64,000 nucleotides of DNA, taken from Massilia sp. YIM B02443 (GTDB taxonomy: Bacteria; Pseudomonadota; Gammaproteobacteria; Burkholderiales; Burkholderiaceae_D). Positions 1 through 64,000 of this stretch are shown here, piece by piece. The stretch's first letter is position 1, and every line of letters begins with the position of its first letter. The notes beneath the pieces were generated by a model. The model had not been told where the DNA came from. It searched no databases and saw only the letters and a list, made by a program, of their open reading frames with translations. The stretch lies in assembly GCF_030411955.1 (NCBI RefSeq), contig NZ_JASNRA010000020.1, forward strand, positions 1 to 64,000, given 5' to 3'. The position numbers and the translations under genes were made by a program.

Positions 1-69
1 GCGCCGGCCACCGACATCGATGGCAAGGCGCGCGGCGGCGCGATCGACCTCGGCGCGTATCAACACTAA
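1..69 (+). CDS. C-terminal end of a probable parallel beta-helix (choice-of-anchor type) protein, partial
   Basis: Only the last 22 codons are in the window, ending at TAA. The residues read IDGKARGGAIDLGAYQH, which resembles the closing segment of right-handed parallel beta-helix secreted proteins, where a D-G-x-x-R ... D-x-G-A-Y/F pattern ends the last coil. The function cannot be decided from so short a piece. A hairpin terminator follows about 60 bases later. The family assignment is inference from this tail only. Confidence 0.55.
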   Translation, partial: APATDIDGKARGGAIDLGAYQH

Positions 70-130
70 GCAACACCAGCACCGCCAGCCGGGCAGGCGC
101 CCGGCGACAATCGACTGACTGATGGGCCGA

Positions 131-160
131 CGCCCGTACGTGAACAACGTACGGGCGTTT
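131..160 (+). terminator. Rho-independent terminator of the upstream partial gene
   Basis: The arms CGCCCGTACGT and ACGTACGGGCG form a perfect 11-bp stem around a 5-nt loop and are followed by TTT. It lies between the end of the partial gene on the plus strand and the stop of the convergent SRAP gene, so it probably separates the two transcripts. Confidence 0.7.
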
Positions 161-161
161 G

Positions 162-848
162 CTATTCGGTCTCGGCGTCGTCCTCGAGCGGCTGCGCGAT
201 CTCGGGTCCGCCGCTGCCGGCGCGGTTCACGCGCGTGCTGACCTTGTGCCACTCGAAGGCGTCGGCGGGCAGGGCGCTGCGGCGCGCCAGCTCGAGGGCC
301 GCGTCGGGCGTCAGCGAAGGATCGAGCCACAGCTCGGCGTCGCGCGCTTCGAGCACGACCGGGCGCCGGTCGTGGATGTCGAGCATGCCGCCGGTGGCGT
401 CGTCGGTCACCAGCACGAAACCGGCCTCGGCGCGGTTCTCGGTGAAGCCGCCGAAATTGGCCAGCGCCAGCATGTACAGCGGCGCGCGGTCCTTGCGGTG
501 GATGTGCCAGGGTTGCTTGTGACCCTTTTCGCCGGTCCATTCATACCAGCCCTCGGCCGGCACGATGGCGCGGCCCGACTTGAGCAGGCCGCGCCAGTAG
601 CGGTTGGCGAGCTTGTCCATCCGGGCATTGATCGTCACCGGCACCTTGTCCCTGGCCCAGCGCGCCTGATAGCTCCAGTACACGTCGTCCACCCGGCGTT
701 CGCCGTCCTGGATGTGCATTACCGGGCGATAAGTCCCTGGCGGCACATTGAAAGCCGGTTCGGACTCGCTGTCGTACAGCGCGTCGGCCCAGCCGAATAC
801 GCTGGCGTAGTAGCGAGCCGTCTGGCTCTGGTCAAATCGTCCACACAT
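162..848 (-). CDS. yedK: SOS response-associated peptidase (SRAP) family protein, YedK/HMCES-like
   Basis: SRAP proteins form a stable thiazolidine crosslink through Cys2 with abasic sites in single-stranded DNA, protecting them from strand breakage. The start was set at the ATG that gives MCGRF, because maturation exposes Cys2. A longer frame adds 12 implausible residues. The product is 228 aa, the usual length. Visible active-site elements are Cys2, Asn74 in the INAR segment, Glu103 in PAEGWYEW and His159 in DIHDRRPV, in the same order as in E. coli YedK. The gene is monocistronic, divergent from the secreted protein at 1031 and convergent with the partial gene at 1-69. No LexA box was recognised upstream. 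Confidence 0.93.
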   Translation of the reverse strand: MCGRFDQSQTARYYASVFGWADALYDSESEPAFNVPPGTYRPVMHIQDGERRVDDVYWSYQARWARDKVPVTINARMDKLANRYWRGLLKSGRAIVPAEGWYEWTGEKGHKQPWHIHRKDRAPLYMLALANFGGFTENRAEAGFVLVTDDATGGMLDIHDRRPVVLEARDAELWLDPSLTPDAALELARRSALPADAFEWHKVSTRVNRAGSGGPEIAQPLEDDAETE

Positions 849-1030
849 GATTCGATGGTAGCGCAAGGACCCGAACAACGGCACGCGGCTGGACGCTGTG
901 GTGCTGATGTTTCGTTCAGGAAAATAATTTGTTCAAATGCTTTTCTTGAATCGGTAACAATGATACTGTGCCGATCAAATAATCCCGCAAAACCAACTCC
1001 GCGACTGCCTGCCGCCGGACCCGCCACGCC

Positions 1031-2677
1031 ATGCAAACAAAACTCAGCCGCTCATCCATCGCCCGACTGCTGCGCCCGCTGGCGCTATTCCCGGTGCTGC
1101 TCATGGTGCTGGCGCTCGGCTTCGCCCGTCCGGCAGCGGCGGCGTGCACGACCACCGGCGCCTGCCTGTCCGCCGGCCCGCGCTTGCTGAGCGTCGACAG
1201 CACCCAGAGCGTGCTCCTGAATTCGCTGCTGGGCGGCCTGCTCGGCACCAGCCTGAACCTGACGGCGGCGGACTGGAACACGCTGGCCCAGGGCAACGTC
1301 AACCTGCTGTCCTTCCTGACCCAGCTGCAACTGCAGACCGGCGTCTCGAGTCCGTCCCAGGCCCTGAACGCCAACGTCACGCTGGGCCAGGTCACCGCCG
1401 CCCTCGGCGTACAGGCGCAGGCGCAGGCGAACCTCAGCCTGCGCAGTGCGCTGAACGCCCTCGGCGCCCAGCTGGGCGCCGCCGGCGCCAGCGTGCGCCT
1501 GGGCGATCTGGTGAAAGTGTCGGCCGACGCCGGCGCGCTGGCCAGGACCACGGTGAACTCGCTCGACATGCTCACCGGCCTGATCCAGCTGTACAACCGC
1601 CGCAACGTGCTGAGCACACCAATGCCGATCGGCGTTTCCGGCGGGCTGCTGGGCGCGCTGGGCGTGGTCAACAACCTGCAGCTGTACGCCCAGGTGATCG
1701 AACCGACCGTGTACATCTGCGGTCCGGCCGGTTCCACCTTCCACAGCGCCGCCATGCGCGTCAAGCTCAAGCTCGACCTGGTCACGCTGGCGCCGGTGAC
1801 TTCGCTCCTGACCGCGCTGCTGGGCGAGACCTCGATCGCGATCGGCCAGCTCGATGTGTATGCCGAAGTGGCGCGCGGCGAGGGCGTGCTGCAGGCGGTC
1901 GACGGCATCAGCCGCGCCGTGACGCTGCAGGCGCTGCCGGGCGTGGCCGACATCTACCTGGGCGCGATCGACGACGGCGTGTTCTTCAACCGTTCGCGCG
2001 CGATCGACCCGGCACGCGACCTGGCCTACGGCAAGATCGGTTCGCTGACGCTGGCCGGCCTGTCGGTGCTCGACATCGAGGTCAAGAGCTGGGCTCGCGG
2101 CCAGTCGCCGTTCGCCAGCACGGTGACGATGTCGGGCAACTTCCCGCAGACACGCACGGTGAGCACCAGCACCGCCTTCGTGAGCACGCTGGCGAACGAC
2201 CTGGTGTCGAACCTGAGCCTGCGCATCCCGCTGCTCGACCTTGGCCTGCTGAACCTGGTGACCGACGTCGTGGTCGGGCTGGTCAAGACCATCGTCACCG
2301 GCGCGCTGTCGCCCGTGCTCACGCCGGTCCTCACCGGCCTGGTCGACCCGCTGCTGCAACTGCTCGGCATCGGGCTGGGGCAGGTGGTGGTGACGGTCAA
2401 GGGCATCTGCGAAACCTGCGACGCGTTCAGCCTGAGCACCGCGGTGGACAAGCTCGACGCCATGCCGTCGACCGTGCTGACCTACACCATCACGTATGCC
2501 AACACCGGCAGCACCACGCTCACGGACGTGAAGATCGTGAATCCGACGCCGGCCTACACCAGCTTCGTGGCCGGCGCCTGCGGCAAGCTGGCGCCGGGGC
2601 TGAGCGATTGCGCCGTGAAGAGCAGTCCAGAGCCCGGCACCACCGGGACGGTGACGATGGACGTGCTGGTCGAATAG
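1031..2677 (+). CDS. Secreted protein with C-terminal DUF11-like repeat, function unknown
   Basis: The product is 548 aa. It begins with a clear signal peptide: basic residues, a hydrophobic stretch at about 14-33, then ARPAAAA. The body at about 45-430 is rich in Leu, Val, Ala, Ser and Thr, with long amphipathic stretches and very few Cys, and resembles the TadG-like surface proteins of Burkholderiales. The last 85 residues (TYTITYANTGSTTLTDVKI and following) match the conserved-repeat domain DUF11, a beta-sandwich common on bacterial surfaces. No catalytic motif is visible. No good Shine-Dalgarno sequence precedes the ATG. The gene stands alone with its own upstream region. An adhesin or envelope role is only inference. 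Confidence 0.7.
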   Translation: MQTKLSRSSIARLLRPLALFPVLLMVLALGFARPAAAACTTTGACLSAGPRLLSVDSTQSVLLNSLLGGLLGTSLNLTAADWNTLAQGNVNLLSFLTQLQLQTGVSSPSQALNANVTLGQVTAALGVQAQAQANLSLRSALNALGAQLGAAGASVRLGDLVKVSADAGALARTTVNSLDMLTGLIQLYNRRNVLSTPMPIGVSGGLLGALGVVNNLQLYAQVIEPTVYICGPAGSTFHSAAMRVKLKLDLVTLAPVTSLLTALLGETSIAIGQLDVYAEVARGEGVLQAVDGISRAVTLQALPGVADIYLGAIDDGVFFNRSRAIDPARDLAYGKIGSLTLAGLSVLDIEVKSWARGQSPFASTVTMSGNFPQTRTVSTSTAFVSTLANDLVSNLSLRIPLLDLGLLNLVTDVVVGLVKTIVTGALSPVLTPVLTGLVDPLLQLLGIGLGQVVVTVKGICETCDAFSLSTAVDKLDAMPSTVLTYTITYANTGSTTLTDVKIVNPTPAYTSFVAGACGKLAPGLSDCAVKSSPEPGTTGTVTMDVLVE

Positions 2678-2710
2678 CCTGCTCGCCTGCTGGCCGCGCG
2701 CGTGCGCCGT

Positions 2711-2739
2711 TTGGTCATGTTGTCCCGCAATGGTATGCT
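2711..2739 (+). promoter_or_regulatory. Candidate sigma-70 promoter for the gene at 2783
   Basis: The -35 element TTGGTC (2711-2716) and the -10 element TATGCT (2734-2739) are separated by exactly 17 bp. The predicted start of transcription lies about 35 bases before the AAGGAG ribosome binding site of the next gene. Confidence 0.5.
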
Positions 2740-2782
2740 CCGGGATAACATTAAACGGTTAACGAAACGACAAGGAGCAGGT

Positions 2783-3184
2783 ATGGCAGCAGGCTGGTGG
2801 AGTGTATTGAAAACCGTCCCTTGGAGCGAAGTGATCCACGCCGCGCCCCAGGTCGCGAGCGGCGCGCGCCGCCTGTGGGACACGGTCAACCGCAAGCAGG
2901 GCGCGATGCCGGCCGACGACATGGCGCCGGAAGCCTACGCCCGTGAAGAAGACGTGTTCGGCGCCGTGGTGGCGCGCATGGAACACAACGAAGCGGTGCT
3001 GATCGACCTGCACAACCAGATGCGCTCGGCCTCGGAACTGATCGCCAACCTGGCCGACCAGAACGCGCAGTTGATCGCCAAGGTCGATGTTCAGCGCACC
3101 AGGATCGCCTGGCTGGGCGCGGCCGCCGGCCTGTCGTCGCTGCTGGCGCTGGTGGCGCTGGTGCTGGTGTCGGTGCGCACCTGA
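2783..3184 (+). CDS. Small membrane-anchored coiled-coil protein, hypothetical
   Basis: The product is 133 aa. The start was chosen at the ATG giving MAAGWWSV because AAGGAG sits 6 bases upstream; an in-frame upstream extension lacks one. The middle region (about 55-100, EHNEAVLIDLHNQMRS...NLADQNAQLIAKVD) is helical with heptad spacing. The last 27 residues form one hydrophobic membrane helix (WLGAAAGLSSLLALVALVLV), giving a C-terminal tail anchor. No family is recognised. It is followed 29 bp later by another small membrane protein on the same strand, so the two may be co-transcribed. Confidence 0.75.
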   Translation: MAAGWWSVLKTVPWSEVIHAAPQVASGARRLWDTVNRKQGAMPADDMAPEAYAREEDVFGAVVARMEHNEAVLIDLHNQMRSASELIANLADQNAQLIAKVDVQRTRIAWLGAAAGLSSLLALVALVLVSVRT

Positions 3185-3213
3185 GTGCGCATTGCAGTAG
3201 CTGAAGGAAGTCA

Positions 3214-3420
3214 ATGAAAGCAGTACTGATTGTCGCGACCCTGTTCATTTTCGTATCGATGCTGATGAACGGGGCGCGCCGGCGCGGCAAGCTCAACGAG
3301 CAAGCCAACCGCGCCGTGACCGGCCTGGCCAACTCGATGCGGTATTTCGTCTACGGCCTGCTGGTCTTTGTCGGCATCGTCTGCCTGGCGATGGCGTGGC
3401 ATATGCTGGGGCCGTTCTAG
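3214..3420 (+). CDS. Small two-helix membrane protein, hypothetical
   Basis: The product is 68 aa with two predicted transmembrane helices (about 2-18 and 48-65) and a short basic, amphipathic connector (NGARRRGKLNEQ). The ATG is preceded by GAAGGAAGTCA, an acceptable ribosome binding site, and codon use matches the neighbours. It lies directly behind the coiled-coil membrane protein. No function is recognised. Confidence 0.65.
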   Translation: MKAVLIVATLFIFVSMLMNGARRRGKLNEQANRAVTGLANSMRYFVYGLLVFVGIVCLAMAWHMLGPF

Positions 3421-3508
3421 GGTCTGCCATGCTACTGGCAATTCCGGAGAATTCCGGTATCATCCGAATAGTTTCCTAAAATCAATTTATTGATCTCACT
3501 TCAATAAG

Positions 3509-4510
3509 TTGGCCAATTATTCGCGATCCGTGATTTCAACCATCCAAGAATCTCTCGGGCTCTCCGACCGTGTCCTGAACCTGCTCGATTGCGGCGTGAT
3601 CGTGCTCGACGCCGAAGCGCGCATCGTGGTCTGGAACGGTTGGCTGACGCCGCGTTCGGGCCGCGGCGCCGCGCGCGTGCAGGGCCAGCCCCTACTCGAC
3701 GTGTTTCCCAACCTGCGCGGTTCGCGGGTCGAGGCCGCCGTGCTGGCGGCGCTGACCGAGGGCAGCATCACCAATGTCCCGCCATCGTCGGGCCGCTCGC
3801 CGTTTCCGCTGCGCCAGGCCGGCAGCTTCGACGGTGCGCCGATCGAGCAGGCGGTGACGGTGACGCCGTTCCGCGAGGACGGCGAGTGCTATTGCCTGGT
3901 CGAGATCCGCGACGTCAGCGGAATCGCCGAGCGCGAGCGGCGCCTGCTCGACCATGCCGAATCGCTGCGCGCCCGTTCCTACGTCGACGGCCTGACCGGG
4001 ATCGCCAACCGGCGCCACTTCGACGTGGCGCTCGAGCGCGAGCTGCGCCGCGCCCAGCGTGGGCATGGCGCGCTGGCCTTGCTGCTGGTGGATATCGATT
4101 CGTTCAAGGCGTATAACGACCACTTCGGCCACCAGCAGGGCGACAGTTGCCTGGCGACAGTGGCGCAGGCGGTCAGCACCATGCTGCGGCGGCCGGCCGA
4201 CCTGGCGGCGAGATATGGCGGCGAGGAATTCGCGGCCATCTTGCCGGACACGACGTTGGCGCAGGCGCTGTCGGTTGCAGAAACCATCCGCGCCCACATC
4301 GCCGGCCTGAACCTCGAGCAGGCGCCGGCCGCCGTACACCGCCAGGTGACGCTGAGCATCGGCGTGGCCGCCTATGACCGCACGCGCCTGAGCGATCCGG
4401 CGGCCCTGATCGAGGCCGCCGACAAGGCCTTGTACGCGGCCAAGCGTGGCGGACGCAACCGTGTGGTGGCGGATGCGGATGCAACGATGCCGGCAGTGCC
4501 GGCGTTGTAA
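3509..4510 (+). CDS. Diguanylate cyclase with N-terminal PAS domain
   Basis: The enzyme makes c-di-GMP from two GTP. A PAS-like sensor domain covers about residues 15-145, followed by a short signalling helix and a GGDEF domain from about 170 to 325. The active-site motif is GGEEF, and RPAD sits five residues before it, matching the RxxD inhibitory site for product feedback. No membrane segment is present, so it is cytoplasmic. The start is uncertain: TTG at 3509 has only a weak upstream purine stretch, and GTG at 3530 is the alternative. No partner gene is adjacent, so the signal sensed is unknown. Confidence 0.88.
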   Translation: MANYSRSVISTIQESLGLSDRVLNLLDCGVIVLDAEARIVVWNGWLTPRSGRGAARVQGQPLLDVFPNLRGSRVEAAVLAALTEGSITNVPPSSGRSPFPLRQAGSFDGAPIEQAVTVTPFREDGECYCLVEIRDVSGIAERERRLLDHAESLRARSYVDGLTGIANRRHFDVALERELRRAQRGHGALALLLVDIDSFKAYNDHFGHQQGDSCLATVAQAVSTMLRRPADLAARYGGEEFAAILPDTTLAQALSVAETIRAHIAGLNLEQAPAAVHRQVTLSIGVAAYDRTRLSDPAALIEAADKALYAAKRGGRNRVVADADATMPAVPAL

Positions 4511-4523
4511 AAAACCGTTTGGA

Positions 4524-4542
4524 CGCCGTCGGGAAGACGGCG
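4524..4542. terminator. Hairpin between convergent genes, possible bidirectional terminator
   Basis: The stem CGCCGTC/GACGGCG with loop GGGAA lies between the diguanylate cyclase and the convergent molybdenum enzyme gene. On the minus strand a run of T occurs about 9 bases after the stem; on the plus strand there is none. Function as a terminator is therefore uncertain. Confidence 0.35.
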
Positions 4543-4553
4543 CCATCCTCTCG

Positions 4554-6758
4554 TCAAACTGCGAGCGGCAGCTTGTCCAGCAGCTTGTCGAGCGTGACCG
4601 GATAGTCGCGCACGCGCACGCCGGTGGCGTTGTAGATCGCATTCGCCACCGCGGCGGCAACCCCGCACAAGCCCAGTTCGGCGATGCCCTTGGCTTTCAT
4701 CGGCGACGAATACTCGTCGGCCTCGTCCAGGAAGATCACGTCCTGGTGCGGGATGTCGGCGTGCACCGGCACCTCGTAGGTGGCGAGGTCGTGGTTGGCG
4801 AAGAAGCCGCGTTGGGTGTCCACCGCCAGGTGTTCCATCAGCGCGGCGCCGACGCCCATCGTCATCGCTCCGATCACCTGGCTACGCGCCTGCTTCGGGT
4901 TCAGGATGCGGCCGGCCGCGCACACGGCCAGCATGCGCCGCACGCGGGTCTCGCCGGTGATGGGGTCCACCGCTACTTCGACGAAGTGGGCGCCGAAAGT
5001 CGACAGCTGGTGCTTTTTTTCCAGGTCGCCGAATTCGATCTTGTCCTCGGCCACCAGTTCGCCGCCGCTCGCGGCCTGCGCCAGCGGCTGGCTACGTCCA
5101 CCGGCGCGCACATTGCCGTCGATGAATTCGGCCTCGCGTTCGTTGACGCCAAGCCTGGTGGCGATCTGCTCGCGCAGCTTGACGCAGGCAGCGTACACGC
5201 CGGCGGTCGCACTGTTGGCGCCGAACTGGCCGCCCGAGCCGGCCGAAACCGGGAAGTCGGAATCGCCCAGTTTCACCTGCACCCGCTCGAGCGGCACGCC
5301 CAGCATCTCGGCGGCGGTCTGGGCGATGATGGTGTAGCTGCCGGTGCCGATGTCGGTCATGTCGGTTTCCACCGTCACGGCGCCGTCGCGGCCAAGCCGC
5401 ACGCGCGCGGCCGAGGTTTTCACCGGGCTGTTGCGGAAGGCGGCGGCCATGCCGTGGCCGATCAGCCAGCGGCCTTCGCGCCGCTGGCCCGGCTTCGGAT
5501 TGCGCTCCTTCCAGCCGAAGCGTTCGGCGCCGGTGCGCAGGCACTCGATGAAGCGGCGCTCGGAAAACTTGCGGATCGGCTTTTCCGGATCGACCTTGGT
5601 GTCGTTCAGGATGCGCAGCTGCACCGGGTCGATGCCGAGCTTTTCGGCCATCTCGTCCATCGCGATCTCGAGCGCCATCATGCCCGGCGCTTCACCCGGC
5701 GCGCGCATCGAATTGCCTTCCGGCAGATCGAGCTCGGCCACGCGGGTCGCCGTCATGCGGTGCGCGCCGGCGTACAGCAGGCGGGTCTGCTGGGTCGCGA
5801 CTTCCGGTTTGCCCTCCGGCAGGTTGCCGTTCCAGGTCTCATGGCCGATGGCAGTGATGCGGCCGTCGCGCCCGGCGCCGATGCGGATGCGCTGGATGGT
5901 GGCGGGACGGTGGGTGGTGTTGTTGAACACCTGGTGCCGGTGCAGGGCCACCTTGACCGGGCGCCCGGCGGCGCGCGCGCCCAGTGCCGCCAGCACGGCG
6001 TCGGCGCGCAGGAACAGCTTGCCGCCGAACCCGCCGCCGATGAAGGGCGACACCACGCGCACGTTTTCCTTGGGCATATTCAAGGTCTTGGCGAGGTCGG
6101 TGCGCCACCAGTCGATCATCTGGCTCGAGGTCCAGACCGTGAGCTTGTCGCCATTCCATGCAGCGGTGGAGGCGTGCGGCTCCATCATCGCGTGCGACTG
6201 GTCGGGCGTGGTGTAGGTGGCGTCGAGCTTGACGGGCGCCAGCTCGAAGTTGCGCTCGAACTGTCCGACGCGGGTATCCGGTTCGTCGCCTTCGGCTTCC
6301 GGCTTCCTGGCCCGGTCCTTGTTGGCGGCCAGGTCGAATTTGCCCTTTTCTTCGGCGTACTCGATCCTGACCAGGGTGGAGGCGGCGCGCGCCTGCTCGA
6401 AGGTGTCGGCCACCACCAGCGCGACCGCCTGGTGGTAGTGCTCGATCTTCGGTCCGCCGAGCAGGGTGGCGACGTTCTTTTCGCCCTTGCCGAGCTTGCC
6501 GGCGCTGTCGGCGCTGACGATCGCCAGCACGCCCGGTGCGCGGCGCGCCGCCTCGGCATCGATCCTGACGATGCGGCCTTTCGGGATCGCGGACCCGATC
6601 ATGTAGCCGTGGGCGGCGTTCGGCACATCCTTGTGGTGCTCGTAGGCGTAGGTTGCGGTGCCGGTGACTTTCAGCGGACCGTCGATGCGGTCGTAGGGGC
6701 GGCCGACGTGGCGCTGGCGGTCGATGGGATTATTGGTGGCGGGTGGGGTGAATTTCAT
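4554..6758 (-). CDS. paoC: Aldehyde oxidoreductase molybdenum-binding subunit (PaoC/YagR-like)
   Basis: This is the large catalytic subunit of a xanthine-oxidase-family enzyme that oxidises aldehydes to acids at a molybdopterin-cytosine dinucleotide centre. At 734 aa it is nearly the same length as E. coli PaoC. Recognisable elements are the N-terminal hammerhead domain (GRPYDRIDGPLKVTGTATY), the glycine-rich cofactor segment FIGGGFGGK and the C-terminal KGIAELGLCG, whose Glu is the expected catalytic base. It starts 4 bp after the FAD subunit gene ends, as third gene of a three-gene operon. No PaoD maturation factor follows; the frame ends near a hairpin. Confidence 0.92.
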   Translation of the reverse strand: MKFTPPATNNPIDRQRHVGRPYDRIDGPLKVTGTATYAYEHHKDVPNAAHGYMIGSAIPKGRIVRIDAEAARRAPGVLAIVSADSAGKLGKGEKNVATLLGGPKIEHYHQAVALVVADTFEQARAASTLVRIEYAEEKGKFDLAANKDRARKPEAEGDEPDTRVGQFERNFELAPVKLDATYTTPDQSHAMMEPHASTAAWNGDKLTVWTSSQMIDWWRTDLAKTLNMPKENVRVVSPFIGGGFGGKLFLRADAVLAALGARAAGRPVKVALHRHQVFNNTTHRPATIQRIRIGAGRDGRITAIGHETWNGNLPEGKPEVATQQTRLLYAGAHRMTATRVAELDLPEGNSMRAPGEAPGMMALEIAMDEMAEKLGIDPVQLRILNDTKVDPEKPIRKFSERRFIECLRTGAERFGWKERNPKPGQRREGRWLIGHGMAAAFRNSPVKTSAARVRLGRDGAVTVETDMTDIGTGSYTIIAQTAAEMLGVPLERVQVKLGDSDFPVSAGSGGQFGANSATAGVYAACVKLREQIATRLGVNEREAEFIDGNVRAGGRSQPLAQAASGGELVAEDKIEFGDLEKKHQLSTFGAHFVEVAVDPITGETRVRRMLAVCAAGRILNPKQARSQVIGAMTMGVGAALMEHLAVDTQRGFFANHDLATYEVPVHADIPHQDVIFLDEADEYSSPMKAKGIAELGLCGVAAAVANAIYNATGVRVRDYPVTLDKLLDKLPLAV

Positions 6759-6762
6759 GGGA

Positions 6763-7716
6763 TCAGCCTTTCTTGGCGTCCGCCATGGCGGCGGCCAGCG
6801 TGCGGTGCACCAGCGGCACCTTGAACGCGTTGTCTTCGGTGGTGCGGGCGCCGGCCATCAGGCGGTCGGCCACGGCTTTGGCGCCTTGCGTCCATTGCTG
6901 CTCGGCGGCCTCGACGCGCCACGGTTTATGCGCGACGCCGCCGACGGCGATGCGGCCCGTTCCGTCCGGCAGGATCACGGTGGCGACCGAGACCAGGGCG
7001 AACGCATAGGAGGAGCGGTCGCGGATCTTGCGGTAAGCGTGTACGCCGCCGAGCGGCTTGGGCAGCTTCACCGAGACGATCAGTTCGCCGGGCTCGAGGC
7101 CCGTCTCGATATGCGGCGTGTTGCCCGGCAGGCGGTGGAAATCGGCGATCGGGATGGTGCGCATGCTGCCGTTGGCGCGCACGGTCTCGACTTCGGCGTC
7201 GAGCAGGCGCATCGCGATCGCCATGTCGCTCGGGTGGGTGGCGATGCAGGCCTCGCTGGCGCCGACCACCGCGTGGTGGCGCGTGTAGCCGCCGAGCGCG
7301 GCGCAGCCGCTGCCCGGTTTGCGCTTGTTGCAGGGCTGGTTGGTGTCGTAGAAATAGGGGCAGCGGGTACGCTGCAGCAGGTTGCCGGCGGTGGTGGCTT
7401 TATTGCGCAGCTGGGTCGAGGCGCCGGCCAGCAGGGCGCGCGACAGCACCGCGTAATGCTTGCGCACGCGCTCGTCGGCGGCCAGGTCGGTATTGCGCAC
7501 CAGGGCGCCGACGCGCAGGCCGCCATCATCGGTCGGTTCGATCTTGTCGAAGCCAAGACCGTTGACGTCGATCAGCGCGGCCGGTGTCTCGATTTCGAGC
7601 TTCATCAGGTCGAGCAGGTTGGTGCCGCCGGCGATGAAGCGCGCGTTCGGCGTGCGCGCCGCGGTGGCGGCCGCTTCGGCGGTCGAGCTGGCGCGTTGAT
7701 AGGTGAATGCCTTCAT
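6763..7716 (-). CDS. paoB: Aldehyde oxidoreductase FAD-binding subunit (PaoB/YagS-like)
   Basis: The 317-aa subunit passes electrons from the iron-sulfur subunit to FAD. The N-terminal half carries the PCMH-type FAD-binding pattern ([13 protein letters not shown] at about 27-39). Cys119, Cys129, Cys138 and Cys157 form the four-cysteine insertion that in E. coli PaoB binds an extra [4Fe-4S] cluster, so this subunit follows the PaoB type, not plain xanthine dehydrogenase. The ATG overlaps the stop of paoA by 4 bases. A longer in-frame extension only shadows paoA, so the start at 7716 was chosen. Confidence 0.92.
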
Positions 7717-8381
7717 GCCTTGCCTCCATTCTGCTGGCCGGCGACTTCGGTGATCGCTTCGACGATATTCGAGTAGGCGCCACAGCGACAGATGTTGCCG
7801 CTCATGCGCTCGCGGATCTCGTCGACGCTCAGCAGAGGTTTGACGTTCAGGTCGCCCGTGACGTGGCTCGGGATGCCCTGGCGGATCTCGTCGATGACGG
7901 AGACGGCCGAACAGATCTGGCCCGGGGTACAGTAGCCGCACTGGTAGCCGTCGTGCTTGACGAAGGCGGCCTGCATCGGGTGCAGCTTGTCGGGCGTGCC
8001 GAGGCCTTCGATGGTGGTGATCTGCGCGCCATCGTGCATTACCGCCAGCGACAGGCAGGAATTGATGCGGCGGCCGTCGACGATGACGGTGCAGGCGCCG
8101 CACTGGCCCTGGTCGCAGCCCTTCTTGGAGCCGGTCAGGTGCAGGTGCTCGCGCAGCGCGTCGAGCAGCGTGGTGCGGGTGTCGAGTTCGAGCTTGACCG
8201 GCTTGCCGTTGACGGTGAAATTGACGCTGCTGGTAACGGTCCCGGGGTGGGCGTCGGCCGGGGCGTTGGCGCCGTTGGCCGGCTGGGCGCCGGCGTGCGG
8301 CACTGACATGGTGGTGGCCGACACGGCGCCTGCGATCAGCAGGTCGCGCCGGGTGAGCTTGAGGTCGCGGATGGGTTCCAT
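7713..8381 (-). CDS. paoA: Aldehyde oxidoreductase iron-sulfur subunit with Tat signal (PaoA/YagT-like)
   Basis: The product is 222 aa. A twin-arginine signal (TRRDLLIAG, Arg11-Arg12) is followed by a hydrophobic segment, so the folded heterotrimer is probably exported to the periplasm. Two [2Fe-2S] clusters are indicated: the plant-ferredoxin type by Cys89, Cys94, Cys97 and Cys109, and the second by Cys148, Cys151, Cys198 and Cys200. It is the first gene of the paoABC operon. AAGGAA lies about 11 bases before the ATG, a slightly long spacing. The E. coli enzyme detoxifies aromatic aldehydes; the substrate here is inferred. Confidence 0.93.
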
Positions 8382-8708
8382 GCTGGACGATTCCTTCTCT
8401 TCGATTGCGTTGGTCCGCGTCCGGGCCCGGCGTCAATACCGCGGCGCCGGGACAGGCGGGAGCGTGATTCCATTGTCAATTTGATTCTAGTTCAGCATGG
8501 ATAGGAGCCGCGTTCGCTTGAAGTCTGAACGGTCTGCGGCTGGATGACGAGGCGAAAAAAAAGACCAGCCGTGGCTGGTCCTGCGTTCATGCGATGCCTG
8601 CCATTGACTCAGGCATGCGTGCCGCCATCGACGTTCCGCATCGTCGCAATGATCTGCCGGGTCGCCGGGCCGCCGGGCTGCCGGTGCGGTTCATCGCGCG
8701 TGCCGCAG
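8382..8708. other. Intergenic region between paoA and the second PHA synthase gene
   Basis: This 327-bp stretch has no supportable gene. Its left part is the leader and promoter region of paoABC, which reads leftward; no convincing -35/-10 pair was found. Its right part holds the terminator at 8555-8580 for the leftward phaC2 transcript. Short overlapping frames on both strands are shadows. Confidence 0.6.
8555..8580 (-). terminator. Rho-independent terminator of the usp-phaC2 transcript
   Basis: On the minus strand GACCAGC/GCTGGTC forms a GC-rich stem with a 4-nt loop, followed by a run of eight T. It lies about 130 bases after the stop of the PHA-synthase-like gene. Confidence 0.85.
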
Positions 8709-10538
8709 TCACGCCTGCAACACATAGTTGCCGGGCGCGGCCGGCGCATTGGCCGGCGGCGCCGGCGGCGCCACCTGCGCCCCGGCATGGCGCGCCAGCC
8801 AGCCTTCCCAGGCCGGCCACCAGCTGCCGTTCACCTGCGGCACGCGCGCCTGCCAGCTGTCCGGGTCGACGTAGGGTGAGTCATGTCCATGCACCGCCAC
8901 CTGGTAGCTGCGCCGCATGCTTCCCGGCGGCGACACCACGCCGGCGTTGTGTCCGCCGCTGGTCAGGATGAACGTGATCTCGGTATCGGTCAGCGGAATG
9001 ATCTTGTACACCGAACGCCAGGGCGCCACGTGGTCGGTGAGCGCGCCGACGGCGCACACCGGCACGTCGATGTCGCTGAGCGACACCGGCCGCCCGCCGA
9101 CCAGGTAGCGCGCGCTGGCCAGGCTGTTCCTGAGGAACAGCCGGTGCAGATACTCGGCATGCATGCGGTAGGGCATGCGGGTGGCGTCGGCGTTCCACGA
9201 CATCAGGTCGGTTTCCTGGTCGGGCAGGTCGAGCAGGTAGTGACGCAGCCGGCGCGACCACACCAGGTCGTTCGAGCGCAGCAGCTGGAAGGCGCCCGCC
9301 ATCTGGCGCGTATCCAGGTAACCCTGCTGCCACATGGCCGCTTCCAGGAAGCTGACCTGGCTGTCGTCGATGAACAGCGACAGTTCGCCCGGCTCGGTAA
9401 AGTCGACCTGGGCCGCCAGCAGCGAGATGCTGGCCAGCCGGTGATCGTGGTCGCGCGCCATCGCCGCCGCCGCGATCGCCAGCAGCGTGCCGCCTAGACA
9501 GTAGCCGGCCGCATTCACCTGGCGCGCGCCGGTCTGCGCCAGGATGGCGTCGATGGATGACATGATGCCCAGCTGGCGGTAATCGTCCATGGTCAGGTCG
9601 CGGTCTTCGGCCTGTGGATTCTTCCACGACACCATGAACACCGTGTGCCCATGCTCGACCAGGTAGCGCACCAGCGAGTTCTGCGGAGAAAGGTCGAGGA
9701 TGTAGTACTTCATGATCCAGGCCGGCACGATCAGGAGCGGCGTCGCGTGCACGGTCGGCGTGACCGGATCGTAGCGCAGCAGTTCCACCAGCCGGTTTGC
9801 CATCACCACCTTGCCGGGCGTTACGGCCACTTCGACCCCAGGCCGGTAGCCGACCGGTCGCGCCCGGCCCGCCAGCGCGTCGTGGGCGTCGCGCATGGCG
9901 CGCAGCGAGCCGCGCACCAGGTTCATGCCGCCGCTGGCGAGGGTGGCTTGCTGCACCACCGGATTGGTCGAGACGAAATTCGACGGCGCCACGCCGTCGA
10001 GCAATTGCCGCGCGACGAAGGTAACCACGTCGGCGTGATGCGGCGCCACTCCGCGCACGGTGGAGGTGGCGCGGTGCCACCATTGCTGGCCCATCAAAAA
10101 GGCTTGGCTCAGCTGGTGCCAGGGCCAGGCGTTCCAGGCCGGATCGCTGAAGCGTTTGTCCTGCGCCAGCGGGCGCACCGGATCGGCGCCGTGGTGGCTC
10201 GGATCGGTGACGTAGGTCCACCAGCGCTGCCAGCCCATCATGGCGTCAATGAACAACTCCTGCTGCTTGTCGGGCAACATCATCAGGTGACTGGCCCAGT
10301 CGAACCACGCCATGCCGAGCGCGGCCGGCGACAGGTGGCCGGTCATGCGCCCGAGCGCCGCCCACAGGATCAGGTCGGTGTGATGCTTGCCGCCCGCCAC
10401 CCGTGCATGGCGGTGGATGCCGCCTTGCCAGGCGCTGCCTTCGAGCCGGCGTTCACTGTTGGCAGGGTCGGGACGCGCATCGGGACGCGCATCGGGACGC
10501 GAATCGGGACGCGAATCGGGACGCGAATCGGGCGCCAT
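8709..10538 (-). CDS. phaC: PHA synthase-like protein (second PhaC)
   Basis: PhaC polymerises (R)-3-hydroxyacyl-CoA into polyhydroxyalkanoate. The 609-aa product has the class I N-terminal domain and an alpha/beta hydrolase domain with the modified lipase box GYCLGG (nucleophile Cys), Asp in GALTDHVAPW and His in SGGHNAGVVSPPG, so the catalytic triad is intact. The first 24 residues consist of DSRP/DARP tetrapeptide repeats encoded by a 12-bp tandem array. It starts 13 bases after a universal stress protein gene and probably shares its transcript. It is distinct from the phaC at 45925, which sits next to phaR. The ATG has only a weak ribosome binding site, so translational coupling is possible. 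Confidence 0.88.
   Translation of the reverse strand: MAPDSRPDSRPDSRPDARPDARPDPANSERRLEGSAWQGGIHRHARVAGGKHHTDLILWAALGRMTGHLSPAALGMAWFDWASHLMMLPDKQQELFIDAMMGWQRWWTYVTDPSHHGADPVRPLAQDKRFSDPAWNAWPWHQLSQAFLMGQQWWHRATSTVRGVAPHHADVVTFVARQLLDGVAPSNFVSTNPVVQQATLASGGMNLVRGSLRAMRDAHDALAGRARPVGYRPGVEVAVTPGKVVMANRLVELLRYDPVTPTVHATPLLIVPAWIMKYYILDLSPQNSLVRYLVEHGHTVFMVSWKNPQAEDRDLTMDDYRQLGIMSSIDAILAQTGARQVNAAGYCLGGTLLAIAAAAMARDHDHRLASISLLAAQVDFTEPGELSLFIDDSQVSFLEAAMWQQGYLDTRQMAGAFQLLRSNDLVWSRRLRHYLLDLPDQETDLMSWNADATRMPYRMHAEYLHRLFLRNSLASARYLVGGRPVSLSDIDVPVCAVGALTDHVAPWRSVYKIIPLTDTEITFILTSGGHNAGVVSPPGSMRRSYQVAVHGHDSPYVDPDSWQARVPQVNGSWWPAWEGWLARHAGAQVAPPAPPANAPAAPGNYVLQA
10468..10527 (-). repeat. Five tandem 12-bp repeats at the 5' end of the second phaC
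   Basis: The unit TCGGGACGCGMA (plus-strand reading, M = A or C) occurs five times in a row, with a sixth partial copy. Two units end in CA and three in AA. On the coding strand each unit gives Asp-Ser/Ala-Arg-Pro. Copy changes would alter the protein by four residues without shifting the frame. Confidence 0.9.
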
Positions 10539-10551
10539 GATGCGGATCGCC

Positions 10552-11400
10552 TCAGTGCGCCAGCAACAGCGGCGTGCTGCTGGCGCCCAGCAGCGACCGT
10601 GTGACGCCGCCCAGCACGAATTCGCGGTAGCGGCTGTGGCCGAAGGCGCCGGCCACCAGCAGCCCGGCGCCTTCGCGCCGCGCCACGCCCATCAGCGCGT
10701 CGCCGGTGGCGCCGCGCGACTGCTCCAGCACCACCTCGACCTTCACGCCGTGGCGCGCCAGGTGCAGGGCCATGTCGGCGCCCGGCTCTTCGCCATGGAC
10801 GTCGGCCATGGCGTCCGGATTGACCAGGGTGAGCTTGACCGCATCGGCCTGCAGCAGCAGCGGCAGCGCGGCCGAGATGGCGCGGATCGCCTGCATGCTG
10901 CCGTCCCAGCCGGCTACCACCGTGCCCGGGAAGTGCTGCGCTTGCCAGCCGGGCGGCACCACCAGGATCGGCCGCGCGCCGTGCAGGGCGATGTATTCCG
11001 GCAGCGCCCGGGCCTGCGCCGGCACGCCGAGGACGGCGACCGGTTCGGATTCGCGGCTCACTACCACCAAGTCGGCGTAGCGCGATTCGAGCAGCAGGGC
11101 GAAACGGGCATCGTCCTCGAGCATGCGGGTCTCGTACGAGGCCACGCCGCGGCGCTGCACCGCTGTGCCGAACTCGTCCAGGCGGGCCCGTACCGCGGCG
11201 CGCATGCCGCTGAAGTCGGACTCGGGCATCATCGGCGCGCCCATGGAGCCGATCAGCAGCGAATAGTCGAACCAGGAAATGCCGGTGGCCGCGCTGCCGA
11301 TCAGGTGGGCGTCGAACAGATTGGCCAGCAGGGCGCCGGCGCGCACCCGCGATTCCTGTTCGGGACTGCCGTCGACGTGCACCACGATGGTCTTGTACAT
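10552..11400 (-). CDS. Universal stress protein with two tandem Usp domains
   Basis: The product is 282 aa, two UspA folds in one chain (about 1-140 and 150-280), as in UspE-type proteins. The first starts MYKTIVVHVDGS. The second ends with GAFGHSRYREFVLGGVT and following Ser, which fits the ATP-binding G-x2-G-x9-G-S/T pattern. It is cytoplasmic. AAAGGAA precedes the ATG. It is the first gene before the second PHA synthase, and a perfect FNR-type box lies about 135 bases upstream. This suggests low-oxygen or stress induction of both genes, which is inference from that site and from known anaerobic Usp regulons. Confidence 0.9.
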   Translation of the reverse strand: MYKTIVVHVDGSPEQESRVRAGALLANLFDAHLIGSAATGISWFDYSLLIGSMGAPMMPESDFSGMRAAVRARLDEFGTAVQRRGVASYETRMLEDDARFALLLESRYADLVVVSRESEPVAVLGVPAQARALPEYIALHGARPILVVPPGWQAQHFPGTVVAGWDGSMQAIRAISAALPLLLQADAVKLTLVNPDAMADVHGEEPGADMALHLARHGVKVEVVLEQSRGATGDALMGVARREGAGLLVAGAFGHSRYREFVLGGVTRSLLGASSTPLLLAH

Positions 11401-11532
11401 GCCGGTTCCTTTCGCCTGGATAAAGCGGCGCGTGGGCCAATGGCCGCGCAGGACGCGCGGGCGGCATGGCTACCTACTTGGATCGGTGCGCGGCTGCTTC
11501 ATTCCCGGATGGGATCGGCGTTCGGGTTGAAT

Positions 11533-11546
11533 TTGATGCGGATCAA
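11533..11546. promoter_or_regulatory. Perfect FNR/ANR-type binding site
   Basis: The palindrome TTGATGCGGATCAA matches the FNR/CRP-family oxygen-sensor consensus TTGAT-N4-ATCAA in all ten conserved positions. Its centre is about 139 bases before the Usp start codon. No clear -10 box was found at the distance expected for a class II site on either side, so the controlled promoter could serve the usp-phaC2 operon or a plus-strand small RNA. Confidence 0.75.
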
Positions 11547-11599
11547 AGGACTGTGGCTGCGTAACGCTACTGGGAAAGATTTCCAATGATCATATGACA

Positions 11600-11788
11600 A
11601 AGCAATATGTACGAATTTTCCGACGTGACGGCGCGATTCCGATTACCCGTCCCGGCACTTGTGCGCGGGGTCGATGGCCTCATACTAATAACCGTTACCG
11701 GCGATGTGGTCGGTTCTCTTGTGTCTCCATCTCAGCATGGCTGAGGATTCGGCCGCTGTCTGCTTCGTGCGACAGCGGCATTTTTTTT
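11600..11788 (+). ncRNA. Candidate small RNA ending at an orphan intrinsic terminator
   Basis: A textbook plus-strand terminator ends this gap, yet no plus-strand gene precedes it: both flanking genes read leftward. An unannotated transcript starting somewhere after 11550 is the simplest explanation. The 5' end is a guess. The alternative is that the hairpin only blocks antisense transcription into the DUF1287 gene. Confidence 0.35.
11752..11788 (+). terminator. Strong orphan Rho-independent terminator
   Basis: GCCGCTGTC and GACAGCGGC form a perfect 9-bp stem around a 10-nt loop, followed by A and eight T. It points rightward, into the 3' end of the leftward DUF1287 gene. Read leftward there is no T tract after the stem. 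Confidence 0.85.
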
Positions 11789-11795
11789 CGCGGAG

Positions 11796-12380
11796 TCAGG
11801 GAGCGGAGGTGAAGGGCAGGTAACGGTAGTGCCCGACCATCTTGAACGCGAACAGGATGTCCTCGACCTGGGTGCCGGCGCCGATATTGTGGATGACCAG
11901 CGGCGTGCCGTTGGCCGAGCGCTCGTCGGCCACGATCCCGATGTGCGGCAGGTGCGGCGGCAGCAGCCAGGTAACGATGTCGCCCGGCTTGTAGTCTCCC
12001 GCCCGCTCGCTGAGCGGCAGCGCGCTGCCATGGCGCCGGAAAAACACTTCCAGGTTGGGCACGCGGCGGTGGTCGATATTGGTGTCGGTCGACTTCAGGC
12101 CCCAATGCTTGGGATACGCCGACCATGCCGCGCGCATGTCGCGGTTCACCAGCGCCTGCAGGTCGATGCCGAGCTTGCGGTAAGCGCGGATCACGACGTC
12201 GGTACAGACGCCGCGGTCGGGCGGCACGTCGCCGCCGGGAAAGGCGAGCTTGCGGTAAGCAGGATCGTAGCCCGTCGTCACGCCGACCTGGGTGCGCGCA
12301 GCCTTGACCAGGTCTTTGGCAGATCGGGCATCCGCAAAAGGGACGCACAGGAATAGAAACACGGCAAGCAAAGGACGCAT
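11796..12380 (-). CDS. DUF1287 family secreted protein
   Basis: The product is 194 aa with a short N-terminal signal peptide (MRPLLAVFLFLCVPFADA). The body carries the DUF1287 pattern: GVTTGYDPAYRKLAFPGGDVP, then GVCTDVVIRAYRKLGIDLQ, PGDIVTW and HIGIVAD. This family resembles NlpC/P60-type papain-like amidases, with Cys in the CTDVV segment and His in HIGIV as the likely catalytic pair, so a cell-wall amidase role is possible. ATG at 12380 was preferred because GGAG lies 5 bases upstream; GTG at 12386 would place it too close. It is monocistronic. Confidence 0.82.
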   Translation of the reverse strand: MRPLLAVFLFLCVPFADARSAKDLVKAARTQVGVTTGYDPAYRKLAFPGGDVPPDRGVCTDVVIRAYRKLGIDLQALVNRDMRAAWSAYPKHWGLKSTDTNIDHRRVPNLEVFFRRHGSALPLSERAGDYKPGDIVTWLLPPHLPHIGIVADERSANGTPLVIHNIGAGTQVEDILFAFKMVGHYRYLPFTSAP

Positions 12381-12460
12381 GAACACTCCGTAGCTGAAGT
12401 GAAACCGCCAGATTGACCGGTCGAACGTGAAACGGATTGATGAGCGTCAGTGCTGCGTAG

Positions 12461-12477
12461 ACGCTCGGAACGAGCGT
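12461..12477 (-). terminator. Hairpin just downstream of tRNA-Leu
   Basis: ACGCTCG/CGAGCGT with a 3-nt loop begins about 9 bases after the CCA end of the tRNA on the minus strand. No T tract follows, so termination is only suggested. Confidence 0.35.
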
Positions 12478-12485
12478 GCTGAAGA

Positions 12486-12572
12486 TGGTGCCCGAAGCCG
12501 GGATCGAACCGGCACGCCATTGCTGGCACGGGATTTTAAGTCCCGGGTGTCTACCAGTTTCACCATTCGGGC
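12486..12572 (-). tRNA. tRNA-Leu (anticodon UAA)
   Basis: The minus strand folds into a full class II cloverleaf: acceptor GCCCGAA/TTCGGGC, discriminator A and an encoded CCA. The anticodon stem-loop GGGACTTAAAATCCC carries TAA, there is a long variable arm, and the T-loop reads GGTTCGATCC. The long variable arm and anticodon identify leucine. A -10-like TAGAAT (minus strand, 12587-12582) lies about 10 bases upstream. No integrase or attachment-site duplication is seen next to it. Confidence 0.95.
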
Positions 12573-12672
12573 AGCGGCAGAATTCTAGCACACGCATGCT
12601 GTTGCCGGAGCATAACTGCAATTTTGCTCTCCCGACATGCTTGATCATCGGCCACTGGGAAGGGCCAAGGTT

Positions 12673-12701
12673 TTGGCACCCCTGCCGGGATGGTGTAGCA
12701 T
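12673..12701 (+). promoter_or_regulatory. Candidate sigma-70 promoter of the ParB-like gene
   Basis: TTGGCA (5 of 6 consensus bases) and TAGCAT (4 of 6) are spaced by exactly 17 bp. The start of transcription would be about 45 bases before the TTG start codon at 12756. Confidence 0.5.
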
Positions 12702-12755
12702 GCCGGACGGCACCCCCGAACCCGAGGCGGTGCCCGTGAAGCACGAGGAAAAGAA

Positions 12756-13556
12756 TTGAACATCATTATCAACGACGAACTGCGTTCCTTCGTCGATCCG
12801 CTGACCGACATCGAATACGCCGCCCTGGAGCGCAGCCTGCAGGCCGAAGGTTGCCGCGACGCGCTGGTGCTCTGGCAGGACACCCTGATCGACGGCCATA
12901 ACCGCTACGAAATCTGCCGCAAGCACAATATCGAATTCCGCACCGTCCAGAACAACAGCTTCGCCTCGATCGAGGACGTGATGTTGTGGATGATCGACAA
13001 CCACCTGGCGCGCCGCAGCGTGTCCGATTTCCAGCGCGGCCTGCTGGCCCTGCGCAAGAAAGAAATCGTGACCGCGCGCATGGCGCAGAAGATGGCCGAG
13101 GAGCCGCCCGAGCCAAGCCCGGACGACATCGATTCGCGCCCGCCGCCGCCGTGGAACACGCGCGAGGAGGTGGCCAAGGCGGCGCGGGTGTCGAGCAATA
13201 CCATCAGCCAGATCGAACGCATCCAGAAGGCGGCCACGCCGCAGCTGGTGGAGGCGGTGCGCACCGGCGCCATCTCGATCAATGCCGCCGCGAATGTCGC
13301 CCAGCTGCCGCAGGAAGCGCAGATCGCGGCCGTGGCCGGCGGGCGCAAGGAATTGCAGCAGGCCGCGCGCCAGGTGCGCGAGCAGAAGATGGCGACCCGT
13401 CCGCGCAAGGAAAAGGAAGCGACCGAAGGCGGCGGCGACGACGTCGCCTCGCTGCGCAAGGAGATTGCCGCGCTCAAGGACCGCATGGCGACCTTGCTGA
13501 CCGAGAACGAACGCCTCAAGCAGCGCCTGATCAACGCCGGTCTCGACGACGCCTGA
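12756..13556 (+). CDS. Solitary ParB/Srx-fold nuclease-domain protein with coiled-coil tail
   Basis: The product is 266 aa. The N-terminal domain (about 1-110) has the ParB/Spo0J-type fold, marked by LIDGHNRYEICRKH where ParB proteins carry their nucleotide-binding GxRR motif; here the second Arg is replaced. A helix-turn-helix region follows (EEVAKAARVSSNTISQIERI, about 130-150). The last 45 residues form a charged coiled coil. No ParA, parS cluster or replication gene is nearby, so a role in plasmid-type partition is unlikely and a nucleoid-associated or regulatory role is possible. The start is TTG, supported by GAGGAA 5 bases upstream. Confidence 0.75.
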   Translation: MNIIINDELRSFVDPLTDIEYAALERSLQAEGCRDALVLWQDTLIDGHNRYEICRKHNIEFRTVQNNSFASIEDVMLWMIDNHLARRSVSDFQRGLLALRKKEIVTARMAQKMAEEPPEPSPDDIDSRPPPPWNTREEVAKAARVSSNTISQIERIQKAATPQLVEAVRTGAISINAAANVAQLPQEAQIAAVAGGRKELQQAARQVREQKMATRPRKEKEATEGGGDDVASLRKEIAALKDRMATLLTENERLKQRLINAGLDDA

Positions 13557-13588
13557 TCCGGCACGGCGCATAACACGGAGAAAAAAAG

Positions 13589-15853
13589 ATGCCCCTGTCA
13601 CGCTCGTCCATTGCACTCCTGACCGGCGCCATGCTGTTCGGCGCTACCGCCAGCGCGTCCCCGCAGGCCGTTGCGCCGAAGAAGACGCCGGTGGTTGCCG
13701 GCGCCGCCCAGAAACCGTTCAGCGCCGAAGAAATCGCGCGCTGGAAAAAGACGGCGGGGGCGGTGACGATCATGCGCGACAAATGGGGCATCCCGCACGT
13801 GTTCGGCAAGACCGACGCCGACGCCGTGTTCGGCATGCTGTACGCCCAGGCCGAGGACGATTTCAATCGCGTCGAACTCAACTACATCAATGCGATGGGA
13901 CGCCTGGCCGAGGTCGAAGGCGAGGGTGAAATCTGGCGCGACCTGCGCATGAAGCTGTACATCCAGTCGGACGATATGCGCGCCAAATATGCCGCCAGCC
14001 CGGAATGGCTCAAGCAGCTGATGATCGGTTTCGCCGATGGCCTGAACTATTATCTGTACACCCATCCGGAAGTGAAGCCGAAGCTGATCACCCGTTTCGA
14101 GCCCTGGATGGCGCTGACCTTCAGCGAGGGCAGCATCGGCGGCGACATCGAGTCGATCGAACTGAAAGACCTGGAAGCCTTCTACGGCAAGCCGCAACAC
14201 GCCGCCGCGCAAAAAGTGGCAGGGCTGGACAAGGGTTTCGACACCGAGCCGCGCGGCTCGAACGGCTTCGCGATCGCGCCCAGGCTGTCCGCCAGCGGCC
14301 ACGCGCTCTTGATGATCAACCCTCACACCTCGTTCTACTTCCGCCCAGAAATCCACATGGTGAGCGAGCAGGGCCTGAACGCCTATGGCGCCGTGACCTG
14401 GGGCCAGTTCTTCATCTACCAGGGCTTCAACGACAAGCTGGGCTGGATGCATACCTCGGGCGGCGGTGACGTGATCGATGAGTACCTGGAAACGGTGACC
14501 GAGCGCGACGGCAAGTTCTTCTACCGGTACGGCAAGGAACAGCGCCCGCTGCGCGCGGTGCCGATCGCGCTGCCATATAAGAAGACTGACGGAACAATGT
14601 CCAGCCGCGTTGTCACAGCATACTTCACCCACCACGGCCCGGTGGTGCGCAGCCAGGACGGCAAATGGGTGTCGGTCAGGATGATGGACGAGCCGCTCAA
14701 GGCGCTGACCCAGTCGTATATCCGCACCAAGGCGCGCGACTTCGCCGCGTTTACCAAGGCGATGGAGCTGCGCACCAATTCGTCCAACAACACGGTATAC
14801 GCCGATGCCAAGGGCAATATCGCCTATTTCCACGGCAATTTCATCCCGAAGCGTAACCCGGCCTATGACTGGACCCGTCCGGTCGATGGCAGCACCCCCG
14901 CCACCGAATGGCAGGGCCTGCACGCGATCCAGGACACCATCACCCTGTTCAACCCGGCCAGCGGCTACCTGCTGAACACGAATAACTGGCCGTGCACCGC
15001 CGCCGGCGCCAGCAGCCCGGTGTGCAAGAACTATCCGGCCTACATGTGGTCGCTGCCCGAGAACGCACGCGGGCGCAACGCGGCGCGCGTGTTCAAGGAA
15101 GTGCAGGCAAACAAGGGCGTGACCATCGACAGCCTGATCGCGGCGTCCTACGACACCCGCCTGCAAGCCTTCGAACCGCTGGTGCCGAAGGTGGTTGCCG
15201 ACCACGAGGCGCTGCACGCGAGCGATCCGCGCCAGGCCAGACTGGCCGGGCAGATCGCCGCGCTGCGCGGCTGGAACATGCGCTACGCCGCCGACTCGGT
15301 CCCGACTTCGCTCGCGATTTACTGGGGCCAGGAAATGGTGAAGCAGCATGGTGCACGCGCGCGGGCCGAGCGCATTCCGGTCGTGGACTACATCGGCGAG
15401 CGCCTGAGCCCGGCTGAGCGCCTGGATGCGCTGGTGCGAGCGTCCGACAAGCTGACCGCCGACTTCGGCAGCTGGCGTACGCCATGGGGCGAGATCAACC
15501 GCTTCCAGCGCATCAGCGGCGACGTCGACCAGCAATACGACGACAGCAAGCCGAGCTGGCCGGTGGCTTTCCCGTCGGCCAACTGGGGCTCGCTGGCCTC
15601 GTTCGGCATGGTGGCCAAGCAAAAGACCAAGCGCATCTACGGCGATCGCGGCAACAGCTTCGTCGCTGCCGTCGAGTTCGGTCCGAAAGTGCGCGCCAAG
15701 AGTATCCTGGCCGGTGGCCAGAGCAGCGACCCCAAGTCGCCGCACTTCGACGACCAGGCCGCGATGTATGCGCGCGGCGAATTCAAGGACGTGCTGTTCT
15801 ACAAGGAAGACATCGAACGCAAGCTGGAACGCAAGTACCATCCGGGAATGTAA
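13589..15853 (+). CDS. Penicillin acylase family N-terminal nucleophile hydrolase
   Basis: These enzymes are exported, then cut themselves into alpha and beta chains, and hydrolyse amides of penicillins, acyl-homoserine lactones or similar compounds. The product is 754 aa with a signal peptide (residues 1-24, ending ATASAS). The self-cleavage site is G-SNGFAIAP, which makes Ser at about position 224 the new N-terminal nucleophile. The later segment INPHTSFYFRPEIH fits the beta chain start of the aculeacin/AHL acylase branch. GGAG precedes the ATG. An acetyltransferase gene follows after 8 bp, so both may be co-transcribed. The substrate cannot be told from sequence. Confidence 0.88.
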   Translation: MPLSRSSIALLTGAMLFGATASASPQAVAPKKTPVVAGAAQKPFSAEEIARWKKTAGAVTIMRDKWGIPHVFGKTDADAVFGMLYAQAEDDFNRVELNYINAMGRLAEVEGEGEIWRDLRMKLYIQSDDMRAKYAASPEWLKQLMIGFADGLNYYLYTHPEVKPKLITRFEPWMALTFSEGSIGGDIESIELKDLEAFYGKPQHAAAQKVAGLDKGFDTEPRGSNGFAIAPRLSASGHALLMINPHTSFYFRPEIHMVSEQGLNAYGAVTWGQFFIYQGFNDKLGWMHTSGGGDVIDEYLETVTERDGKFFYRYGKEQRPLRAVPIALPYKKTDGTMSSRVVTAYFTHHGPVVRSQDGKWVSVRMMDEPLKALTQSYIRTKARDFAAFTKAMELRTNSSNNTVYADAKGNIAYFHGNFIPKRNPAYDWTRPVDGSTPATEWQGLHAIQDTITLFNPASGYLLNTNNWPCTAAGASSPVCKNYPAYMWSLPENARGRNAARVFKEVQANKGVTIDSLIAASYDTRLQAFEPLVPKVVADHEALHASDPRQARLAGQIAALRGWNMRYAADSVPTSLAIYWGQEMVKQHGARARAERIPVVDYIGERLSPAERLDALVRASDKLTADFGSWRTPWGEINRFQRISGDVDQQYDDSKPSWPVAFPSANWGSLASFGMVAKQKTKRIYGDRGNSFVAAVEFGPKVRAKSILAGGQSSDPKSPHFDDQAAMYARGEFKDVLFYKEDIERKLERKYHPGM

Positions 15854-15861
15854 AGGAAACC

Positions 15862-16410
15862 ATGGATTTGACTGAAAAGCAGAAGATGCTGGCCGGGATG
15901 CAATACCACGCCAGCGATCCGGAACTGCGTGCCGAACAGGCCGCCACCGGCGCCTGGCTGGCGCGCTACAACGCGGCGCTGGGCGACCCCGCCAGCTGGC
16001 ACACGCTGCTGCTCGAACGCATTGCGCGCGCCGGGCAGGGCGCCACGCTGCGTCCGCCGTTCCACTGCGACTATGGCTGGCACATCACGCTGGGCGCGCG
16101 CGTGTTCATCAACTTCGATTGCGTATTTCTCGACGTGGCGCCGATCACGATCGGCGACGATACCCGTATCGGTCCTGGCGTGCACATCTATACTGCCGAG
16201 CATCCGCGCGACCCGTCGCTGCGCCGTGCCGGCTTCGAATCGGGCAGGGCGGTGACGATCGGACGCAATGTCTGGATCGGCGGCGGCGCCATCATCCTGC
16301 CGGGCGTAACGATCGGCGACGACGCCATCGTCGGCGCCGGCAGCGTGGTCACGCACGATGTGGCGGCGGGCAGCCAGGTGGCGGGCAACCCGGCGCAGCC
16401 GATTGGCTGA
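15862..16410 (+). CDS. Maltose/galactoside O-acetyltransferase-like hexapeptide-repeat protein
   Basis: The product is 182 aa. The N-terminal Mac domain (MLAGMQYHASDPEL... about 9-60) and left-handed beta-helix hexapeptide repeats (ITLGARVFINFDC, TRIGPGVHI, VTIGRNVWIGGGA, VTIGDDAIVGAGS) identify an acetyl-CoA-dependent O-acetyltransferase of the Maa/LacA/NodL type. His in IYTAEHP is the usual catalytic base. The start at 15862 has AAAGGAAAC upstream; the longer in-frame reading is only antisense to frame and family length. Substrate is unknown. It lies 8 bp behind the acylase gene. Confidence 0.88.
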   Translation: MDLTEKQKMLAGMQYHASDPELRAEQAATGAWLARYNAALGDPASWHTLLLERIARAGQGATLRPPFHCDYGWHITLGARVFINFDCVFLDVAPITIGDDTRIGPGVHIYTAEHPRDPSLRRAGFESGRAVTIGRNVWIGGGAIILPGVTIGDDAIVGAGSVVTHDVAAGSQVAGNPAQPIG

Positions 16411-16462
16411 ACTGCGGCCTTGGCCCCGCATTCAGCGCTGGCGGCCACAGTTTCCTGCTTGA

Positions 16463-16468
16463 TATAAT
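16463..16468 (+). promoter_or_regulatory. Consensus -10 box before tdk
   Basis: A perfect TATAAT lies 61 bases before the GTG start of thymidine kinase. No good -35 element is visible at 16-18 bp distance, so strength is uncertain. Confidence 0.4.
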
Positions 16469-16528
16469 CCCGCACTTCGTTTCACCATCTCACGCGGTTT
16501 TCACGCACTCGGCAAGGCAGGACAGGCA

Positions 16529-17080
16529 GTGGCCAAACTCTATTTCAGGTACTCGGCGATGAACGCCGGCAAATCGACCGCCTTGCTGCAGGTCGCGCAC
16601 AACTATGAAGAGCAGGGCCAGCAGGTCAAGCTGTACACGGCCGCGATCGACAACCGCTACGGCGTCGGCCTGATCACCTCGCGCCTGGGCGCCCAGCGCA
16701 GCGCCGAGGTGTTCGATGCCGACACCAGCTTCCTCGAAACCGTGCCGGACGTCGCCTGCGTGCTGGTCGACGAATCGCAATTCCTCTCCACCGCCCAGGT
16801 CGGCCAGCTGCACCAGTTGGCCCAGGTGCGCGGCGTGCCGGTGATCTGCTACGGCCTGCGCAGCGATTTTCGCGGCGAACCGTTCCCCGGCTCGGCCTAC
16901 CTGCTGGCGCTGGCCGACGACATCGAAGAGATCAAGAACATCTGCACCTGCGGCAAGAAGGCGACCATGAACATCCGCGTCGACGAACAGGGCCGCCGCA
17001 TCCGCGAAGGCGAACAGGTCAGCATCGGCGGCAACGAAAGCTACCGCCAGGCCTGCGGGCGCTGCTTCTACGCCAAGTAA
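16529..17080 (+). CDS. tdk: Thymidine kinase
   Basis: Tdk phosphorylates thymidine (and deoxyuridine) with ATP in pyrimidine salvage. The product is 183 aa, typical for the tetrameric type II enzyme. The P-loop reads MNAGKST (about 11-17), the DESQFL segment carries Asp and Glu for metal and catalysis, and the zinc lasso cysteines are CTCGKKA and CGRCF. The start codon is GTG with GACAGG upstream. A membrane protein gene follows after 6 bp. Confidence 0.95.
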   Translation: MAKLYFRYSAMNAGKSTALLQVAHNYEEQGQQVKLYTAAIDNRYGVGLITSRLGAQRSAEVFDADTSFLETVPDVACVLVDESQFLSTAQVGQLHQLAQVRGVPVICYGLRSDFRGEPFPGSAYLLALADDIEEIKNICTCGKKATMNIRVDEQGRRIREGEQVSIGGNESYRQACGRCFYAK

Positions 17081-17086
17081 CTCGCG

Positions 17087-17683
17087 ATGGCGTCGCTGCT
17101 CTCCTGCAGCGCCTGGCTCCCGGCGCTGGCTTGCGCCCAGGCCCCATCGGTCCTCGACATGCTGCTGTACCTGGCGCCGTCGATGGCGCTGGCGCTGCTG
17201 CTATGGATCGGCGCCGCGGCCCATCCCGGCTTCTTCGTGTTCACCGCGGTCGGCACGCTGTTCCATGAACTGGCGCATTTCTCGGCCGGCCTGCTGACCA
17301 ATGCCGAGCCGATCGGGATGAGCGTGATCCCGCGCCGCATCAAGCGTGCCAAGGGTGCGCAAGGGCGGGGGCATAACTGGGAGCTGGGCTCGGTCACCTT
17401 CGCCAACCTGCGCTGGTATAACGCTGCCCCGGCGGCGCTGGCGCCCTTGCTGGTGCTGCTGCTCCCGTTCGCCGTGGCCTGGTGGCGCACCCGCCACGGC
17501 TGGGTGTTCGAGCCGCTCGACCTGGCCTTGATGCTGGTGCTGGCGCCGCAGTTCCTGTCGTTCTGGCCGTCCCCGGTGGACTGGAAGCTGGCGGCGCGCT
17601 CGTGGCCGTGGGCGCCGCTGCTGGCGGGGCTTGGTGCGCTATGGACGTGCCGCGATGCGCTGCTCGGTCTCGTAAATGGATGA
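17087..17683 (+). CDS. Integral membrane protein with HELAH metallopeptidase-like motif
   Basis: The product is 198 aa with about five hydrophobic segments. The motif FHELAHFSAGLL at about residues 59-70 sits in a membrane-facing helix and matches HExxH, as in M50 site-2 type or DUF-type membrane metallopeptidases; a clear third metal ligand was not identified. It starts 6 bp after tdk, so co-transcription is likely. The start at 17087 lacks a clear ribosome binding site; ATG at 17159 (MLLYLAPS) is an alternative that would keep all motifs. Protease activity is inference. Confidence 0.65.
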   Translation: MASLLSCSAWLPALACAQAPSVLDMLLYLAPSMALALLLWIGAAAHPGFFVFTAVGTLFHELAHFSAGLLTNAEPIGMSVIPRRIKRAKGAQGRGHNWELGSVTFANLRWYNAAPAALAPLLVLLLPFAVAWWRTRHGWVFEPLDLALMLVLAPQFLSFWPSPVDWKLAARSWPWAPLLAGLGALWTCRDALLGLVNG

Positions 17684-17874
17684 ATCGAGGCGCACTAGCC
17701 GGTCGCGGCTGACTTACGCCAGCCTTAATATTTCGCTTTCGACCATATTCAACAGGGGTAAGCCGGCTCTGCACCGCTGCTTCATCCTGTAGAATGGACC
17801 GCAAAGCGCGGAACGTCGGGCTTGCCGCCCGCGTCCCGGAACCGCAACAGGATCCCCGTTCGGAGAAACATAGA

Positions 17875-20199
17875 ATGAAGAAGCACGTGCTCATCGCCGC
17901 CGTGGCATTTGCCATGTCGGCCCATGTGGTGACCGCGCAGCCCGAGAAGACGGCTGCCGTCGTGCAGCCGGCGGCGCCCGCCAAGCCGGCCGAACCTGCC
18001 AAGCCCGCCAAGCCGAACCCGGGCGGCACGCCTGCCGCAGCCCAGATGAAGCCGATCGCCGCCCAGACCCAGGCCGCGCTGTGGGCCTCGCGCGTGCTGG
18101 GCCGCTACCACTACAAGGCGGTGCCGCTGGACGACGCGATGTCGGTCAAGATCTTCGACAACTACTTCGATTCGCTGGACAGCGAAAAGCTGTACTTCGT
18201 GCAGGGCGACCTGGATCGCTTCGCGCCGCAGCGCACCAGGATGGACGACGCGATCAACAACGAAGACCTGACGGTCCCGTTCGAGATCTACAACCTGTAC
18301 CAGCAGCGCTTCGCCGAGCGCATGGCGTATGCGCGCGGCCTGCTCAAGACCAAGTTCGATTTCAATACCGACGAATCCCTGCAGCTCGACCGCGAAAAAG
18401 CCCCGTGGGCCAAGAGCGAGGACGAGATCCGCGACCTGTGGAGGAAGCGCGTCAAGAACGACTGGCTGCGCCTGAAACTGGCCGGCAAGGACGACAAGGC
18501 GATCCGCGAGACGCTGGATAAGCGCTACGAGAACTACGTCAGCCGCATCCGCAAGCTCAACAACGAAGACGTGTTCCAGATGTTCATGAACGCGTACGCC
18601 ACCGCGATCGAGCCGCACACCAATTACCTGGGCCCGCGCTCGGCCGACAACTTCGACATCGCCATGCGCCTGTCGCTGGAAGGCATCGGCTGCGTGCTGC
18701 AATCGCGCGACGACTACACCGTGATCCGCGAAATCGTGCCGGGCAGCCCGGCCGACAAGTCGGGCAAGCTGAAGGTGGGCGACCGCATCGTCGGCGTGGC
18801 CCAGGGCAACGGCCCGTTCACCGACGTGCTGGGCTGGCGCCTGGACGACGTGGTGGCGCTGGTACGCGGCGAGAAAGGCTCGACCGTGCGCCTGGACGTG
18901 ATCCCGGGCGACGGCGGCGTCGACGCCAAGCACGTGGCGGTGTCGATGGTGCGCAAGAAGATCAGCATGGAAGAGCAGGCCGCCAAGAAATCGATCATGA
19001 AGGTCAAGGAAGGCGGCGTCGAGCGCCGCATCGGCGTGATCTCGCTGCCGACCTTCTACCTCGACTTCGAGGCGCGGCGCCGCGGCGACAAGGACTTCCG
19101 CAGCGCCACCCGCGACGTCGAGCGCATCCTCACCGAACTCAAGAAAGAGAAGGTGGACAATGTTCTGATCGACTTGCGCAACAACGGCGGCGGTTCGCTG
19201 ACCGAGGCAATTGAATTGACTGGTCTCTTCATCGACAAGGGCCCGGTGGTGATGCAGCGCACCGCCGAAGGCCGGGTCGAAGTCGAGAGCGACACCAGGG
19301 CCGGACTGGCCTGGGACGGTCCGATGGGCGTGCTGATCAACCGCGGTTCGGCCTCGGCTTCCGAGATCTTCGCGGCCGCGATCCAGGATTACGGCCGTGG
19401 CCTGGTGATCGGCGAACCGAGCTTCGGCAAGGGCACCGTGCAGACCCTGATCGACCTCGACCGCTTTGCACCGAACGAGAAGATGCGTTACGGCGAGCTG
19501 AAGATGACGATCGCCCAGTTCTTCCGTATCAATGGCGGCACCACCCAGCTGCGCGGCGTAACGCCGGACATCAAGCTGCCGGTGCTGGCCGACATCGAGA
19601 ATTTCGGCGAATCGTCGTACGACAACGCGCTGCCGTGGGTGTCGATCAAGCCGGCGCAGTACATGCCGCTGGGCGACCTGAAGGAGCTGGTCGGTCCGCT
19701 GCAGAAGCGTCACGAAGCGCGTATCGCCAAGGACAAGGATTTCCAGTTCCTGCAGGAAGACATCGCCGAGGTGCTGAAACTGCGCAAGGAAAACGCGATC
19801 TCGCTGAACGAAGCGGTGCGCCGCAAGGAACGCGACGCCCAGGATGCCCGTTCCAAGATGCGCGAAGCGCGCCTGGCCGGCAATTCGGCCACGCCGGACG
19901 AGCCGGCTACCGGCCCGGGCAGCAAGGAAAAGCGCGCCGAGGCGCCGGATCCGACCAAGGCCGAGAAATCGGTGGTGGCCCTGCGCGGCACGCCGCGCCA
20001 GGACGACGGCCTGCAGGCGGACGAGCGCAACCTGGCGGCGGAACTGGCGGCCGAGAAGGCGGCCAAGGATGCCAAGGACGTGATCCTGCAGGAAGCGGCC
20101 AACATCCTGGCCGACGAGGCCGGCATGCTGAAGACCGATACCCGCCTGGCCCTGCGCGCCATGCCGTACATGACCAACGCGACGGCGAAAGCCAACTGA
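17875..20199 (+). CDS. prc: Tail-specific carboxy-terminal processing protease
   Basis: Prc/Tsp is a periplasmic S41 serine protease that degrades proteins with nonpolar C termini and trims envelope enzymes. The product is 774 aa with a signal peptide (MKKHVLIAAVAFAMSAHVVTA) and an Ala/Pro/Lys-rich linker. The N-terminal Tsp domain comes next, then a PDZ domain (about 255-350), then the peptidase core. The catalytic Ser lies in GSASASE (about 491-497) and the Lys is in FGKGTVQ (Lys519). The tail is charged and helical (about 600-760). The start is supported by CGGAG 8 bases upstream; an upstream extension has no signal peptide. It is followed by a strong terminator, so the gene stands alone. 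Confidence 0.94.
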   Translation: MKKHVLIAAVAFAMSAHVVTAQPEKTAAVVQPAAPAKPAEPAKPAKPNPGGTPAAAQMKPIAAQTQAALWASRVLGRYHYKAVPLDDAMSVKIFDNYFDSLDSEKLYFVQGDLDRFAPQRTRMDDAINNEDLTVPFEIYNLYQQRFAERMAYARGLLKTKFDFNTDESLQLDREKAPWAKSEDEIRDLWRKRVKNDWLRLKLAGKDDKAIRETLDKRYENYVSRIRKLNNEDVFQMFMNAYATAIEPHTNYLGPRSADNFDIAMRLSLEGIGCVLQSRDDYTVIREIVPGSPADKSGKLKVGDRIVGVAQGNGPFTDVLGWRLDDVVALVRGEKGSTVRLDVIPGDGGVDAKHVAVSMVRKKISMEEQAAKKSIMKVKEGGVERRIGVISLPTFYLDFEARRRGDKDFRSATRDVERILTELKKEKVDNVLIDLRNNGGGSLTEAIELTGLFIDKGPVVMQRTAEGRVEVESDTRAGLAWDGPMGVLINRGSASASEIFAAAIQDYGRGLVIGEPSFGKGTVQTLIDLDRFAPNEKMRYGELKMTIAQFFRINGGTTQLRGVTPDIKLPVLADIENFGESSYDNALPWVSIKPAQYMPLGDLKELVGPLQKRHEARIAKDKDFQFLQEDIAEVLKLRKENAISLNEAVRRKERDAQDARSKMREARLAGNSATPDEPATGPGSKEKRAEAPDPTKAEKSVVALRGTPRQDDGLQADERNLAAELAAEKAAKDAKDVILQEAANILADEAGMLKTDTRLALRAMPYMTNATAKAN

Positions 20200-20589
20200 T
20201 CGTGCAGCGAGGCCGGCGCATGGTGTGCCGGCCGGTGCTGTCGGCGGACGGCCGCATCCCCTTGGATGCGGCCGTTTTTCTTGGGATTGAGCGTCTGCAC
20301 TGCGCTTGCTTTTCGGCATGCAGCGAAAATGCATCAAAAGCACCGTTCACGCGTAAAAAGTCTTGCAGGCGATTCCACGGACAACTGGATGGATGCTTTT
20401 CCGTGTCAGTACAAAATGCAAGATAAATATACTTCTTATAATATTTATTTGGCATGTCCATGCTATAACTCAACAATACGGGCGCACGCACGGTTCGACT
20501 CCTGAGAAAAGTTAAGGTTTTTGGCATTATGCTACGATTAATTGTAGTTGTAAAAAGAATAACGCCAACTTATCTTAGGAGTTTCTCCC
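20200..20589. other. Intergenic region between prc and the PEP-CTERM gene
   Basis: This 390-bp gap holds the prc terminator (20248-20280) and then a clearly AT-richer stretch at 20390-20590, unlike its surroundings. TATAAT occurs at 20437-20442 and TATAAC at 20464-20469, but no matching -35 is well placed. It is presumably the promoter region of the PEP-CTERM gene. No gene is supportable. Confidence 0.55.
20248..20280 (+). terminator. Rho-independent terminator of prc
   Basis: ACGGCCGCATCC and GGATGCGGCCGT form a perfect 12-bp stem with loop CCTT, followed by TTTTTC. It begins 49 bases after the prc stop. Confidence 0.92.
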
Positions 20590-21318
20590 ATGTCAATTCG
20601 CCACCTTGTTGTTGCTGCTCTGCTGGCAAGCGCCGGCGCTGCCCAAGCGGATGTGGTCAGCACCGCGTCGCAACCCACTTTCGTCAACGGCTGGACCGCC
20701 AACGGCACCAACATCATCGGCTCGGGCGTGCTCGGCGCCGATGTCAGCCTCGTCGGCGGCATCGCTCACAGCACGGGTAACAGCGCCGCCCTGACCTCGA
20801 CCCTGGTCGGCAACACCAGCGCCTACATGTCGTCGAGCGACGCCCAGAAACTGTTCGTCCAACAAGGCATCGACGCCAGCTACGTGCTGAGCGCCGGCAA
20901 CGGCCTGCTGGCTGCACGCTACGGCAACTCGACCTCGGTCATCAACGACGGCGACGGCGTCAAGATCGTGGTTGGCGCCACCCCTGGCGCCGGTGCGGCA
21001 ATCCCGGGCGCCGGGGGCGCAGTCGGTGGTGGCGGCGCAGTCGGTGGTGGCAGCGCAGTCGGTGGCGGTGGCGCCATCGGCGGCGGCGTCGTGATCGGCG
21101 GCGGCACTGGTGGCAACGCCGGCGGCAGCACCGGTGGCGGCAATGCGACCCAGCCGGGCACCGGTACCGGCGGCGGCAACGTCGCCCTGCCTGCGGCCGA
21201 TCCGATCATCTCCCTGCCTGACCAGATCGCCGCCGTGCCGGAACCGGGCACCGTGGCTCTGATGCTGGCCGGCCTGGTTGGCGCCGGTTCGCTGAGCCGT
21301 CGTCGCAGCAAGCGCTGA
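20590..21318 (+). CDS. PEP-CTERM sorting domain protein with Gly-rich repeats
   Basis: The product is 242 aa: a signal peptide (residues 1-20, ending GAAQA), a Ser/Asn/Gly-rich extracellular region and a Gly-Val/Ala repeat region (about 135-185). The C-terminal PEP-CTERM signal is VPEPGTVALMLAGLVGAG followed by RRRSKR. Such proteins are recognised by exosortase EpsH/XrtA in the inner membrane and delivered to the surface, often in bacteria with exopolysaccharide. No exosortase gene lies in this window. TAGGAG lies 9 bases before the ATG. It stands alone. Confidence 0.9.
   Translation: MSIRHLVVAALLASAGAAQADVVSTASQPTFVNGWTANGTNIIGSGVLGADVSLVGGIAHSTGNSAALTSTLVGNTSAYMSSSDAQKLFVQQGIDASYVLSAGNGLLAARYGNSTSVINDGDGVKIVVGATPGAGAAIPGAGGAVGGGGAVGGGSAVGGGGAIGGGVVIGGGTGGNAGGSTGGGNATQPGTGTGGGNVALPAADPIISLPDQIAAVPEPGTVALMLAGLVGAGSLSRRRSKR
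21019..21090 (+). repeat. Four 18-bp tandem repeats in the PEP-CTERM gene
   Basis: Units starting GCAGTCGGTGGTGG or close variants lie head to tail at 21019, 21037, 21055 and 21073. Each encodes six residues of the type Ala-Val-Gly-Gly-Gly-Gly/Ser. Copy changes would stay in frame. Confidence 0.85.
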
Positions 21319-21365
21319 GCGGCACTGCACGTCGTTCAGTACAGACGCAACGACTGTACTGACCA

Positions 21366-21396
21366 CCGCGGGCGCCGTCATGGCAGGCGCCCGCGG
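21366..21396. terminator. GC-rich 11-bp hairpin after the PEP-CTERM gene
   Basis: CCGCGGGCGCC and GGCGCCCGCGG pair perfectly around a 9-nt loop, 47 bases after the stop codon. There is no T tract, so it may stabilise the mRNA 3' end or act with Rho, not as a classical terminator. Confidence 0.45.
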
Positions 21397-21508
21397 GCAC
21401 CCACCGCCTGGCTTGCTTGGCGGCGTACATCATTCAGGTACAATTCCGGGAACCATAGCTGCCACGCAGTGACTTTCCCGGATATGACATGGTCCTGAAC
21501 TCCGGCGG

Positions 21509-21543
21509 GGACCCGGCTTTCGCCGGCCTGGTCCGCGTTTTTT
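21509..21543 (+). terminator. Possible weak terminator before the maoC-like gene
   Basis: GGACC/GGTCC with an inner CGGC/GCCG helix and a 4-nt bulge is followed after GCG by six T. The bulge makes it a weaker candidate than the other terminators in the window. Confidence 0.4.
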
Positions 21544-21640
21544 CTTCTTCTCCCTCAGCGTTTTTGCCGAACCGTGCCGGGTGTCCGCACGGGGATCGTC
21601 GACGCCGTTCCGATTGGTGGCGCCGGGCTTCGCAATCCGC

Positions 21641-22097
21641 ATGAGCACCACCACCATCGCGCTCGATGCGCTGGCGCCGCTGGTCGGCGCCGAGGTGGCG
21701 CTGTCCGGCTGGTTCGAGGTCGGCCAGGCGCGCATCGACGCCTTTGCCGACGCCACCGACGACCATCAATGGATCCACAACGATCCCGAACGCTGCCGCC
21801 GCGAGTCGCCCTGGGGCCGGCCGGTGGCGCACGGCTTCCTGACGCTGGCGCTGTTGCCGGCGATGCTGGCCGACGCCGTCACCATCGCGGGCATGCGCAT
21901 GGGCGTCAACTATGGCCTGGACAAGGTGCGCTTCCCGGCGCCGCTGCCGGCCGGCAGCCGGGTGCGCGCGCTGGACGCTGCGCCGCGCCGAACCGGTCGC
22001 GGGCGGCTGGCAGCTGGCCTGGGAAGCGGCGCTGGAGGCCGAAGGCCAGCCGAAGCCGGTGTGCGTGGCCGAATTCCTGTTCCGCGCCTACGTATGA
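21641..22097 (+). pseudogene. MaoC-like dehydratase domain protein, frameshifted
   Basis: The first part reads as a MaoC-type hotdog dehydratase, with VGQARIDAFADATDDHQWIH (Asp and His of the hydratase motif) and RPVAHGFLTLALLP. At about 21963-21970, within a GCGCGCG run, the frame breaks. The family's typical C-terminal end (EAEGQPKPVCVAEFLFRAYV) continues in the next forward frame to TGA at 22097. One extra base or two missing bases in the GC run explains this. In the original frame the protein would run on into nonsense to 22279. It is either a real pseudogene, a slippage hot spot, or a sequencing error in one short run. Confidence 0.8.
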
Positions 22098-22127
22098 GGT
22101 GTCGTTGCCGCGTGCGTCCCGACGGCG

Positions 22128-23069
22128 TCAGCGCGCCGCGATGGACGCGGCGTCGTCCGCCATCCGGTACTGGTTGCGCCCGCCGGCCTTGGCCTGGTAC
22201 AGCAGGGCGTCGGCCGCCGCGAACAGGGCCTCGTGCCCCTGTCCTTCGCGCGGCACCATGCTGCACAGGCCCATGCTGACCGTGATGTGCGGGGCGGTTG
22301 GCGAAGCCGCGTGCGGCAGATCGAGCTGGGCCAGCTCTTCCAGCAGGCGGTGCGCCACCCCTTCGGCGCCGAGCGTGTCGAGCTGCGGCAGCAGGATCGC
22401 GAACTCTTCGCCGCCGTAGCGCGTGACCAGGTCGTGGGTGCGGCCGGCGCCGCGCCGCAGCGCCGCCGCCACCTGCACCAGGCAGGCGTCGCCGCCCTGG
22501 TGGCCGTAATGGTCGTTGTAGGCCTTGAAGTGGTCGACGTCGACCAGGATCAGCGCCACCGGCAGCCCGGCGCGGGCGCAGCGGCGCCACTCCGCTTCCA
22601 GCCGTTCGTCGAAGGCGCGGCGGTTGGCCACGCCGGTGAGCGGATCGGTCAGGGTCAGGGCGCGCAGGGCGTCGGCCTGGCGCTTGACGGTGAGCTGGGT
22701 GCGCACGCGCGCGCGCACCACAGCGGCATTGACTGGCTTGGTGATGAAGTCGGCGGCGCCGGCTTCCAGCGCGCGGGTCTCGTCTTCCGGGGTTTTCAGG
22801 GCAGTGACGAAGATCACCGGGATGTCGCGCGTCTCGGGCGCGGCGCGCAGCAGCTGGCACACGGCGTAGCCGTCGATGTCGGGCATCACGGCGTCGACCA
22901 GGATCAGGTCGGGATGCTGGGTGCGGGCCAGCTCGAGCGCGCGCGCGCCGTCGAGCGCGAACAGCACTTCCTGCTCGTCCTGCAGCGCCGCGTGCAGGAT
23001 CTGGACGTTTTCCATCGCATCGTCGACCACGAGGATGCGGCCGTTCAGGGCCATTTCGGTCCAGCTCAT
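22128..23069 (-). CDS. Response regulator diguanylate cyclase (REC-GGDEF)
   Basis: The product is about 313 aa. The receiver domain (about 8-125) has VVDD and the phosphoacceptor Asp in LVDAVMPD (about residue 56). The GGDEF domain follows with an intact GGEEF at about 220 and RTHD five residues before it as the inhibitory site. It thus makes c-di-GMP under phosphorelay control, like WspR/PleD-type enzymes. ATG at 23069 was chosen because AAGGAG is 5 bases away; GTG at 23072 is too close. The start overlaps the stop of the hybrid kinase by one base (TGATG), so the two form a translationally coupled pair. Confidence 0.92.
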   Translation of the reverse strand: MSWTEMALNGRILVVDDAMENVQILHAALQDEQEVLFALDGARALELARTQHPDLILVDAVMPDIDGYAVCQLLRAAPETRDIPVIFVTALKTPEDETRALEAGAADFITKPVNAAVVRARVRTQLTVKRQADALRALTLTDPLTGVANRRAFDERLEAEWRRCARAGLPVALILVDVDHFKAYNDHYGHQGGDACLVQVAAALRRGAGRTHDLVTRYGGEEFAILLPQLDTLGAEGVAHRLLEELAQLDLPHAASPTAPHITVSMGLCSMVPREGQGHEALFAAADALLYQAKAGGRNQYRMADDAASIAAR

Positions 23070-26000
23070 CACGTCTCCTTCATCAATCCATCCACCAGGC
23101 GCAGCGCTTCGCCGAAGCGCAGGGTGGCGACGGCGTCGAACAGCGCGTTCGCGGCCTCGGCGCCCGCTTCGGCCGCCAGCAGCGGCCGCAGGGCGTCGGC
23201 GTCGGCCAGCGCCTTCATATTGTTATTCTCCAGCAGGTGGCGCAGGCGTGCCAGCGATTCGTGCAGTGCGGCGCCGTCACCCGCGCCGGGTAAGCCGGCA
23301 CCTGCTTCGGCAGCCATGTCCGCGACCGGACGCGCCAGCTGGCGCGCCGACCCGGCCAGCACCTCGAGCGCGCGCCCCAGCTCGGCCACGCGCAGCAGCA
23401 CGGTGCCGGCATCGGCATCGTGCAGCGCGCCTTCCAGCGCCTGGGCGGCGCGCGCCGCGTCCAGCGCGCCGAGGTTGGCCGTGACCCCGCGCAGGCGGTG
23501 CGCCAGCTGCCAGGCGGCGTTGCGGTTGCCGGCTTCGGCTTCCTGGCGCAGTTCGGCGAAGGTCGCGCCCTGGCTGTCGGCGAAGCGCACGAACAGGTCG
23601 ACGAAGCGCTCGACGCTGCCGGCGAAACGGGGCAGGGCCGAGGCCAGGTCGATGCCGGGGATGTCGACCGGGGCGTCGGCGGCCGCCGGCGCCGGCAGCA
23701 GGGGCGCCGGCAGGGCCGGAACCGGCGTGGCGCCAGGCTGCGCCGGCGGCGCCAGCCGCGACAGCGTGGCCACCAGCTCGTCGACGTCGATCGGCTTGGA
23801 CAGGTGCGCCTGCATGCCGGCCGCCAGCGAGCGCCGGCGGTCCTCGTCCAGGGCGTTGGCGGTCATCGCCACGATCGGCAAGGTCAATCCGGCGGCGCGG
23901 ATCGCGGCCGCCGCCTCGAAGCCGTTCATTACCGGCATCTGCAGGTCCATCAGCACCACGTCGTAGTCGGCATGCTCGCCCAGCATGGACAGCGCGGCCT
24001 GGCCGTTGCCAGCGATCGCCACCAGCGCGCCGGCGCGCGCCAGGATGTAGCTGGCCACTTCCTGGTTGATGGTGTTGTCCTCGACCAGCAGCACGCGCAG
24101 CCCGGGCAGGCTGCCGGCCAGCGGCGTGGCCGCCAGCGCCGGCGGTGGCATCCCCGGGGAGGCGCTGTCACCCTGCAGGCGCGCGGCCGCCGCCTGCAGG
24201 GTGGCGGCGGTGAACGGCTTGCCCAGCACCGTGGCCACGCCCAGCTCGGCGGCCAGTTCGGCGTAGTGCTCGAGTTCCGGATCGGCGGCCAGCAGGCACA
24301 CGCGCGGCAGCGCGCCGCCGATCTGCCGGCGCGCGGCGGCGAGCAGCGCCACGCCGTCCAGGCCCGGCATCGCGCTGTCGAGGAAGGCGTAGTCGTAACG
24401 CGCCGCGCCCATGCGTTCGAGCGCGGCCTGGCCGCCGTCGGCCGTGTCGACGCGCCAGCCAAAAGCGGCGCAGGCGGCGGCCAGGGCCTGGCGCGCGCTG
24501 GCGTTGTCGTCGGCCACCAGCACCAGCGGCGCATCCGCGCCGGCAGCCACGGCGGGAGCATCTTCCAGCACCGGGAAATCGAGCTCGAAATGGAAGGTGG
24601 CGCCGGCGCCCGCTTCGCTCTCCAGCGCCAGGCTGCCGCCGCTGAGCTGCACCAGGCGGCGCGCGATCGACAGGCCCAGGCCGGCGCCGCCGTACTTGCG
24701 CACGGTGGAGCTGTCGGCCTGGGTAAAGACTTCGAAGATGCGCGCCTGGGCCTCGGGCGCGATGCCGATGCCGGTGTCGCGCACCGAGAAGCGCAGGCGC
24801 ACCGTGTCGCCGTCACGGGCGGCGAGCGCGATGGCGAGCACGATCTCGCCGCGGTCGGTGAACTTGATGGCGTTGCCGAACAGGTTGAGCAGCACCTGTT
24901 CCAGGCGCAGGGCGTCGCCGCGCAGCAGCGCCGGCACGCCGGGGTCGAACGCGAACACCGGCTCCACGCCCTTGGCCCAGGCGCCCGGGGCGCTCAGCAC
25001 GGCGACGCTGGAGAGCACGTCGTCGAGCCGGAACGGGATCGCTTCCAGCGTCAGCTGGCCGGCCTCGATGCGGGAAAAGTCGAGCAGGTCGCTCAGCATG
25101 CCCAGCAGCGAACGGGCGGCGGTGCGCATGCGCGCCACGTAGCTGCGCTCGCGCGGACCGAGCTGGCCTTCTTCGAGCAGGCGCGCCAGGCCGACGATGG
25201 CGTTCATCGGCGTGCGCAGCTCGTGGCTCATATTGGCCAGGAACTCGCCCTTGGCGCGGCTGGCCTGTTCCGCCTGGTGCAGGGCATCCTTGAGCTGCTC
25301 GCCGGTGGCGCGCAGCGCGGCTTCGGCCGCGACCCGGGTGCTGATGTCGCGGATCGTCACCTGCATCATGCCGACCCCGCCGATGTCGACCCGCGTGAGC
25401 AGCACGTCGGCATGGAACACGGCGCCGTCGACGCGCTGGTGCAGCCACTCGAAGGCGGCGCGGCCCTGTTCCAGCGCGCAGCGCATATAGTCGAGCGCCG
25501 CTTCGCTGCTGGGGCGGCCGTCCAGCTGCAGCAGCGGCGACAGGCTGGCCGGCGATTCGTCCTGCAGCGCCTGCGGATCGGCAAAGCCGAACAGGGTGGC
25601 CGCGGCCTGGTTGGCGCTGACGTAGCCGGCGCCGTAGGCCACCAGCAGGTGGGCGTCGCCCGAGGCTTCGAACAGGGCGCGGAACATCTCCTGGTGGTCG
25701 CGTTCGCGCTGCTGCAACAGCTTGCGCTCGGTGATGTCGAGCACCACCGCGCTGACCCCGACCAGGGTGGCGTCCGGGCCGTACACCGGGAAGTAGCTGG
25801 CGATCCAGTGGCGCATGTGGCCCGGCGCGCTGGGCGCCTCGGCGCTGGACTCGACTTCGACCATCGGCCGTCCGGTCTCGGCCACGCGCCGGTAGCACTG
25901 TTCGTATTCCTCGCCCAGCGGCCCCAGGATCTCGGACAGGGCGCGCCCGGCGTGCTCGCGCGCCGGCCGGCCGTTGATGTCGGCCAGGTAGTCGTTGACC

Positions 26001-27190
26001 ATCACCACCCGCATCTCGGTGTCCATGAAGCACAGGCCGACCGGGGCCGAGGCGTACACCGTCTCGAGCTGGGCCTTGGAGCGTTCCAGCTCGCGGGTGC
26101 GCTCGGCCACCAGCGACTCCAGCCCGTTGCGGTAGTCCTGCAGCTCGGCGTCGACCTGGCGCAGGGCGTTGGCCACCGCATCGACTTCGCGGATGTCGCT
26201 CGGGGGCAGCACCAGCGGCTCGCCGCGCCCCAGGCGCTCGGCCGGCTCGGCCAGCGACTGCACCGAGCGCGCGATGTTCCCGCCCAGTGCCCAGGCCAGG
26301 CCAAGGCTGATCGCCAGCAGGGCGCCGACCACCGCCAGCGTGGCGCCGAGCGACTGCCCGAGCAGGGCACGCGCCGCGTCCTCGGGATAGCGGATCGCCA
26401 CCACCCAGCCGTGCGCGGTGGAGCGGGCGAAGGCGGCGTAGCCGGGATTGCCGGCCGCGTCTTCCACGCGCACGCTGCCGGTGTCGTGGGTGCCGGCCGC
26501 CTCGTCGAGCGCGGCAATCATCGGCGCGCCCAGGTGCTTGCCGGCGTCGGCGCTGCGCGAGACCATCTGGTGGCGGCGGTCGTAGATCTCGGCCACCCAG
26601 CCCTCGGGCAGGTGCTGGCTGTCGAGCAGTCCGGCCATGCGGCGCGGGCGCAGGTGCACCGACAGCACGTAGCGCACCTTGCCGTCCTTCCACACCGGGA
26701 CGTCGACCGACAGCGCGAACTGGCCGCCGGCGTCCAGCCGGTGCAGGCTGGAAGCGACCGTGTCGCCGGTGGCCCCGACGCGCCGGATGTCGTCTTCGTT
26801 GCCGCTGCGCGGCAGGCTGGAGCCGAACGGGTAGCGGGTATTCACCAGCGGGGTGCCGTCCGGCGCGCTCAGCACGAAGGCCTGGGCCGGGAATTCGGGG
26901 CGCAGCATGCGCCGCGTGACGCGGTGCACCGCCTCCAGGTCGCCGTTGTCGACCATCGCGGTACTGGCCAGCACGCGCGCGGCCGTCTCGCCGCTCTCGA
27001 TGTCGCGGTCGACCGCCGCCGCCAGCACCTCGGCCACGGTCTGGGCGTCGCTGGCCACGTGGGCACGCTCGCGCAGCGCGGCGTCGCGCGCCAGAAAGAA
27101 GTAGCCGACCAGGATCGGCAGCGCGCATGCCAGCACCAGCACGTACAGCTTGGCGCGGATCGAGGGCAATGGCAGGCGGGCGAACGACAA
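23069..27190 (-). CDS. Hybrid sensor histidine kinase with two PAS, two receiver and one HPt domain
   Basis: The product is about 1373 aa, an inner-membrane sensor. TM1 lies at about 17-36, a periplasmic dCACHE-like domain at 40-275 and TM2 at 283-305. HAMP follows at 305-360 and PAS domains at about 370-485 and 497-620. HisKA comes next with SHELRTP (His about 655), then HATPase with NLFGNAIKFT and DTGIGI. Receiver 1 has Asp in LDSAMPG (about 935) and receiver 2 Asp in LMDLQMP (about 1082). The C-terminal HPt carries HRLRG (about 1231). The phosphorelay His-Asp-His can pass phosphate to the coupled REC-GGDEF protein. TTG at 27190 was preferred because CCGGAG is 5 bases upstream; GTG at 27238 is the alternative and adds 16 residues. 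Confidence 0.9.
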   Translation of the reverse strand: MSFARLPLPSIRAKLYVLVLACALPILVGYFFLARDAALRERAHVASDAQTVAEVLAAAVDRDIESGETAARVLASTAMVDNGDLEAVHRVTRRMLRPEFPAQAFVLSAPDGTPLVNTRYPFGSSLPRSGNEDDIRRVGATGDTVASSLHRLDAGGQFALSVDVPVWKDGKVRYVLSVHLRPRRMAGLLDSQHLPEGWVAEIYDRRHQMVSRSADAGKHLGAPMIAALDEAAGTHDTGSVRVEDAAGNPGYAAFARSTAHGWVVAIRYPEDAARALLGQSLGATLAVVGALLAISLGLAWALGGNIARSVQSLAEPAERLGRGEPLVLPPSDIREVDAVANALRQVDAELQDYRNGLESLVAERTRELERSKAQLETVYASAPVGLCFMDTEMRVVMVNDYLADINGRPAREHAGRALSEILGPLGEEYEQCYRRVAETGRPMVEVESSAEAPSAPGHMRHWIASYFPVYGPDATLVGVSAVVLDITERKLLQQRERDHQEMFRALFEASGDAHLLVAYGAGYVSANQAAATLFGFADPQALQDESPASLSPLLQLDGRPSSEAALDYMRCALEQGRAAFEWLHQRVDGAVFHADVLLTRVDIGGVGMMQVTIRDISTRVAAEAALRATGEQLKDALHQAEQASRAKGEFLANMSHELRTPMNAIVGLARLLEEGQLGPRERSYVARMRTAARSLLGMLSDLLDFSRIEAGQLTLEAIPFRLDDVLSSVAVLSAPGAWAKGVEPVFAFDPGVPALLRGDALRLEQVLLNLFGNAIKFTDRGEIVLAIALAARDGDTVRLRFSVRDTGIGIAPEAQARIFEVFTQADSSTVRKYGGAGLGLSIARRLVQLSGGSLALESEAGAGATFHFELDFPVLEDAPAVAAGADAPLVLVADDNASARQALAAACAAFGWRVDTADGGQAALERMGAARYDYAFLDSAMPGLDGVALLAAARRQIGGALPRVCLLAADPELEHYAELAAELGVATVLGKPFTAATLQAAAARLQGDSASPGMPPPALAATPLAGSLPGLRVLLVEDNTINQEVASYILARAGALVAIAGNGQAALSMLGEHADYDVVLMDLQMPVMNGFEAAAAIRAAGLTLPIVAMTANALDEDRRRSLAAGMQAHLSKPIDVDELVATLSRLAPPAQPGATPVPALPAPLLPAPAAADAPVDIPGIDLASALPRFAGSVERFVDLFVRFADSQGATFAELRQEAEAGNRNAAWQLAHRLRGVTANLGALDAARAAQALEGALHDADAGTVLLRVAELGRALEVLAGSARQLARPVADMAAEAGAGLPGAGDGAALHESLARLRHLLENNNMKALADADALRPLLAAEAGAEAANALFDAVATLRFGEALRLVDGLMKET

Positions 27191-27425
27191 GGGGGCTCCG
27201 GTAGAGGGTAAAGGTGCGGGACGGCAAAACGCGCCCACCCGTCATGGTAGCGAACCTTACCCTTGCCGCATAGCATTGTGGCGCCGCTGACGGTCGAGGC
27301 CGTCATTACGCCGCAACATGGCGGTTTGACATTTTTGGCGTCGGCTGCAGCGCCGGCGCGGCATGGCGGCAACACCAGTGCAAAGGATTGATGATGCCAA
27401 ACGTTAATTTTGATGCTTTCTGGCA

Positions 27426-27431
27426 TAAAAT
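27426..27431 (+). promoter_or_regulatory. Possible -10 box of the msh operon
   Basis: TAAAAT lies 33 bases before the mshE start codon. GTTAAT/TTAATT at 27403-27409 could act as a poor -35. The short inverted repeat ATGCCA (27394-27399)/TGGCAT (27421-27426) overlaps this region and might be an operator. Confidence 0.35.
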
Positions 27432-27463
27432 CGACCCCTCAAGAAACAACGGTAGGGGAAAGC

Positions 27464-29167
27464 ATGGCAAGGCCAGAAAAAGTCCGCCTCGGCGAAGTGC
27501 TGATGCAGCAGAAACTCCTGAGCGAGGAGCAGCTCGAGCAGGCGCTGGCCGACCAGAAGCGTACCGGCCGCAAACTGGGGCGCGTCTTCGTCGAGAGCGG
27601 CTTCGTGACCGAAGACCAGATCTCGGGCGCGCTGGCGCGCCAGCTGAACATCCCCTACATCAACCTCAAGTTCTACAACATCAACGCCGACCTGGTGCGC
27701 CTGCTGCCGGAGACCGCGGCGCGGCGTTTCCGCGCGCTGGTGCTGGAAGACCGGCGCGAGACGCTGCTGGTGGGCGTGTCGGACCCGACCGACCTGTTCG
27801 CCTACGACGAGATCGCGCGCCTGCTCAAGAAGGCGGTCGAACTGGCGGTGGTCAACGAGACCGAAGTACTGGGCGCGATCGACCGCATCTACCGCCGCAC
27901 CGGCGAGATCACCGGCCTGGCGCGCGAGGTCGAGGCCGACCTGGGCGACGCATCGATCGACTTCGGCGCGCTGGCCGCCAACCCCGGACTGGAAGAAGCG
28001 CCGATCGTGAAACTCCTGCAATCGGTGTTCGACGACGCGGCCCAGGTGCGCGCCTCGGACATCCACATCGAGCCGCAGGACGGCCGGCTGCAGATCCGCT
28101 TCCGCATCGACGGCGTGCTGCACCTGCAGACCGAGGCCGACCTCAAGGTCGCGACGCCGCTGGCGCTGCGCCTCAAGCTGATGGCCGACCTGGACATCTC
28201 GGAAAAGCGCCTGCCGCAGGACGGCCGCTTTGCGGTCAAGGTGCGCAACCAGCGCATCGACGTGCGTATCTCGACCATGCCGACCCAGTACGGTGAATCG
28301 GTGGTGATGCGTCTCTTGAACCAGGCCGGCGCCAACCTGCGCCTGGACGCGATCGGCATGCCGGCGCGCCTGGTCGAGCGCTTCCGCCAGATCGTGGCCC
28401 GTCCCAACGGGCTGGTGCTGGTCACCGGGCCCACCGGCAGCGGCAAGACCACCACCCTGTACAGCGCGTTGTCGGAACTGAACTCGGTCGAGAAGAAGCT
28501 GATCACGGTCGAAGACCCGGTCGAGTACCGGCTGTCGGGCATCAACCAGGTGCAGGTCAACGACAAGATCGATCTGAACTTCGCGCGCGTGCTGCGCTCG
28601 GCGCTGCGGCAAGACCCGGACATCGTGCTGGTGGGCGAGATGCGCGACCAGGAAACCGCCCAGATCGGCCTGCGCGCCGCCATGACCGGCCACCTGGTGC
28701 TGTCGACGCTGCACACCAACGACGCTGCCTCGACTCCCTTGCGCCTGATGGACATGGGCGTGCCGCGCTATATGGTGGGCGGCTCGCTGCAGGCGGTGCT
28801 GGCGCAGCGCCTGGTGCGCGTGATCTGCGAGAGCTGCAGCACCGAGTACGCGCCGGCCGCGAACGAGGTCGACTGGCTGCGCTCCGAACTGCGCGAGCAT
28901 GCCGGGTCGACCCGTTTCTTCCACGGCAAGGGCTGCTCGCACTGCAACGGCACGGGGTATCGCGGCCGCACCGGGGTGTACGAACTGCTGGAGATGACGC
29001 GCCCCGTGACCGATGCGGTGAACCATCCCGACCCGTCGCATTTCCTGAAAGTGGCGCACGCCGAGATGGGCGGCGAGACGCTGCGCCGCCACGCGGTCAG
29101 CCTGGCGGTGCAGGGGCGCACCACGGTGGCCGAGGCGATGCGGGTCAGTAACCAGCTGGATGATTGA
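27464..29167 (+). CDS. mshE: MSHA-type pilus extension ATPase with MshEN c-di-GMP-binding domain
   Basis: The GspE/PulE-type ATPase drives pilus assembly from the cytoplasmic side. The product is 567 aa. Two tandem 24-residue MshEN motifs stand at the N terminus: the first starts RLGEVLMQQ at about residue 8, with Lys instead of the usual Gly at motif position 10; the second starts KLGRVFVESG at about 38. This domain binds c-di-GMP in Vibrio MshE. The Walker A is TGPTGSGKTTT (about 321-331), Walker B PDIVLVGEMRD, and CESC/CSHC form the zinc site (about 453-493). The start is supported by AGGGGA 6 bases upstream. It is the first gene of the pilus locus. Confidence 0.93.
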   Translation: MARPEKVRLGEVLMQQKLLSEEQLEQALADQKRTGRKLGRVFVESGFVTEDQISGALARQLNIPYINLKFYNINADLVRLLPETAARRFRALVLEDRRETLLVGVSDPTDLFAYDEIARLLKKAVELAVVNETEVLGAIDRIYRRTGEITGLAREVEADLGDASIDFGALAANPGLEEAPIVKLLQSVFDDAAQVRASDIHIEPQDGRLQIRFRIDGVLHLQTEADLKVATPLALRLKLMADLDISEKRLPQDGRFAVKVRNQRIDVRISTMPTQYGESVVMRLLNQAGANLRLDAIGMPARLVERFRQIVARPNGLVLVTGPTGSGKTTTLYSALSELNSVEKKLITVEDPVEYRLSGINQVQVNDKIDLNFARVLRSALRQDPDIVLVGEMRDQETAQIGLRAAMTGHLVLSTLHTNDAASTPLRLMDMGVPRYMVGGSLQAVLAQRLVRVICESCSTEYAPAANEVDWLRSELREHAGSTRFFHGKGCSHCNGTGYRGRTGVYELLEMTRPVTDAVNHPDPSHFLKVAHAEMGGETLRRHAVSLAVQGRTTVAEAMRVSNQLDD

Positions 29168-29177
29168 GACTTAGCTG

Positions 29178-30434
29178 ATGCCGTTCTTCGCTTATAAGGG
29201 CCGCGACGCGCGCGGCGCCCTGATGCAGGGCGTGCTGGAAGGCGCCGACAGCGCGGCGGTGGCCGACCAGCTGTTCGGCGCCGGCGTGACGCCGGTCGAG
29301 ATCACGCCGACGCGCAAGGCCAGCACCGGCGCCGGCGGCGCAGGCGGTGACCTGCGCGGCTGGCGCGAGCACCTGTTCGAGAAAAAGGTGACGTCGCTGG
29401 ACGTGCAGCTGTTCAGCCGCCAGATCTACACGCTGTTGAAATCCGGCGTGCCGATCATGCGCGGACTGGCCGGGCTGCAGGAGTCGGCGATCAGCAAGTC
29501 GTTCGCGCGTGTGATCAAGGACCTGCGCGAGTCGCTCGACGCCGGGCGCGAGCTGTCGATCGCGATGGCGCGCCATCCGGCCGTGTTCACGCCGTTCTAC
29601 CTGTCGATGGTGAAGGTGGGCGAGATGACCGGACGCCTGGAGGAAGTGTTCCTGCGCCTGTTCGACCACCTCGAGTTCGAGCGCGACATGCGGGAGCGGG
29701 TCAAGACGGCGCTGCGCTATCCGGGCTTCGTCGTGATCGCGATGGTCATTGCGATGACGGTGGTGAACGTCTGGGTGATCCCGCAGTTCTCCAAGGTGTT
29801 CGCCTCGTTCAATGCCGAGCTGCCGCTGATGACGCGCATCCTGCTCGGCGCGTCCAATTTCACGGTCGCCTGGTGGCCGGCGCTGGCGGCCGTCGCCGCA
29901 GGGGCGTTCCTGGGTTTGCGCGCCTGGACCGGTACCGCCAGGGGACGCCTGACCTGGGACCGCTACAAGCTGCGCCTGCCGATCGCCGGCAAGATCATCC
30001 ACAAGGCCACCATGGCGCGCTTCGCGCGCAGCTTCGCGCTGTCGCTGCGCAGCGGGGTGCCGATCGTGCAGGCCCTGAGCGTGGTGTCGCAGACCGCCGA
30101 CAACGCCTACCTGAGCATGCGCATCGAGCAGATGCGCGACGGCGTCGAGCGCGGCGACAGCATCCTGCGCACCTCGACCGCGGCCAGCGTATTCACACCG
30201 ATGGTGCTGCAGATGATTGCGGTGGGCGAGGAATCCGGTTCGCTCGACGACCTGATGGACGAGATCGCGCAGATGTACGAGCGCGAGGTCGACTACGAGC
30301 TCAAGACCCTGTCGAGCCAGATCGAGCCGGTCCTGATCGTGTTCCTGGGCGCGATGGTGCTGGTGTTGGCGCTCGGTATTTTCCTGCCGATCTGGGACCT
30401 GGGACAGGCGGCGCTGCGACCGAAAGCCGGGTGA
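29178..30434 (+). CDS. mshG: MSHA-type pilus inner-membrane platform protein (GspF/PilC family)
   Basis: The product is 418 aa. Two GspF domains (about 68-190 and 270-395) are each followed by membrane helices near 170-190, 220-240 and 380-400. It starts 10 bp after mshE, the usual partner. The platform protein couples ATPase motion to pilin extraction from the inner membrane. PFFAYKGRDARG at the start is typical for the family. Confidence 0.92.
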   Translation: MPFFAYKGRDARGALMQGVLEGADSAAVADQLFGAGVTPVEITPTRKASTGAGGAGGDLRGWREHLFEKKVTSLDVQLFSRQIYTLLKSGVPIMRGLAGLQESAISKSFARVIKDLRESLDAGRELSIAMARHPAVFTPFYLSMVKVGEMTGRLEEVFLRLFDHLEFERDMRERVKTALRYPGFVVIAMVIAMTVVNVWVIPQFSKVFASFNAELPLMTRILLGASNFTVAWWPALAAVAAGAFLGLRAWTGTARGRLTWDRYKLRLPIAGKIIHKATMARFARSFALSLRSGVPIVQALSVVSQTADNAYLSMRIEQMRDGVERGDSILRTSTAASVFTPMVLQMIAVGEESGSLDDLMDEIAQMYEREVDYELKTLSSQIEPVLIVFLGAMVLVLALGIFLPIWDLGQAALRPKAG

Positions 30435-30501
30435 GTGTGGCAAATAAGCTGGAAAGCGCCAGTTTTTGCCTTCAGGACATTTAATTTCCCAAGGTTCAAT
30501 G

Positions 30502-30507
30502 TAGAAT
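30502..30507 (+). promoter_or_regulatory. Possible -10 box of the major pilin gene
   Basis: TAGAAT lies 24 bases before the structured leader. No good -35 is visible at the right distance. A sigma-54 site with correct GG-N10-GC spacing was not found. Confidence 0.3.
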
Positions 30508-30530
30508 TGCCGCGTATCTCTCCCTCGGCA

Positions 30531-30621
30531 GTGTGCGAGGTGGGGAGCTCAGGGGAGGAAGCCCGGAAGCCCGGGTTACGACCGTCCCCATCGACAGAGT
30601 CTACAGCGGTCGTTCGCACAC
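30531..30621 (+). ncRNA. Candidate pseudoknotted cis-regulatory RNA leader of the major pilin gene
   Basis: Four perfect helices can form. P1 is GTGTGCGA (30531-30538) with TCGCACAC (30614-30621). P2 is CCCGG/CCGGG (30562-30566, 30571-30575) with loop AAGC. P3 is ACGACCG (30578-30584) with CGGTCGT (30607-30613). A pseudoknot helix joins TGGGGA (30541-30546) to TCCCCA (30585-30590) in the P3 loop. P1 and P3 abut at 30613/30614 and could stack. The pilin ribosome binding site (CGGAG, 30630-30634) lies 9 bases after P1. I recognise no known riboswitch class. Confidence 0.45.
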
Positions 30622-30642
30622 ACTTCTTACGGAGAGAAAAAT

Positions 30643-31107
30643 ATGAACAATGGTATGAAAATGAAAGCGCAAGGCGGCTTCACCCTGATCGAACTGATCG
30701 TCGTCATCGTGATCCTCGGTATCCTGGCCGCGACCGCGCTGCCGAAGTTTGCCAGCCTGAGCGGCGACGCACGTGCTGCCAGCCTGCAGGCGGCACGCGG
30801 CGCAATGGCCGCCACCTCATCCATGGCGCACGGTAAGTATCTGATCAAGCCGAGCATTACCACGCTCACCGTTGAAGGCGTCGAGATGACGATGAAGGAT
30901 GGCTACCCGGCCGGCGATACGCCGTTCGCCCGCGCCGCCGGCCTGGCCGACACCGACTACAAGGTGACTGCCGCCAACGGCGCCGTGACGGTCGTGCCGC
31001 TGAACGTTACCGCTGCGATCGAGGGCACCTGCTTCGTGCGCTACACCCAGGCAGCTTCGCTGAACGCCGCACCGACCTTCACCCAGGATCTGAGCAAGTG
31101 CGAGTAA
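30643..31107 (+). CDS. mshA: Type IV prepilin, MSHA-like major pilin
   Basis: The product is 154 aa. The type III leader ends KAQGG before FTLIELIVVIVILGIL, the conserved N-methyl helix with Glu at mature position 5, so the prepilin peptidase should cut after Gly12 and leave a 142-aa pilin. Two Cys near the C terminus (EGTCF and SKCE) can form the disulfide-bound D-region. GGAGAG precedes the ATG. It has its own structured leader and a strong terminator, as expected for an abundant subunit, and sits between mshG and mshI. No minor pilin genes (mshB, C, D, O, P, Q) are in the window. Confidence 0.92.
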   Translation: MNNGMKMKAQGGFTLIELIVVIVILGILAATALPKFASLSGDARAASLQAARGAMAATSSMAHGKYLIKPSITTLTVEGVEMTMKDGYPAGDTPFARAAGLADTDYKVTAANGAVTVVPLNVTAAIEGTCFVRYTQAASLNAAPTFTQDLSKCE

Positions 31108-31128
31108 TCCTGGCCTGAGCCGGCACAG

Positions 31129-31163
31129 CGGACACGGTCGCCTTATGCGACCGTGTCCGTTTT
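31129..31163 (+). terminator. Rho-independent terminator of the pilin gene
   Basis: CGGACACGGTCGC and GCGACCGTGTCCG form a perfect 13-bp stem around CTTAT, followed by TTTT, 22 bases after the stop codon. Confidence 0.93.
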
Positions 31164-31275
31164 ACGTTAACCGCTTTGCAGCTTCGGGGCGCAGCTACCG
31201 GTGCGCGAATGCGACGTCGACACACTGCTTTTGCCGGATCGGCGACATTTTGTGATTCCCGGAGTCAGTCTTGTC

Positions 31276-31281
31276 TATAAT
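31276..31281 (+). promoter_or_regulatory. Consensus -10 box before mshI
   Basis: A perfect TATAAT lies 47 bases before the mshI start codon and after the pilin terminator. TTGTGA at 31250-31255 is the nearest -35-like hexamer but its spacing of 20 bp is too long. Confidence 0.4.
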
Positions 31282-31327
31282 CAAGTCTTGATTCGCATCA
31301 TTTCGTTCGTACCGACGTTATCGGCTC

Positions 31328-32272
31328 ATGCGCCTGTTCAAAAAAACAAAGAAAAAAGAAGGCTGGCTGACCATCGCGATTGGACGCGAGGGCATCGCGG
31401 CTGCGAGCGTCGAACGCGCCGCCGGCGCCTTGCCCCGTGTGCGCTTCGTGCAGTTCACCGAGGAGAAAGCCGGAGCCAATGCGCTCGACAAGCTGGCGCG
31501 TGACGGCCTGGCCGCCGCGCGCCGCTGCACCACGTTGCTGGCCGGCGGCGAGTACCAGATCATGAACGTGGAAGCGCCCAACGTCCCGCGCGAGGAAGTC
31601 AAGACCGCCGTGCGCTGGCGCCTGAAGGACATCCTCGACTTCCCGGTAGCTGAAGCCACCATCGACGTGCTCGACATCCCGCTGGATGTCAATGCGCGCG
31701 CCCAGCAATCGCTGTTCGTGGTCGCCGCCAAAAACAGCGTGATCGCCCTGCGCCAGAAGCTCTTCCTGGACGCCAGGGTCGACCTCGACGCGATCGACAT
31801 CCCCGAGATGGCCCAGCGAAACGTCTCGGCCATGCTGGAGCCGGAAGGGCGCGGCGTGGCCATGCTGTCGTTCGGCGACGACGGCGGCCTGCTCACCGTC
31901 TCGTATCGCGGCGAGCTGTACCTGTCGCGCCGCTTCGACGTGACGCTGGCGCATTTGCTGGAACCCGACCACGATCGCAAGCACGCCAGCTTCGACAAGA
32001 TCACCCTTGAACTGCAACGCTCGCTCGACCATTTCGAACGCCAGTACTCCTTCATCAGCGTGTCCAAGCTGGTGCTGGGGCCGTCCACCGTGAGCGGGCT
32101 GGAAGAATACCTGTCGAGCAATCTGTACACGCCGGTCGAGACGCTCGACCTGGCCACCGTGTTTGATCTCGACGCCGTGCCCGAGCTGGCCGACAAGGCG
32201 CTGCAGCAGCGCTTCCTGCTGCCGCTGGGCGCTGCCCTACGCCAGGAGACAGGGGCGGGGAAAAGCGCATGA
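31328..32272 (+). CDS. mshI: MSHA biogenesis protein MshI (PilM-like)
   Basis: The product is 314 aa with an actin-like/PilM-type fold. It begins MRLFKKTKKKEGWLTIAIG, and EEVKTAVRWRLKDILDFP is typical of MshI. It is cytoplasmic or membrane-associated through the PilN-like partner encoded next, whose ATG overlaps this stop by 4 bases. It opens the six-to-seven-gene tight operon mshI-N behind the pilin terminator. Confidence 0.85.
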   Translation: MRLFKKTKKKEGWLTIAIGREGIAAASVERAAGALPRVRFVQFTEEKAGANALDKLARDGLAAARRCTTLLAGGEYQIMNVEAPNVPREEVKTAVRWRLKDILDFPVAEATIDVLDIPLDVNARAQQSLFVVAAKNSVIALRQKLFLDARVDLDAIDIPEMAQRNVSAMLEPEGRGVAMLSFGDDGGLLTVSYRGELYLSRRFDVTLAHLLEPDHDRKHASFDKITLELQRSLDHFERQYSFISVSKLVLGPSTVSGLEEYLSSNLYTPVETLDLATVFDLDAVPELADKALQQRFLLPLGAALRQETGAGKSA

Positions 32273-32928
32273 GCCAGCAGATCAACCTGTTCAACCCGGC
32301 GTTCCAGCCGCAGAAGCAGATCCTGTCGGTCGCCACCATGGGACTCGGCCTGGGCGTGCTGGTGCTGGGCATCGCCGCGCTGGCGGGCTTCGGCGCCATG
32401 CAAAGCGCCGAGCTGCGCCAGCAGGCGGCCGCCGGCGCAGCACGTCTCGAACAACGGCAAGCGCGCCTGGCCGCCGCCAACACCGAATTCGCGCCGCGCC
32501 GCAAGGACGAGACGCTGGAAGCCCGGATCGGCGACGCCGAACGCAAGCTGGCATCGCTGCGCCACATTGCCGGCGCGGTCGAGCGCGGTGAACTGGGCGA
32601 CACCGCCGGTCTGTCGGGATACTTCCGGGCGCTGGCGCGCCAGAGCGTGCAGGGCCTGTGGCTGACCGGCGTCACGGTAGCCGCCGGCGGCAGCCAGATC
32701 GGCATCAAGGGCCGCACGGTCGATGCCGCATTGGTGCCGGGTTACCTGAACCGCCTGACGCAGGAGCCGCTGATGCAGGGTAAGACCTTCGCCAGCCTGC
32801 AGATCGACCAGGCCGCGCCGCTGAGCGTGGCCGGGGGCGACGGCAAGCCAGTGGCGGCGGCCGCGCCCTACGTCGAATTCAGCCTGCAGTCGGTGCCCGA
32901 GACGCCGGCCCAGGGGGCGCGGCCATGA
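32269..32928 (+). CDS. PilN-like MSHA biogenesis protein
   Basis: The product is 219 aa. MSQQINLFNPAF at the N terminus is the conserved PilM-binding peptide of PilN proteins (INLF/INLLP). One membrane helix follows at about 20-42, then a periplasmic coiled coil (45-100) and a ferredoxin-like fold. It overlaps mshI and mshJ by 4 bases each, so expression should be coupled. In Vibrio this role is given to a second MshI-type gene. Confidence 0.85.
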   Translation: MSQQINLFNPAFQPQKQILSVATMGLGLGVLVLGIAALAGFGAMQSAELRQQAAAGAARLEQRQARLAAANTEFAPRRKDETLEARIGDAERKLASLRHIAGAVERGELGDTAGLSGYFRALARQSVQGLWLTGVTVAAGGSQIGIKGRTVDAALVPGYLNRLTQEPLMQGKTFASLQIDQAAPLSVAGGDGKPVAAAAPYVEFSLQSVPETPAQGARP

Positions 32929-33632
32929 AGGCGCAGCTGCTGCAACTGAAGGCGCGGATCGAGGCCTTGAGCCTGCGCGAGCGCGCCATGGTGTTCGCCG
33001 CCACCGCCGCCGTGATCGTATTCGCCGGCCATGCGCTGGTGCTGGCGCCGATGTTCGCCGAGCAGGCCGCGCTGCGCACCCAGGTCGCGCAGCAGCTCGA
33101 CGCCGCGACCGCGACCGATGCGGAAATCGCGGCGCGGGTGCAGGCGTTCCAGGTCGATCCGGACGCCGCTTCGCGCGCGCGCCTGAACAGCATCAACCAG
33201 GAACTGGGCCAGCTCGGCCAGCAGCTGCTGGCGATCGAGCACGGCCTGGTGCCGCCGGAGCGCATCGCGCCGCTGCTGGAATCGATCCTGCGCGCCAACG
33301 GCAAACTGAAGCTGGTGTCGGTGCGCACGCTGCCGGTCGAGCCGCTGTCCGGACCACCGGGCGCCACGCCTGCGCCGGCCGCACCAACTGAAGCTGCGCC
33401 GGCCACGGCGTCACCCGCGGCGGCTGCCGCGCCCTTGCTGTACCGCCACGGCGTCGAGCTCACCGTGCGCGGCAATTATCTCGACATGGTCGACACCATG
33501 AGCGCACTCGAGGCGCTGCCGACCCGGATGTTCTGGGGCCGCGCGCAGCTCGACGTGGAGGAGTATCCCGCCGCGCGCCTGACGCTGACCCTGCATACCC
33601 TGAGCCTGGACCGACAATGGATGAAGCTGTGA
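32925..33632 (+). CDS. mshJ: MSHA biogenesis protein MshJ (PilO-like)
   Basis: The product is 235 aa with a single membrane helix at about 21-41, a periplasmic coiled coil (46-105) and a C-terminal domain ending LHTLSLDRQWMKL. A Pro/Ala/Thr-rich linker lies at about 140-165. PilO-like proteins pair with PilN to connect the cytoplasmic PilM to the outer-membrane complex. It overlaps the preceding gene by 4 bases and the following one by GTGA. Confidence 0.85.
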   Translation: MKAQLLQLKARIEALSLRERAMVFAATAAVIVFAGHALVLAPMFAEQAALRTQVAQQLDAATATDAEIAARVQAFQVDPDAASRARLNSINQELGQLGQQLLAIEHGLVPPERIAPLLESILRANGKLKLVSVRTLPVEPLSGPPGATPAPAAPTEAAPATASPAAAAAPLLYRHGVELTVRGNYLDMVDTMSALEALPTRMFWGRAQLDVEEYPAARLTLTLHTLSLDRQWMKL

Positions 33633-33985
33633 AAAAATTGATCCTCACCGTGAGCGCGGGCCTGGCCCTGGCCCATCTGCCTGCCAGCGCGCAGGCGCTG
33701 CTCGACCCGACCCGCCCACCGGCCGGCATCGGCCAGACCGCGGGCGAGGCGGCCGCCAGCAGCGGCCCGCGCCTGCAGTCGATCCTGATTTCGCCGCGCG
33801 CCGGCGGACGCCACGTGGCGATCATCGACGGCGACACGGTGCGCCTTGGCGACACCTGGAAGGGCGCGCGCGTGGCCGCCATGACGCGCAACGAGGTGGT
33901 GCTGGTGCGCGGCGCCGAGCGCCAGGTGCTGCGCCTGGACGGACCGGTCGACACCGTGGCCGGCATGACGCCGGCCGCACAGTAA
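33629..33985 (+). CDS. mshK: MSHA biogenesis protein MshK (PilP-like)
   Basis: The product is 118 aa with a signal peptide (MKKLILTVSAGLALAHLPASAQA). The mature part starts LLDPTRPP, a typical MshK/GspC-homology start, and forms a small beta domain (LQSILISPRAGGRHVAIIDG...VRLGDTWKG). GTG at 33629 overlaps the mshJ stop as GTGA and puts MKKL at the start; the ATG at 33617 would add four acidic residues before the signal peptide. It should contact the secretin MshL in the periplasm. Confidence 0.82.
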   Translation: MKKLILTVSAGLALAHLPASAQALLDPTRPPAGIGQTAGEAAASSGPRLQSILISPRAGGRHVAIIDGDTVRLGDTWKGARVAAMTRNEVVLVRGAERQVLRLDGPVDTVAGMTPAAQ

Positions 33986-34003
33986 GCTGCATACGACACC
34001 ACG

Positions 34004-35806
34004 ATGAAGACGCTACTTCCCAAGACCGGCGCATTGGCCGCCGCCCTGATCCTGGCCGGCTGCCAGAGCGCGCCGCAGAACGCGACCTACGACGAGGTGC
34101 GAAAGGAACTGGCCAAGGCAGCCAGCCAGCCGGCCGCCGCGCAGGCGGTCGACGAGGCGGTGGCCAACGCGCTGCTGCCGCCGGCCGGCGCGCTGGCCGC
34201 CCAGTTGCCGAAAGCCAGGCCGGCGCTCGAGGAGCGCTTCAACGTCGCCTTCAACAACGTGCCGGCCCAGCAGTTCTTCCGCTCGATCGTGGCCGGCACC
34301 CGCTACAACATGCTGGTCCATCCGGACGTGGGCGGCACCATCTCCGCCAACCTGAAGGACGTGACGATCGCCGAGACGCTGGAAGCGATCCGCGAGATGT
34401 ACGGCTACGACTACAAGATCGACGGCACCCGCATCACGATCCGGCCGCTGACCATGCAGACCCGCATGTTCCAGGTGAACTACCTGACCGCGGCGCGGCG
34501 CGGCGTGTCGAACCTGCGCGTGAATTCGACCTCGGTCGCCAACGCCGGCAACAACAATAACAATAACAACAATAACAACGGCGGCCTCGGCAACAACGGA
34601 GGCCTGGGCAACAACGGCAACAACGGGGGCAACCCGAACGACCCGACCCAGAACAACGGCGGTAACGGCATGCAGCTGAGCAGCACCGACGTGCGCACGC
34701 TGTCCGACAACGACTTCTGGCGCGAGTTGAAGGATGCGATCGACGCCATCGTCGGTCCGAAAGAGGGCGGCCGCAGCGTGGTGGTCAGCCCGCAGTCGGG
34801 CGTGCTGGTGATCCGCGCCATGCCGGATGAACTGCGCAGCGTCGACGCCTACCTGAAGGCGACCCAGCTGTCGGTGGATCGCCAGGTGATCCTGGAAGCC
34901 AAGATCCTCGAAGTGGAGCTGAACGACAGCTTCCAGAGCGGCATCAACTGGGCCTCGTTCGCCTCGTTCCGCGGCTCGCATCCGAACCGGGTTTCGGGTG
35001 GCATGATCTCGCCCGGCGCCAACCTGGCCCCGCTGCCGTACGACGGCGGCCAGCCGGCGGTGATCGCCAACGGCCAGGGCCTGTCGGCCAGCACCGGCTT
35101 CTCGCTGTCGAATGCGGCCACCGCCGCCGGCTCGCTGTTCGGCTTCGCCTTCCAGACCAATAATTTCGCGGCATTGATCACGTTCCTCGAGTCGCAGGGC
35201 ACGGTGCACGTGCTGTCCAGCCCACGGGTGGCGGCGATGAACAACCAGAAGGCGGTGCTCAAGATCGGCACCGACGAGTTTTTTGTTACCGGCGTGACCA
35301 ACACCATCAACAGCACCGACAACGGCACCATCGTCACCCCGAGCGTGACGGTGCAGCCGTTCTTCTCGGGCGTGCTGCTCGACGTGACGCCGCAGATCGA
35401 CGACAAGGGCAACATCCTGCTGCACGTGCACCCGTCGGTGAGCCAGGTCTCGACCGTCAACAAGGACGTCGACCTCGGCACCGGCGGCACGCTGCGCCTG
35501 CCGCTGGCCGCCTCCAGCACCTCGGAACTGGACAGCATCGTGCGCGGCCAGAACGGGCGGGTGGTGGCGATCGGCGGCTTGATGCGCCAGGCCTCGACCG
35601 GCGACACCGACCAGCTGCCGGGCGCCGACCGGGTGCCGGTGCTGGGGGCGCTGTTCCGCAACCGCACGCGCGTGAACCAGAAGCGCGAGCTGGTGGTCCT
35701 GATCAAGCCGACCATCGTCGACGGCGCCAGCGACTGGAGCCAGGACCTGCTGGACGCCACGCGCCGCGTGGACAGCCTTGACCCGCGCAGCAGAGGCAGC
35801 AACTGA
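34004..35806 (+). CDS. mshL: MSHA pilus outer-membrane secretin
   Basis: The product is 600 aa, a lipoprotein by its lipobox LILAGC (Cys near 23). N-terminal STN/N0-type domain comes first (RFNVAFNNVPAQQFFRSIVAG), then an N1 domain, then the secretin core (about 370-590) with VLSSPRVAAMNNQKAVLKIG and the closing NQKRELVVLIKPTIV. An Asn/Gly-rich linker (about residues 180-225) interrupts the periplasmic domains. It forms the outer-membrane pore for the pilus. The mshM ATG overlaps its stop by one base. Confidence 0.92.
   Translation: MKTLLPKTGALAAALILAGCQSAPQNATYDEVRKELAKAASQPAAAQAVDEAVANALLPPAGALAAQLPKARPALEERFNVAFNNVPAQQFFRSIVAGTRYNMLVHPDVGGTISANLKDVTIAETLEAIREMYGYDYKIDGTRITIRPLTMQTRMFQVNYLTAARRGVSNLRVNSTSVANAGNNNNNNNNNNGGLGNNGGLGNNGNNGGNPNDPTQNNGGNGMQLSSTDVRTLSDNDFWRELKDAIDAIVGPKEGGRSVVVSPQSGVLVIRAMPDELRSVDAYLKATQLSVDRQVILEAKILEVELNDSFQSGINWASFASFRGSHPNRVSGGMISPGANLAPLPYDGGQPAVIANGQGLSASTGFSLSNAATAAGSLFGFAFQTNNFAALITFLESQGTVHVLSSPRVAAMNNQKAVLKIGTDEFFVTGVTNTINSTDNGTIVTPSVTVQPFFSGVLLDVTPQIDDKGNILLHVHPSVSQVSTVNKDVDLGTGGTLRLPLAASSTSELDSIVRGQNGRVVAIGGLMRQASTGDTDQLPGADRVPVLGALFRNRTRVNQKRELVVLIKPTIVDGASDWSQDLLDATRRVDSLDPRSRGSN
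34543..34675 (+). repeat. Asn/Gly-rich low-complexity tract in mshL
   Basis: A run of AAC/AAT codons gives about ten consecutive Asn, followed by GGLGNNGGLGNNGNNGGN-like sequence. Codon choice alternates AAC and AAT, so the DNA is not a perfect trinucleotide repeat, and length changes would stay in frame. Confidence 0.85.
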
Positions 35807-36696
35807 TGTACACGGCGCACTTCGGCCTGCACGAGCTGCCGTTCGGGATCACGCCCGACACCAGCTTCTTCTTCGGCAGCCCGCGTTCGCAGGAAGCCCT
35901 GAACACGCTGCTGATCGCGGCGCGCGGCGGCGAAGGCTTCATCAAGATCACCGGCGAAGTCGGCACCGGCAAGACGCTGCTGTGCCGCAAGTTCATGGCC
36001 ACGCTGGGCGACGGTTTCGTCACCGCCTACATCCCGAACCCCTACCTGGAACCGCGCACACTGATGCTGGCGCTGGCCGACGAACTCGAGATTCCTTTGG
36101 CACGCGACGTCGACCAGCACCAGTTGCTCAAAGCGATCAACCTGCGCCTGCTGCAACTGGCGGCGCAGGACCTGCGCGTGGTGTTGTGCCTGGACGAGGC
36201 GCAGGCGATTCCGGTCGAGAGCCTGGAAGCGCTGCGCCTCTTGACCAATCTGGAAACCGAGAAGCGCAAGCTGCTGCAGATCGTGCTGTTCGGCCAGCCG
36301 GAACTCAACCGCAAGCTGGAGAGCGAATCGATCCGCCAGCTGGCGCAGCGCATCACCTTCCACTATCACCTCGGCCCCCTGAGCCGCGACGACCTCGATT
36401 ACTACGTCGCGCACCGCCTGCGCGTGGCGGGCTTCGGCGGCTCGCGCCTGTTCACGCGCGGCGCGATCCGCGGCCTGTATAAAGCCAGCGGCGGCGTGCC
36501 ACGCCTGGTAAACATCATGGCGCACAAGGCGCTGATGCTCAGCTACGGGCAGGGACGCCAGCAGGTCGGCGGCGGCCACGTCGCCATCGCCGCGCGCGAC
36601 ACGGTGGGCGTGAACCGCACCATCCGGACCTGGCTGGCGGGTGGCGCGGTGGTTGCAAGCCTGGCGGCAGGCGTGGCCTGGATGGTGGCGCCATGA
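35806..36696 (+). CDS. mshM: MSHA biogenesis ATPase MshM (ExeA-like)
   Basis: The product is 296 aa, an AAA+ ATPase of the ExeA/GspA type. Walker A is GEVGTGKTLL (about 46-55), Walker B VVLCLDEAQ (about 125-133), and the C-terminal part ends in one membrane helix (ALLAGGAVVASLAAGVAWM region, about 275-293). It begins MYTAHFGLHELPFGITPD, the family hallmark. It probably helps assemble or localise the secretin. Overlaps: one base with mshL, four bases with mshN. Confidence 0.9.
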   Translation: MYTAHFGLHELPFGITPDTSFFFGSPRSQEALNTLLIAARGGEGFIKITGEVGTGKTLLCRKFMATLGDGFVTAYIPNPYLEPRTLMLALADELEIPLARDVDQHQLLKAINLRLLQLAAQDLRVVLCLDEAQAIPVESLEALRLLTNLETEKRKLLQIVLFGQPELNRKLESESIRQLAQRITFHYHLGPLSRDDLDYYVAHRLRVAGFGGSRLFTRGAIRGLYKASGGVPRLVNIMAHKALMLSYGQGRQQVGGGHVAIAARDTVGVNRTIRTWLAGGAVVASLAAGVAWMVAP

Positions 36697-37751
36697 GCCT
36701 GATTAACAAGATGCTGCAAGACCTCGATGCGCGTGCCGGCAAGCCCGGCGCCGCGCCGTTGCCGGGCGACGTCAGGCCGGTGCTGGCGGGCGGGGAGCGC
36801 GCACCATGGGGGCGGCCGGTCACGTTCGGCGCTGTCGCGGTGGTGCTGGTGGGCGTCGGCACGTGGCTGGCGCTGGAACGCCGTCCGGCGCCGGCGGCGC
36901 CGCAGCCGGTCACGGTGGTGGCTGCGCCGGTGGCGGCGCCGCCGGTCGAACTGGTCTCGGTCGCGCCGGTGCAGGAAGCACCGCAGCCGGCGCCGGAGCC
37001 GGCGGAGCCGCTAACGCCCGAGCCGCCGGCACCCGGGCCGGAACCGGAAGCCCCGGCGCCGAAGCCGGCCCCGCGCGCGGAACGCGCGAAGCCGGCCGTC
37101 GCGGCCAAGCCGCTGGTGCGCAAGGCCGAACCGGTCGCAAAACCGGTGCCGGCCAGGGCGCCTGTGTCCGGCCGCACCGAGACGCCGGCCCAGCGCGCCG
37201 ACAACGCGTATAAACGCGCGCTCGGCGCGCTCGAAGACGGCCGCGTGACCGAGGCCATCGCCACTTTGCAGGCCGGCCTGCGCGCCAATCCGAAGCATGA
37301 AGCGGCGCGCCAGACCCTGGTCAGCCTGCTGATCGAGGCCAAGCGCCCGGACGAAGCGATGCGCCAGCTGCAGGCCGCGCTGACGCCCGATCCGCGCCAG
37401 CCGTCGCTGGCAATGCTGCTGGCGCGCCTGCAGCTCGAACGTGGCGGCCCGGCGCTCGAGACCCTGAATCGCACCTTGCCGCATGCGGCCGGCAATGGCG
37501 AGTATCACGCCTTCTTGGCCGGTGTACTGCAGCGCGAAGGGCGGCCGCGCGAGGCGGCCGAGCACTACCGGCAGGCGCTCAGGACGGCGCCGCAGAATGG
37601 CGTGTGGTGGATGGGGCTGGGGATCTCGCTGCAGGGCGAGAAGCGCGATGGCGAAGCTGTGGAGGCGTTCCAGCGGGCGCGCGACAGCGGGACCTTGTCG
37701 GCCGAGCTGCAGGGCTTCGTCGAGCGCCGCCTGAAGCAGCTCGGGCGCTGA
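36693..37751 (+). CDS. mshN: MSHA biogenesis protein MshN (TPR protein)
   Basis: The product is 352 aa. MSLINKMLQDLDAR at the start is typical of MshN/GspB-like proteins and is followed by one membrane helix (about 37-55), a long Pro/Ala/Glu-rich periplasmic linker (60-165) and TPR repeats (about 170-350). It is the last gene of the tight mshI-N run and ends 17 bp before a convergent gene. Confidence 0.88.
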   Translation: MSLINKMLQDLDARAGKPGAAPLPGDVRPVLAGGERAPWGRPVTFGAVAVVLVGVGTWLALERRPAPAAPQPVTVVAAPVAAPPVELVSVAPVQEAPQPAPEPAEPLTPEPPAPGPEPEAPAPKPAPRAERAKPAVAAKPLVRKAEPVAKPVPARAPVSGRTETPAQRADNAYKRALGALEDGRVTEAIATLQAGLRANPKHEAARQTLVSLLIEAKRPDEAMRQLQAALTPDPRQPSLAMLLARLQLERGGPALETLNRTLPHAAGNGEYHAFLAGVLQREGRPREAAEHYRQALRTAPQNGVWWMGLGISLQGEKRDGEAVEAFQRARDSGTLSAELQGFVERRLKQLGR

Positions 37752-37768
37752 TCCGATTGCGCACGGGC

Positions 37769-38926
37769 TTATAGCGCCGCCAGCCGCTCCAGCGCCACCT
37801 GCAAGGTCTCATCGCGCTTGGCAAAACAGAACCGCACGACGCCCGACTCCTTCGGCTGTCCGTAGAATGCCGACACTGGAATTGCCGCTACTTTCACTTC
37901 GCGCGTCAGCCATTTGGCAAATTCCGCTTCCGGCAGGTCCGAGATCGCTCCATAGCGCACGCACTGGAAATAGGTGCCGTCCGCCGGCAGCAGCTCGAAG
38001 CGGCTGCCGGCCAGGCCGGCGCGGAACAGGTCGCGCTTGTTCTGGTAGAACGCAGGCAGGTCGCGCCACGGCGCCGGGTCGGCCATGTAGGCGGCGATCC
38101 CGTGCTGCATCGGCGCGTTGACGCTGAAGACGTTGTACTGGTGGACCTTGCGGAACTCCACCGTCAACGCCGCCGGCGCCGCCACGTAGCCGACCTTCCA
38201 GCCGGTCACGTGATAGGTTTTGCCGAAGCTCGAGACCACGAAGGCGCGCTCTGCCAGCAGCGGGTGCGAGGACGCCGACGCATGCGGCTGGCCGTCGAAC
38301 ACCATGTGCTCATAGACCTCGTCGGACAGCACCAGAATCCGGGTGCCGTCGACGATCGCGGCCAGCGCATCGAGGTCGGCGCGGCGCAGGATGCTGCCGG
38401 TCGGGTTGTGCGGCGTGTTGATGACCACCATGCGCGTGCGCGCCGTGACGGCGGCGGCAACCTCGTCCCACGGCACGCCGTAGCCACCTTCGCCGACGCG
38501 CATCGCCACCGGCACCACCACGCCGCCTGCCAGGGTCACCGCCGGCGCGTAGCAGTCGTAGGCCGGCTCGATGACGATCACTTCGTCGCCCGGATGCACG
38601 GCGCACAGGATCGCGGTCATGATGCCCTGGCTGGCGCCGGCAGTGACGGTGATCTCCGCGGCGCTGTCGTAGCAGTGGCCGTACAGCGCCGCGATCTTGG
38701 CGGCGACCGCTTCGCGCAGGACCGGGGCGCCAGTCATCGGCGGATACTGGTTATGCCCGGCGTGCATCGCTTCGGTCACGAAGTCGACCAGCTTCGGGTC
38801 GCAATGGAAGTCGGGGAAGCCCTGGCCCAGGTTGACGGCGCCGTGTTCGATGGCGAGCTGGGACATCTGCGTGAACACGGTGGTGCCGACAGCGGGCAGG
38901 CGCGAGGCGATGCGTGGAGTGGTCAT
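37769..38926 (-). CDS. ybdL: Methionine aminotransferase (YbdL-like, PLP class I)
   Basis: The product is 385 aa. The fold type I aminotransferase signature is complete: NLGQGFPDFHCDPKLVDFV at the start, TVTAGASQGIMTAI, the INTPHNPTGS motif, LSDEVYEHM and the PLP lysine in SSFGKTYHVTGWKVGY (about 235-240). The GQGFPDF start and YEHM segment fit the YbdL/kynurenine aminotransferase group, which transaminates methionine and aromatic amino acids. It is monocistronic and convergent with mshN. Confidence 0.88.
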   Translation of the reverse strand: MTTPRIASRLPAVGTTVFTQMSQLAIEHGAVNLGQGFPDFHCDPKLVDFVTEAMHAGHNQYPPMTGAPVLREAVAAKIAALYGHCYDSAAEITVTAGASQGIMTAILCAVHPGDEVIVIEPAYDCYAPAVTLAGGVVVPVAMRVGEGGYGVPWDEVAAAVTARTRMVVINTPHNPTGSILRRADLDALAAIVDGTRILVLSDEVYEHMVFDGQPHASASSHPLLAERAFVVSSFGKTYHVTGWKVGYVAAPAALTVEFRKVHQYNVFSVNAPMQHGIAAYMADPAPWRDLPAFYQNKRDLFRAGLAGSRFELLPADGTYFQCVRYGAISDLPEAEFAKWLTREVKVAAIPVSAFYGQPKESGVVRFCFAKRDETLQVALERLAAL

Positions 38927-38960
38927 GGTCGAAGGTCTGCGATGGGCAATGGAGAACTTC

Positions 38961-39416
38961 TCATTCTAACGTGCCGGCGGCGCGCGCCTTCAGCCATGCC
39001 TCGGGCAGCATGATGCGGAACAGCCCGGCCTGAGACGTCTTGCGGTTCAGCTTGAGCAGGGCTTTATCTTTGCTGATCAAGACCGTGGCGCCGGCGTCGC
39101 GCGCCAGTTCCATGAATTTCTGGTCGTCGCGGTCGGTGCATACGGGCAGGCGCACGTGTTTTGGATCGGGCGCGACCAGCTGCAGCAGGGCGTCGAAACG
39201 GGCAGCGGCTTGTGCCCGGCGCTCCTCATCGAGCGGCAGGTGCGGATACTTCAGCACGGCCAGGTATTCGTCGCGGCAGTCGGCGCGGGTCAGCGCCAGC
39301 ACCTCGCCGCGCTCGATCGCGGCGAGCAGCTCGGCCCAGCGCGGATCGTGGAAGACGAACAGGTCGAGCAGCACATTGGTGTCGATGACGATGGGTTTGG
39401 CGGAAGCGGGTATCAT
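38961..39416 (-). CDS. Putative toxin component, PIN domain family (COG1569)
   Basis: The product is 151 aa with a PIN ribonuclease fold: VIDTNVLLDLFVF at the start (first Asp), Glu in DCRDEYLAVL, and CTDRDDQKFMELA with further acidic residues for the metal site. The family is usually annotated as a type II toxin, but no antitoxin gene is adjacent: upstream is yaaA on the other strand and downstream the aminotransferase. It may be a solitary RNase. Confidence 0.85.
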   Translation of the reverse strand: MIPASAKPIVIDTNVLLDLFVFHDPRWAELLAAIERGEVLALTRADCRDEYLAVLKYPHLPLDEERRAQAAARFDALLQLVAPDPKHVRLPVCTDRDDQKFMELARDAGATVLISKDKALLKLNRKTSQAGLFRIMLPEAWLKARAAGTLE

Positions 39417-39465
39417 GTCGGTTGTTTATTCGTAGAAATTTTTTGTCTGCTCTTTTCGTTTGCCC

Positions 39466-40236
39466 ATGCTGATTGTCCTGTCGCCCGCCAAGTCCCTCGA
39501 TCTCGAGTCCCCCAGCTCCACCGAACACCATACCAACCCGGAATTCATCGAGCACGCCGCCGAGCTGATCGACGTGCTGCGCGGCTATTCGCCGGCCGGC
39601 ATCGGCGAACTGATGAAACTGTCGGACGCGCTGTCCGTGCTCAACGTCGGCCGCTACGCCCACTGGCAACCCGATCACAGCGAAGCGCGCCAGGCCGTCA
39701 TGTCGTTCAACGGCGACGTATATGCCGGCTTCGACGCCCGTTCGCTCGATGCGGCGGCGATCGACTATACGCAGGCGCGGGTGCGCATCCTGTCCGGGCT
39801 GTACGGTCTGCTGCGTCCGCTGGACCGCATGCATCCGTACCGGCTCGAGATGGGCACCAGGCTAACGAATGCGCGCGGCAAGGACCTGTATGCGTTCTGG
39901 GGCGAGATCGTCACGGATGCGCTCAACCGGCAACTTGCCGCGACCGGGTCGACGGCGCTGGTGAACCTGGCGTCTGAAGAGTACTTCAAATCGGTCAAGC
40001 CCAGGCTGCTCGATGCGCCGGTGATCAATCCCGTATTCGAGGACTGGAAGGGCGGCAAGTACAAGATCATTTCGTTCTACGCCAAGCGGGCACGCGGCCT
40101 GATGGCGCGTTATGCAGCGGCGAACGGGATCACGGATCCGGAAGGACTGAAGGAGTTCGACGTGGACGGGTATGTGTTCGAGCCGAACTTGTCGAGCGAG
40201 TCGGATTGGGTGTTCAGGCGCCGCGTCGAGGTGTAA
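39466..40236 (+). CDS. yaaA: Peroxide stress protein YaaA (UPF0246)
   Basis: YaaA lowers intracellular free iron and DNA damage under hydrogen peroxide in E. coli. The 256-aa product starts [12 protein letters not shown] as in the family; the TTG two codons earlier was rejected. [28 protein letters not shown] and [15 protein letters not shown] are conserved segments. It is divergent from the PIN-domain gene. Confidence 0.93.
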
Positions 40237-40257
40237 GCGTTACGGCTGTTCACGCCA

Positions 40258-40322
40258 AACCCGGGTTCTTCGCGCAGGCGCGAACCCGGGTTCGCACCGT
40301 AGCCTGAAACCTCGGGCTACGG
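40258..40322. terminator. Two adjacent hairpins between yaaA and bamD
   Basis: The first hairpin pairs AACCCGGGTTC with GAACCCGGGTT (40258-40292) with a second helix TTCGCGC/GCGCGAA inside. The second pairs CCGTAGCC with GGCTACGG (40297-40322). They fill the gap between two convergent genes. Neither has a T tract, so bidirectional termination is probable but not certain. Confidence 0.5.
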
Positions 40323-40330
40323 ACGCGAGC

Positions 40331-41170
40331 TTACTCCACCGCATCCTTCGGCGACGGCTTCGGCCCGCTCTTGGCCCAGAACTTCCACCACGGCGCCTCA
40401 CGCGACGCATTCGGATTCAGGAAGCGGCTGTTCGGATAGTTCATGGTGAACACGCGCTGGGTATCGTCGCGCAGCAGCGGCTGGCCGAGCTTGTCATACG
40501 AACGCATCATGATGAACAGCGCTTCCTCGCGCGCCGGGGCGTCGGTGTAGTTGGTCACCGCTTCCTGGGCGCGGTTCAGCGCTGCCAGGTAGGCGCCGCG
40601 GCGATAGTAGTAGTTCGCCACGTGCACTTCGTACTGCGCCATCGCGTTGATCAGGTAGCTCATGCGCGCGATCGAGTCCGGCGCGTATTTGCTGTTCGGG
40701 AACTTGTCGACCAGGACCTTGAACGCGGTGAAGGCTTCGCGGGTGGCGCGCGGGTCGCGCTCGGTCGGATCCTGTTCGTAGATGAAGCTGAAGAAGCCCA
40801 GCTGGTCATTGAAGTTGATCAGGCCGCGCAGGTAGTACATGTAGTCGACCTGGGCGTGGTTCGGGTGCAGCTTGATGAAGCGTTCGACCGCGGCCAGCGC
40901 CTCGGCCTGGTCCTGCGACTTGTAATGGGCGTAGGCGATCTCCATCTGCGCCTGGGCAGCGTAGGTACCGAACGGATAGTTGGATTCGAGCCGCTCGAAC
41001 AATTTGATCGCGGCTTCGTAGTGCCCGCCGGCCATCTCCTCGCGCGCCTCAGCGTATAATTTCTCCGCCGACCAGTTTTTGGTTTCGTCGCCGGCTTTCG
41101 GCAAGATACTGCATGCCGACAGACCGACGAAGGCGCAAGTTGCGACCAACACAGACAATTTTTTTTGCAT
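40331..41170 (-). CDS. bamD: Outer membrane assembly lipoprotein BamD
   Basis: BamD is the essential lipoprotein of the BAM complex that inserts beta-barrel proteins. The product is 279 aa with signal peptide and lipobox LSAC (Cys20), then five TPR repeats (YAEAREEMAGGHYEAAIKLFERLESNYP and following; YYLRG, VLVDKFPNSKYAPDS). ATG at 41170 was chosen; longer readings run through the promoter. The rluD gene diverges from it, as in many beta- and gammaproteobacteria. Confidence 0.95.
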   Translation of the reverse strand: MQKKLSVLVATCAFVGLSACSILPKAGDETKNWSAEKLYAEAREEMAGGHYEAAIKLFERLESNYPFGTYAAQAQMEIAYAHYKSQDQAEALAAVERFIKLHPNHAQVDYMYYLRGLINFNDQLGFFSFIYEQDPTERDPRATREAFTAFKVLVDKFPNSKYAPDSIARMSYLINAMAQYEVHVANYYYRRGAYLAALNRAQEAVTNYTDAPAREEALFIMMRSYDKLGQPLLRDDTQRVFTMNYPNSRFLNPNASREAPWWKFWAKSGPKPSPKDAVE

Positions 41171-41213
41171 AGCGTTTTGCAAGAAAGTTTTACCTAGATT
41201 CAACGAACGGCTG

Positions 41214-41219
41214 ATTATA
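41214..41219 (-). promoter_or_regulatory. -10 box of bamD
   Basis: On the minus strand a perfect TATAAT lies 44 bases before the bamD start codon, in the short divergent region with rluD. No strong -35 is seen. Confidence 0.45.
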
Positions 41220-41234
41220 GCCGATGGGACTGAC

Positions 41235-42329
41235 GTGATATTAACTCCTGCGCCGGATTCGGCGGAACACCTTGAAGACAATGACTTGGACGACGAGCTG
41301 GAGGCGGGGTTCACCGCCCCGTCCGGCATCGATTTGTCCCCCATCACCCTTGCGCTGAACGAGGAACACTGCGGCCAGCGCCTGGACAAGGTGGTCGCCA
41401 CCCTGGTGCCGCAATTCTCGCGCAGCCGCCTGCAGCTGTGGTTCGAAAGCGGCCACATCACCGTCGACGGCAAGCCGGCGCGCGGCAAGGACACGGCCTA
41501 CGGCGATGAGGCCATCGTCATCGCACCGCAAGCCGCGCCCGAAGACACCGCCTTCACGCCGGAAGCGATCGCGCTCGACATCGTCTACGAGGACGACGAC
41601 ATCATCGTCATCAACAAGCCGGCCGGCCTGGTCGTGCATCCGGGCGCCGGCAACTGGACCGGCACGCTGCTCAACGGCCTGCTGCACCATTGCCCGCAAC
41701 TGGTGGGCGTGCCGCGCGCCGGCATCGTGCACCGCCTGGACAAGGATACCAGCGGCCTGATGGTGGTGGGCAAGACCCTGGCCGCGCAGACCGACCTGGT
41801 GCGCCAGCTGCAGGCGCGCACCGTCAAGCGCGAGTACTTCGCGCTGGTGTGGGGCACGCCGCGCGCCTCGGGCACGATCGACAGCCCGATGGGACGCGAT
41901 GCGAAAGACCGCGTCAAGATGGCGGTCTCGAGCAGCCCGTTCGCCAAGCCGGCGATCACCCACTACGAGCGCGTCGCCACCGGCGAACTGGATCGCCGTC
42001 CGGTGTCGCTGGTGCGCTGCCGCCTGGAAACAGGCCGCACTCACCAGATCCGCGTGCACATGCAGTCGCTCGGCTTCTCGCTGGTGGGCGATGCGGTGTA
42101 CGGCAAGCGCCACCTGACGCCGGTGTTCCACCGCCAGGCGCTGCAGGCGCGCCGCCTCGGCCTGGTCCATCCGGGCACGGGCGAGGATTGCGAATGGACC
42201 GTGCCGCTGGCCGACGACTTCGCCGAGCTGATCGCCAAGGCCGGCATCGACGAGCCGCAGGATGGCGACGTCCAGGGCGAGTTCGACGATGACGACGACG
42301 GCGACGTCGTGGTCGAATACCGCGCATGA
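41235..42329 (+). CDS. rluD: 23S rRNA pseudouridine synthase RluD
   Basis: RluD makes pseudouridines 1911, 1915 and 1917 in helix 69 of 23S rRNA. The 364-aa product has an N-terminal S4 domain (QRLDKVVATLVPQFSRSRLQLWF) and the catalytic domain with Asp in GIVHRLDKDTSGLMVVGKT and RTHQIRVHMQSLG. An acidic tail rich in Asp ends the protein. The start is GTG at 41235 by distance to bamD and family length; longer frames overlap the bamD gene. Its stop overlaps the pgeF ATG. Confidence 0.92.
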   Translation: MILTPAPDSAEHLEDNDLDDELEAGFTAPSGIDLSPITLALNEEHCGQRLDKVVATLVPQFSRSRLQLWFESGHITVDGKPARGKDTAYGDEAIVIAPQAAPEDTAFTPEAIALDIVYEDDDIIVINKPAGLVVHPGAGNWTGTLLNGLLHHCPQLVGVPRAGIVHRLDKDTSGLMVVGKTLAAQTDLVRQLQARTVKREYFALVWGTPRASGTIDSPMGRDAKDRVKMAVSSSPFAKPAITHYERVATGELDRRPVSLVRCRLETGRTHQIRVHMQSLGFSLVGDAVYGKRHLTPVFHRQALQARRLGLVHPGTGEDCEWTVPLADDFAELIAKAGIDEPQDGDVQGEFDDDDDGDVVVEYRA

Positions 42330-43117
42330 GCGAACGGGAACTTGCCGCGGCGGACCTGGTCTGGCCTGACTGGCCCGACCTGCCGGCGGGCGTCGGCGCG
42401 CTGGCCACCAGCCGCGACGGCGGCGTCAGCGTCGGTCCCTACGACGATGGCAAGGGCGGCGGCGGCCTGAATCTCGGGCTGCACGTGCAGGACGACGCGG
42501 ACAGCGTGCGTGCCAACCGCGCGCGTTTGCAGGCGTTTGTGCCCGGCGTTCCGGCCTGGATCGCCCAGGTGCATGGCGCCGCCGTGGTCGATGCGGCGAC
42601 CGTTGGTCCCGGCCAGCCTGCCCGTACCGGCGACGCCAGCATCGCCACGACCCCTGGCGTGGTGTGCGCGATTCTGACCGCCGATTGCCTGCCGGTGCTG
42701 TTCGCGGACCTCGACGGCGAGGTGGTGGGCGCGGCCCACGCCGGCTGGCGCGGCCTGGCCGGCGGCGTGCTGGGCCAGACCGTGGCGGCGATGCGCGCCG
42801 CGGGCGCGGGCGAGATCACGGCGTGGATGGGGCCGGCCATCGGTCCCGAGGCCTTCGAAGTGGGAGCGGACGTGATCGAGGCGTTCATGGAGGCGCTGCC
42901 CGGCGCCGCCACGCGCGCCTGCTTCACCGACTATCCCGATCGTCCCGGTAAGTACCTGGCCGACATGTTCACGCTGGCGCGCCTGATGCTGGCGCGCGAC
43001 GGCGTGACGCGCGTGCATGGCGGCGGCATGTGTACCGCCAGCGCGCCCGAGCGCTTCTATTCGTATCGGCGCGATGGCATCACCGGCCGCCAGGCCAGCC
43101 TGATCTGGCTGAAATAA
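42326..43117 (+). CDS. pgeF: Peptidoglycan editing factor PgeF (laccase-domain, YfiH)
   Basis: PgeF removes wrongly built muropeptide precursors (L-Ser instead of L-Ala) as a multicopper-fold hydrolase. The product is 263 aa. The metal/active-site residues are His in IAQVHGA, Cys in LTADCLPVLF and His in VGAAHAGWRGLAGGV. It overlaps rluD by 4 bases (ATGA), the common rluD-pgeF operon. Confidence 0.93.
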   Translation: MSERELAAADLVWPDWPDLPAGVGALATSRDGGVSVGPYDDGKGGGGLNLGLHVQDDADSVRANRARLQAFVPGVPAWIAQVHGAAVVDAATVGPGQPARTGDASIATTPGVVCAILTADCLPVLFADLDGEVVGAAHAGWRGLAGGVLGQTVAAMRAAGAGEITAWMGPAIGPEAFEVGADVIEAFMEALPGAATRACFTDYPDRPGKYLADMFTLARLMLARDGVTRVHGGGMCTASAPERFYSYRRDGITGRQASLIWLK

Positions 43118-43179
43118 GTCCGGCGGCGGCGCTTGCCCGACGCCGCAGCGGCGCTTCTCACGGCGCTGCCGCGAACCGA

Positions 43180-44091
43180 TCAAAACCCCGCGGCGACTTC
43201 ATTGACGATTTCACGAAGCCAGCGCTGCGACGCGTTGGCGTCGTTGCGCCGGTGCCAGATCATGTGGAAGCTGATCGCCGGCAGGGGGAGCGGCGGCGGG
43301 AACATCATCAGGTCGCCGGCGTGCGCCGAATGCAGTGCGACCCGGCGCAGCAGCGTGGCCGCCAGATCGGTATCGCGTAGCAGAGCCGGCACGGCGAACA
43401 TCTGTGGCAGCGTTACCTGCACGCTGCGCTGCAGGCCACGATCGGCCAGCGCCTGGTCGACCACCCCGTGGCGGTTGCCTTCCGGCGATACCAGCACGTG
43501 GCGCATGCGCAGAAAGGCTTCCAGATCGAGCATGCGGCGCGCCGGCCTGGCGTCGCGCCGTACCAGCGTCACGAATTCGTCGCTCAGGATCTGGCGGCTC
43601 ATGATGCGGCTTTCCTGCACGCTTGGGGCAACGCCGATGGCGAGATCGATCTTGCCGGCATCGAGTAATGCGACGGCATCGTCGCGCGCGACAAACGTGT
43701 GCACATCGATCTCGGCGCCCGGCGCCTTGCGCGTCAGCGCCGCGAGCAAGCTGGGCAGCAGGATGAAGGCCGGGTAGTCGGACACTCCCAGCTTGAAGCG
43801 CAGCGCCGCCGTGCCGGGGTCGAAATGACCGGCCGGGGCGAGCAGCGACGCAATCTGTTGCAAGGCGCGCCCGACCGGTTCGGCCAGTTCGTTGGCGCGC
43901 GGCGTCGGCAGCAGTCCCGCCGAGCTGCGCTGGAACAGGCGGTCGCCGAACAGGGTGCGCAAGCGGCCCAGGGCCGCGCTCATGGCCGGCTGGCTGACGT
44001 TCATGCGCGCGGCGGCGCGCGTGACGTTACGTTCCTGCATCAGTGCGTCAAAAGCAGCGAGCAGATTCAGATCGGCCCCATTAAAATCCAT
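43180..44091 (-). CDS. LysR family transcriptional regulator
   Basis: The product is 303 aa. The winged helix-turn-helix is at about 10-70 (LLAAFDALMQERNVTRAAARMNVSQPAMSAALGRLR), followed by an effector-binding domain resembling the NodD/LinR/PcpR group. It is divergent from a SnoaL-like gene and an oxidoreductase gene, which it most likely controls. The effector is unknown. Confidence 0.92.
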   Translation of the reverse strand: MDFNGADLNLLAAFDALMQERNVTRAAARMNVSQPAMSAALGRLRTLFGDRLFQRSSAGLLPTPRANELAEPVGRALQQIASLLAPAGHFDPGTAALRFKLGVSDYPAFILLPSLLAALTRKAPGAEIDVHTFVARDDAVALLDAGKIDLAIGVAPSVQESRIMSRQILSDEFVTLVRRDARPARRMLDLEAFLRMRHVLVSPEGNRHGVVDQALADRGLQRSVQVTLPQMFAVPALLRDTDLAATLLRRVALHSAHAGDLMMFPPPLPLPAISFHMIWHRRNDANASQRWLREIVNEVAAGF

Positions 44092-44108
44092 ATTTTGTAT
44101 ATTGCCGT

Positions 44109-44140
44109 ATTCGTGGTATTTGTTGGACGAATTCTATACT
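44109..44140 (+). promoter_or_regulatory. Putative LysR-type operator and -10 box in the divergent region
   Basis: ATTCG (44109-44113) and CGAAT (44128-44132) form an interrupted palindrome, and TATACT (44135-44140) directly follows as a -10 box for the rightward genes. The layout fits activation by the divergently encoded LysR protein. No good -35 is present, which is usual for activated promoters. Confidence 0.45.
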
Positions 44141-44196
44141 GCTTTCATAATCTTTCCCATGCACCGGACGATCCGGTGCCTCACAGGAAAGATGGT

Positions 44197-44643
44197 ATGC
44201 ATTCAGAAGATTTTCATGACCACAACGGCCGCTTGGCCGTCGAGCGCCGCGCCGTGCAGCGCCTGTACGACGCCTTCAGTACCCAGGATCCCGACCTGAT
44301 CGACGACGCGGTCACGCCGGATTGGCAGGACATTCCGCTGGCGCCAGGGAAGGGCACGGGGCCGGACGGCATGAAGCCGGTCATCCGCAGCGTCATCGCC
44401 GCATTTCCCGACGTGCGCATCGTCATCCACGATCTGCTGCAGCTGCCCGGGAAGATTGCCGTGCGTGGCGAAATCACCGGCACCCATCGGGGCGAACTGT
44501 TCGGTATAGCGCCCACCGGCAAGGCGGTGAGTTTTCGCATCCATGAATTCCATGCGCTCGACGGAAACCGCATCACGACCACCTGGCATATGGAAGACTG
44601 GTTCAGCCTCTTCCTCCAGCTCGGCCGCTTTCCCGCCATCTGA
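44197..44643 (+). CDS. SnoaL-like / ester cyclase family protein
   Basis: The product is 148 aa with a NTF2-like alpha+beta barrel: AVQRLYDAFSTQDPDLIDDAVTPDWQDIP, then FPDVRIVIHDLLQLPGKIAVRGEITGTHRGE and WHMEDWFSLFLQLG. Such small proteins act as polyketide cyclases, dehydratases or are of unknown role. ATG at 44197 was chosen with AGGAAAG upstream. It is followed 18 bp later by the oxidoreductase gene, so both form a probable LysR-controlled unit. Confidence 0.85.
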   Translation: MHSEDFHDHNGRLAVERRAVQRLYDAFSTQDPDLIDDAVTPDWQDIPLAPGKGTGPDGMKPVIRSVIAAFPDVRIVIHDLLQLPGKIAVRGEITGTHRGELFGIAPTGKAVSFRIHEFHALDGNRITTTWHMEDWFSLFLQLGRFPAI

Positions 44644-44661
44644 CCCGGCAAGGAGCCAACC

Positions 44662-45582
44662 ATGCAAGCAGCAATGATTCAACGGTTTGGGCCGCATGCG
44701 GAGGTCGCGATCGAGCAGGCCGCACTGCCCGTGCCTGGCGCGCAAGAGGTGGTCGTGCGGATCGAGGCAGCCGCCGTCAATCCGCTCGACGTCAAGATCG
44801 TCGCCGGCCATATGGGCCAGGTCTTCCCGGCCGAATTGCCGTACACCCCGGGATGCGACTTCAGCGGCGTCGTGACGGCGGCCGGGCCGCTCGCCGGCAG
44901 CGTCAAGGTCGGCGACCGGGTCGCCGGGCGCAGCGATCCGGTGCGTGGCGGCGCGTTCGCGCAAGCCATCGTGGCGCACCCCGATGCGCTGGTCGTCATC
45001 CCGAGCGCCATGAGTTACGAGCAGGCAGCAGCCTTGCCCAGCGCCTTCGGCAGCGCGCACCATGCGCTGTTCGATGTTGCCGCCCTGCGGGCTGGCCAGC
45101 GCGTGCTGATCCATGCCGGGGCGGGCGGTGTGGGCAGTTTCGCGATCCAGCTGGCCAGCCAGGCCGGCGCCCGCGTCAGCGCGACCGCCTCGGCCGCCAA
45201 CCTGGGCCTGCTGAGGGAGCTGGGCGCGGACGACGCGATCGACTACCGCGCCGACGACTTCACGCGCCTGCCGGCGTTCGACGTGATCCTCGACACCGTG
45301 GGCGGCGCCACGCTCGAGCGCTCATGGCAGGTGCTGCGTCAGGGCGGCATCCTGGCAAGCCTGGTCGACTTCACCATCGCGCCGCGCGACGGCCGCCGCG
45401 GCACGTCCGTGTTCTTTACGGAAGCGACGGCGGCGCTGAAGCAGGCGGTCGCGCTGTTTGGCGCAGGCAAACTGGAGATCGTCATCGACTCGCTCTACGC
45501 CTTCGACGAGACGGGCGCTGCCCTGGCCAAGGTCGCCTCGGGCCACGCGCGCGGCAAGGTGGTGATCCGCATTATGCGCTGA
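44662..45582 (+). CDS. NADP-dependent quinone oxidoreductase / zinc-free MDR family protein
   Basis: The product is 306 aa. The medium-chain dehydrogenase pattern is clear: GroES-like N-terminal domain with NPLDVKIVAGHMG and YTPGCDFSGVV, then the cofactor motif AGAGGVGSFAIQLA (about 152-165). Zinc-binding cysteines of alcohol dehydrogenases are absent, so it belongs to the quinone oxidoreductase branch. AAGGAG precedes the ATG. Substrate is unknown. Confidence 0.9.
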   Translation: MQAAMIQRFGPHAEVAIEQAALPVPGAQEVVVRIEAAAVNPLDVKIVAGHMGQVFPAELPYTPGCDFSGVVTAAGPLAGSVKVGDRVAGRSDPVRGGAFAQAIVAHPDALVVIPSAMSYEQAAALPSAFGSAHHALFDVAALRAGQRVLIHAGAGGVGSFAIQLASQAGARVSATASAANLGLLRELGADDAIDYRADDFTRLPAFDVILDTVGGATLERSWQVLRQGGILASLVDFTIAPRDGRRGTSVFFTEATAALKQAVALFGAGKLEIVIDSLYAFDETGAALAKVASGHARGKVVIRIMR

Positions 45583-45681
45583 ATGGATGACGCGACGGGC
45601 CGCCTGCGGATCACGGCCGCGTCGCTGTTGCGTTCCTGTCACTGCGGCCGGCGCGCGCCGGGACACCGTCCCGGGTTGCGT

Positions 45682-45876
45682 TCATTCACCATCCGCCCCG
45701 CGCTTGCCGGAGCGACGCCGGCGGTCGCGGCGGCGTCTTGCGCCCGAAATGTAAAAAAGAAGAGATAATGGCAGGGCACAATAGAACAAGAAGGTCATGA
45801 CGCCGCCCACCACGGTCGGCTCGGTCGCCGCCATCAGCACGACGACATAGATCCAGGCGATGGCGACGATCCACAT
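45682..45876 (-). CDS. Small hypothetical membrane protein
   Basis: The product is 64 aa with two hydrophobic segments (about 2-17 and 22-43) and a very basic C terminus (RRRRDRRRRSGKR). AAAGGATAG precedes the ATG at good distance. It is divergent from phaC. No function is recognised. Confidence 0.6.
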   Translation of the reverse strand: MWIVAIAWIYVVVLMAATEPTVVGGVMTFLFYCALPLSLLFYISGARRRRDRRRRSGKRGADGE

Positions 45877-45924
45877 GACTATCCTTTCTGGTGATTAGAC
45901 GAGACCCTGACAACGGATGCCCAC

Positions 45925-47712
45925 ATGAACATGCCTGACCCGCAAGCTTTCGCCGCCAACTGGCTGTCCCAGTTCACCGATCCTTCGGCCTGGCAGGGCT
46001 GGATCAACATGATGCCGACGGTGCCCGGCATGCCAGCCATGCCGGCAATGCCAGCCATGCCGGCGGTCGGCAACATGGCCCCGATGCTCGACTTCCTGAA
46101 GAACGCCGGCGCCGGTATCGCGCCGGGCAAGCTGGAAGCGATCCGCGACGATTATCTCAAAAAGGGCGCCCGGCTGTGGCAGGAGTTTATCTCTGGCAAA
46201 ACGCCCGAACTGCACGACAAGCGTTTCTCGGCCTCCGAGTGGACCAGCAATCCGATGTCCGCTTTTTCCGCCGCGTCCTACCTGTTGAACTCCGAATTCT
46301 TGCTGGCCATGGCCGATGCGGTCGAGGCCGGGGCGCGCGAAAAGCAGAAGATCCGCTTCACGGTGCAGCAGATGGTCGATGCCATGTCGCCCGCCAATTT
46401 CTTCGCCACGAATCCGGAAGCGCAGAAGAAGATGATCGAGACCAAGGGCGAGAGTCTGACCAAGGGCCTGTCGAACATGCTGGCCGACCTGCAGAAGGGC
46501 CGCATTTCGCAGTCGGACGAATCGGCGTTCGAGGTCGGCGTCAACGTCGGCGCCACACCGGGCCAGGTGGTGTACGAGAACGCGCTGTTCCAGCTGATCC
46601 AGTACACCCCGACGACGCCGAACGTGCGCACGGTGCCGCTGGTGATGATTCCGCCGTGCATCAACAAGTTCTACATCCTCGACCTGCAGCCGGAAAATTC
46701 CCTGGTGCGCTACGTGGTAGAGCAGGGCAATACCGTATTCATGGTCTCGTGGCGCAACCCCGGCCGCGAACTGGGCAATCTGACATGGGACGACTACGTC
46801 GAGCAAGGCGCGATCCGCGCGCTCGACGTCGTGGGCGAGATCACCGGCCAGGACAAGGCCCACGTGTTCGGCTTCTGCGTTGGCGGCACCATCGCCGCTA
46901 CCGCACTGGCAGTGCTGGCCGAACGCGGCCGCCATCCGGCCGCCAGCCTCTCGCTGCTGACCACGCTGCTCGACTTCTCCGACACCGGCGTGCTCGAAGT
47001 ATTCGTCGATGAAACCCAGGTGGCGCTGCGCGAGCAGCATCTGGGCGCGGGCGGCCTGATGCCGGGCCGCGACCTGGCCACCACCTTCTCGGCGCTGCGT
47101 CCGAACGATCTGGTGTGGAACTACGTGCAGCAGAACTACCTCAAGGGCAAGGAACCGCCGGCCTTCGACCTGCTGTACTGGAACGCCGACAGCACCAACC
47201 TGCCGGGGCCGATGTTCTGCTGGTACCTGCGCAATACCTACCTGGAAAACAAGCTGAAGGTGCCGGGCGCGCTCACCGTCTGCGGCGTGCCGGTCGACCT
47301 CGGCAACATTGAGGCGCCGGTGTTCATCTATGGCTCGAAGGAAGACCATATCGTGCCGTGGCAGGCGGCGTATGCCTCGATGGGTCTGCTCAATCCGAAG
47401 AACCCGAGGGCGAATCGCTTCGTGCTGGGCGCTTCGGGCCATATCGCCGGCGTGATCAACCCGGCCTCGAAGAACAAGCGCAGCTACTGGGTCAACGACG
47501 GCGCCGCCAAAGGCAAGGGCAAGGCGAAAGTGAAGAGCGACCTCGAGTGGTTAGATGGCGCGACCGAGAACAAGGGCAGCTGGTGGCCGGAGTGGGCCAG
47601 ATTCCTGGCCGAGCACGGCGGCGCCGAAATGGCCGCGCCGGCCCAGGGCAGCGAGCGCTACCGGCCGTTGGAGCCGGCGCCAGGACGTTACGTCAAGGCG
47701 CGCGGCGATTGA
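45925..47712 (+). CDS. phaC: Class I polyhydroxyalkanoate synthase
   Basis: The product is 595 aa. The PhaC N-terminal domain (about 60-250) is followed by the alpha/beta hydrolase with GFCVGG (nucleophile Cys near 318), Asp in YGSKEDHIVPW and His in GASGHIAGVINP. It polymerises 3-hydroxybutyryl-CoA and similar short-chain units at the granule surface. Near the N terminus stands a Met-Pro-Ala repeat. It is followed by phaR; phaA and phaB are not in the window. It is the canonical PhaC here, unlike the usp-linked copy at 8709. Confidence 0.95.
   Translation: MNMPDPQAFAANWLSQFTDPSAWQGWINMMPTVPGMPAMPAMPAMPAVGNMAPMLDFLKNAGAGIAPGKLEAIRDDYLKKGARLWQEFISGKTPELHDKRFSASEWTSNPMSAFSAASYLLNSEFLLAMADAVEAGAREKQKIRFTVQQMVDAMSPANFFATNPEAQKKMIETKGESLTKGLSNMLADLQKGRISQSDESAFEVGVNVGATPGQVVYENALFQLIQYTPTTPNVRTVPLVMIPPCINKFYILDLQPENSLVRYVVEQGNTVFMVSWRNPGRELGNLTWDDYVEQGAIRALDVVGEITGQDKAHVFGFCVGGTIAATALAVLAERGRHPAASLSLLTTLLDFSDTGVLEVFVDETQVALREQHLGAGGLMPGRDLATTFSALRPNDLVWNYVQQNYLKGKEPPAFDLLYWNADSTNLPGPMFCWYLRNTYLENKLKVPGALTVCGVPVDLGNIEAPVFIYGSKEDHIVPWQAAYASMGLLNPKNPRANRFVLGASGHIAGVINPASKNKRSYWVNDGAAKGKGKAKVKSDLEWLDGATENKGSWWPEWARFLAEHGGAEMAAPAQGSERYRPLEPAPGRYVKARGD
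46030..46065 (+). repeat. Four 9-bp tandem repeats in phaC
   Basis: Units ATGCCAGCC/ATGCCGGCA alternate four times and encode Met-Pro-Ala repeated four times. Copy changes stay in frame. Confidence 0.9.
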
Positions 47713-47726
47713 GCAGCGAATGCGTG

Positions 47727-47756
47727 TCGACCTGACTTGTTGATAAAAAGTATAGA
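47727..47756 (+). promoter_or_regulatory. Possible promoter of phaR
   Basis: TCGACC (47727-47732) and TATAGA (47751-47756) are 18 bp apart, in an AT-rich stretch after phaC. The following TGC-rich segment (about 47775-47810, with TTGCTGCACCTGC and ATTGCATGG) resembles sites to which PhaR proteins bind, so autoregulation is possible. Confidence 0.35.
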
Positions 47757-47966
47757 TTAGTGATAAAACCGATAATTGCTGCACCTGCGTGGATTGCATG
47801 GTATGGTGCTCGGTGTCCGGCTGCTGACTTGATGGAACGTCCAGCGGCAGGCCGGACAGGAGATAAACCGGCGCTTGAGTGAACATCGTCCGGTGAACAT
47901 AATCATAAGTGCGTGGAGACGAGGGCGCCTGCCCCGGACGCCGCGGCGCAACCAATGGAACGAGAG

Positions 47967-48533
47967 ATGAGCAGTGTGAAGAAAAGTACGGAACGCCTGA
48001 TCAAGAAGTATCCCAACCGTCGCCTGTACGACACCCAGACCAGTTCTTACATCACTCTTTCCGACGTCAAACAGCTGGTGCTCGACGCCGACGAGTTCAC
48101 GGTGGTCGACGCCAAGACCGGCGAAGACCTGACCCGCAGCATCCTGCTGCAGATCATCCTGGAAGAAGAAGCCAACGGCATCCCGATGTTCTCGAGCTCG
48201 GTGCTGGCGCAGATCATCCGCTACTACGGCCACGCGATGCAGGGCATGATGGGCTCGTACCTGGAAAAGAACGTGCAAGCCTTCACCGACATCCAGAACA
48301 AGTTCACCAGCGGCGCCGCCGGCGCGCTGGAAGGCAAGCCGTTCAGTCCCGAGATGTGGACCCAGTTCATGAACGTCCAGGGCCCGATGATGCAGGGCAT
48401 GATGAACAACTACATCGACCAGAGCAAGAACCTGTTCATGCAGATGCAGGAGCAGATGCAGAACCAGAGCAAGGCGATGTTCGGGGCGTTTCCTTTTCCG
48501 GGGATGACGCCGCCGCCGACGGACAAGAAGTAA
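47967..48533 (+). CDS. phaR: Polyhydroxyalkanoate synthesis repressor PhaR
   Basis: The product is 188 aa. The N-terminal DNA/PHB-binding domain (RLIKKYPNRRLYDTQTSSYI, about 9-28) and the PHB accumulation regulatory domain (LLQIILEEEANGIPMFSSS) are intact, followed by a Met/Gln-rich helical tail. PhaR represses phasin and its own genes until it is titrated by nascent granules. ATG at 47967 was chosen by alignment with the usual MSSxKKS start; ATG at 47955 is possible. Confidence 0.93.
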   Translation: MSSVKKSTERLIKKYPNRRLYDTQTSSYITLSDVKQLVLDADEFTVVDAKTGEDLTRSILLQIILEEEANGIPMFSSSVLAQIIRYYGHAMQGMMGSYLEKNVQAFTDIQNKFTSGAAGALEGKPFSPEMWTQFMNVQGPMMQGMMNNYIDQSKNLFMQMQEQMQNQSKAMFGAFPFPGMTPPPTDKK

Positions 48534-48546
48534 ACGTGCACCGAAC

Positions 48547-48573
48547 CCGTCCCCCGTTCGCGTGGGGGCGGCG
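48547..48573 (+). terminator. Hairpin after phaR, possible terminator
   Basis: CCCG-T-CCCCC pairs with GGGGG-CGGG, with one bulged T and a small loop, 14 bases after the phaR stop. No T tract follows, so termination is uncertain. Confidence 0.4.
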
Positions 48574-48695
48574 GGTCAAAATGACGTTCGGGCCAGGCGA
48601 TAGCGCGCTGCAAGCAACAGTCGGCCCCCTCGCTCCCACCGCTTCACCACGTTCCTGTACAATCGCGGATTGCCCAAATCATTTGTCGTCCGCCC

Positions 48696-50144
48696 ATGCA
48701 CGAACTTCGTCGTAACCCTTCCGCCAACAACAGCAGCATCGCCGCAGCCGCCGCAGCCCCCGCCGTGATCATCCCGGCGCCGGCCCCGGGCAGCGTGGCG
48801 CCGAAAGTCGGCTTCGTTTCGCTCGGCTGCCCGAAGGCGCTGGTCGATTCGGAACAGATCCTGACCCAGCTGCGCGCCGAAGGCTACCAGACCGCCAAGT
48901 CCTACGACGGCGCCGACCTGGTGATCGTCAACACCTGCGGCTTCATCGACGCCGCCGTGCAGGAGTCGCTCGACGCCATCGGTGAAGCGCTGGCCGAGAA
49001 CGGCAAGGTGATCGTCACCGGCTGCCTGGGCGCCAAGAAAGACGCCGCGGGCGACGACATCATCACCAAGGTGCACCCGAAGGTGCTGGCCGTGACCGGC
49101 CCGCACGCGGTGACCGAGGTGATGGAATCGGTGCACCTGCACCTGCCCAAGCCGCACGACCCGTTCGTCGACCTGGTGCCGGACCACGGCGTCAAGCTCA
49201 CGCCCAAGCACTACGCCTACCTGAAGATTTCCGAAGGCTGCAACCACCGCTGCAGCTTCTGCATCATCCCGTCGATGCGCGGCGACCTGGTGTCGCGCCG
49301 CATCGATGAAGTGCTGGTCGAGGCCGAGAACCTGTTCAAGGCCGGCGTCAAGGAACTGCTGGTGATCTCGCAGGACACCAGCGCCTATGGCGTCGACGTC
49401 AAGTTCCGCACCGGTTTCTGGAACGGCCGTCCGGTGAAGACCCACATGACGCAGCTGGTCGAGATGCTGGGCCAGCTGGCGCGCCAGTACGATGCCTGGG
49501 TGCGCCTGCACTACGTGTATCCTTACCCGCACGTCGACCAGATCATCCCGCTGATGGGCGACGGCCACGTGCTGCCTTACCTCGACATCCCGATGCAGCA
49601 CGCGCATCCGGACGTCCTGAAGCGCATGAAGCGCCCGGCCAGCGGCGAGAAGAACCTGGACCGCATCCTCAACTGGCGCCGCATGAATCCGGACCTGACC
49701 ATTCGCTCGACGTTCATTGCCGGCTTCCCGGGCGAGACCGAGGCCGAGTTCGAATACCTGCTCGACTTCCTGCGCGAAGCGCAGATCGACCGCCTGGGCT
49801 GCTTCGCCTATTCGCCGGTCGAAGGCGCCACCGCCAACCTGCTGGACAATCCGGTGCCGGAAGCGGTGCGCGAAGAACGCCGCGCGCGCGTGATGCTGCT
49901 GCAAGAGGAAATCTCGGCCAAGCGCCTGCAGGCCAAGGTCGGCAAGACGTTGCGCGTGCTGGTCGACGAAGTCGGCGCGCGCGAAGCGATCGGCCGCTCG
50001 AGCGCGGACGCGCCGGAAATCGACGGCGTGGTGCACATCAAGCGTCCGCTGGTGCCGGGCAAGCAGAAGATCGCGGTCGGCCAGTTCCTCGACGTGACCA
50101 TCACGCATGCCGACGCCCACGACCTGTGGGCCTCGCCGCTGTAA
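48696..50144 (+). CDS. rimO: Ribosomal protein S12 methylthiotransferase RimO
   Basis: RimO adds a methylthio group to Asp89 of ribosomal protein S12 using two iron-sulfur clusters and SAM. The product is 482 aa. The UPF0004 domain has [24 protein letters not shown] and GCLGAKK (three Cys for one cluster). The radical SAM motif is CNHRCSFC, and a TRAM domain ends the protein. The first 35 residues are an Ala/Pro-rich extension not usual in E. coli RimO, so a later start cannot be excluded, but no other in-frame ATG precedes the first Cys. Confidence 0.94.
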
Positions 50145-50169
50145 GCGTTTTTTACCCAAGCCCGGCGCC

Positions 50170-51333
50170 ATGACCAAGAAGTCGATCCAGACCACCCTGA
50201 TCCACAGCGACTACGTCGCACCGCCGGGCTTCGATGCCTTCCCGCCCGGGATCCACCATGCGTCGACGGTGCTGTTCCCGAACGTGGCGGCGATGCGCTC
50301 GACCGAGTGGAAGGACAAAGAGGCGTACACCTACGGCCTGCACGGCACCCCGACCACCTTCGCGCTGGAAGGCAAGCTGGCCGAGATCGAGGGCGGCAGC
50401 CACTGCCTGCTGACGCCGTCCGGCCTGGCCGCGATCGCGATGATCGACTTCGCGCTGCTCAAGAGCGGCGACGACGTGCTGCTGCCGGATAACGTCTACA
50501 ACCCGAACCGCGAACTGGGCCGCTGGCTGACCCAGGATTTCGGCGTCAGCGCGCGCTTTTACGACCCGATGATCGGGGCCGGCATCGCCGAACTGATCCA
50601 GCCGAACACGAAGCTGATCTGGACCGAGTCGCCCGGCTCGGTGTCGATGGAAGTGCCGGACCTGCCGGCGCTGTGCCGCGCCGCGAAAGAGCGCGGCGTG
50701 CTGGTCGCGCTGGACAACACCTGGTCGGCCGGGCTGGCGCTGCGCGGCTTCGAGCTGGGCGTGGACATCATCATGCACGCGCTGACCAAGTACCAGTCGG
50801 GCGGCGCCGACCTGTTGATGGGCGCCGTGATCACGCGCGACCGTGCGCTCAACGACCGTATCGCCCAGGCGCACATGCGATTGGGGATGGGTGTCGGCGC
50901 CGACGACGCCTACCTGGTGCAGCGCGGGCTGCCGACCATGAAGCTGCGCTTCGAGCGTCACGACGCCAGCGCGCGCGAAGTGGCCGCCTGGTTCAAGGCG
51001 CGGCTGGAAGTGAGCAAGGTGCTGCATCCGGCGTTCGAGGATTGCCCGGGACACGCGCACTGGAAGCGCGATTTCACCGGCGCCGGCGGCCTGTTCTCGG
51101 TGGTGTTCAATGCGCGTTACAGCGAAGAGCAGGTCGACCGCCTGGTCGATGCCTTGGCGCTGTTCGGGATCGGCTACAGCTGGGGCGGGCCGAACAGCCT
51201 GGTGATGCCGTACCGGATCAAGACCATGCGCCGGCAGTGGGATGGCGGGGTGCTGGTGCGCTTCAATATCGGGCTGGAAGATCCGGCCGACCTGATCGCG
51301 GATCTGGAGCGGGCGTTCGGCCAGCTTGGATGA
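50170..51333 (+). CDS. metC: Cystathionine beta-lyase
   Basis: MetC cleaves cystathionine to homocysteine, ammonia and pyruvate in methionine synthesis. The product is 387 aa, a Cys/Met-metabolism PLP enzyme. YGLHGTPTTFALEGKLAEIEGG, TPSGLAAIA, ALDNTWSAGL and the PLP lysine in HALTKYQSGGADLLMG are visible; the Tyr-Gly-Leu-His-Gly segment fits MetC rather than MetB. ATG at 50170 was chosen; a longer frame overlaps rimO. It ends at a strong terminator. Confidence 0.92.
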   Translation: MTKKSIQTTLIHSDYVAPPGFDAFPPGIHHASTVLFPNVAAMRSTEWKDKEAYTYGLHGTPTTFALEGKLAEIEGGSHCLLTPSGLAAIAMIDFALLKSGDDVLLPDNVYNPNRELGRWLTQDFGVSARFYDPMIGAGIAELIQPNTKLIWTESPGSVSMEVPDLPALCRAAKERGVLVALDNTWSAGLALRGFELGVDIIMHALTKYQSGGADLLMGAVITRDRALNDRIAQAHMRLGMGVGADDAYLVQRGLPTMKLRFERHDASAREVAAWFKARLEVSKVLHPAFEDCPGHAHWKRDFTGAGGLFSVVFNARYSEEQVDRLVDALALFGIGYSWGGPNSLVMPYRIKTMRRQWDGGVLVRFNIGLEDPADLIADLERAFGQLG

Positions 51334-51337
51334 AAGA

Positions 51338-51362
51338 ATGGGGCCGGCGACCCCATTTTTTT
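51338..51362 (+). terminator. Rho-independent terminator of metC
   Basis: ATGGGG/CCCCAT with a 7-nt loop is followed by seven T, 5 bases after the stop codon. On the minus strand there is no T tract. Confidence 0.88.
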
Positions 51363-51385
51363 GTGTGTGCTGCTTGTTTGCCTGC

Positions 51386-51748
51386 TTACACCGGCATTGC
51401 CCGGTTGCTGTTCAGGTCGAGGAAGCCGCGCACCAGACGGTAGGCCTTCCATACCCAGACCACGAACCACAACAGCCACGCGACCGGAATCAGGATCAGC
51501 GTAATCCACATCACGCCGCCCACGGCCATCCAGACCGCGTACCACCAGAACGAACGGATCATCCAGGTGTGATGGCTATGCACCATCGTGCCCGCGGTTT
51601 CCGGTCGTTTGACGTAGTTGACGATCACCGGAATGATCGACAGCAGGCCGAGCGAAAAGAAGAAGGTCAGCGCATGGATGATGTACAGGATGCGCGCCCA
51701 GTGCTTGGCGTCTTCGACGCCGCGTTCCATAACCAGTTCTTGCGACAT
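51386..51748 (-). CDS. Membrane protein, DUF4870-like
   Basis: The product is 120 aa with three to four membrane helices. ILYIIHALTFFFSLGLLSIIPVIVNYVKR, then HSHHTWMIRSFWWYAVWMAVG and ILIPVAWLLWFVVWVWKAYRLVRG fit the DUF4870 family of small bacterial membrane proteins. AAAGGAG lies 6 bases before the ATG. Monocistronic. Function unknown. Confidence 0.8.
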   Translation of the reverse strand: MSQELVMERGVEDAKHWARILYIIHALTFFFSLGLLSIIPVIVNYVKRPETAGTMVHSHHTWMIRSFWWYAVWMAVGGVMWITLILIPVAWLLWFVVWVWKAYRLVRGFLDLNSNRAMPV

Positions 51749-51847
51749 GATGGCTCCTTTATGCGGGGCAGTTCCGCGAAATCGCTTGATTTGTTGCCAT
51801 TGTAGCAGCGCCTCCGGGCAGCCTGGCGCGCGCCGTGACCGCCTGCT

Positions 51848-52285
51848 TCAGCGCACCTGCTGCTGTACCCAGGCCACCAGCCGTCCGGCATCCATGGCGC
51901 CGGCCTGGCGCGCGATCTCGCGCCCGCCCCTGAACAAGGCAATGGTCGGGATGCTGCGGATCGCGAAGCGCGCCGCCAGGTCTTGCGAGCGTTCGGTATC
52001 GACCTTCAACAGGCGCAGGGCCGGCTCCAGCCGGCCGGCAGCCTGGGCATAGGCCGGCGCCATCATCTTGCACGGGCCGCACCATTCGGCCCAGAAGTCG
52101 ACCAGCACCGGGATGTCGTTGCGCGATACGTGCCGCTCGAAGCGCGCGCTGTCGACGTCCAGCGGGCGGCCACTGAACAGGGCGTTGGCGCATTTGCCGC
52201 AGGTGGGCGCATCCTGCAGGCGCGCCTGCGGCAGGCGGTTGACGGCGTCGCAGTGCGGGCAGACGATGTGGAGCGGCTCGGTCAT
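51848..52285 (-). CDS. trxC: Thioredoxin 2
   Basis: TrxC is a cytoplasmic disulfide reductase with an N-terminal zinc finger. The product is 145 aa: CPHC (about 10-13) and CGKC (about 29-32) bind zinc, and WCGPC is the redox site, followed by SIPTIALFRGG with the cis-Pro. ATG at 52285 has AAGGAGG upstream; longer readings lack the family start. Often peroxide-induced in relatives, but no OxyR site was identified here. Confidence 0.94.
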   Translation of the reverse strand: MTEPLHIVCPHCDAVNRLPQARLQDAPTCGKCANALFSGRPLDVDSARFERHVSRNDIPVLVDFWAEWCGPCKMMAPAYAQAAGRLEPALRLLKVDTERSQDLAARFAIRSIPTIALFRGGREIARQAGAMDAGRLVAWVQQQVR

Positions 52286-52431
52286 GGGGATCCTCCTTGC
52301 ATGTTCAACGACGTGTTTCCGATGGCGTGATTGTAATCGGCGTGCGCGGAGCGCGTCGCCGCCCCAGCCATGCGACGCGTCGGCGCCGACTTTCGTAGAA
52401 TTGTAGAAACGATACGATCTTCGAGCCAGCG

Positions 52432-53250
52432 ATGTCAGAGACACCCTTTACAGCGGACAGAATCCGCAGCGACGCCCATGGTGACAGCGGCAGCGGCAGC
52501 ACCGGCAGCCTGCTGGTCGGCTGCGCCGGCTGGAGCCTGCCGAAAGCCTGCGCCGACGCCTTCCCCGTGGAAGGCAGCCACCTCGAGCGCTACGCCGCCG
52601 TGTTCCCGACCGTGGAAATCAATTCCTCGTTCTACCGGCCACACAAACCCGAGACCTATGCGCGCTGGGCAGACAGCGTGCCCGCCGACTTCCGCTTCGC
52701 AGTGAAAGTACCGCGCGCCATCACCCATGACGCGCGCCTGGTCGACGTCGACGCACTGCTGGACCGGTTCCAGGGCGAGGCCGGCATGCTGGGGGAAAAG
52801 CTCGGCTGCCTGCTGGTGCAACTGCCGCCGCGCTTCGGCTTTGTCGACGCCCCGGCGCACGCTTTCTTTGACAATCTGCGTGCGCGCTTCGGCGTCACCA
52901 TCGCCTTCGAGGCGCGCCACCCGAGCTGGTTCTCGGAACCCGCCAGCGCGCTGCTGCGCGAATCCGGCGTGGTGCGCGTGATCGCCGACCCGGCCGCTGG
53001 CCAGCCGGGCGAACACGAGCCGACCAGCGACGAGGCTGTCTACGTGCGCCTGCATGGCGCGCCGCGCATCTATTATTCGCGCTATCCGCGCGAGGAGATC
53101 GACGCCTGGCGTGCCGGGCTCGAGGCGCAGGCGGCAGCCGGCCGCACCGTCTGGTGCGTGTTCGATAACACGGCTGAAGGCGCGTCGGTGCCGAACGCGC
53201 TCGAGCTGATGGGCAAGGGCGGCTGCGCCCCGGTCGCGTCGGAGCATTGA
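52432..53250 (+). CDS. DUF72 domain protein (YecE-like)
   Basis: The product is 272 aa with a TIM-barrel DUF72 domain: VGCAGWSLPKACADAFP, then EINSSFYRPHKPETYARWADSVPADFRFAVKVPRAITH, and YVRLHGAPRIYYSRY near the end. The family is widespread, with unknown function, possibly nucleic-acid related. It starts a run of plus-strand genes with the Mut7-C protein and an unknown gene. Confidence 0.9.
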   Translation: MSETPFTADRIRSDAHGDSGSGSTGSLLVGCAGWSLPKACADAFPVEGSHLERYAAVFPTVEINSSFYRPHKPETYARWADSVPADFRFAVKVPRAITHDARLVDVDALLDRFQGEAGMLGEKLGCLLVQLPPRFGFVDAPAHAFFDNLRARFGVTIAFEARHPSWFSEPASALLRESGVVRVIADPAAGQPGEHEPTSDEAVYVRLHGAPRIYYSRYPREEIDAWRAGLEAQAAAGRTVWCVFDNTAEGASVPNALELMGKGGCAPVASEH

Positions 53251-53303
53251 CGCACGGACAGCGTGCGCATGCCGGTCATGAATATGCCAAGCTGCCGCTC
53301 ATC

Positions 53304-54110
53304 ATGGTGACCGCGACCTTCCGCTTCCATCAGGCGTTGAACAACTTCCTGCCGCGCGAGCGGCGCGAGCGCAGCTTCGCGGCCGAGTGCGCGCGCCGGG
53401 CCACGACCAAGCACATGATCGAGGCGCTCGGCGTGCCGCATACCGAGGTCGAGGCGGTGCTGGTGAACGGTGAACCGAGCGGCTTCGAGCGCATCCTGGC
53501 CGAGGGCGACCATGTCGATGCCTACGCGCGCTTTGCGCAGGCGGGAGAAACCGGTGGCGCGCTGCCCGCACGGCCGCGCGAACGCATGCGCTTCGTCGCC
53601 GATTCGCACCTGGGCGGCCTGGCGCGCCTGCTGCGCATGGCCGGCTACGACACGCTGTACGACAACCATTATCACGACGATGAGGTCGAGGCGCTGGCCA
53701 CGGACGACGACCGCATCGTGCTGACGCGCGACCGCGAATTGTTGAAGCGCCGCGGCATCGTGCACGGCTGCTACGTCCACGCGCTCGATCCCGAGCAGCA
53801 GCTGGGCGAGCTGTTCGCGCGGCTCGGGCTGGCCCCGGGTGCGCGGCCGTTCTCTCTGTGCCTGCACTGCAATCTGCCGCTGCGCGCGGTGGACAAGGCG
53901 AGCATTCTGGAGCGCCTGCCGGAATCGGTGCGCGTGCTGCACGACAGCTTCACCACCTGCGACAGCTGTGGGCGGGTCTACTGGAAAGGCTCGCACACCA
54001 AACGCATGGCGGCGTTGCTCGACGCTGTTGCCGGCGCGCAGCCGCCGCCATCCGACGCCGTGGCCGGGGTAGAATCGTCGGACGACACCGACCTCCCTGG
54101 ACGCGCGTGA
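53304..54110 (+). CDS. Mut7-C RNase domain protein with N-terminal ubiquitin-like domain
   Basis: The product is 268 aa. The N-terminal part (about 1-80, MVTATFRFHQALNNFLPRERRERSF to GDHVDAYA) is the Mut7-C ubiquitin-like domain. The C-terminal part has FVADSHLGGLARLLRMAGYDTLYDN, DDDRIVLTRDRELLKR and a zinc ribbon with CLHCN and CDSCGRVYW, characteristic of the Mut7-C PIN-like nuclease. ATG at 53304 was chosen by domain fit; no clear ribosome binding site precedes it. It overlaps the next gene by GTGA. Confidence 0.88.
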   Translation: MVTATFRFHQALNNFLPRERRERSFAAECARRATTKHMIEALGVPHTEVEAVLVNGEPSGFERILAEGDHVDAYARFAQAGETGGALPARPRERMRFVADSHLGGLARLLRMAGYDTLYDNHYHDDEVEALATDDDRIVLTRDRELLKRRGIVHGCYVHALDPEQQLGELFARLGLAPGARPFSLCLHCNLPLRAVDKASILERLPESVRVLHDSFTTCDSCGRVYWKGSHTKRMAALLDAVAGAQPPPSDAVAGVESSDDTDLPGRA

Positions 54111-54535
54111 ATACTCCCGTTTTGCCTTCACCACTGCCGGCCGACTTGCCGCTGCGCGTCGAATGCCCGCCCGGCGCCTGCGTCTGCGAGCGCGAGCGAC
54201 TGCTGGCCGATCCGCAGGCGGACATGCGCCCGCTGCTGCTGACGCGCCAGCAGGAACAGAAGCTGATCGAACGCATCGAGCGGGTCGACAGCTATGCCGA
54301 CCTGCAGCACGTGCAGGGACTGATCCGCAAGAACCTTGGCGCCGAGCTGCGCATCCTGCCGGGGCCGAACGAGGTGCGCACCGTGCGCGGCATCGTGATC
54401 GTGCTCGAGGAACGACCGGGCTTGTGCAAGAAGGTGCGCCAGTCGGTGCCGGCGGCGGTACGGCGGCGCCTGGCCGAGCGGCTCGACATCGCCTACGCCA
54501 TTCTTGACGCCCACGACCTGTTCGGGGCGTCCTAG
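54107..54535 (+). CDS. Conserved hypothetical protein
   Basis: The product is 142 aa, predicted cytoplasmic, alpha/beta. It has ECPPGACVCERERLL near the start (two Cys two residues apart plus one) and a helical region QQEQKLIERIERVDSYADLQHVQ. The GTG start overlaps the stop of the Mut7-C gene by four bases, so co-translation with that RNase-like protein is likely. I do not recognise a family. Its close coupling to a putative RNA nuclease is the only hint to function. Confidence 0.75.
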   Translation: MNTPVLPSPLPADLPLRVECPPGACVCERERLLADPQADMRPLLLTRQQEQKLIERIERVDSYADLQHVQGLIRKNLGAELRILPGPNEVRTVRGIVIVLEERPGLCKKVRQSVPAAVRRRLAERLDIAYAILDAHDLFGAS

Positions 54536-54572
54536 GGTTTCTGGCGTTTTTGCACGCGGATCGCTTGGCTCT

Positions 54573-54580
54573 TATACAAT
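54573..54580 (+). promoter_or_regulatory. Possible -10 box of the cupin gene
   Basis: TATACAAT lies about 80 bases before the cupin ATG. TTGCAC at 54550-54555 is a poor -35 with 17-bp spacing to TATACA. Confidence 0.35.
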
Positions 54581-54659
54581 CGTTGTCAGTGCGGTGATCG
54601 CCGCCTGTGAACCACCGCGTTCGGCCATCGGCCAAGCGCTGCATTTTTGGAGAAACGAG

Positions 54660-55046
54660 ATGTCGGGCTACAGCATCAATATCGAAGAAAAAACGCTCGC
54701 TGGAAACAACTTCCGCGAAGTCCTCTACACCACCCAGCGCAGCCAGCTGGTGATCATGACCCTGCAGCCGGGCGACGAAATCGGCGTCGAGCGCCACGAA
54801 GGCCACGACCAGTTCATCCGCGTCGAAGCGGGCGAGGGCGTGGCGCTGCTGGACGGCGAAGAGCACAAGCTGGAAGACGGCGTCGCGGTCGTGATCCCGG
54901 CCGGCACCGAACACAACGTCATCAACACCTCGAAGACCGAACCGATGCGCCTGTACACGCTGTACACGCCGCCGGAGCATCCGGATGGCATCGTGCATGC
55001 GACCAAGGCCGAGGCGGACGAGTACGAGCGTCAGCACCGGCATTGA
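54660..55046 (+). CDS. Cupin domain protein
   Basis: The product is 128 aa with a single small cupin barrel. The metal-binding motifs are GVERHEGHDQFIRVEAGEG (two His and Glu-like positions) and IPAGTEHNVIN (third His). GGAG lies 7 bases before the ATG. It may be a manganese or zinc enzyme such as a mannose-6-phosphate isomerase-like or dioxygenase-like cupin, but the substrate is not visible. It is followed by a REP/MITE-like palindrome. Confidence 0.88.
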   Translation: MSGYSINIEEKTLAGNNFREVLYTTQRSQLVIMTLQPGDEIGVERHEGHDQFIRVEAGEGVALLDGEEHKLEDGVAVVIPAGTEHNVINTSKTEPMRLYTLYTPPEHPDGIVHATKAEADEYERQHRH

Positions 55047-55092
55047 TCCAGTGTGATAGCAGCTGGCGGTTAATCCAACGCCAGCGCAAAAA

Positions 55093-55198
55093 CGTCATCC
55101 CCGCGAAGGCGGGGATCCAGGTTTTCCTGGCGAACCGACCACGGTTATCGTTGGCCGCTACGCGAAAGAATTGGATCCCCGCCTTCGCGGGGATGACG
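55093..55198. mobile_element. 106-bp palindromic REP/MITE-like element
   Basis: The 27-bp arm starting CGTCATCCCCGCGAAGGCGG at 55093-55119 is repeated inverted and without mismatch at 55172-55198. Each arm is itself a hairpin (CCCCGC-GAAG-GCGGGG). The arms enclose a 52-bp core without a gene. Directly after lie nine T and seven G. Elements with this arm consensus occur as dispersed repeats in many proteobacterial genomes. With the T run it may also terminate the cupin transcript. Confidence 0.75.
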
Positions 55199-55200
55199 TC

Positions 55201-55216
55201 TTTTTTTTTGGGGGGG
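55201..55216 (+). repeat. Homopolymer junction T9-G7
   Basis: Nine T are followed by seven G immediately after the palindromic element. Such runs are prone to length variation and to sequencing error. Confidence 0.8.
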
Positions 55217-55296
55217 TAACACTCGGGTCGAGGTTGGCGTCCACCACAGCCTACGCGGACGACCTTCCACCGACCAGCACCACAAGAATCACGCGC

Positions 55297-55743
55297 TCAG
55301 CGACGATACGGGAACCGCGTCCCAATACTGCCGCCCCAGCCCCGATGGCGATGCCCACCCCAGCCGCGGCCGAAGTCGAAGCCGAGTCCGATCGAGATCG
55401 GCGGATACCAATAGTTCGGCTCCTGCACATAGACCGGTTGCGGTACGTACACTGGCTGCTGCACATACACCGGCGTCTGCTGCACAATCACCGGCTGCGA
55501 TGTGATCGGCGTTGAATAGGTCACGTTCGGCGACATGGCCGGGCTGCTCGCCGAGGCCTGGCCGGCGGCGGCGTGCTGGGCTCCGGTCCCGATCGGCACC
55601 GGCGTCACGGACACCACGCGCCACTGGCTCGGATCGCCCGGCTGGGCGTAGGCAGTATTCACATAATTCGGGCCCGGCGTGGCGCAACCGGTCAGTGCGG
55701 CAAGCGCGCCCAGCGACACAATAACGATGGCAAATTTCTTCAT
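55297..55743 (-). CDS. Lipoprotein with Tyr/Val/Gln/Pro repeats
   Basis: The product is 148 aa. The signal peptide ends in the lipobox LTGC (Cys near 19), so the mature protein is an outer- or inner-membrane lipoprotein. A repeat region at about 80-110 (VYVQQPVYVPQPVYVQEP) is followed by a Gly/Arg/His/Trp-rich C terminus. AGGAGG lies 6 bases before the ATG. No function is recognised. Confidence 0.75.
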   Translation of the reverse strand: MKKFAIVIVSLGALAALTGCATPGPNYVNTAYAQPGDPSQWRVVSVTPVPIGTGAQHAAAGQASASSPAMSPNVTYSTPITSQPVIVQQTPVYVQQPVYVPQPVYVQEPNYWYPPISIGLGFDFGRGWGGHRHRGWGGSIGTRFPYRR

Positions 55744-55808
55744 GACGGTCCTCCTGATCCAGCCATGATACGAATTTCCGTGCAACCGTGGTCAGGAATT
55801 ACACCTCG

Positions 55809-57104
55809 TTACACAGTGCCGCTCAGCAGCGCCGCCAACGGCGCCAGCGGCACCGCCGCCGCCAGCGCCTCGTACCCGGCGTCGTTCGGATGCAGGTGGT
55901 CGCCGCTGTCGTAGGCGGCGCGCAGCCGTTGCGGGGCGCCGGCATCGCGCAGCGCCAGGTCGATATCGGCCAGAAGATCGAACGGCGCCGCGCTGCGCAT
56001 CCAGGCATTCACCGCCTGCCGCACCGCCTCGCGCGCCGGCGTGTAATAGACGAAGCCGGAGAAGGGCGGCAGCGTCGCCCCCATCACCGGCAAGCCGTGC
56101 AGGCGGGTGCGCTCGATCAGCTGGCGGTAGCCGGCGATCAGGGCGTCGGCCGGCAGCGGCGCCGAGGCCGGGCTGTAGACGATGTCGTTGATGCCGATGA
56201 GCAGGGCCAGCCCGGCCACGCCGGCGGTGGCCAGCACGTCGCGGTCGAAGCGCTCCAGCAGGTCGTTGCCGGCCACCATGGCGGACTCGGTATCGGCCAG
56301 CATGCGGTTGGCGCTGATGCCGCGATTGACCACGGCGATGCGGCCATTGCTCAGCTCAGCCTGCAGCCGGCGCGCCAGATAATCGGGCCAGCGGCGGTTG
56401 GCGCCCGAGGTGCTGCCGACGCCGTCGGTGACCGAATCGCCCGCCGCCACCAGCACCGGCGCGCCGGCGTCGACGTCGACCTCGGTCAGGAAGGGCCAGG
56501 AGGCGAACGAACGCTGCACCGGCAGGCTGGCGCTGGCCGTATGGTCGCCCGTCGTGGAGACATAGTTTGCCTGGTAGGCGGCGTTGTGGATCGTGGAAGC
56601 CTGCACCGTGCCCGGAAAATAGATGCTGACGGCCAGGTCGGCGAACGGCGCCACTGCCAGCGCCACCGGGTCGGACACGGCCGGCGCCCCGGCGGGAATC
56701 GTGATGGCGCGGCTGCCGCCAAAGCTCAGTGGCAGATTGGCGCCGACCACGGCGCCGCCGGACCGCACCCCGATGGCGGCGCCGCCTACACGCAGGTCGG
56801 TGCTGCCGCGCTCGTTCGACAGGCGGATGCGCACCCGGCTGCCGCCGACCGAGGCGCGCACGATCAGGCGCAGGGTCTGGTTGCTGAAGCTCTGGGTCGA
56901 GGCCGCCGGCGGCGGGCCGGCCGGGGCGCAGCCCCAGGTGGCAGACCAGCGCTGGACCGCGCGCGCCTGCGCCGGCGGCGAAGCGGCGCCGGCCAGCGCA
57001 GCCGCCAGCGCCGGGGCGCCGAGCAGCAGACGCCGCCTTCCCGCGTCGATGCCGGCCCGGCGATGGGAAGACGAAGTGGAAGCGCGGAAAGCCGGGAAAA
57101 TCAT
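55809..57104 (-). CDS. Secreted SGNH/GDSL-type esterase or lipase
   Basis: The product is 431 aa. A Tat-like signal (GRRRLLLGAPALAAAL) is followed by a beta-rich region and the SGNH hydrolase domain: GDSVTDG (block I, nucleophile Ser), GISANR (block II), GINDIVY (block III) and DHLHPND (block V, Asp and His). The all-beta N-terminal half may bind carbohydrate. ATG at 57104 was chosen because GGAG is 6 bases upstream. The substrate (ester, acetyl-sugar or lipid) is unknown. Confidence 0.88.
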   Translation of the reverse strand: MIFPAFRASTSSSHRRAGIDAGRRRLLLGAPALAAALAGAASPPAQARAVQRWSATWGCAPAGPPPAASTQSFSNQTLRLIVRASVGGSRVRIRLSNERGSTDLRVGGAAIGVRSGGAVVGANLPLSFGGSRAITIPAGAPAVSDPVALAVAPFADLAVSIYFPGTVQASTIHNAAYQANYVSTTGDHTASASLPVQRSFASWPFLTEVDVDAGAPVLVAAGDSVTDGVGSTSGANRRWPDYLARRLQAELSNGRIAVVNRGISANRMLADTESAMVAGNDLLERFDRDVLATAGVAGLALLIGINDIVYSPASAPLPADALIAGYRQLIERTRLHGLPVMGATLPPFSGFVYYTPAREAVRQAVNAWMRSAAPFDLLADIDLALRDAGAPQRLRAAYDSGDHLHPNDAGYEALAAAVPLAPLAALLSGTV

Positions 57105-57260
57105 GGCGGGCTCCTGTCGATGGCGTTCGGCCGCAGTACGGCCGCACATCAACGATAGCCCAGCGCGACGCGCGCGCGACAGCCGGCGCGCACGGGGCTT
57201 GCGCCAGCTCGATCCTGCACTAGAAGCGCAAAAACGCGGGAACTTGTCGGCGCCGCGCGA

Positions 57261-58112
57261 TCACGAAAGAATGTTCAGCAGGCCGTCCAGGCCCGAGAAG
57301 TTCAGCGCCACATCGGCCTGCTCGCGCACCACCGGCTTGGCGCGGAACGCCACCGACAGTCCGGACACGCTCATCATCTTGAGGTCGTTGGCGCCGTCGC
57401 CCATCACGATCGCCTGGGCAGGGGCGATGCCCAGTTCGGCGCACACCCGCTCGACGGTGCGCTTCTTTTCCTCGGCGTCGACGATGCCGCCCAGCACGCG
57501 GCCGGTCAGCTTGCCGTCGACCACTTCCAGCGTATTGGCGTGGGTATGATCCAGCCCCAGGCGCGGCTTGAGGCGGTCGGTGAAGAAGGTGAAGCCGCCC
57601 GACACCAGCAGCGTCTTGAGGCCGGCCGCCTGCACCGCCCTCAGCATCGCTTCGCCGCCCATCGAAATCCGCAGCCGCTCGTCGTAGACGCGCTGCAGCG
57701 CGCTGGCGTCCAGCCCTTCGAGCAGGGCCACGCGCCGGGTCAGGCTCTCGGAGAAATCGAGTTCGCCGCGCATCGCCGCCTCGGTGATCGCCGCCACCTG
57801 CGGTTTCAGGCCCTGCATGTCGGCGATCTCGTCGATGCACTCGATGGTGATCAGGGTCGAGTCCATGTCCATCGCCACCAGCCTGAAGTCGGCCAGCGTG
57901 CGGCCGGCCGCGATGAAGGTGGCGTCGACCCCGGCCGCGAACGCGGCTGCGTCCAGTTCTGCCTTGAGCACCGGGTCGAAGGTCACGCCGTCGACGCGCA
58001 GTGCGTGGCCGCCGAGCGCCGTGAGGCCCTGCGCCGGGCCGGCCAGGCGCGCCAGGCGCTCGAGGGTTGCGTGGTCGGCCTGCGGCCCCTGAAGCACCAG
58101 GTTCGTGGTCAT
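57261..58112 (-). CDS. serB: Phosphoserine phosphatase
   Basis: SerB does the last step of serine synthesis from phosphoserine. The product is 283 aa. An N-terminal ACT-like domain is followed by the HAD core with MDMDSTLITIECIDE (first Asp nucleophile), SGGFTFFTD, and GDGANDLKMM (motif III/IV). ATG at 58112 was preferred over TTG four codons earlier. It lies 18 bp behind mfd on the same strand. Confidence 0.93.
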   Translation of the reverse strand: MTTNLVLQGPQADHATLERLARLAGPAQGLTALGGHALRVDGVTFDPVLKAELDAAAFAAGVDATFIAAGRTLADFRLVAMDMDSTLITIECIDEIADMQGLKPQVAAITEAAMRGELDFSESLTRRVALLEGLDASALQRVYDERLRISMGGEAMLRAVQAAGLKTLLVSGGFTFFTDRLKPRLGLDHTHANTLEVVDGKLTGRVLGGIVDAEEKKRTVERVCAELGIAPAQAIVMGDGANDLKMMSVSGLSVAFRAKPVVREQADVALNFSGLDGLLNILS

Positions 58113-58130
58113 GGTTCGATTCAAAAAAAG

Positions 58131-61100
58131 TTAAGCAAGTAGCTGTTTGATGGTCTGCTTGACCTGGTTCACGCGCGCCGCCAGGTCGGGCATGCTGGCG
58201 GTGATGCGCAGCTTGTCCTGGCCGGCCAGCTTGACGTGGCGGTTCTTCTGGATCAGCGTGATGATCTTGATCGGGTCGATCGGCGGCTGTTCCATGAACT
58301 GCAGGCTGGCCGCTTCGCCGTGGGCGTCGATCTTGACGATGCCGACCGACCTGGCGGCGATGCGCAGGCGGTGGGTCTCGATCAGCGCCTTCACCGCGTC
58401 CGGCAGCTTGCCGAAGCGGTCGATCAGCTCTTCCTGCATGCCGTCGATGCGGTCCTGGCTTTCGCAGTTGGCCAGGCGTTTATAGATCGACAGCCGCTCG
58501 TGCACGTCGCCGCAATAGTCGGCCGGGAGCAGCGCCGGCACGTGCAGGTTGATCTCGGTGGTCGAGGACAGCGGCGCCGCCAGGTCCGGCTCCTTGCCGG
58601 CTTTCAGCGAACGCACCGCTTCGTTGAGCATGTCCGAGTACAGCTGGAAGCCGACCTCCAGCATCTCGCCCGACTGGTTCTCGCCCAGCACTTCGCCGGC
58701 CCCGCGGATCTCGAGGTCGTGCATGGCGAGATAGAAGCCGCTGCCCAGTTCTTCCATCGCCTGGATCGCGTCCAGGCGGCGCTGCGCCTGCTTGGTCAGG
58801 TTCTGCACGTCGCTCACCAGGAGGTAGGCATAGGCCTGGTGGTGCGAACGGCCTACGCGCCCGCGCAGCTGGTGCAGCTGGGCCAGGCCGAACTTGTCGG
58901 CGCGGTGCATGATGATGGTGTTCGCGGTCGGCACGTCGATGCCGGTCTCGATGATGGTGGTGCACAGCAGGATGTTGAAGCGCTGCTGCACGAAGTCGCG
59001 CATCACCTTCTCGAGGTCGCGCTCGTGCATCTGGCCGTGCGCGACGCCGATGCGCGCCTCGGGCAGCAGCTCCTGCAGCATCACGCGCCGGTTTTCAATC
59101 GTGTCGACTTCGTTGTGCAGGAAGTAGATCTGGCCGCCGCGTTTCAGTTCGCGCAGGCAGGCTTCGCGGATCACCGAGCCGTCTTCGCTGCGCACGAACG
59201 TCTTGATCGCCAGGCGCTTCTGCGGCGCGGTGGCGATGATGGAAAAGTCGCGCAGGCCTTCAAGCGCCATGCCGAGCGTGCGCGGGATCGGGGTCGCGGT
59301 CAGCGTCAAGACGTCGACCTCGGCGCGCAGGGCCTTCAGCGCTTCTTTCTGGCGCACGCCGAAGCGGTGCTCCTCGTCGATGATCACCAGCCCCAGGCGG
59401 GTGAACTTGACGTCGGGCGACAGCAGTTTATGGGTGCCGATCACGATGTCGAGGGTGCCGTCGGCCATGCCCTTGATCGCATTGTTGATTTCTTTTCCTG
59501 TCCTGAAGCGCGACAGCTCGGCGATTTTCACCGGCCAGTCGGCGAAGCGGTCGGCGAAGGTCTGCGCATGCTGCTCGGCCAGCAGCGTGGTCGGCGCCAG
59601 GATCGCCACCTGCTTGCCGCCCATGACGGCAATGAAAGCGGCGCGCAGCGCGACCTCGGTCTTGCCGAAGCCGACGTCGCCGCACACCAGGCGGTCCATC
59701 GGCCGGCCCGAGGTCATGTCCTTCACGACGTTGTGGATGGCCTCGGCCTGGTCCGGCGTCTCGTCGAAGCCGAAGCTCTGGGCGAAGTTCTCGTAGTCGA
59801 TGCTCGAGTATTCGAAGGCGTGGCCCTGGCGCGCGGCGCGCCGCGCGTACAGGTTGAGCAGCTCGGCGGCGGTGTCGCGCACCTGCTCGGCGGCCTTGCG
59901 CTTGGCCTTTTCCCACTGGCCCGAGCCGAGCGAATGCAGCGGCGCGTCTTCCGGCGAGGTGCCGGAGTAGCGCGAGATCACGTGCAGCTGCGAGACCGGC
60001 ACGTACAACTTCGAATCCTTGGCGTACTCCAGGTGCAGGAACTCGGTCTCGCCTTCGCCGAGATCCATGCTCATCAGGCCCATGTAGCGCCCGATGCCGT
60101 GGTTGATGTGCACCACCGGGTCGCCGATTTTCAGCTCGGACAGGTCGCGCACCATCGATTCGACCTGGCTCGTGGCTTCCTGCTTCTTCTTGCCGGCGCG
60201 CCGGCCCGAGCCCGCATACAGCTCGGTCTCGGTGATGAACACCAGGCGGCCCGACGCTTCGTCGTTCAGCTCGAAGCCGGCCTGCAGCGGGGCCACGCCC
60301 AGCGCCAGCTTGGCATCGCTTTGACGGAAGCCCTCGAAGCCTTCGACCGGTGCCAGGTCCAGCTTGTACTCGGCGAAGTACTGCTGCAGCGTCTCGCGGC
60401 GGCCGGCCGAATCGGCGCAGATCATCACGCGCGTGTCGCGGTTGTGACCATCGGCCAGATAGCCGCGCAGGCTGGTCAGCGGATCTTCCAGGCGGCGGTT
60501 GACCGACACGTCGGGCAGCGGCGCGGACAGCTCCGACGCCGGCGCGGCCGCGTCGCGCGCGATCGCCCAGCGACCGTGCGGCTTGATGCAGGTGAAGAAC
60601 TGCTCGGCGCCCAGGAACAGCTCGTGCGGCTCCAGGATCGGGCGCTCGCGGTCGCTCCTGAGGAATTTGTAGCGCGACTCAGTATCCAGCCAGAAGCGCT
60701 GGATTGCAGCGTCGATGTCGCCCACCAGGGCCACCGGCGACTCCTCCGGCAGGTAGTTGAACAGGTTGGCCGTCTCTTCGAAGAACAGCGGCAGATAGTA
60801 CTCGATGCCGGCCGAGGCGATGCCGTTGCCGATGTCGCGGTAGATCGGCGAGCGCGACGGGTCGCCCTCGAAGCGTTCGCGCCAGCGGCCGCGGAAGGCG
60901 GTGCGGGCGGCGTCGTCCATCGGGAATTCGCGGCCCGGCAGCAGGCGCACTTCCTTTACCGGGTACAGCGAGCGCTGGGTGTCGGCGTCGAAGGTGCGGA
61001 TGGTTTCGATCTCGTCGCCGAACAGGTCGAGCCGGTAGGGCAGCACGGAACCCATCGGGAACAGGTCGATCAGGCCGCCGCGCACCGAGTATTCGCCGGG

Positions 61101-61586
61101 CGACATCACCTGCGACACGTGGCTGTAGCCGGCCAGCGTCAGCTGCGCCTTGAGCCGCGCTTCGTCGAGCCGTTCGCCCTGGCGGAAGAAGAAGGTGTAG
61201 GCGGCGAGGAAGGACGGCGGCGCCAGGCGAACCAGGGCGGTGGTGGCCGGCACCACCAGCACGTCGCACTGGCCGTTCTGGATCTCGTGCAGGGTGGCCA
61301 GGCGTTCCGACACCAGGTCCTGGTGCGGCGAAAACGCGTCGTAGGGAAGCGTCTCCCAGTCCGGCAGCAGGTGGCACGACAGCTTGCCGTCCGCGAACCA
61401 GGGGATTTCGTCCAGCAGGCGCTGGCCGTCGCTGGCGTTGGCGACGACCACGGTCAGCATCTGGCGGTTGGCTTTCAAGGCCAGCGCACCCATGGCGAGT
61501 GCGTAAGCATCGGACGAGCCGTGCAGCGACGGCAGGGCGAAGCGGTGGCCTGGTTTGGGGAGGTGTTTCTTGAGATCGAAAGGCAT
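58131..61586 (-). CDS. mfd: Transcription-repair coupling factor
   Basis: Mfd displaces RNA polymerase stalled at DNA damage and recruits UvrA. The product is 1151 aa, the usual length. UvrB-homology domains lie at the N terminus, then the RNA-polymerase-interacting CarD-like domain (about 485-555, GDPVVHINHGIGRYMGL) and the RecG-like translocase with GDVGFGKTEVALRAA (Walker A), DEEHRFGV (DEEH box) and QLRGRVGRS. The C-terminal TRCF domain is complete. serB follows closely. Confidence 0.97.
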   Translation of the reverse strand: MPFDLKKHLPKPGHRFALPSLHGSSDAYALAMGALALKANRQMLTVVVANASDGQRLLDEIPWFADGKLSCHLLPDWETLPYDAFSPHQDLVSERLATLHEIQNGQCDVLVVPATTALVRLAPPSFLAAYTFFFRQGERLDEARLKAQLTLAGYSHVSQVMSPGEYSVRGGLIDLFPMGSVLPYRLDLFGDEIETIRTFDADTQRSLYPVKEVRLLPGREFPMDDAARTAFRGRWRERFEGDPSRSPIYRDIGNGIASAGIEYYLPLFFEETANLFNYLPEESPVALVGDIDAAIQRFWLDTESRYKFLRSDRERPILEPHELFLGAEQFFTCIKPHGRWAIARDAAAPASELSAPLPDVSVNRRLEDPLTSLRGYLADGHNRDTRVMICADSAGRRETLQQYFAEYKLDLAPVEGFEGFRQSDAKLALGVAPLQAGFELNDEASGRLVFITETELYAGSGRRAGKKKQEATSQVESMVRDLSELKIGDPVVHINHGIGRYMGLMSMDLGEGETEFLHLEYAKDSKLYVPVSQLHVISRYSGTSPEDAPLHSLGSGQWEKAKRKAAEQVRDTAAELLNLYARRAARQGHAFEYSSIDYENFAQSFGFDETPDQAEAIHNVVKDMTSGRPMDRLVCGDVGFGKTEVALRAAFIAVMGGKQVAILAPTTLLAEQHAQTFADRFADWPVKIAELSRFRTGKEINNAIKGMADGTLDIVIGTHKLLSPDVKFTRLGLVIIDEEHRFGVRQKEALKALRAEVDVLTLTATPIPRTLGMALEGLRDFSIIATAPQKRLAIKTFVRSEDGSVIREACLRELKRGGQIYFLHNEVDTIENRRVMLQELLPEARIGVAHGQMHERDLEKVMRDFVQQRFNILLCTTIIETGIDVPTANTIIMHRADKFGLAQLHQLRGRVGRSHHQAYAYLLVSDVQNLTKQAQRRLDAIQAMEELGSGFYLAMHDLEIRGAGEVLGENQSGEMLEVGFQLYSDMLNEAVRSLKAGKEPDLAAPLSSTTEINLHVPALLPADYCGDVHERLSIYKRLANCESQDRIDGMQEELIDRFGKLPDAVKALIETHRLRIAARSVGIVKIDAHGEAASLQFMEQPPIDPIKIITLIQKNRHVKLAGQDKLRITASMPDLAARVNQVKQTIKQLLA

Positions 61587-61624
61587 GCAGCGTGGCTGTT
61601 ACGTTCGCGTCAAAGTGGCTGCCA

Positions 61625-61630
61625 ATTATA
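61625..61630 (-). promoter_or_regulatory. -10 box of mfd
   Basis: On the minus strand a perfect TATAAT lies 39 bases before the mfd start codon. No strong -35 is visible. Confidence 0.45.
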
Positions 61631-61738
61631 GACGAACGCGCAATATCGGGCGCGGCGCAAGGCGCCGCGTGGCGCCGCCGCCGTGCATGCCGGCAGGAAC
61701 GCCGGAGCAGCGGTTCGCCATCCGGGCCGATCCGCCAA

Positions 61739-61767
61739 TTGCCGCCTCACGGGGCCATCGCTATACT
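61739..61767 (+). promoter_or_regulatory. Sigma-70 promoter of the propeller sensor gene
   Basis: TTGCCG (61739-61744) and TATACT (61762-61767) are exactly 17 bp apart, about 30 bases before the start codon of the following gene. Confidence 0.6.
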
Positions 61768-61798
61768 CCAGTTCAATTTCTCTTCTGATTTTTGCGTA

Positions 61799-64000
61799 AT
61801 GCGCTTCTACCGCAGCCGGGCACGGCACGTCTTCCATCCGCTGCCGGCCTGCATGGTCGCGCTGTGCTGTCTGCTGCCGTCCTGGCCCCTGGCCGCGCCG
61901 GCGCGCACCCTGGACCAGCTCGAGCACGTGAGCTGGACCGCGCGCGACGGCGTGCCCGACAACATCACCGCCATGGCCCAGACCACCGATGGCTGGATGT
62001 GGTTCGGCACCTCGGAAGGGTTGTGGCGCTTCGACGGCCTGCGCTTCACGGCCGCGAAGGCGCCCGCCGGCGCGCGTTTTCCCGACCAGACGGTTTACTC
62101 GCTGCAGGCGGACGGCGCCGCGGGCCTGTGGATCGGCTGGATGTTCGGCGGGGTCAGCCATTTGCAGGCGGGGACGCTGCGTAACTGGAGCGCGGCGGAC
62201 GGGCTGCCGCCCGGCGTCATCTGGGCGTTCGCGCAGGACGGTCCGTGGCTGTGGGCGGGCGGCATCGGCGGCCTGGCGCTGTTCGACGGCAGCCGCTGGC
62301 AGCGCATGGGGCCGGAACAGGGTTTCAGCGCGCGCAAGGTCGATGCGGTGTTCGTGCATGCCGACGGCACGCTGGCCGTGTTTACCGAACAGGGCCTGTT
62401 CCTGCGCGCGCCCGGCGCTGCGCGTTTCGCGCCGCCGCTGCCCGGTCCGCCCACACGCCAGCGGCCGGCCCAGTACGGGAGCGGCCCGGTCTGGTACCTG
62501 GAACAGCGTGGCATCCGGGCGCTGGACAGCCTGGCGCAGTACGGGCGCGCCGATCGCTGGGTGTTTCGCCAGCGCGCCGCCGTCACCGGCAGCCTGCTGG
62601 CCGACAGCCGCGGCGCGCTGTGGTTCGACGACGTCGGCACGCTGTTGCGGCATGCGGACCCGCTCGGCGCGGACGATGCCCCCGGCGGCGGGTACGCGCC
62701 GGGCGTCGAGCAATTCGGCGCGGCGCAAGGATTGTCCGGTTCCATCGTGTATCACATGATGGAAGATGCCCAGGGCAATGTCTGGGTCGTGACGAATGGC
62801 GGCCTGAACCGTTTTCGCGCGGCCAATGCGGTCGAACTGCGGCTGCCGACGCTGTACCGCGCGCGCCTGCTGGCCGGGGCCGACGGCAGTGTCTTCATCA
62901 GCGACGGCAACCAGGCGTGGCAAGCCAGCGCCGGCGGCGCCATGCGCAGCCTGCCTGCGGCGTCCGGCGCGATGGCGATGGCCACGGCGCCCGATGGCGC
63001 CATCTGGCTGGCGACGGCGCGGGCGCTGCGCCGGGTGACGGCGGACGGCGCGCGGCTGCTGGCCGACATCCCGTATCCGCCCGACGTCGCGCCGGCCGAC
63101 AATATCCGCGCCATCGTCGCCGCGCGTGACAGCGCGCTCTGGCTGGTGGCCAGCGGCCGCGGCGTGCTGCGCCACGCCGACGGCGCCTGGCAGCGCCATC
63201 CCGCGCTGCCCGAGGGCGGGCGCAAGACACCGATCGCCGTGCTGCAGGACAGCCGCGGCCGGGTCTGGATCGGCTACGAAGACAACCAGGTCGCCCTGGT
63301 CGAGGGCGACAAGGTCACCCTGTACGGCGCCGCGCAGGGGCTGACGGCCGGCAAGGTCAGCGTGCTGCTCGAGCACGGCGGCGCGATCTGGGCCGGCGGC
63401 AGCGACGGACTGGCGCGCCTGTCGGGGGCGCGCTTCGTCGCGCTGCACGCCTTCCCGGCCAGGGCCCTGGCCAGCCTGGCCGGCGCCGTCGGCGCGCCGG
63501 AAGGGATCTGGCTCAACGGCGGCGCCGGGCTGGTGCTGCTGCCGGCGGCTGCGCTGAAAGCGGGCGGCCCGCTGCCGGCCCGGGTGTTCGACGACACCGA
63601 AGGCGTCGTGGGGCGCGCCCGTCCGCTGTACAACGATGCGATCGTGCGCGCCACCGATGGCAGCATCTGGGTCTCGACCAAGCGCCGCGTGTTCCGGCTC
63701 GATCCGGCCACCGTCCGGCCCGAACCGGTGCCGGGGGCGCCGACGCTGCTGGCCGTGACGGCCGACGGGCGCGATTACGACGCGTCCGCCGCGATCGCGC
63801 TGCCGCCCAACCCGGGCCGGGTCGCGTTCCGCTTCGCTTCGCCCTCCACCGGCATGGCGCCGCGCATCCGCTACCGCTACCGGCTGGAGGGATACGACCG
63901 CGCGTGGCAGCACGCCGGCCATGCGGTGGACGTGGCCTATACCGGACTGCCGCCAGGCGACTTCCGGTTCGTGGTGCAGGCGCTGAACGGCGCCGGCGCG
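61799..64000 (+). CDS. Two-component-regulator propeller sensor protein, N-terminal part (runs off the window)
   Basis: The frame is open from ATG at 61799 to the window end (734 codons, no stop), so the C-terminal output domain is missing. A signal peptide (about 1-35, ending WPLAAPA) precedes Reg_prop blades such as DGVPDNITAMAQTTDGWMWF, GTSEGLWRFDG, EDAQGNVWVVTNGGLNRF and DSRGRVWIG. The Y_Y_Y domain starts near the end (YRYRLEGYDRAWQHAG). Such periplasmic sensors are normally fused to a membrane helix and a histidine kinase or GGDEF domain. Which output follows is unknown. Confidence 0.88.
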   Translation, partial: MRFYRSRARHVFHPLPACMVALCCLLPSWPLAAPARTLDQLEHVSWTARDGVPDNITAMAQTTDGWMWFGTSEGLWRFDGLRFTAAKAPAGARFPDQTVYSLQADGAAGLWIGWMFGGVSHLQAGTLRNWSAADGLPPGVIWAFAQDGPWLWAGGIGGLALFDGSRWQRMGPEQGFSARKVDAVFVHADGTLAVFTEQGLFLRAPGAARFAPPLPGPPTRQRPAQYGSGPVWYLEQRGIRALDSLAQYGRADRWVFRQRAAVTGSLLADSRGALWFDDVGTLLRHADPLGADDAPGGGYAPGVEQFGAAQGLSGSIVYHMMEDAQGNVWVVTNGGLNRFRAANAVELRLPTLYRARLLAGADGSVFISDGNQAWQASAGGAMRSLPAASGAMAMATAPDGAIWLATARALRRVTADGARLLADIPYPPDVAPADNIRAIVAARDSALWLVASGRGVLRHADGAWQRHPALPEGGRKTPIAVLQDSRGRVWIGYEDNQVALVEGDKVTLYGAAQGLTAGKVSVLLEHGGAIWAGGSDGLARLSGARFVALHAFPARALASLAGAVGAPEGIWLNGGAGLVLLPAAALKAGGPLPARVFDDTEGVVGRARPLYNDAIVRATDGSIWVSTKRRVFRLDPATVRPEPVPGAPTLLAVTADGRDYDASAAIALPPNPGRVAFRFASPSTGMAPRIRYRYRLEGYDRAWQHAGHAVDVAYTGLPPGDFRFVVQALNGAGA

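Follow-up and report, generated by a model that had tools for sequence, protein, structure and literature searches.

The stretch 30531–30621 of the window (the whole stretch of 64,000 nucleotides that was analysed) probably lies, judging from its sequence context, within the 5′ leader of a separate transcript of the major pilin gene mshA. The four-helix pseudoknotted RNA proposed there by the initial annotation was judged not to be conserved in relatives. Two other features of the leader appear to be kept. Comparison of related loci gave good evidence for a promoter core that would be under selection of its own, embedded in the preceding gene, and the place of a small hairpin before the Shine–Dalgarno (SD) sequence appears to be conserved, through changes of the letters, in the Massilia/Telluria clade. 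We give about an even chance to the reading that mshA is transcribed on its own with an ordinary structured leader, which would probably aid the stability of the pilin mRNA or hold the SD open.

Features of the mshA leader and its surroundings (positions in the window)
Feature	Position	Strand	Basis or remark
mshG-type inner-membrane pilus gene (T2SSF), upstream of the leader	29178–30434	+	PF00482, E 2.3e-55
mshA-specific promoter-like element TTCAATGTAGAATT; TAGAAT, −10-like hexamer, at 30502–30507	30495–30508	+	sequence comparison
Predicted mshA 5′ untranslated leader, ~129 nt	30514–30642	+	from the promoter-like element, start ~7 nt after TAGAAT
UCUCUCC, complementary to SD GGAGAGA at 30631–30637; candidate anti-SD (P0)	30517–30523	+	predicted pairing
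Four-helix pseudoknotted element	30531–30621	+	helices present; judged not conserved
Closing stem, 8 bp	30531–30538/30614–30621		
Crossing (pseudoknot) helix, 6 bp	30541–30546/30585–30590		
Enclosed hairpin, 5 bp	30562–30566/30571–30575		
Second enclosed helix, 7 bp	30578–30584/30607–30613		
Long hairpin: the 6-bp 'pseudoknot' strands as a nested helix around the CCCGG/CCGGG hairpin	30541–30590	+	predicted
Pre-SD hairpin GCGG-UCGU-UCGC, 3′ end 25 nt before AUG	30606–30617	+	conserved place; weak copy
Shine–Dalgarno GGAGAG	30631–30636	+	nearly invariant in alignment A3 (44 selected segments)
mshA-type pilin, 154 aa, N-methylation motif	30643–31107	+	PF07963, E 2.8e-09
15-bp hairpin, 3′ end running into CCGTTTTACGTT; probable mshA transcription terminator	31127–31161	+	folding energy

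The mshA transcript and its promoter-like element

Eighty named loci with an mshG orthologue were fetched, and mshA was recognised in 79 of them; an mshA match was present in all 62 of the 62 genus genomes. An extra prepilin gene, taken as any frame of 120 codons or more, lay between mshG and mshA in 74 of the 79 loci. The loci without such a frame were L062, L063, L076, L112 and L119, and L112, with 619 nt between its mshG and pilin, may nevertheless have the gene. It may be noted that tandem mshA-like pilin genes, two or three in number, were seen at L068, L095, L100 and L133. When a tree of 77 MshG proteins (one misread row, L087, with a branch of 10, included) was examined, the window grouped with M. 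aurea and Massilia sp. HP4 with a support of 99/90. Room for a prepilin gene between mshG and mshA was missing in all three of these lineages, so the loss was probably shared. In the window, the ORF 30435–30836 still reads F-N-V-E-L where relatives read F-K-V-E-L.

The closest MshG among the collections examined was 83–84% identical, and these collections held no strain within 5–10% of this genome. The predicted leaders measured 59 nt (HP4), 133 nt (M. aurea group) and 129 nt (window). When 195 genomes of the family were searched with the leader for DNA similarity, the non-self matches listed started at query base 179 (30618) or later, and the region from 30618 on is that of the SD and the pilin start. 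The same query returned only itself from its own genome, with no second copy. Pairwise comparison of the window leader with 78 other leaders gave a best z of 2.9, and z of 1.4–2.2 for the M. aurea group, values so low that homology of the leader body is uncertain.

The 14-base promoter-like element TTCAAGGTARAATT was found exactly once per genome in 45 of the 62 genus genomes, all 45 copies being 96–186 nt upstream of the mshA match, and its reversed control pattern gave no match in the 62. In the window's own genome the variant TTCAAKGTARAATT occurs once, at 30495–30508. By pattern, TTCAAGGTA(G/A)AATT or a near variant was present in 71 of 88 leaders, mostly 110–173 nt before mshA, and ATGTAGAAT in four further leaders, those of the window and of three M. 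aurea-group members.

For 60 of 74 named loci the element was located inside the prepilin-size frame and in frame, with GTA as one codon, the pattern itself having demanded GTA or TTA there; of the others, 13 were without the element and one had it outside the frame. GTA accounts for 71 of the 2898 Val codons in mshG. The retention of so rare a codon in the prepilin frame suggests that selection is not on the protein alone. When the hexamer TAGAAT was searched for as such in the 11 leaders without room for a prepilin gene (225–307 nt from mshG to pilin, window included), it was present in all of them, and the rest of the element drifted. The window and its nearest relatives have kept the core of the element despite the loss of the minor prepilin gene.

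A sigma-70 scan for −35 and −10 hexamers 16–18 nt apart gave no consensus promoter here and no recognisable −35 box. A T-rich block and an AT..A..TT.C block, possibly an activator site, are kept about 35–42 nt upstream of TAGAAT in msh leaders. The combination of TAGAAT and these upstream blocks without a −35 box would make an activator-dependent or other promoter likelier than a sigma-70 promoter. A sigma-54 promoter, read from a TTGC block, was rejected; its spacing was off by one (by eye) and the window has TTCC at that block.

The promoter-like element upstream of mshA and the hairpin 31127–31161 after it together point to mshA being transcribed on its own, with a leader of about 129 nt. 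The probable terminator region 31105–31175 folded at −35.3 kcal/mol (z −4.98), and none of 200 shuffles was as low; the hairpin itself was absent from the output of a simple terminator scan. The initial annotation had allowed that a transcription start downstream of 30531 would defeat its proposal. There was no sign of such a start, the predicted one being upstream of 30531, from the conserved promoter-like element.

The four helices at 30531–30621

All four perfect Watson–Crick helices (8, 5, 7 and 6 bp; 26 pairs) were present exactly as the initial annotation had claimed, and the closing stem does stop nine bases short of the ribosome binding site of the pilin gene, GGAGAG at 30631. As a chance test, sets of at most four Watson–Crick helices sharing no base were compared by total bp, the highest-scoring set being taken. 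A value of 26 bp in four helices was reached by none of 500 dinucleotide shuffles (mean 11.5, maximum 23) and by 3 of the 703 non-overlapping 91-nt tiles of the window. The set is locally unusual, yet a 64-kb scan would meet a few such. The folding energy of the 91 nt was moderately low (z −2.09; 7 of 200 shuffles as good), and that of 30514–30690 was ordinary (z −0.76; 44 of 200 shuffles).

The four helices were then followed on alignment A1, which consists of the window and three M. aurea-group rows that are close kin of one another. The pairs kept were 14 of 26 for L062, 11 of 26 for L003 and 14 of 26 for L038. Pairing was observed in 62.5% of the cells, window included, compared with 33.7–43.3% for slid versions; it exceeded that of all 500 shuffles, with six pairs changed on both sides, figures that are inflated because the structure came from one of the four rows. 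On the same alignment, 14 of the 26 pairs departed only through unpaired cells, and four pairs were invariant. A1 was used for the counts for its longer flanks, a choice that favours the anti-SD pairing considered below; A4, in which the M. aurea group and the window were aligned again, had shifted 5′ ends and was excluded from them.

The predicted leader of HP4, at 59 nt, is too short for the 91-nt fold. Inspection by eye of 79 orthologous leaders revealed none similar to the four-helix structure. Both the closing stem and the 7-bp helix run, with their 3′ arms, into the position where relatives keep the small hairpin. The claim of a conserved pseudoknotted RNA was thus given up on the M. aurea-group counts and the HP4 length. 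The want of conservation or covariation upstream of orthologous pilins, which the initial annotation had itself named as telling against its structure, is what was found for that structure across the 79 leaders and within the window's own clade.

Folding of 30514–30660 was computed with ViennaRNA, whose probabilities cover nested folds only and leave pseudoknots unscored. In this nested ensemble at 37 °C, the strands drawn as a pseudoknot (30541–46/30585–90) paired with one another with a probability of 0.89, around the hairpin 30562–66/30571–75 with a probability of 1.00, and the 7-bp helix had a probability of 0.00. At 37 °C the closing stem had a probability of 0.47 and the competing hairpin 30606–30617 one of 0.45; at 28 °C the values were 0.18 and 0.75, respectively. 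The four-helix fold without the pseudoknot amounted to −30.2 kcal/mol at 37 °C, and to −39.5 kcal/mol with the SD/anti-SD helix added, compared with −52.0 kcal/mol for the minimum-energy fold of that sequence; taken by themselves as a duplex, the crossing strands contribute about −9.3 kcal/mol. By this energy comparison the pseudoknotted fold is permitted and not preferred. The closing stem, the 7-bp helix and the pseudoknot would amount, at most, to a rival fold peculiar to this lineage.

A hairpin before the SD, and pairing of the SD itself

A pre-SD hairpin was scored as the best local hairpin, of −4 kcal/mol or lower, within a 58-nt segment that stops 12 nt short of the start codon, with its 3′ end 17–30 nt before ATG; the clade was defined as 28 rows of the MshG tree. 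The hairpin was detected in 23 of the 28 clade rows, compared with a mean of 4.0 (sd 1.9, maximum 9) in shuffles. After removal of rows at least 70% alike it was present in 16 of 21 rows (shuffles 2.8), and after removal of rows at least 62% alike in 12 of 16 (shuffles 2.1). Each of the three counts was reached by none of 300 shuffles, but the clade rows are related and these shuffle counts are therefore not probabilities. The stems are unlike and the pairing is kept, as in GCGG/CCGC, GGAAGGA/TCCTTTC (M. aurea), GGACGA/TCGTCC (HP4) and GGCGCGG/TCGCGCC (M. horti). A MAFFT alignment of 44 pre-SD segments (A3) misaligned the unlike stems of the M. aurea and HP4 groups, and pairs were not counted on it.

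Outside the clade, the hairpin was not clear; it was present in 14 of 52 rows against 6.5 in shuffles (2 of 300 shuffles reach this count), and in 5 of 31 against 3.7 once near-duplicates were removed (97 of 300 reach). Sorted by type of SD, rows with CGGAG had it in 30 of 38 cases (shuffles 5.4, maximum 12) and rows without CGGAG in 13 of 50 (shuffles 6.1, maximum 15). Among control genes it was found before 42 of 176 other genes of the same loci, a set that includes orthologues of the same few genes and is not independent, and before 5 of 29 in the window.

The 3′ end of the hairpin is presumably upstream of the usual footprint of the ribosome, which makes a block of initiation unlikely. Its simplest role, by analogy, would be to hold the SD free and to slow the decay of an abundant structural mRNA.

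In the window itself the copy is weak. At −2.7 kcal/mol it falls below the threshold and is one of the five misses in 28, and its 3′ arm overlaps that of the closing stem, so that the two compete. The strong folding of the leader could then be incidental, a GC-rich remnant left after the loss of the minor prepilin gene, the function of the leader being the spacing of promoter and gene only. Besides the weak copy, the free variation of leader length and sequence among relatives (59, 133 and 129 nt), the occurrence of 26-bp four-helix sets in 3 of the 703 tiles and the ordinary energy of 30514–30690 are in its favour. The place of the hairpin, kept in the clade despite the changes of its stem far above the shuffled count, speaks against it, and we consider incidental folding somewhat unlikely, though the strongest of the alternatives.

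A translational switch was considered next, in which UCUCUCC near the 5′ end sequesters the SD GGAGAGA until it is released by another fold or by a factor. The anti-SD/SD helix had a predicted probability of 0.98 at 37 °C and is part of the nested minimum in the window. All seven of its pairs were kept in the three M. aurea-group leaders, with one pair changed on both sides, and RNAalifold draws the pairing in that group too. However, five of the seven pairs are invariant across the four rows and thus uninformative on structure, and the covariation was matched by 119 of 500 shuffles. Against dinucleotide shuffles, the complementarity in the window had a z of −1.37; z was below −1.5 in 6 of 31 representatives, compared with 4 and 3 for two control segments. 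HP4 was without a comparable duplex (E −4.3, z +1.40), and when four leaders of the M. aurea group were folded singly, each with 30 coding nt attached, the SD was 0.53–0.70 unpaired. Nor did the helix melt between 15 and 42 °C in silico. Leaders that sequester the SD resemble this one in having a pyrimidine-rich stretch near the 5′ end able, by prediction, to pair with the SD, but the support here comes from the window and the M. aurea group only and is not significant across the family. Hence we regard the switch as improbable.

Two related candidates were rejected. The anti-SD as a family-wide feature appeared with plain shuffles (z below −1.5 in 28 of 81 leaders, and −2.81 in the window), and this signal could no longer be told apart with dinucleotide shuffles and the removal of near-duplicates. 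An RNA thermometer was dismissed, as no opening occurred between 15 and 42 °C in silico.

A bolder combination of both kinds of pairing would be a bistable, lineage-specific RNA. In it, pairing of 30517–30523 with 30631–30637 would hide the SD, the closing stem, the 7-bp helix and the pseudoknot together would free it, and a signal linked to c-di-GMP would choose between the two states, such that pilin would be set at translation and at pilus extension alike. We hold this to be very improbable.

c-di-GMP and the reading of the leader

The leader was compared with known RNA families by Rfam cmscan. No riboswitch match was obtained, either for the whole window at the gathering score or for 30420–30760 at E ≤10. 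The sole match at the leader was an 11-nt one to a frameshift element, with an E of 6.9, far below the gathering score. This upheld the statement of the initial annotation that the leader matched neither c-di-GMP-I, c-di-GMP-II nor other riboswitch classes. Its account of the neighbourhood, with a gene for c-di-GMP synthesis and a c-di-GMP-binding pilus ATPase, was also borne out. The locus encodes an ATPase with an MshEN domain (PF05157, E 3.5e-18), at whose N terminus the MshEN motif, as given in excerpts of PMC5013675, is nearly matched twice when read by eye, and a Response_reg-GGDEF protein is encoded about 7.6 kb from mshA. The gene for the latter (22128–23072, minus strand) adjoins a very long ORF (23069–27238, minus strand), the two being divergent from the msh genes; the ORF resembles, by eye, a hybrid sensor kinase. 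The link to c-di-GMP at the msh locus is at the level of protein, through the MshEN ATPase and the GGDEF regulator. No ligand is indicated for the mshA leader, and the ligand-controlled role suggested for it drew no support from Rfam, where it had no relevant match.

A pseudoknotted, ligand-responsive leader of a new class, responding for example to c-di-GMP, was the least probable reading of all, with hardly any weight left to it: the 26 perfect pairs reached by 0 of 500 shuffles, the A1 pairing (62.5% against 34–43% when slid, with six two-sided changes), the GGDEF and MshEN genes nearby and the class II c-di-GMP riboswitch upstream of a C. difficile pilin gene (PMC4744006, in excerpt) are set against the lack of a relevant Rfam match and of a second copy in its own genome, the 11–14 pairs, out of 26, that three leaders of the M. 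aurea group retain, the 59-nt predicted leader of HP4, the overlap of the closing stem and the 7-bp helix, by their 3′ arms, with the conserved hairpin place, and the probability of 0.00 for the 7-bp helix at 37 °C, in an ensemble of nested folds only. The mshA leader is like c-di-GMP-I (GEMM) and c-di-GMP-II riboswitches in its place ahead of a surface-adhesion gene and in the c-di-GMP proteins encoded close by; it differs in giving no match to any riboswitch model of Rfam and in having a structure that orthologous leaders do not keep. On the reading of an ordinary structured leader, the candidate riboswitch would be removed from consideration.

A structured pilin leader is of a known kind. 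In E. coli papA, an intergenic or leader hairpin sets the level of the pilin mRNA. An intergenic hairpin is reported to matter for the expression of ETEC CS6 in the excerpted text of PMC8923064, and operons with selective RNA processing and stabilization (SRPS) are described in portions of PMC8219983 and PMC4423207. These systems, as far as the excerpts describe them, share with mshA a small stable hairpin beside the gene of a major subunit that is needed in excess, and differ in that the mshA hairpin follows a putative promoter used for mshA alone and closely precedes the SD. Our search of the open-access literature found nothing on the structure of the mshA leader in Massilia.

In the reading of an ordinary structured leader, transcription would start about 7 nt after TAGAAT and end at the hairpin after mshA. 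The promoter-like element lies in the 3′ end of the minor prepilin gene in most of the related loci examined, and its core has outlived the loss of that gene. The leader RNA would fold as nested hairpins, a GC-rich one at 30541–30590 and the small one before the SD, of which the latter may protect the abundant pilin mRNA from decay and keep upstream RNA off the ribosome site. As an outcome, the major pilin would be made in excess over the products of the machinery genes.

The embedded promoter-like element is a neat but modest finding. If this simple reading is true, the MSHA-type pili of the Massilia/Telluria group would be driven by a promoter of the major pilin gene hidden in the end of the preceding gene and kept after that gene was lost, along with a short hairpin that close relatives preserve with changed letters. 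It would offer a readily testable way into the production of pilin in excess by these bacteria.
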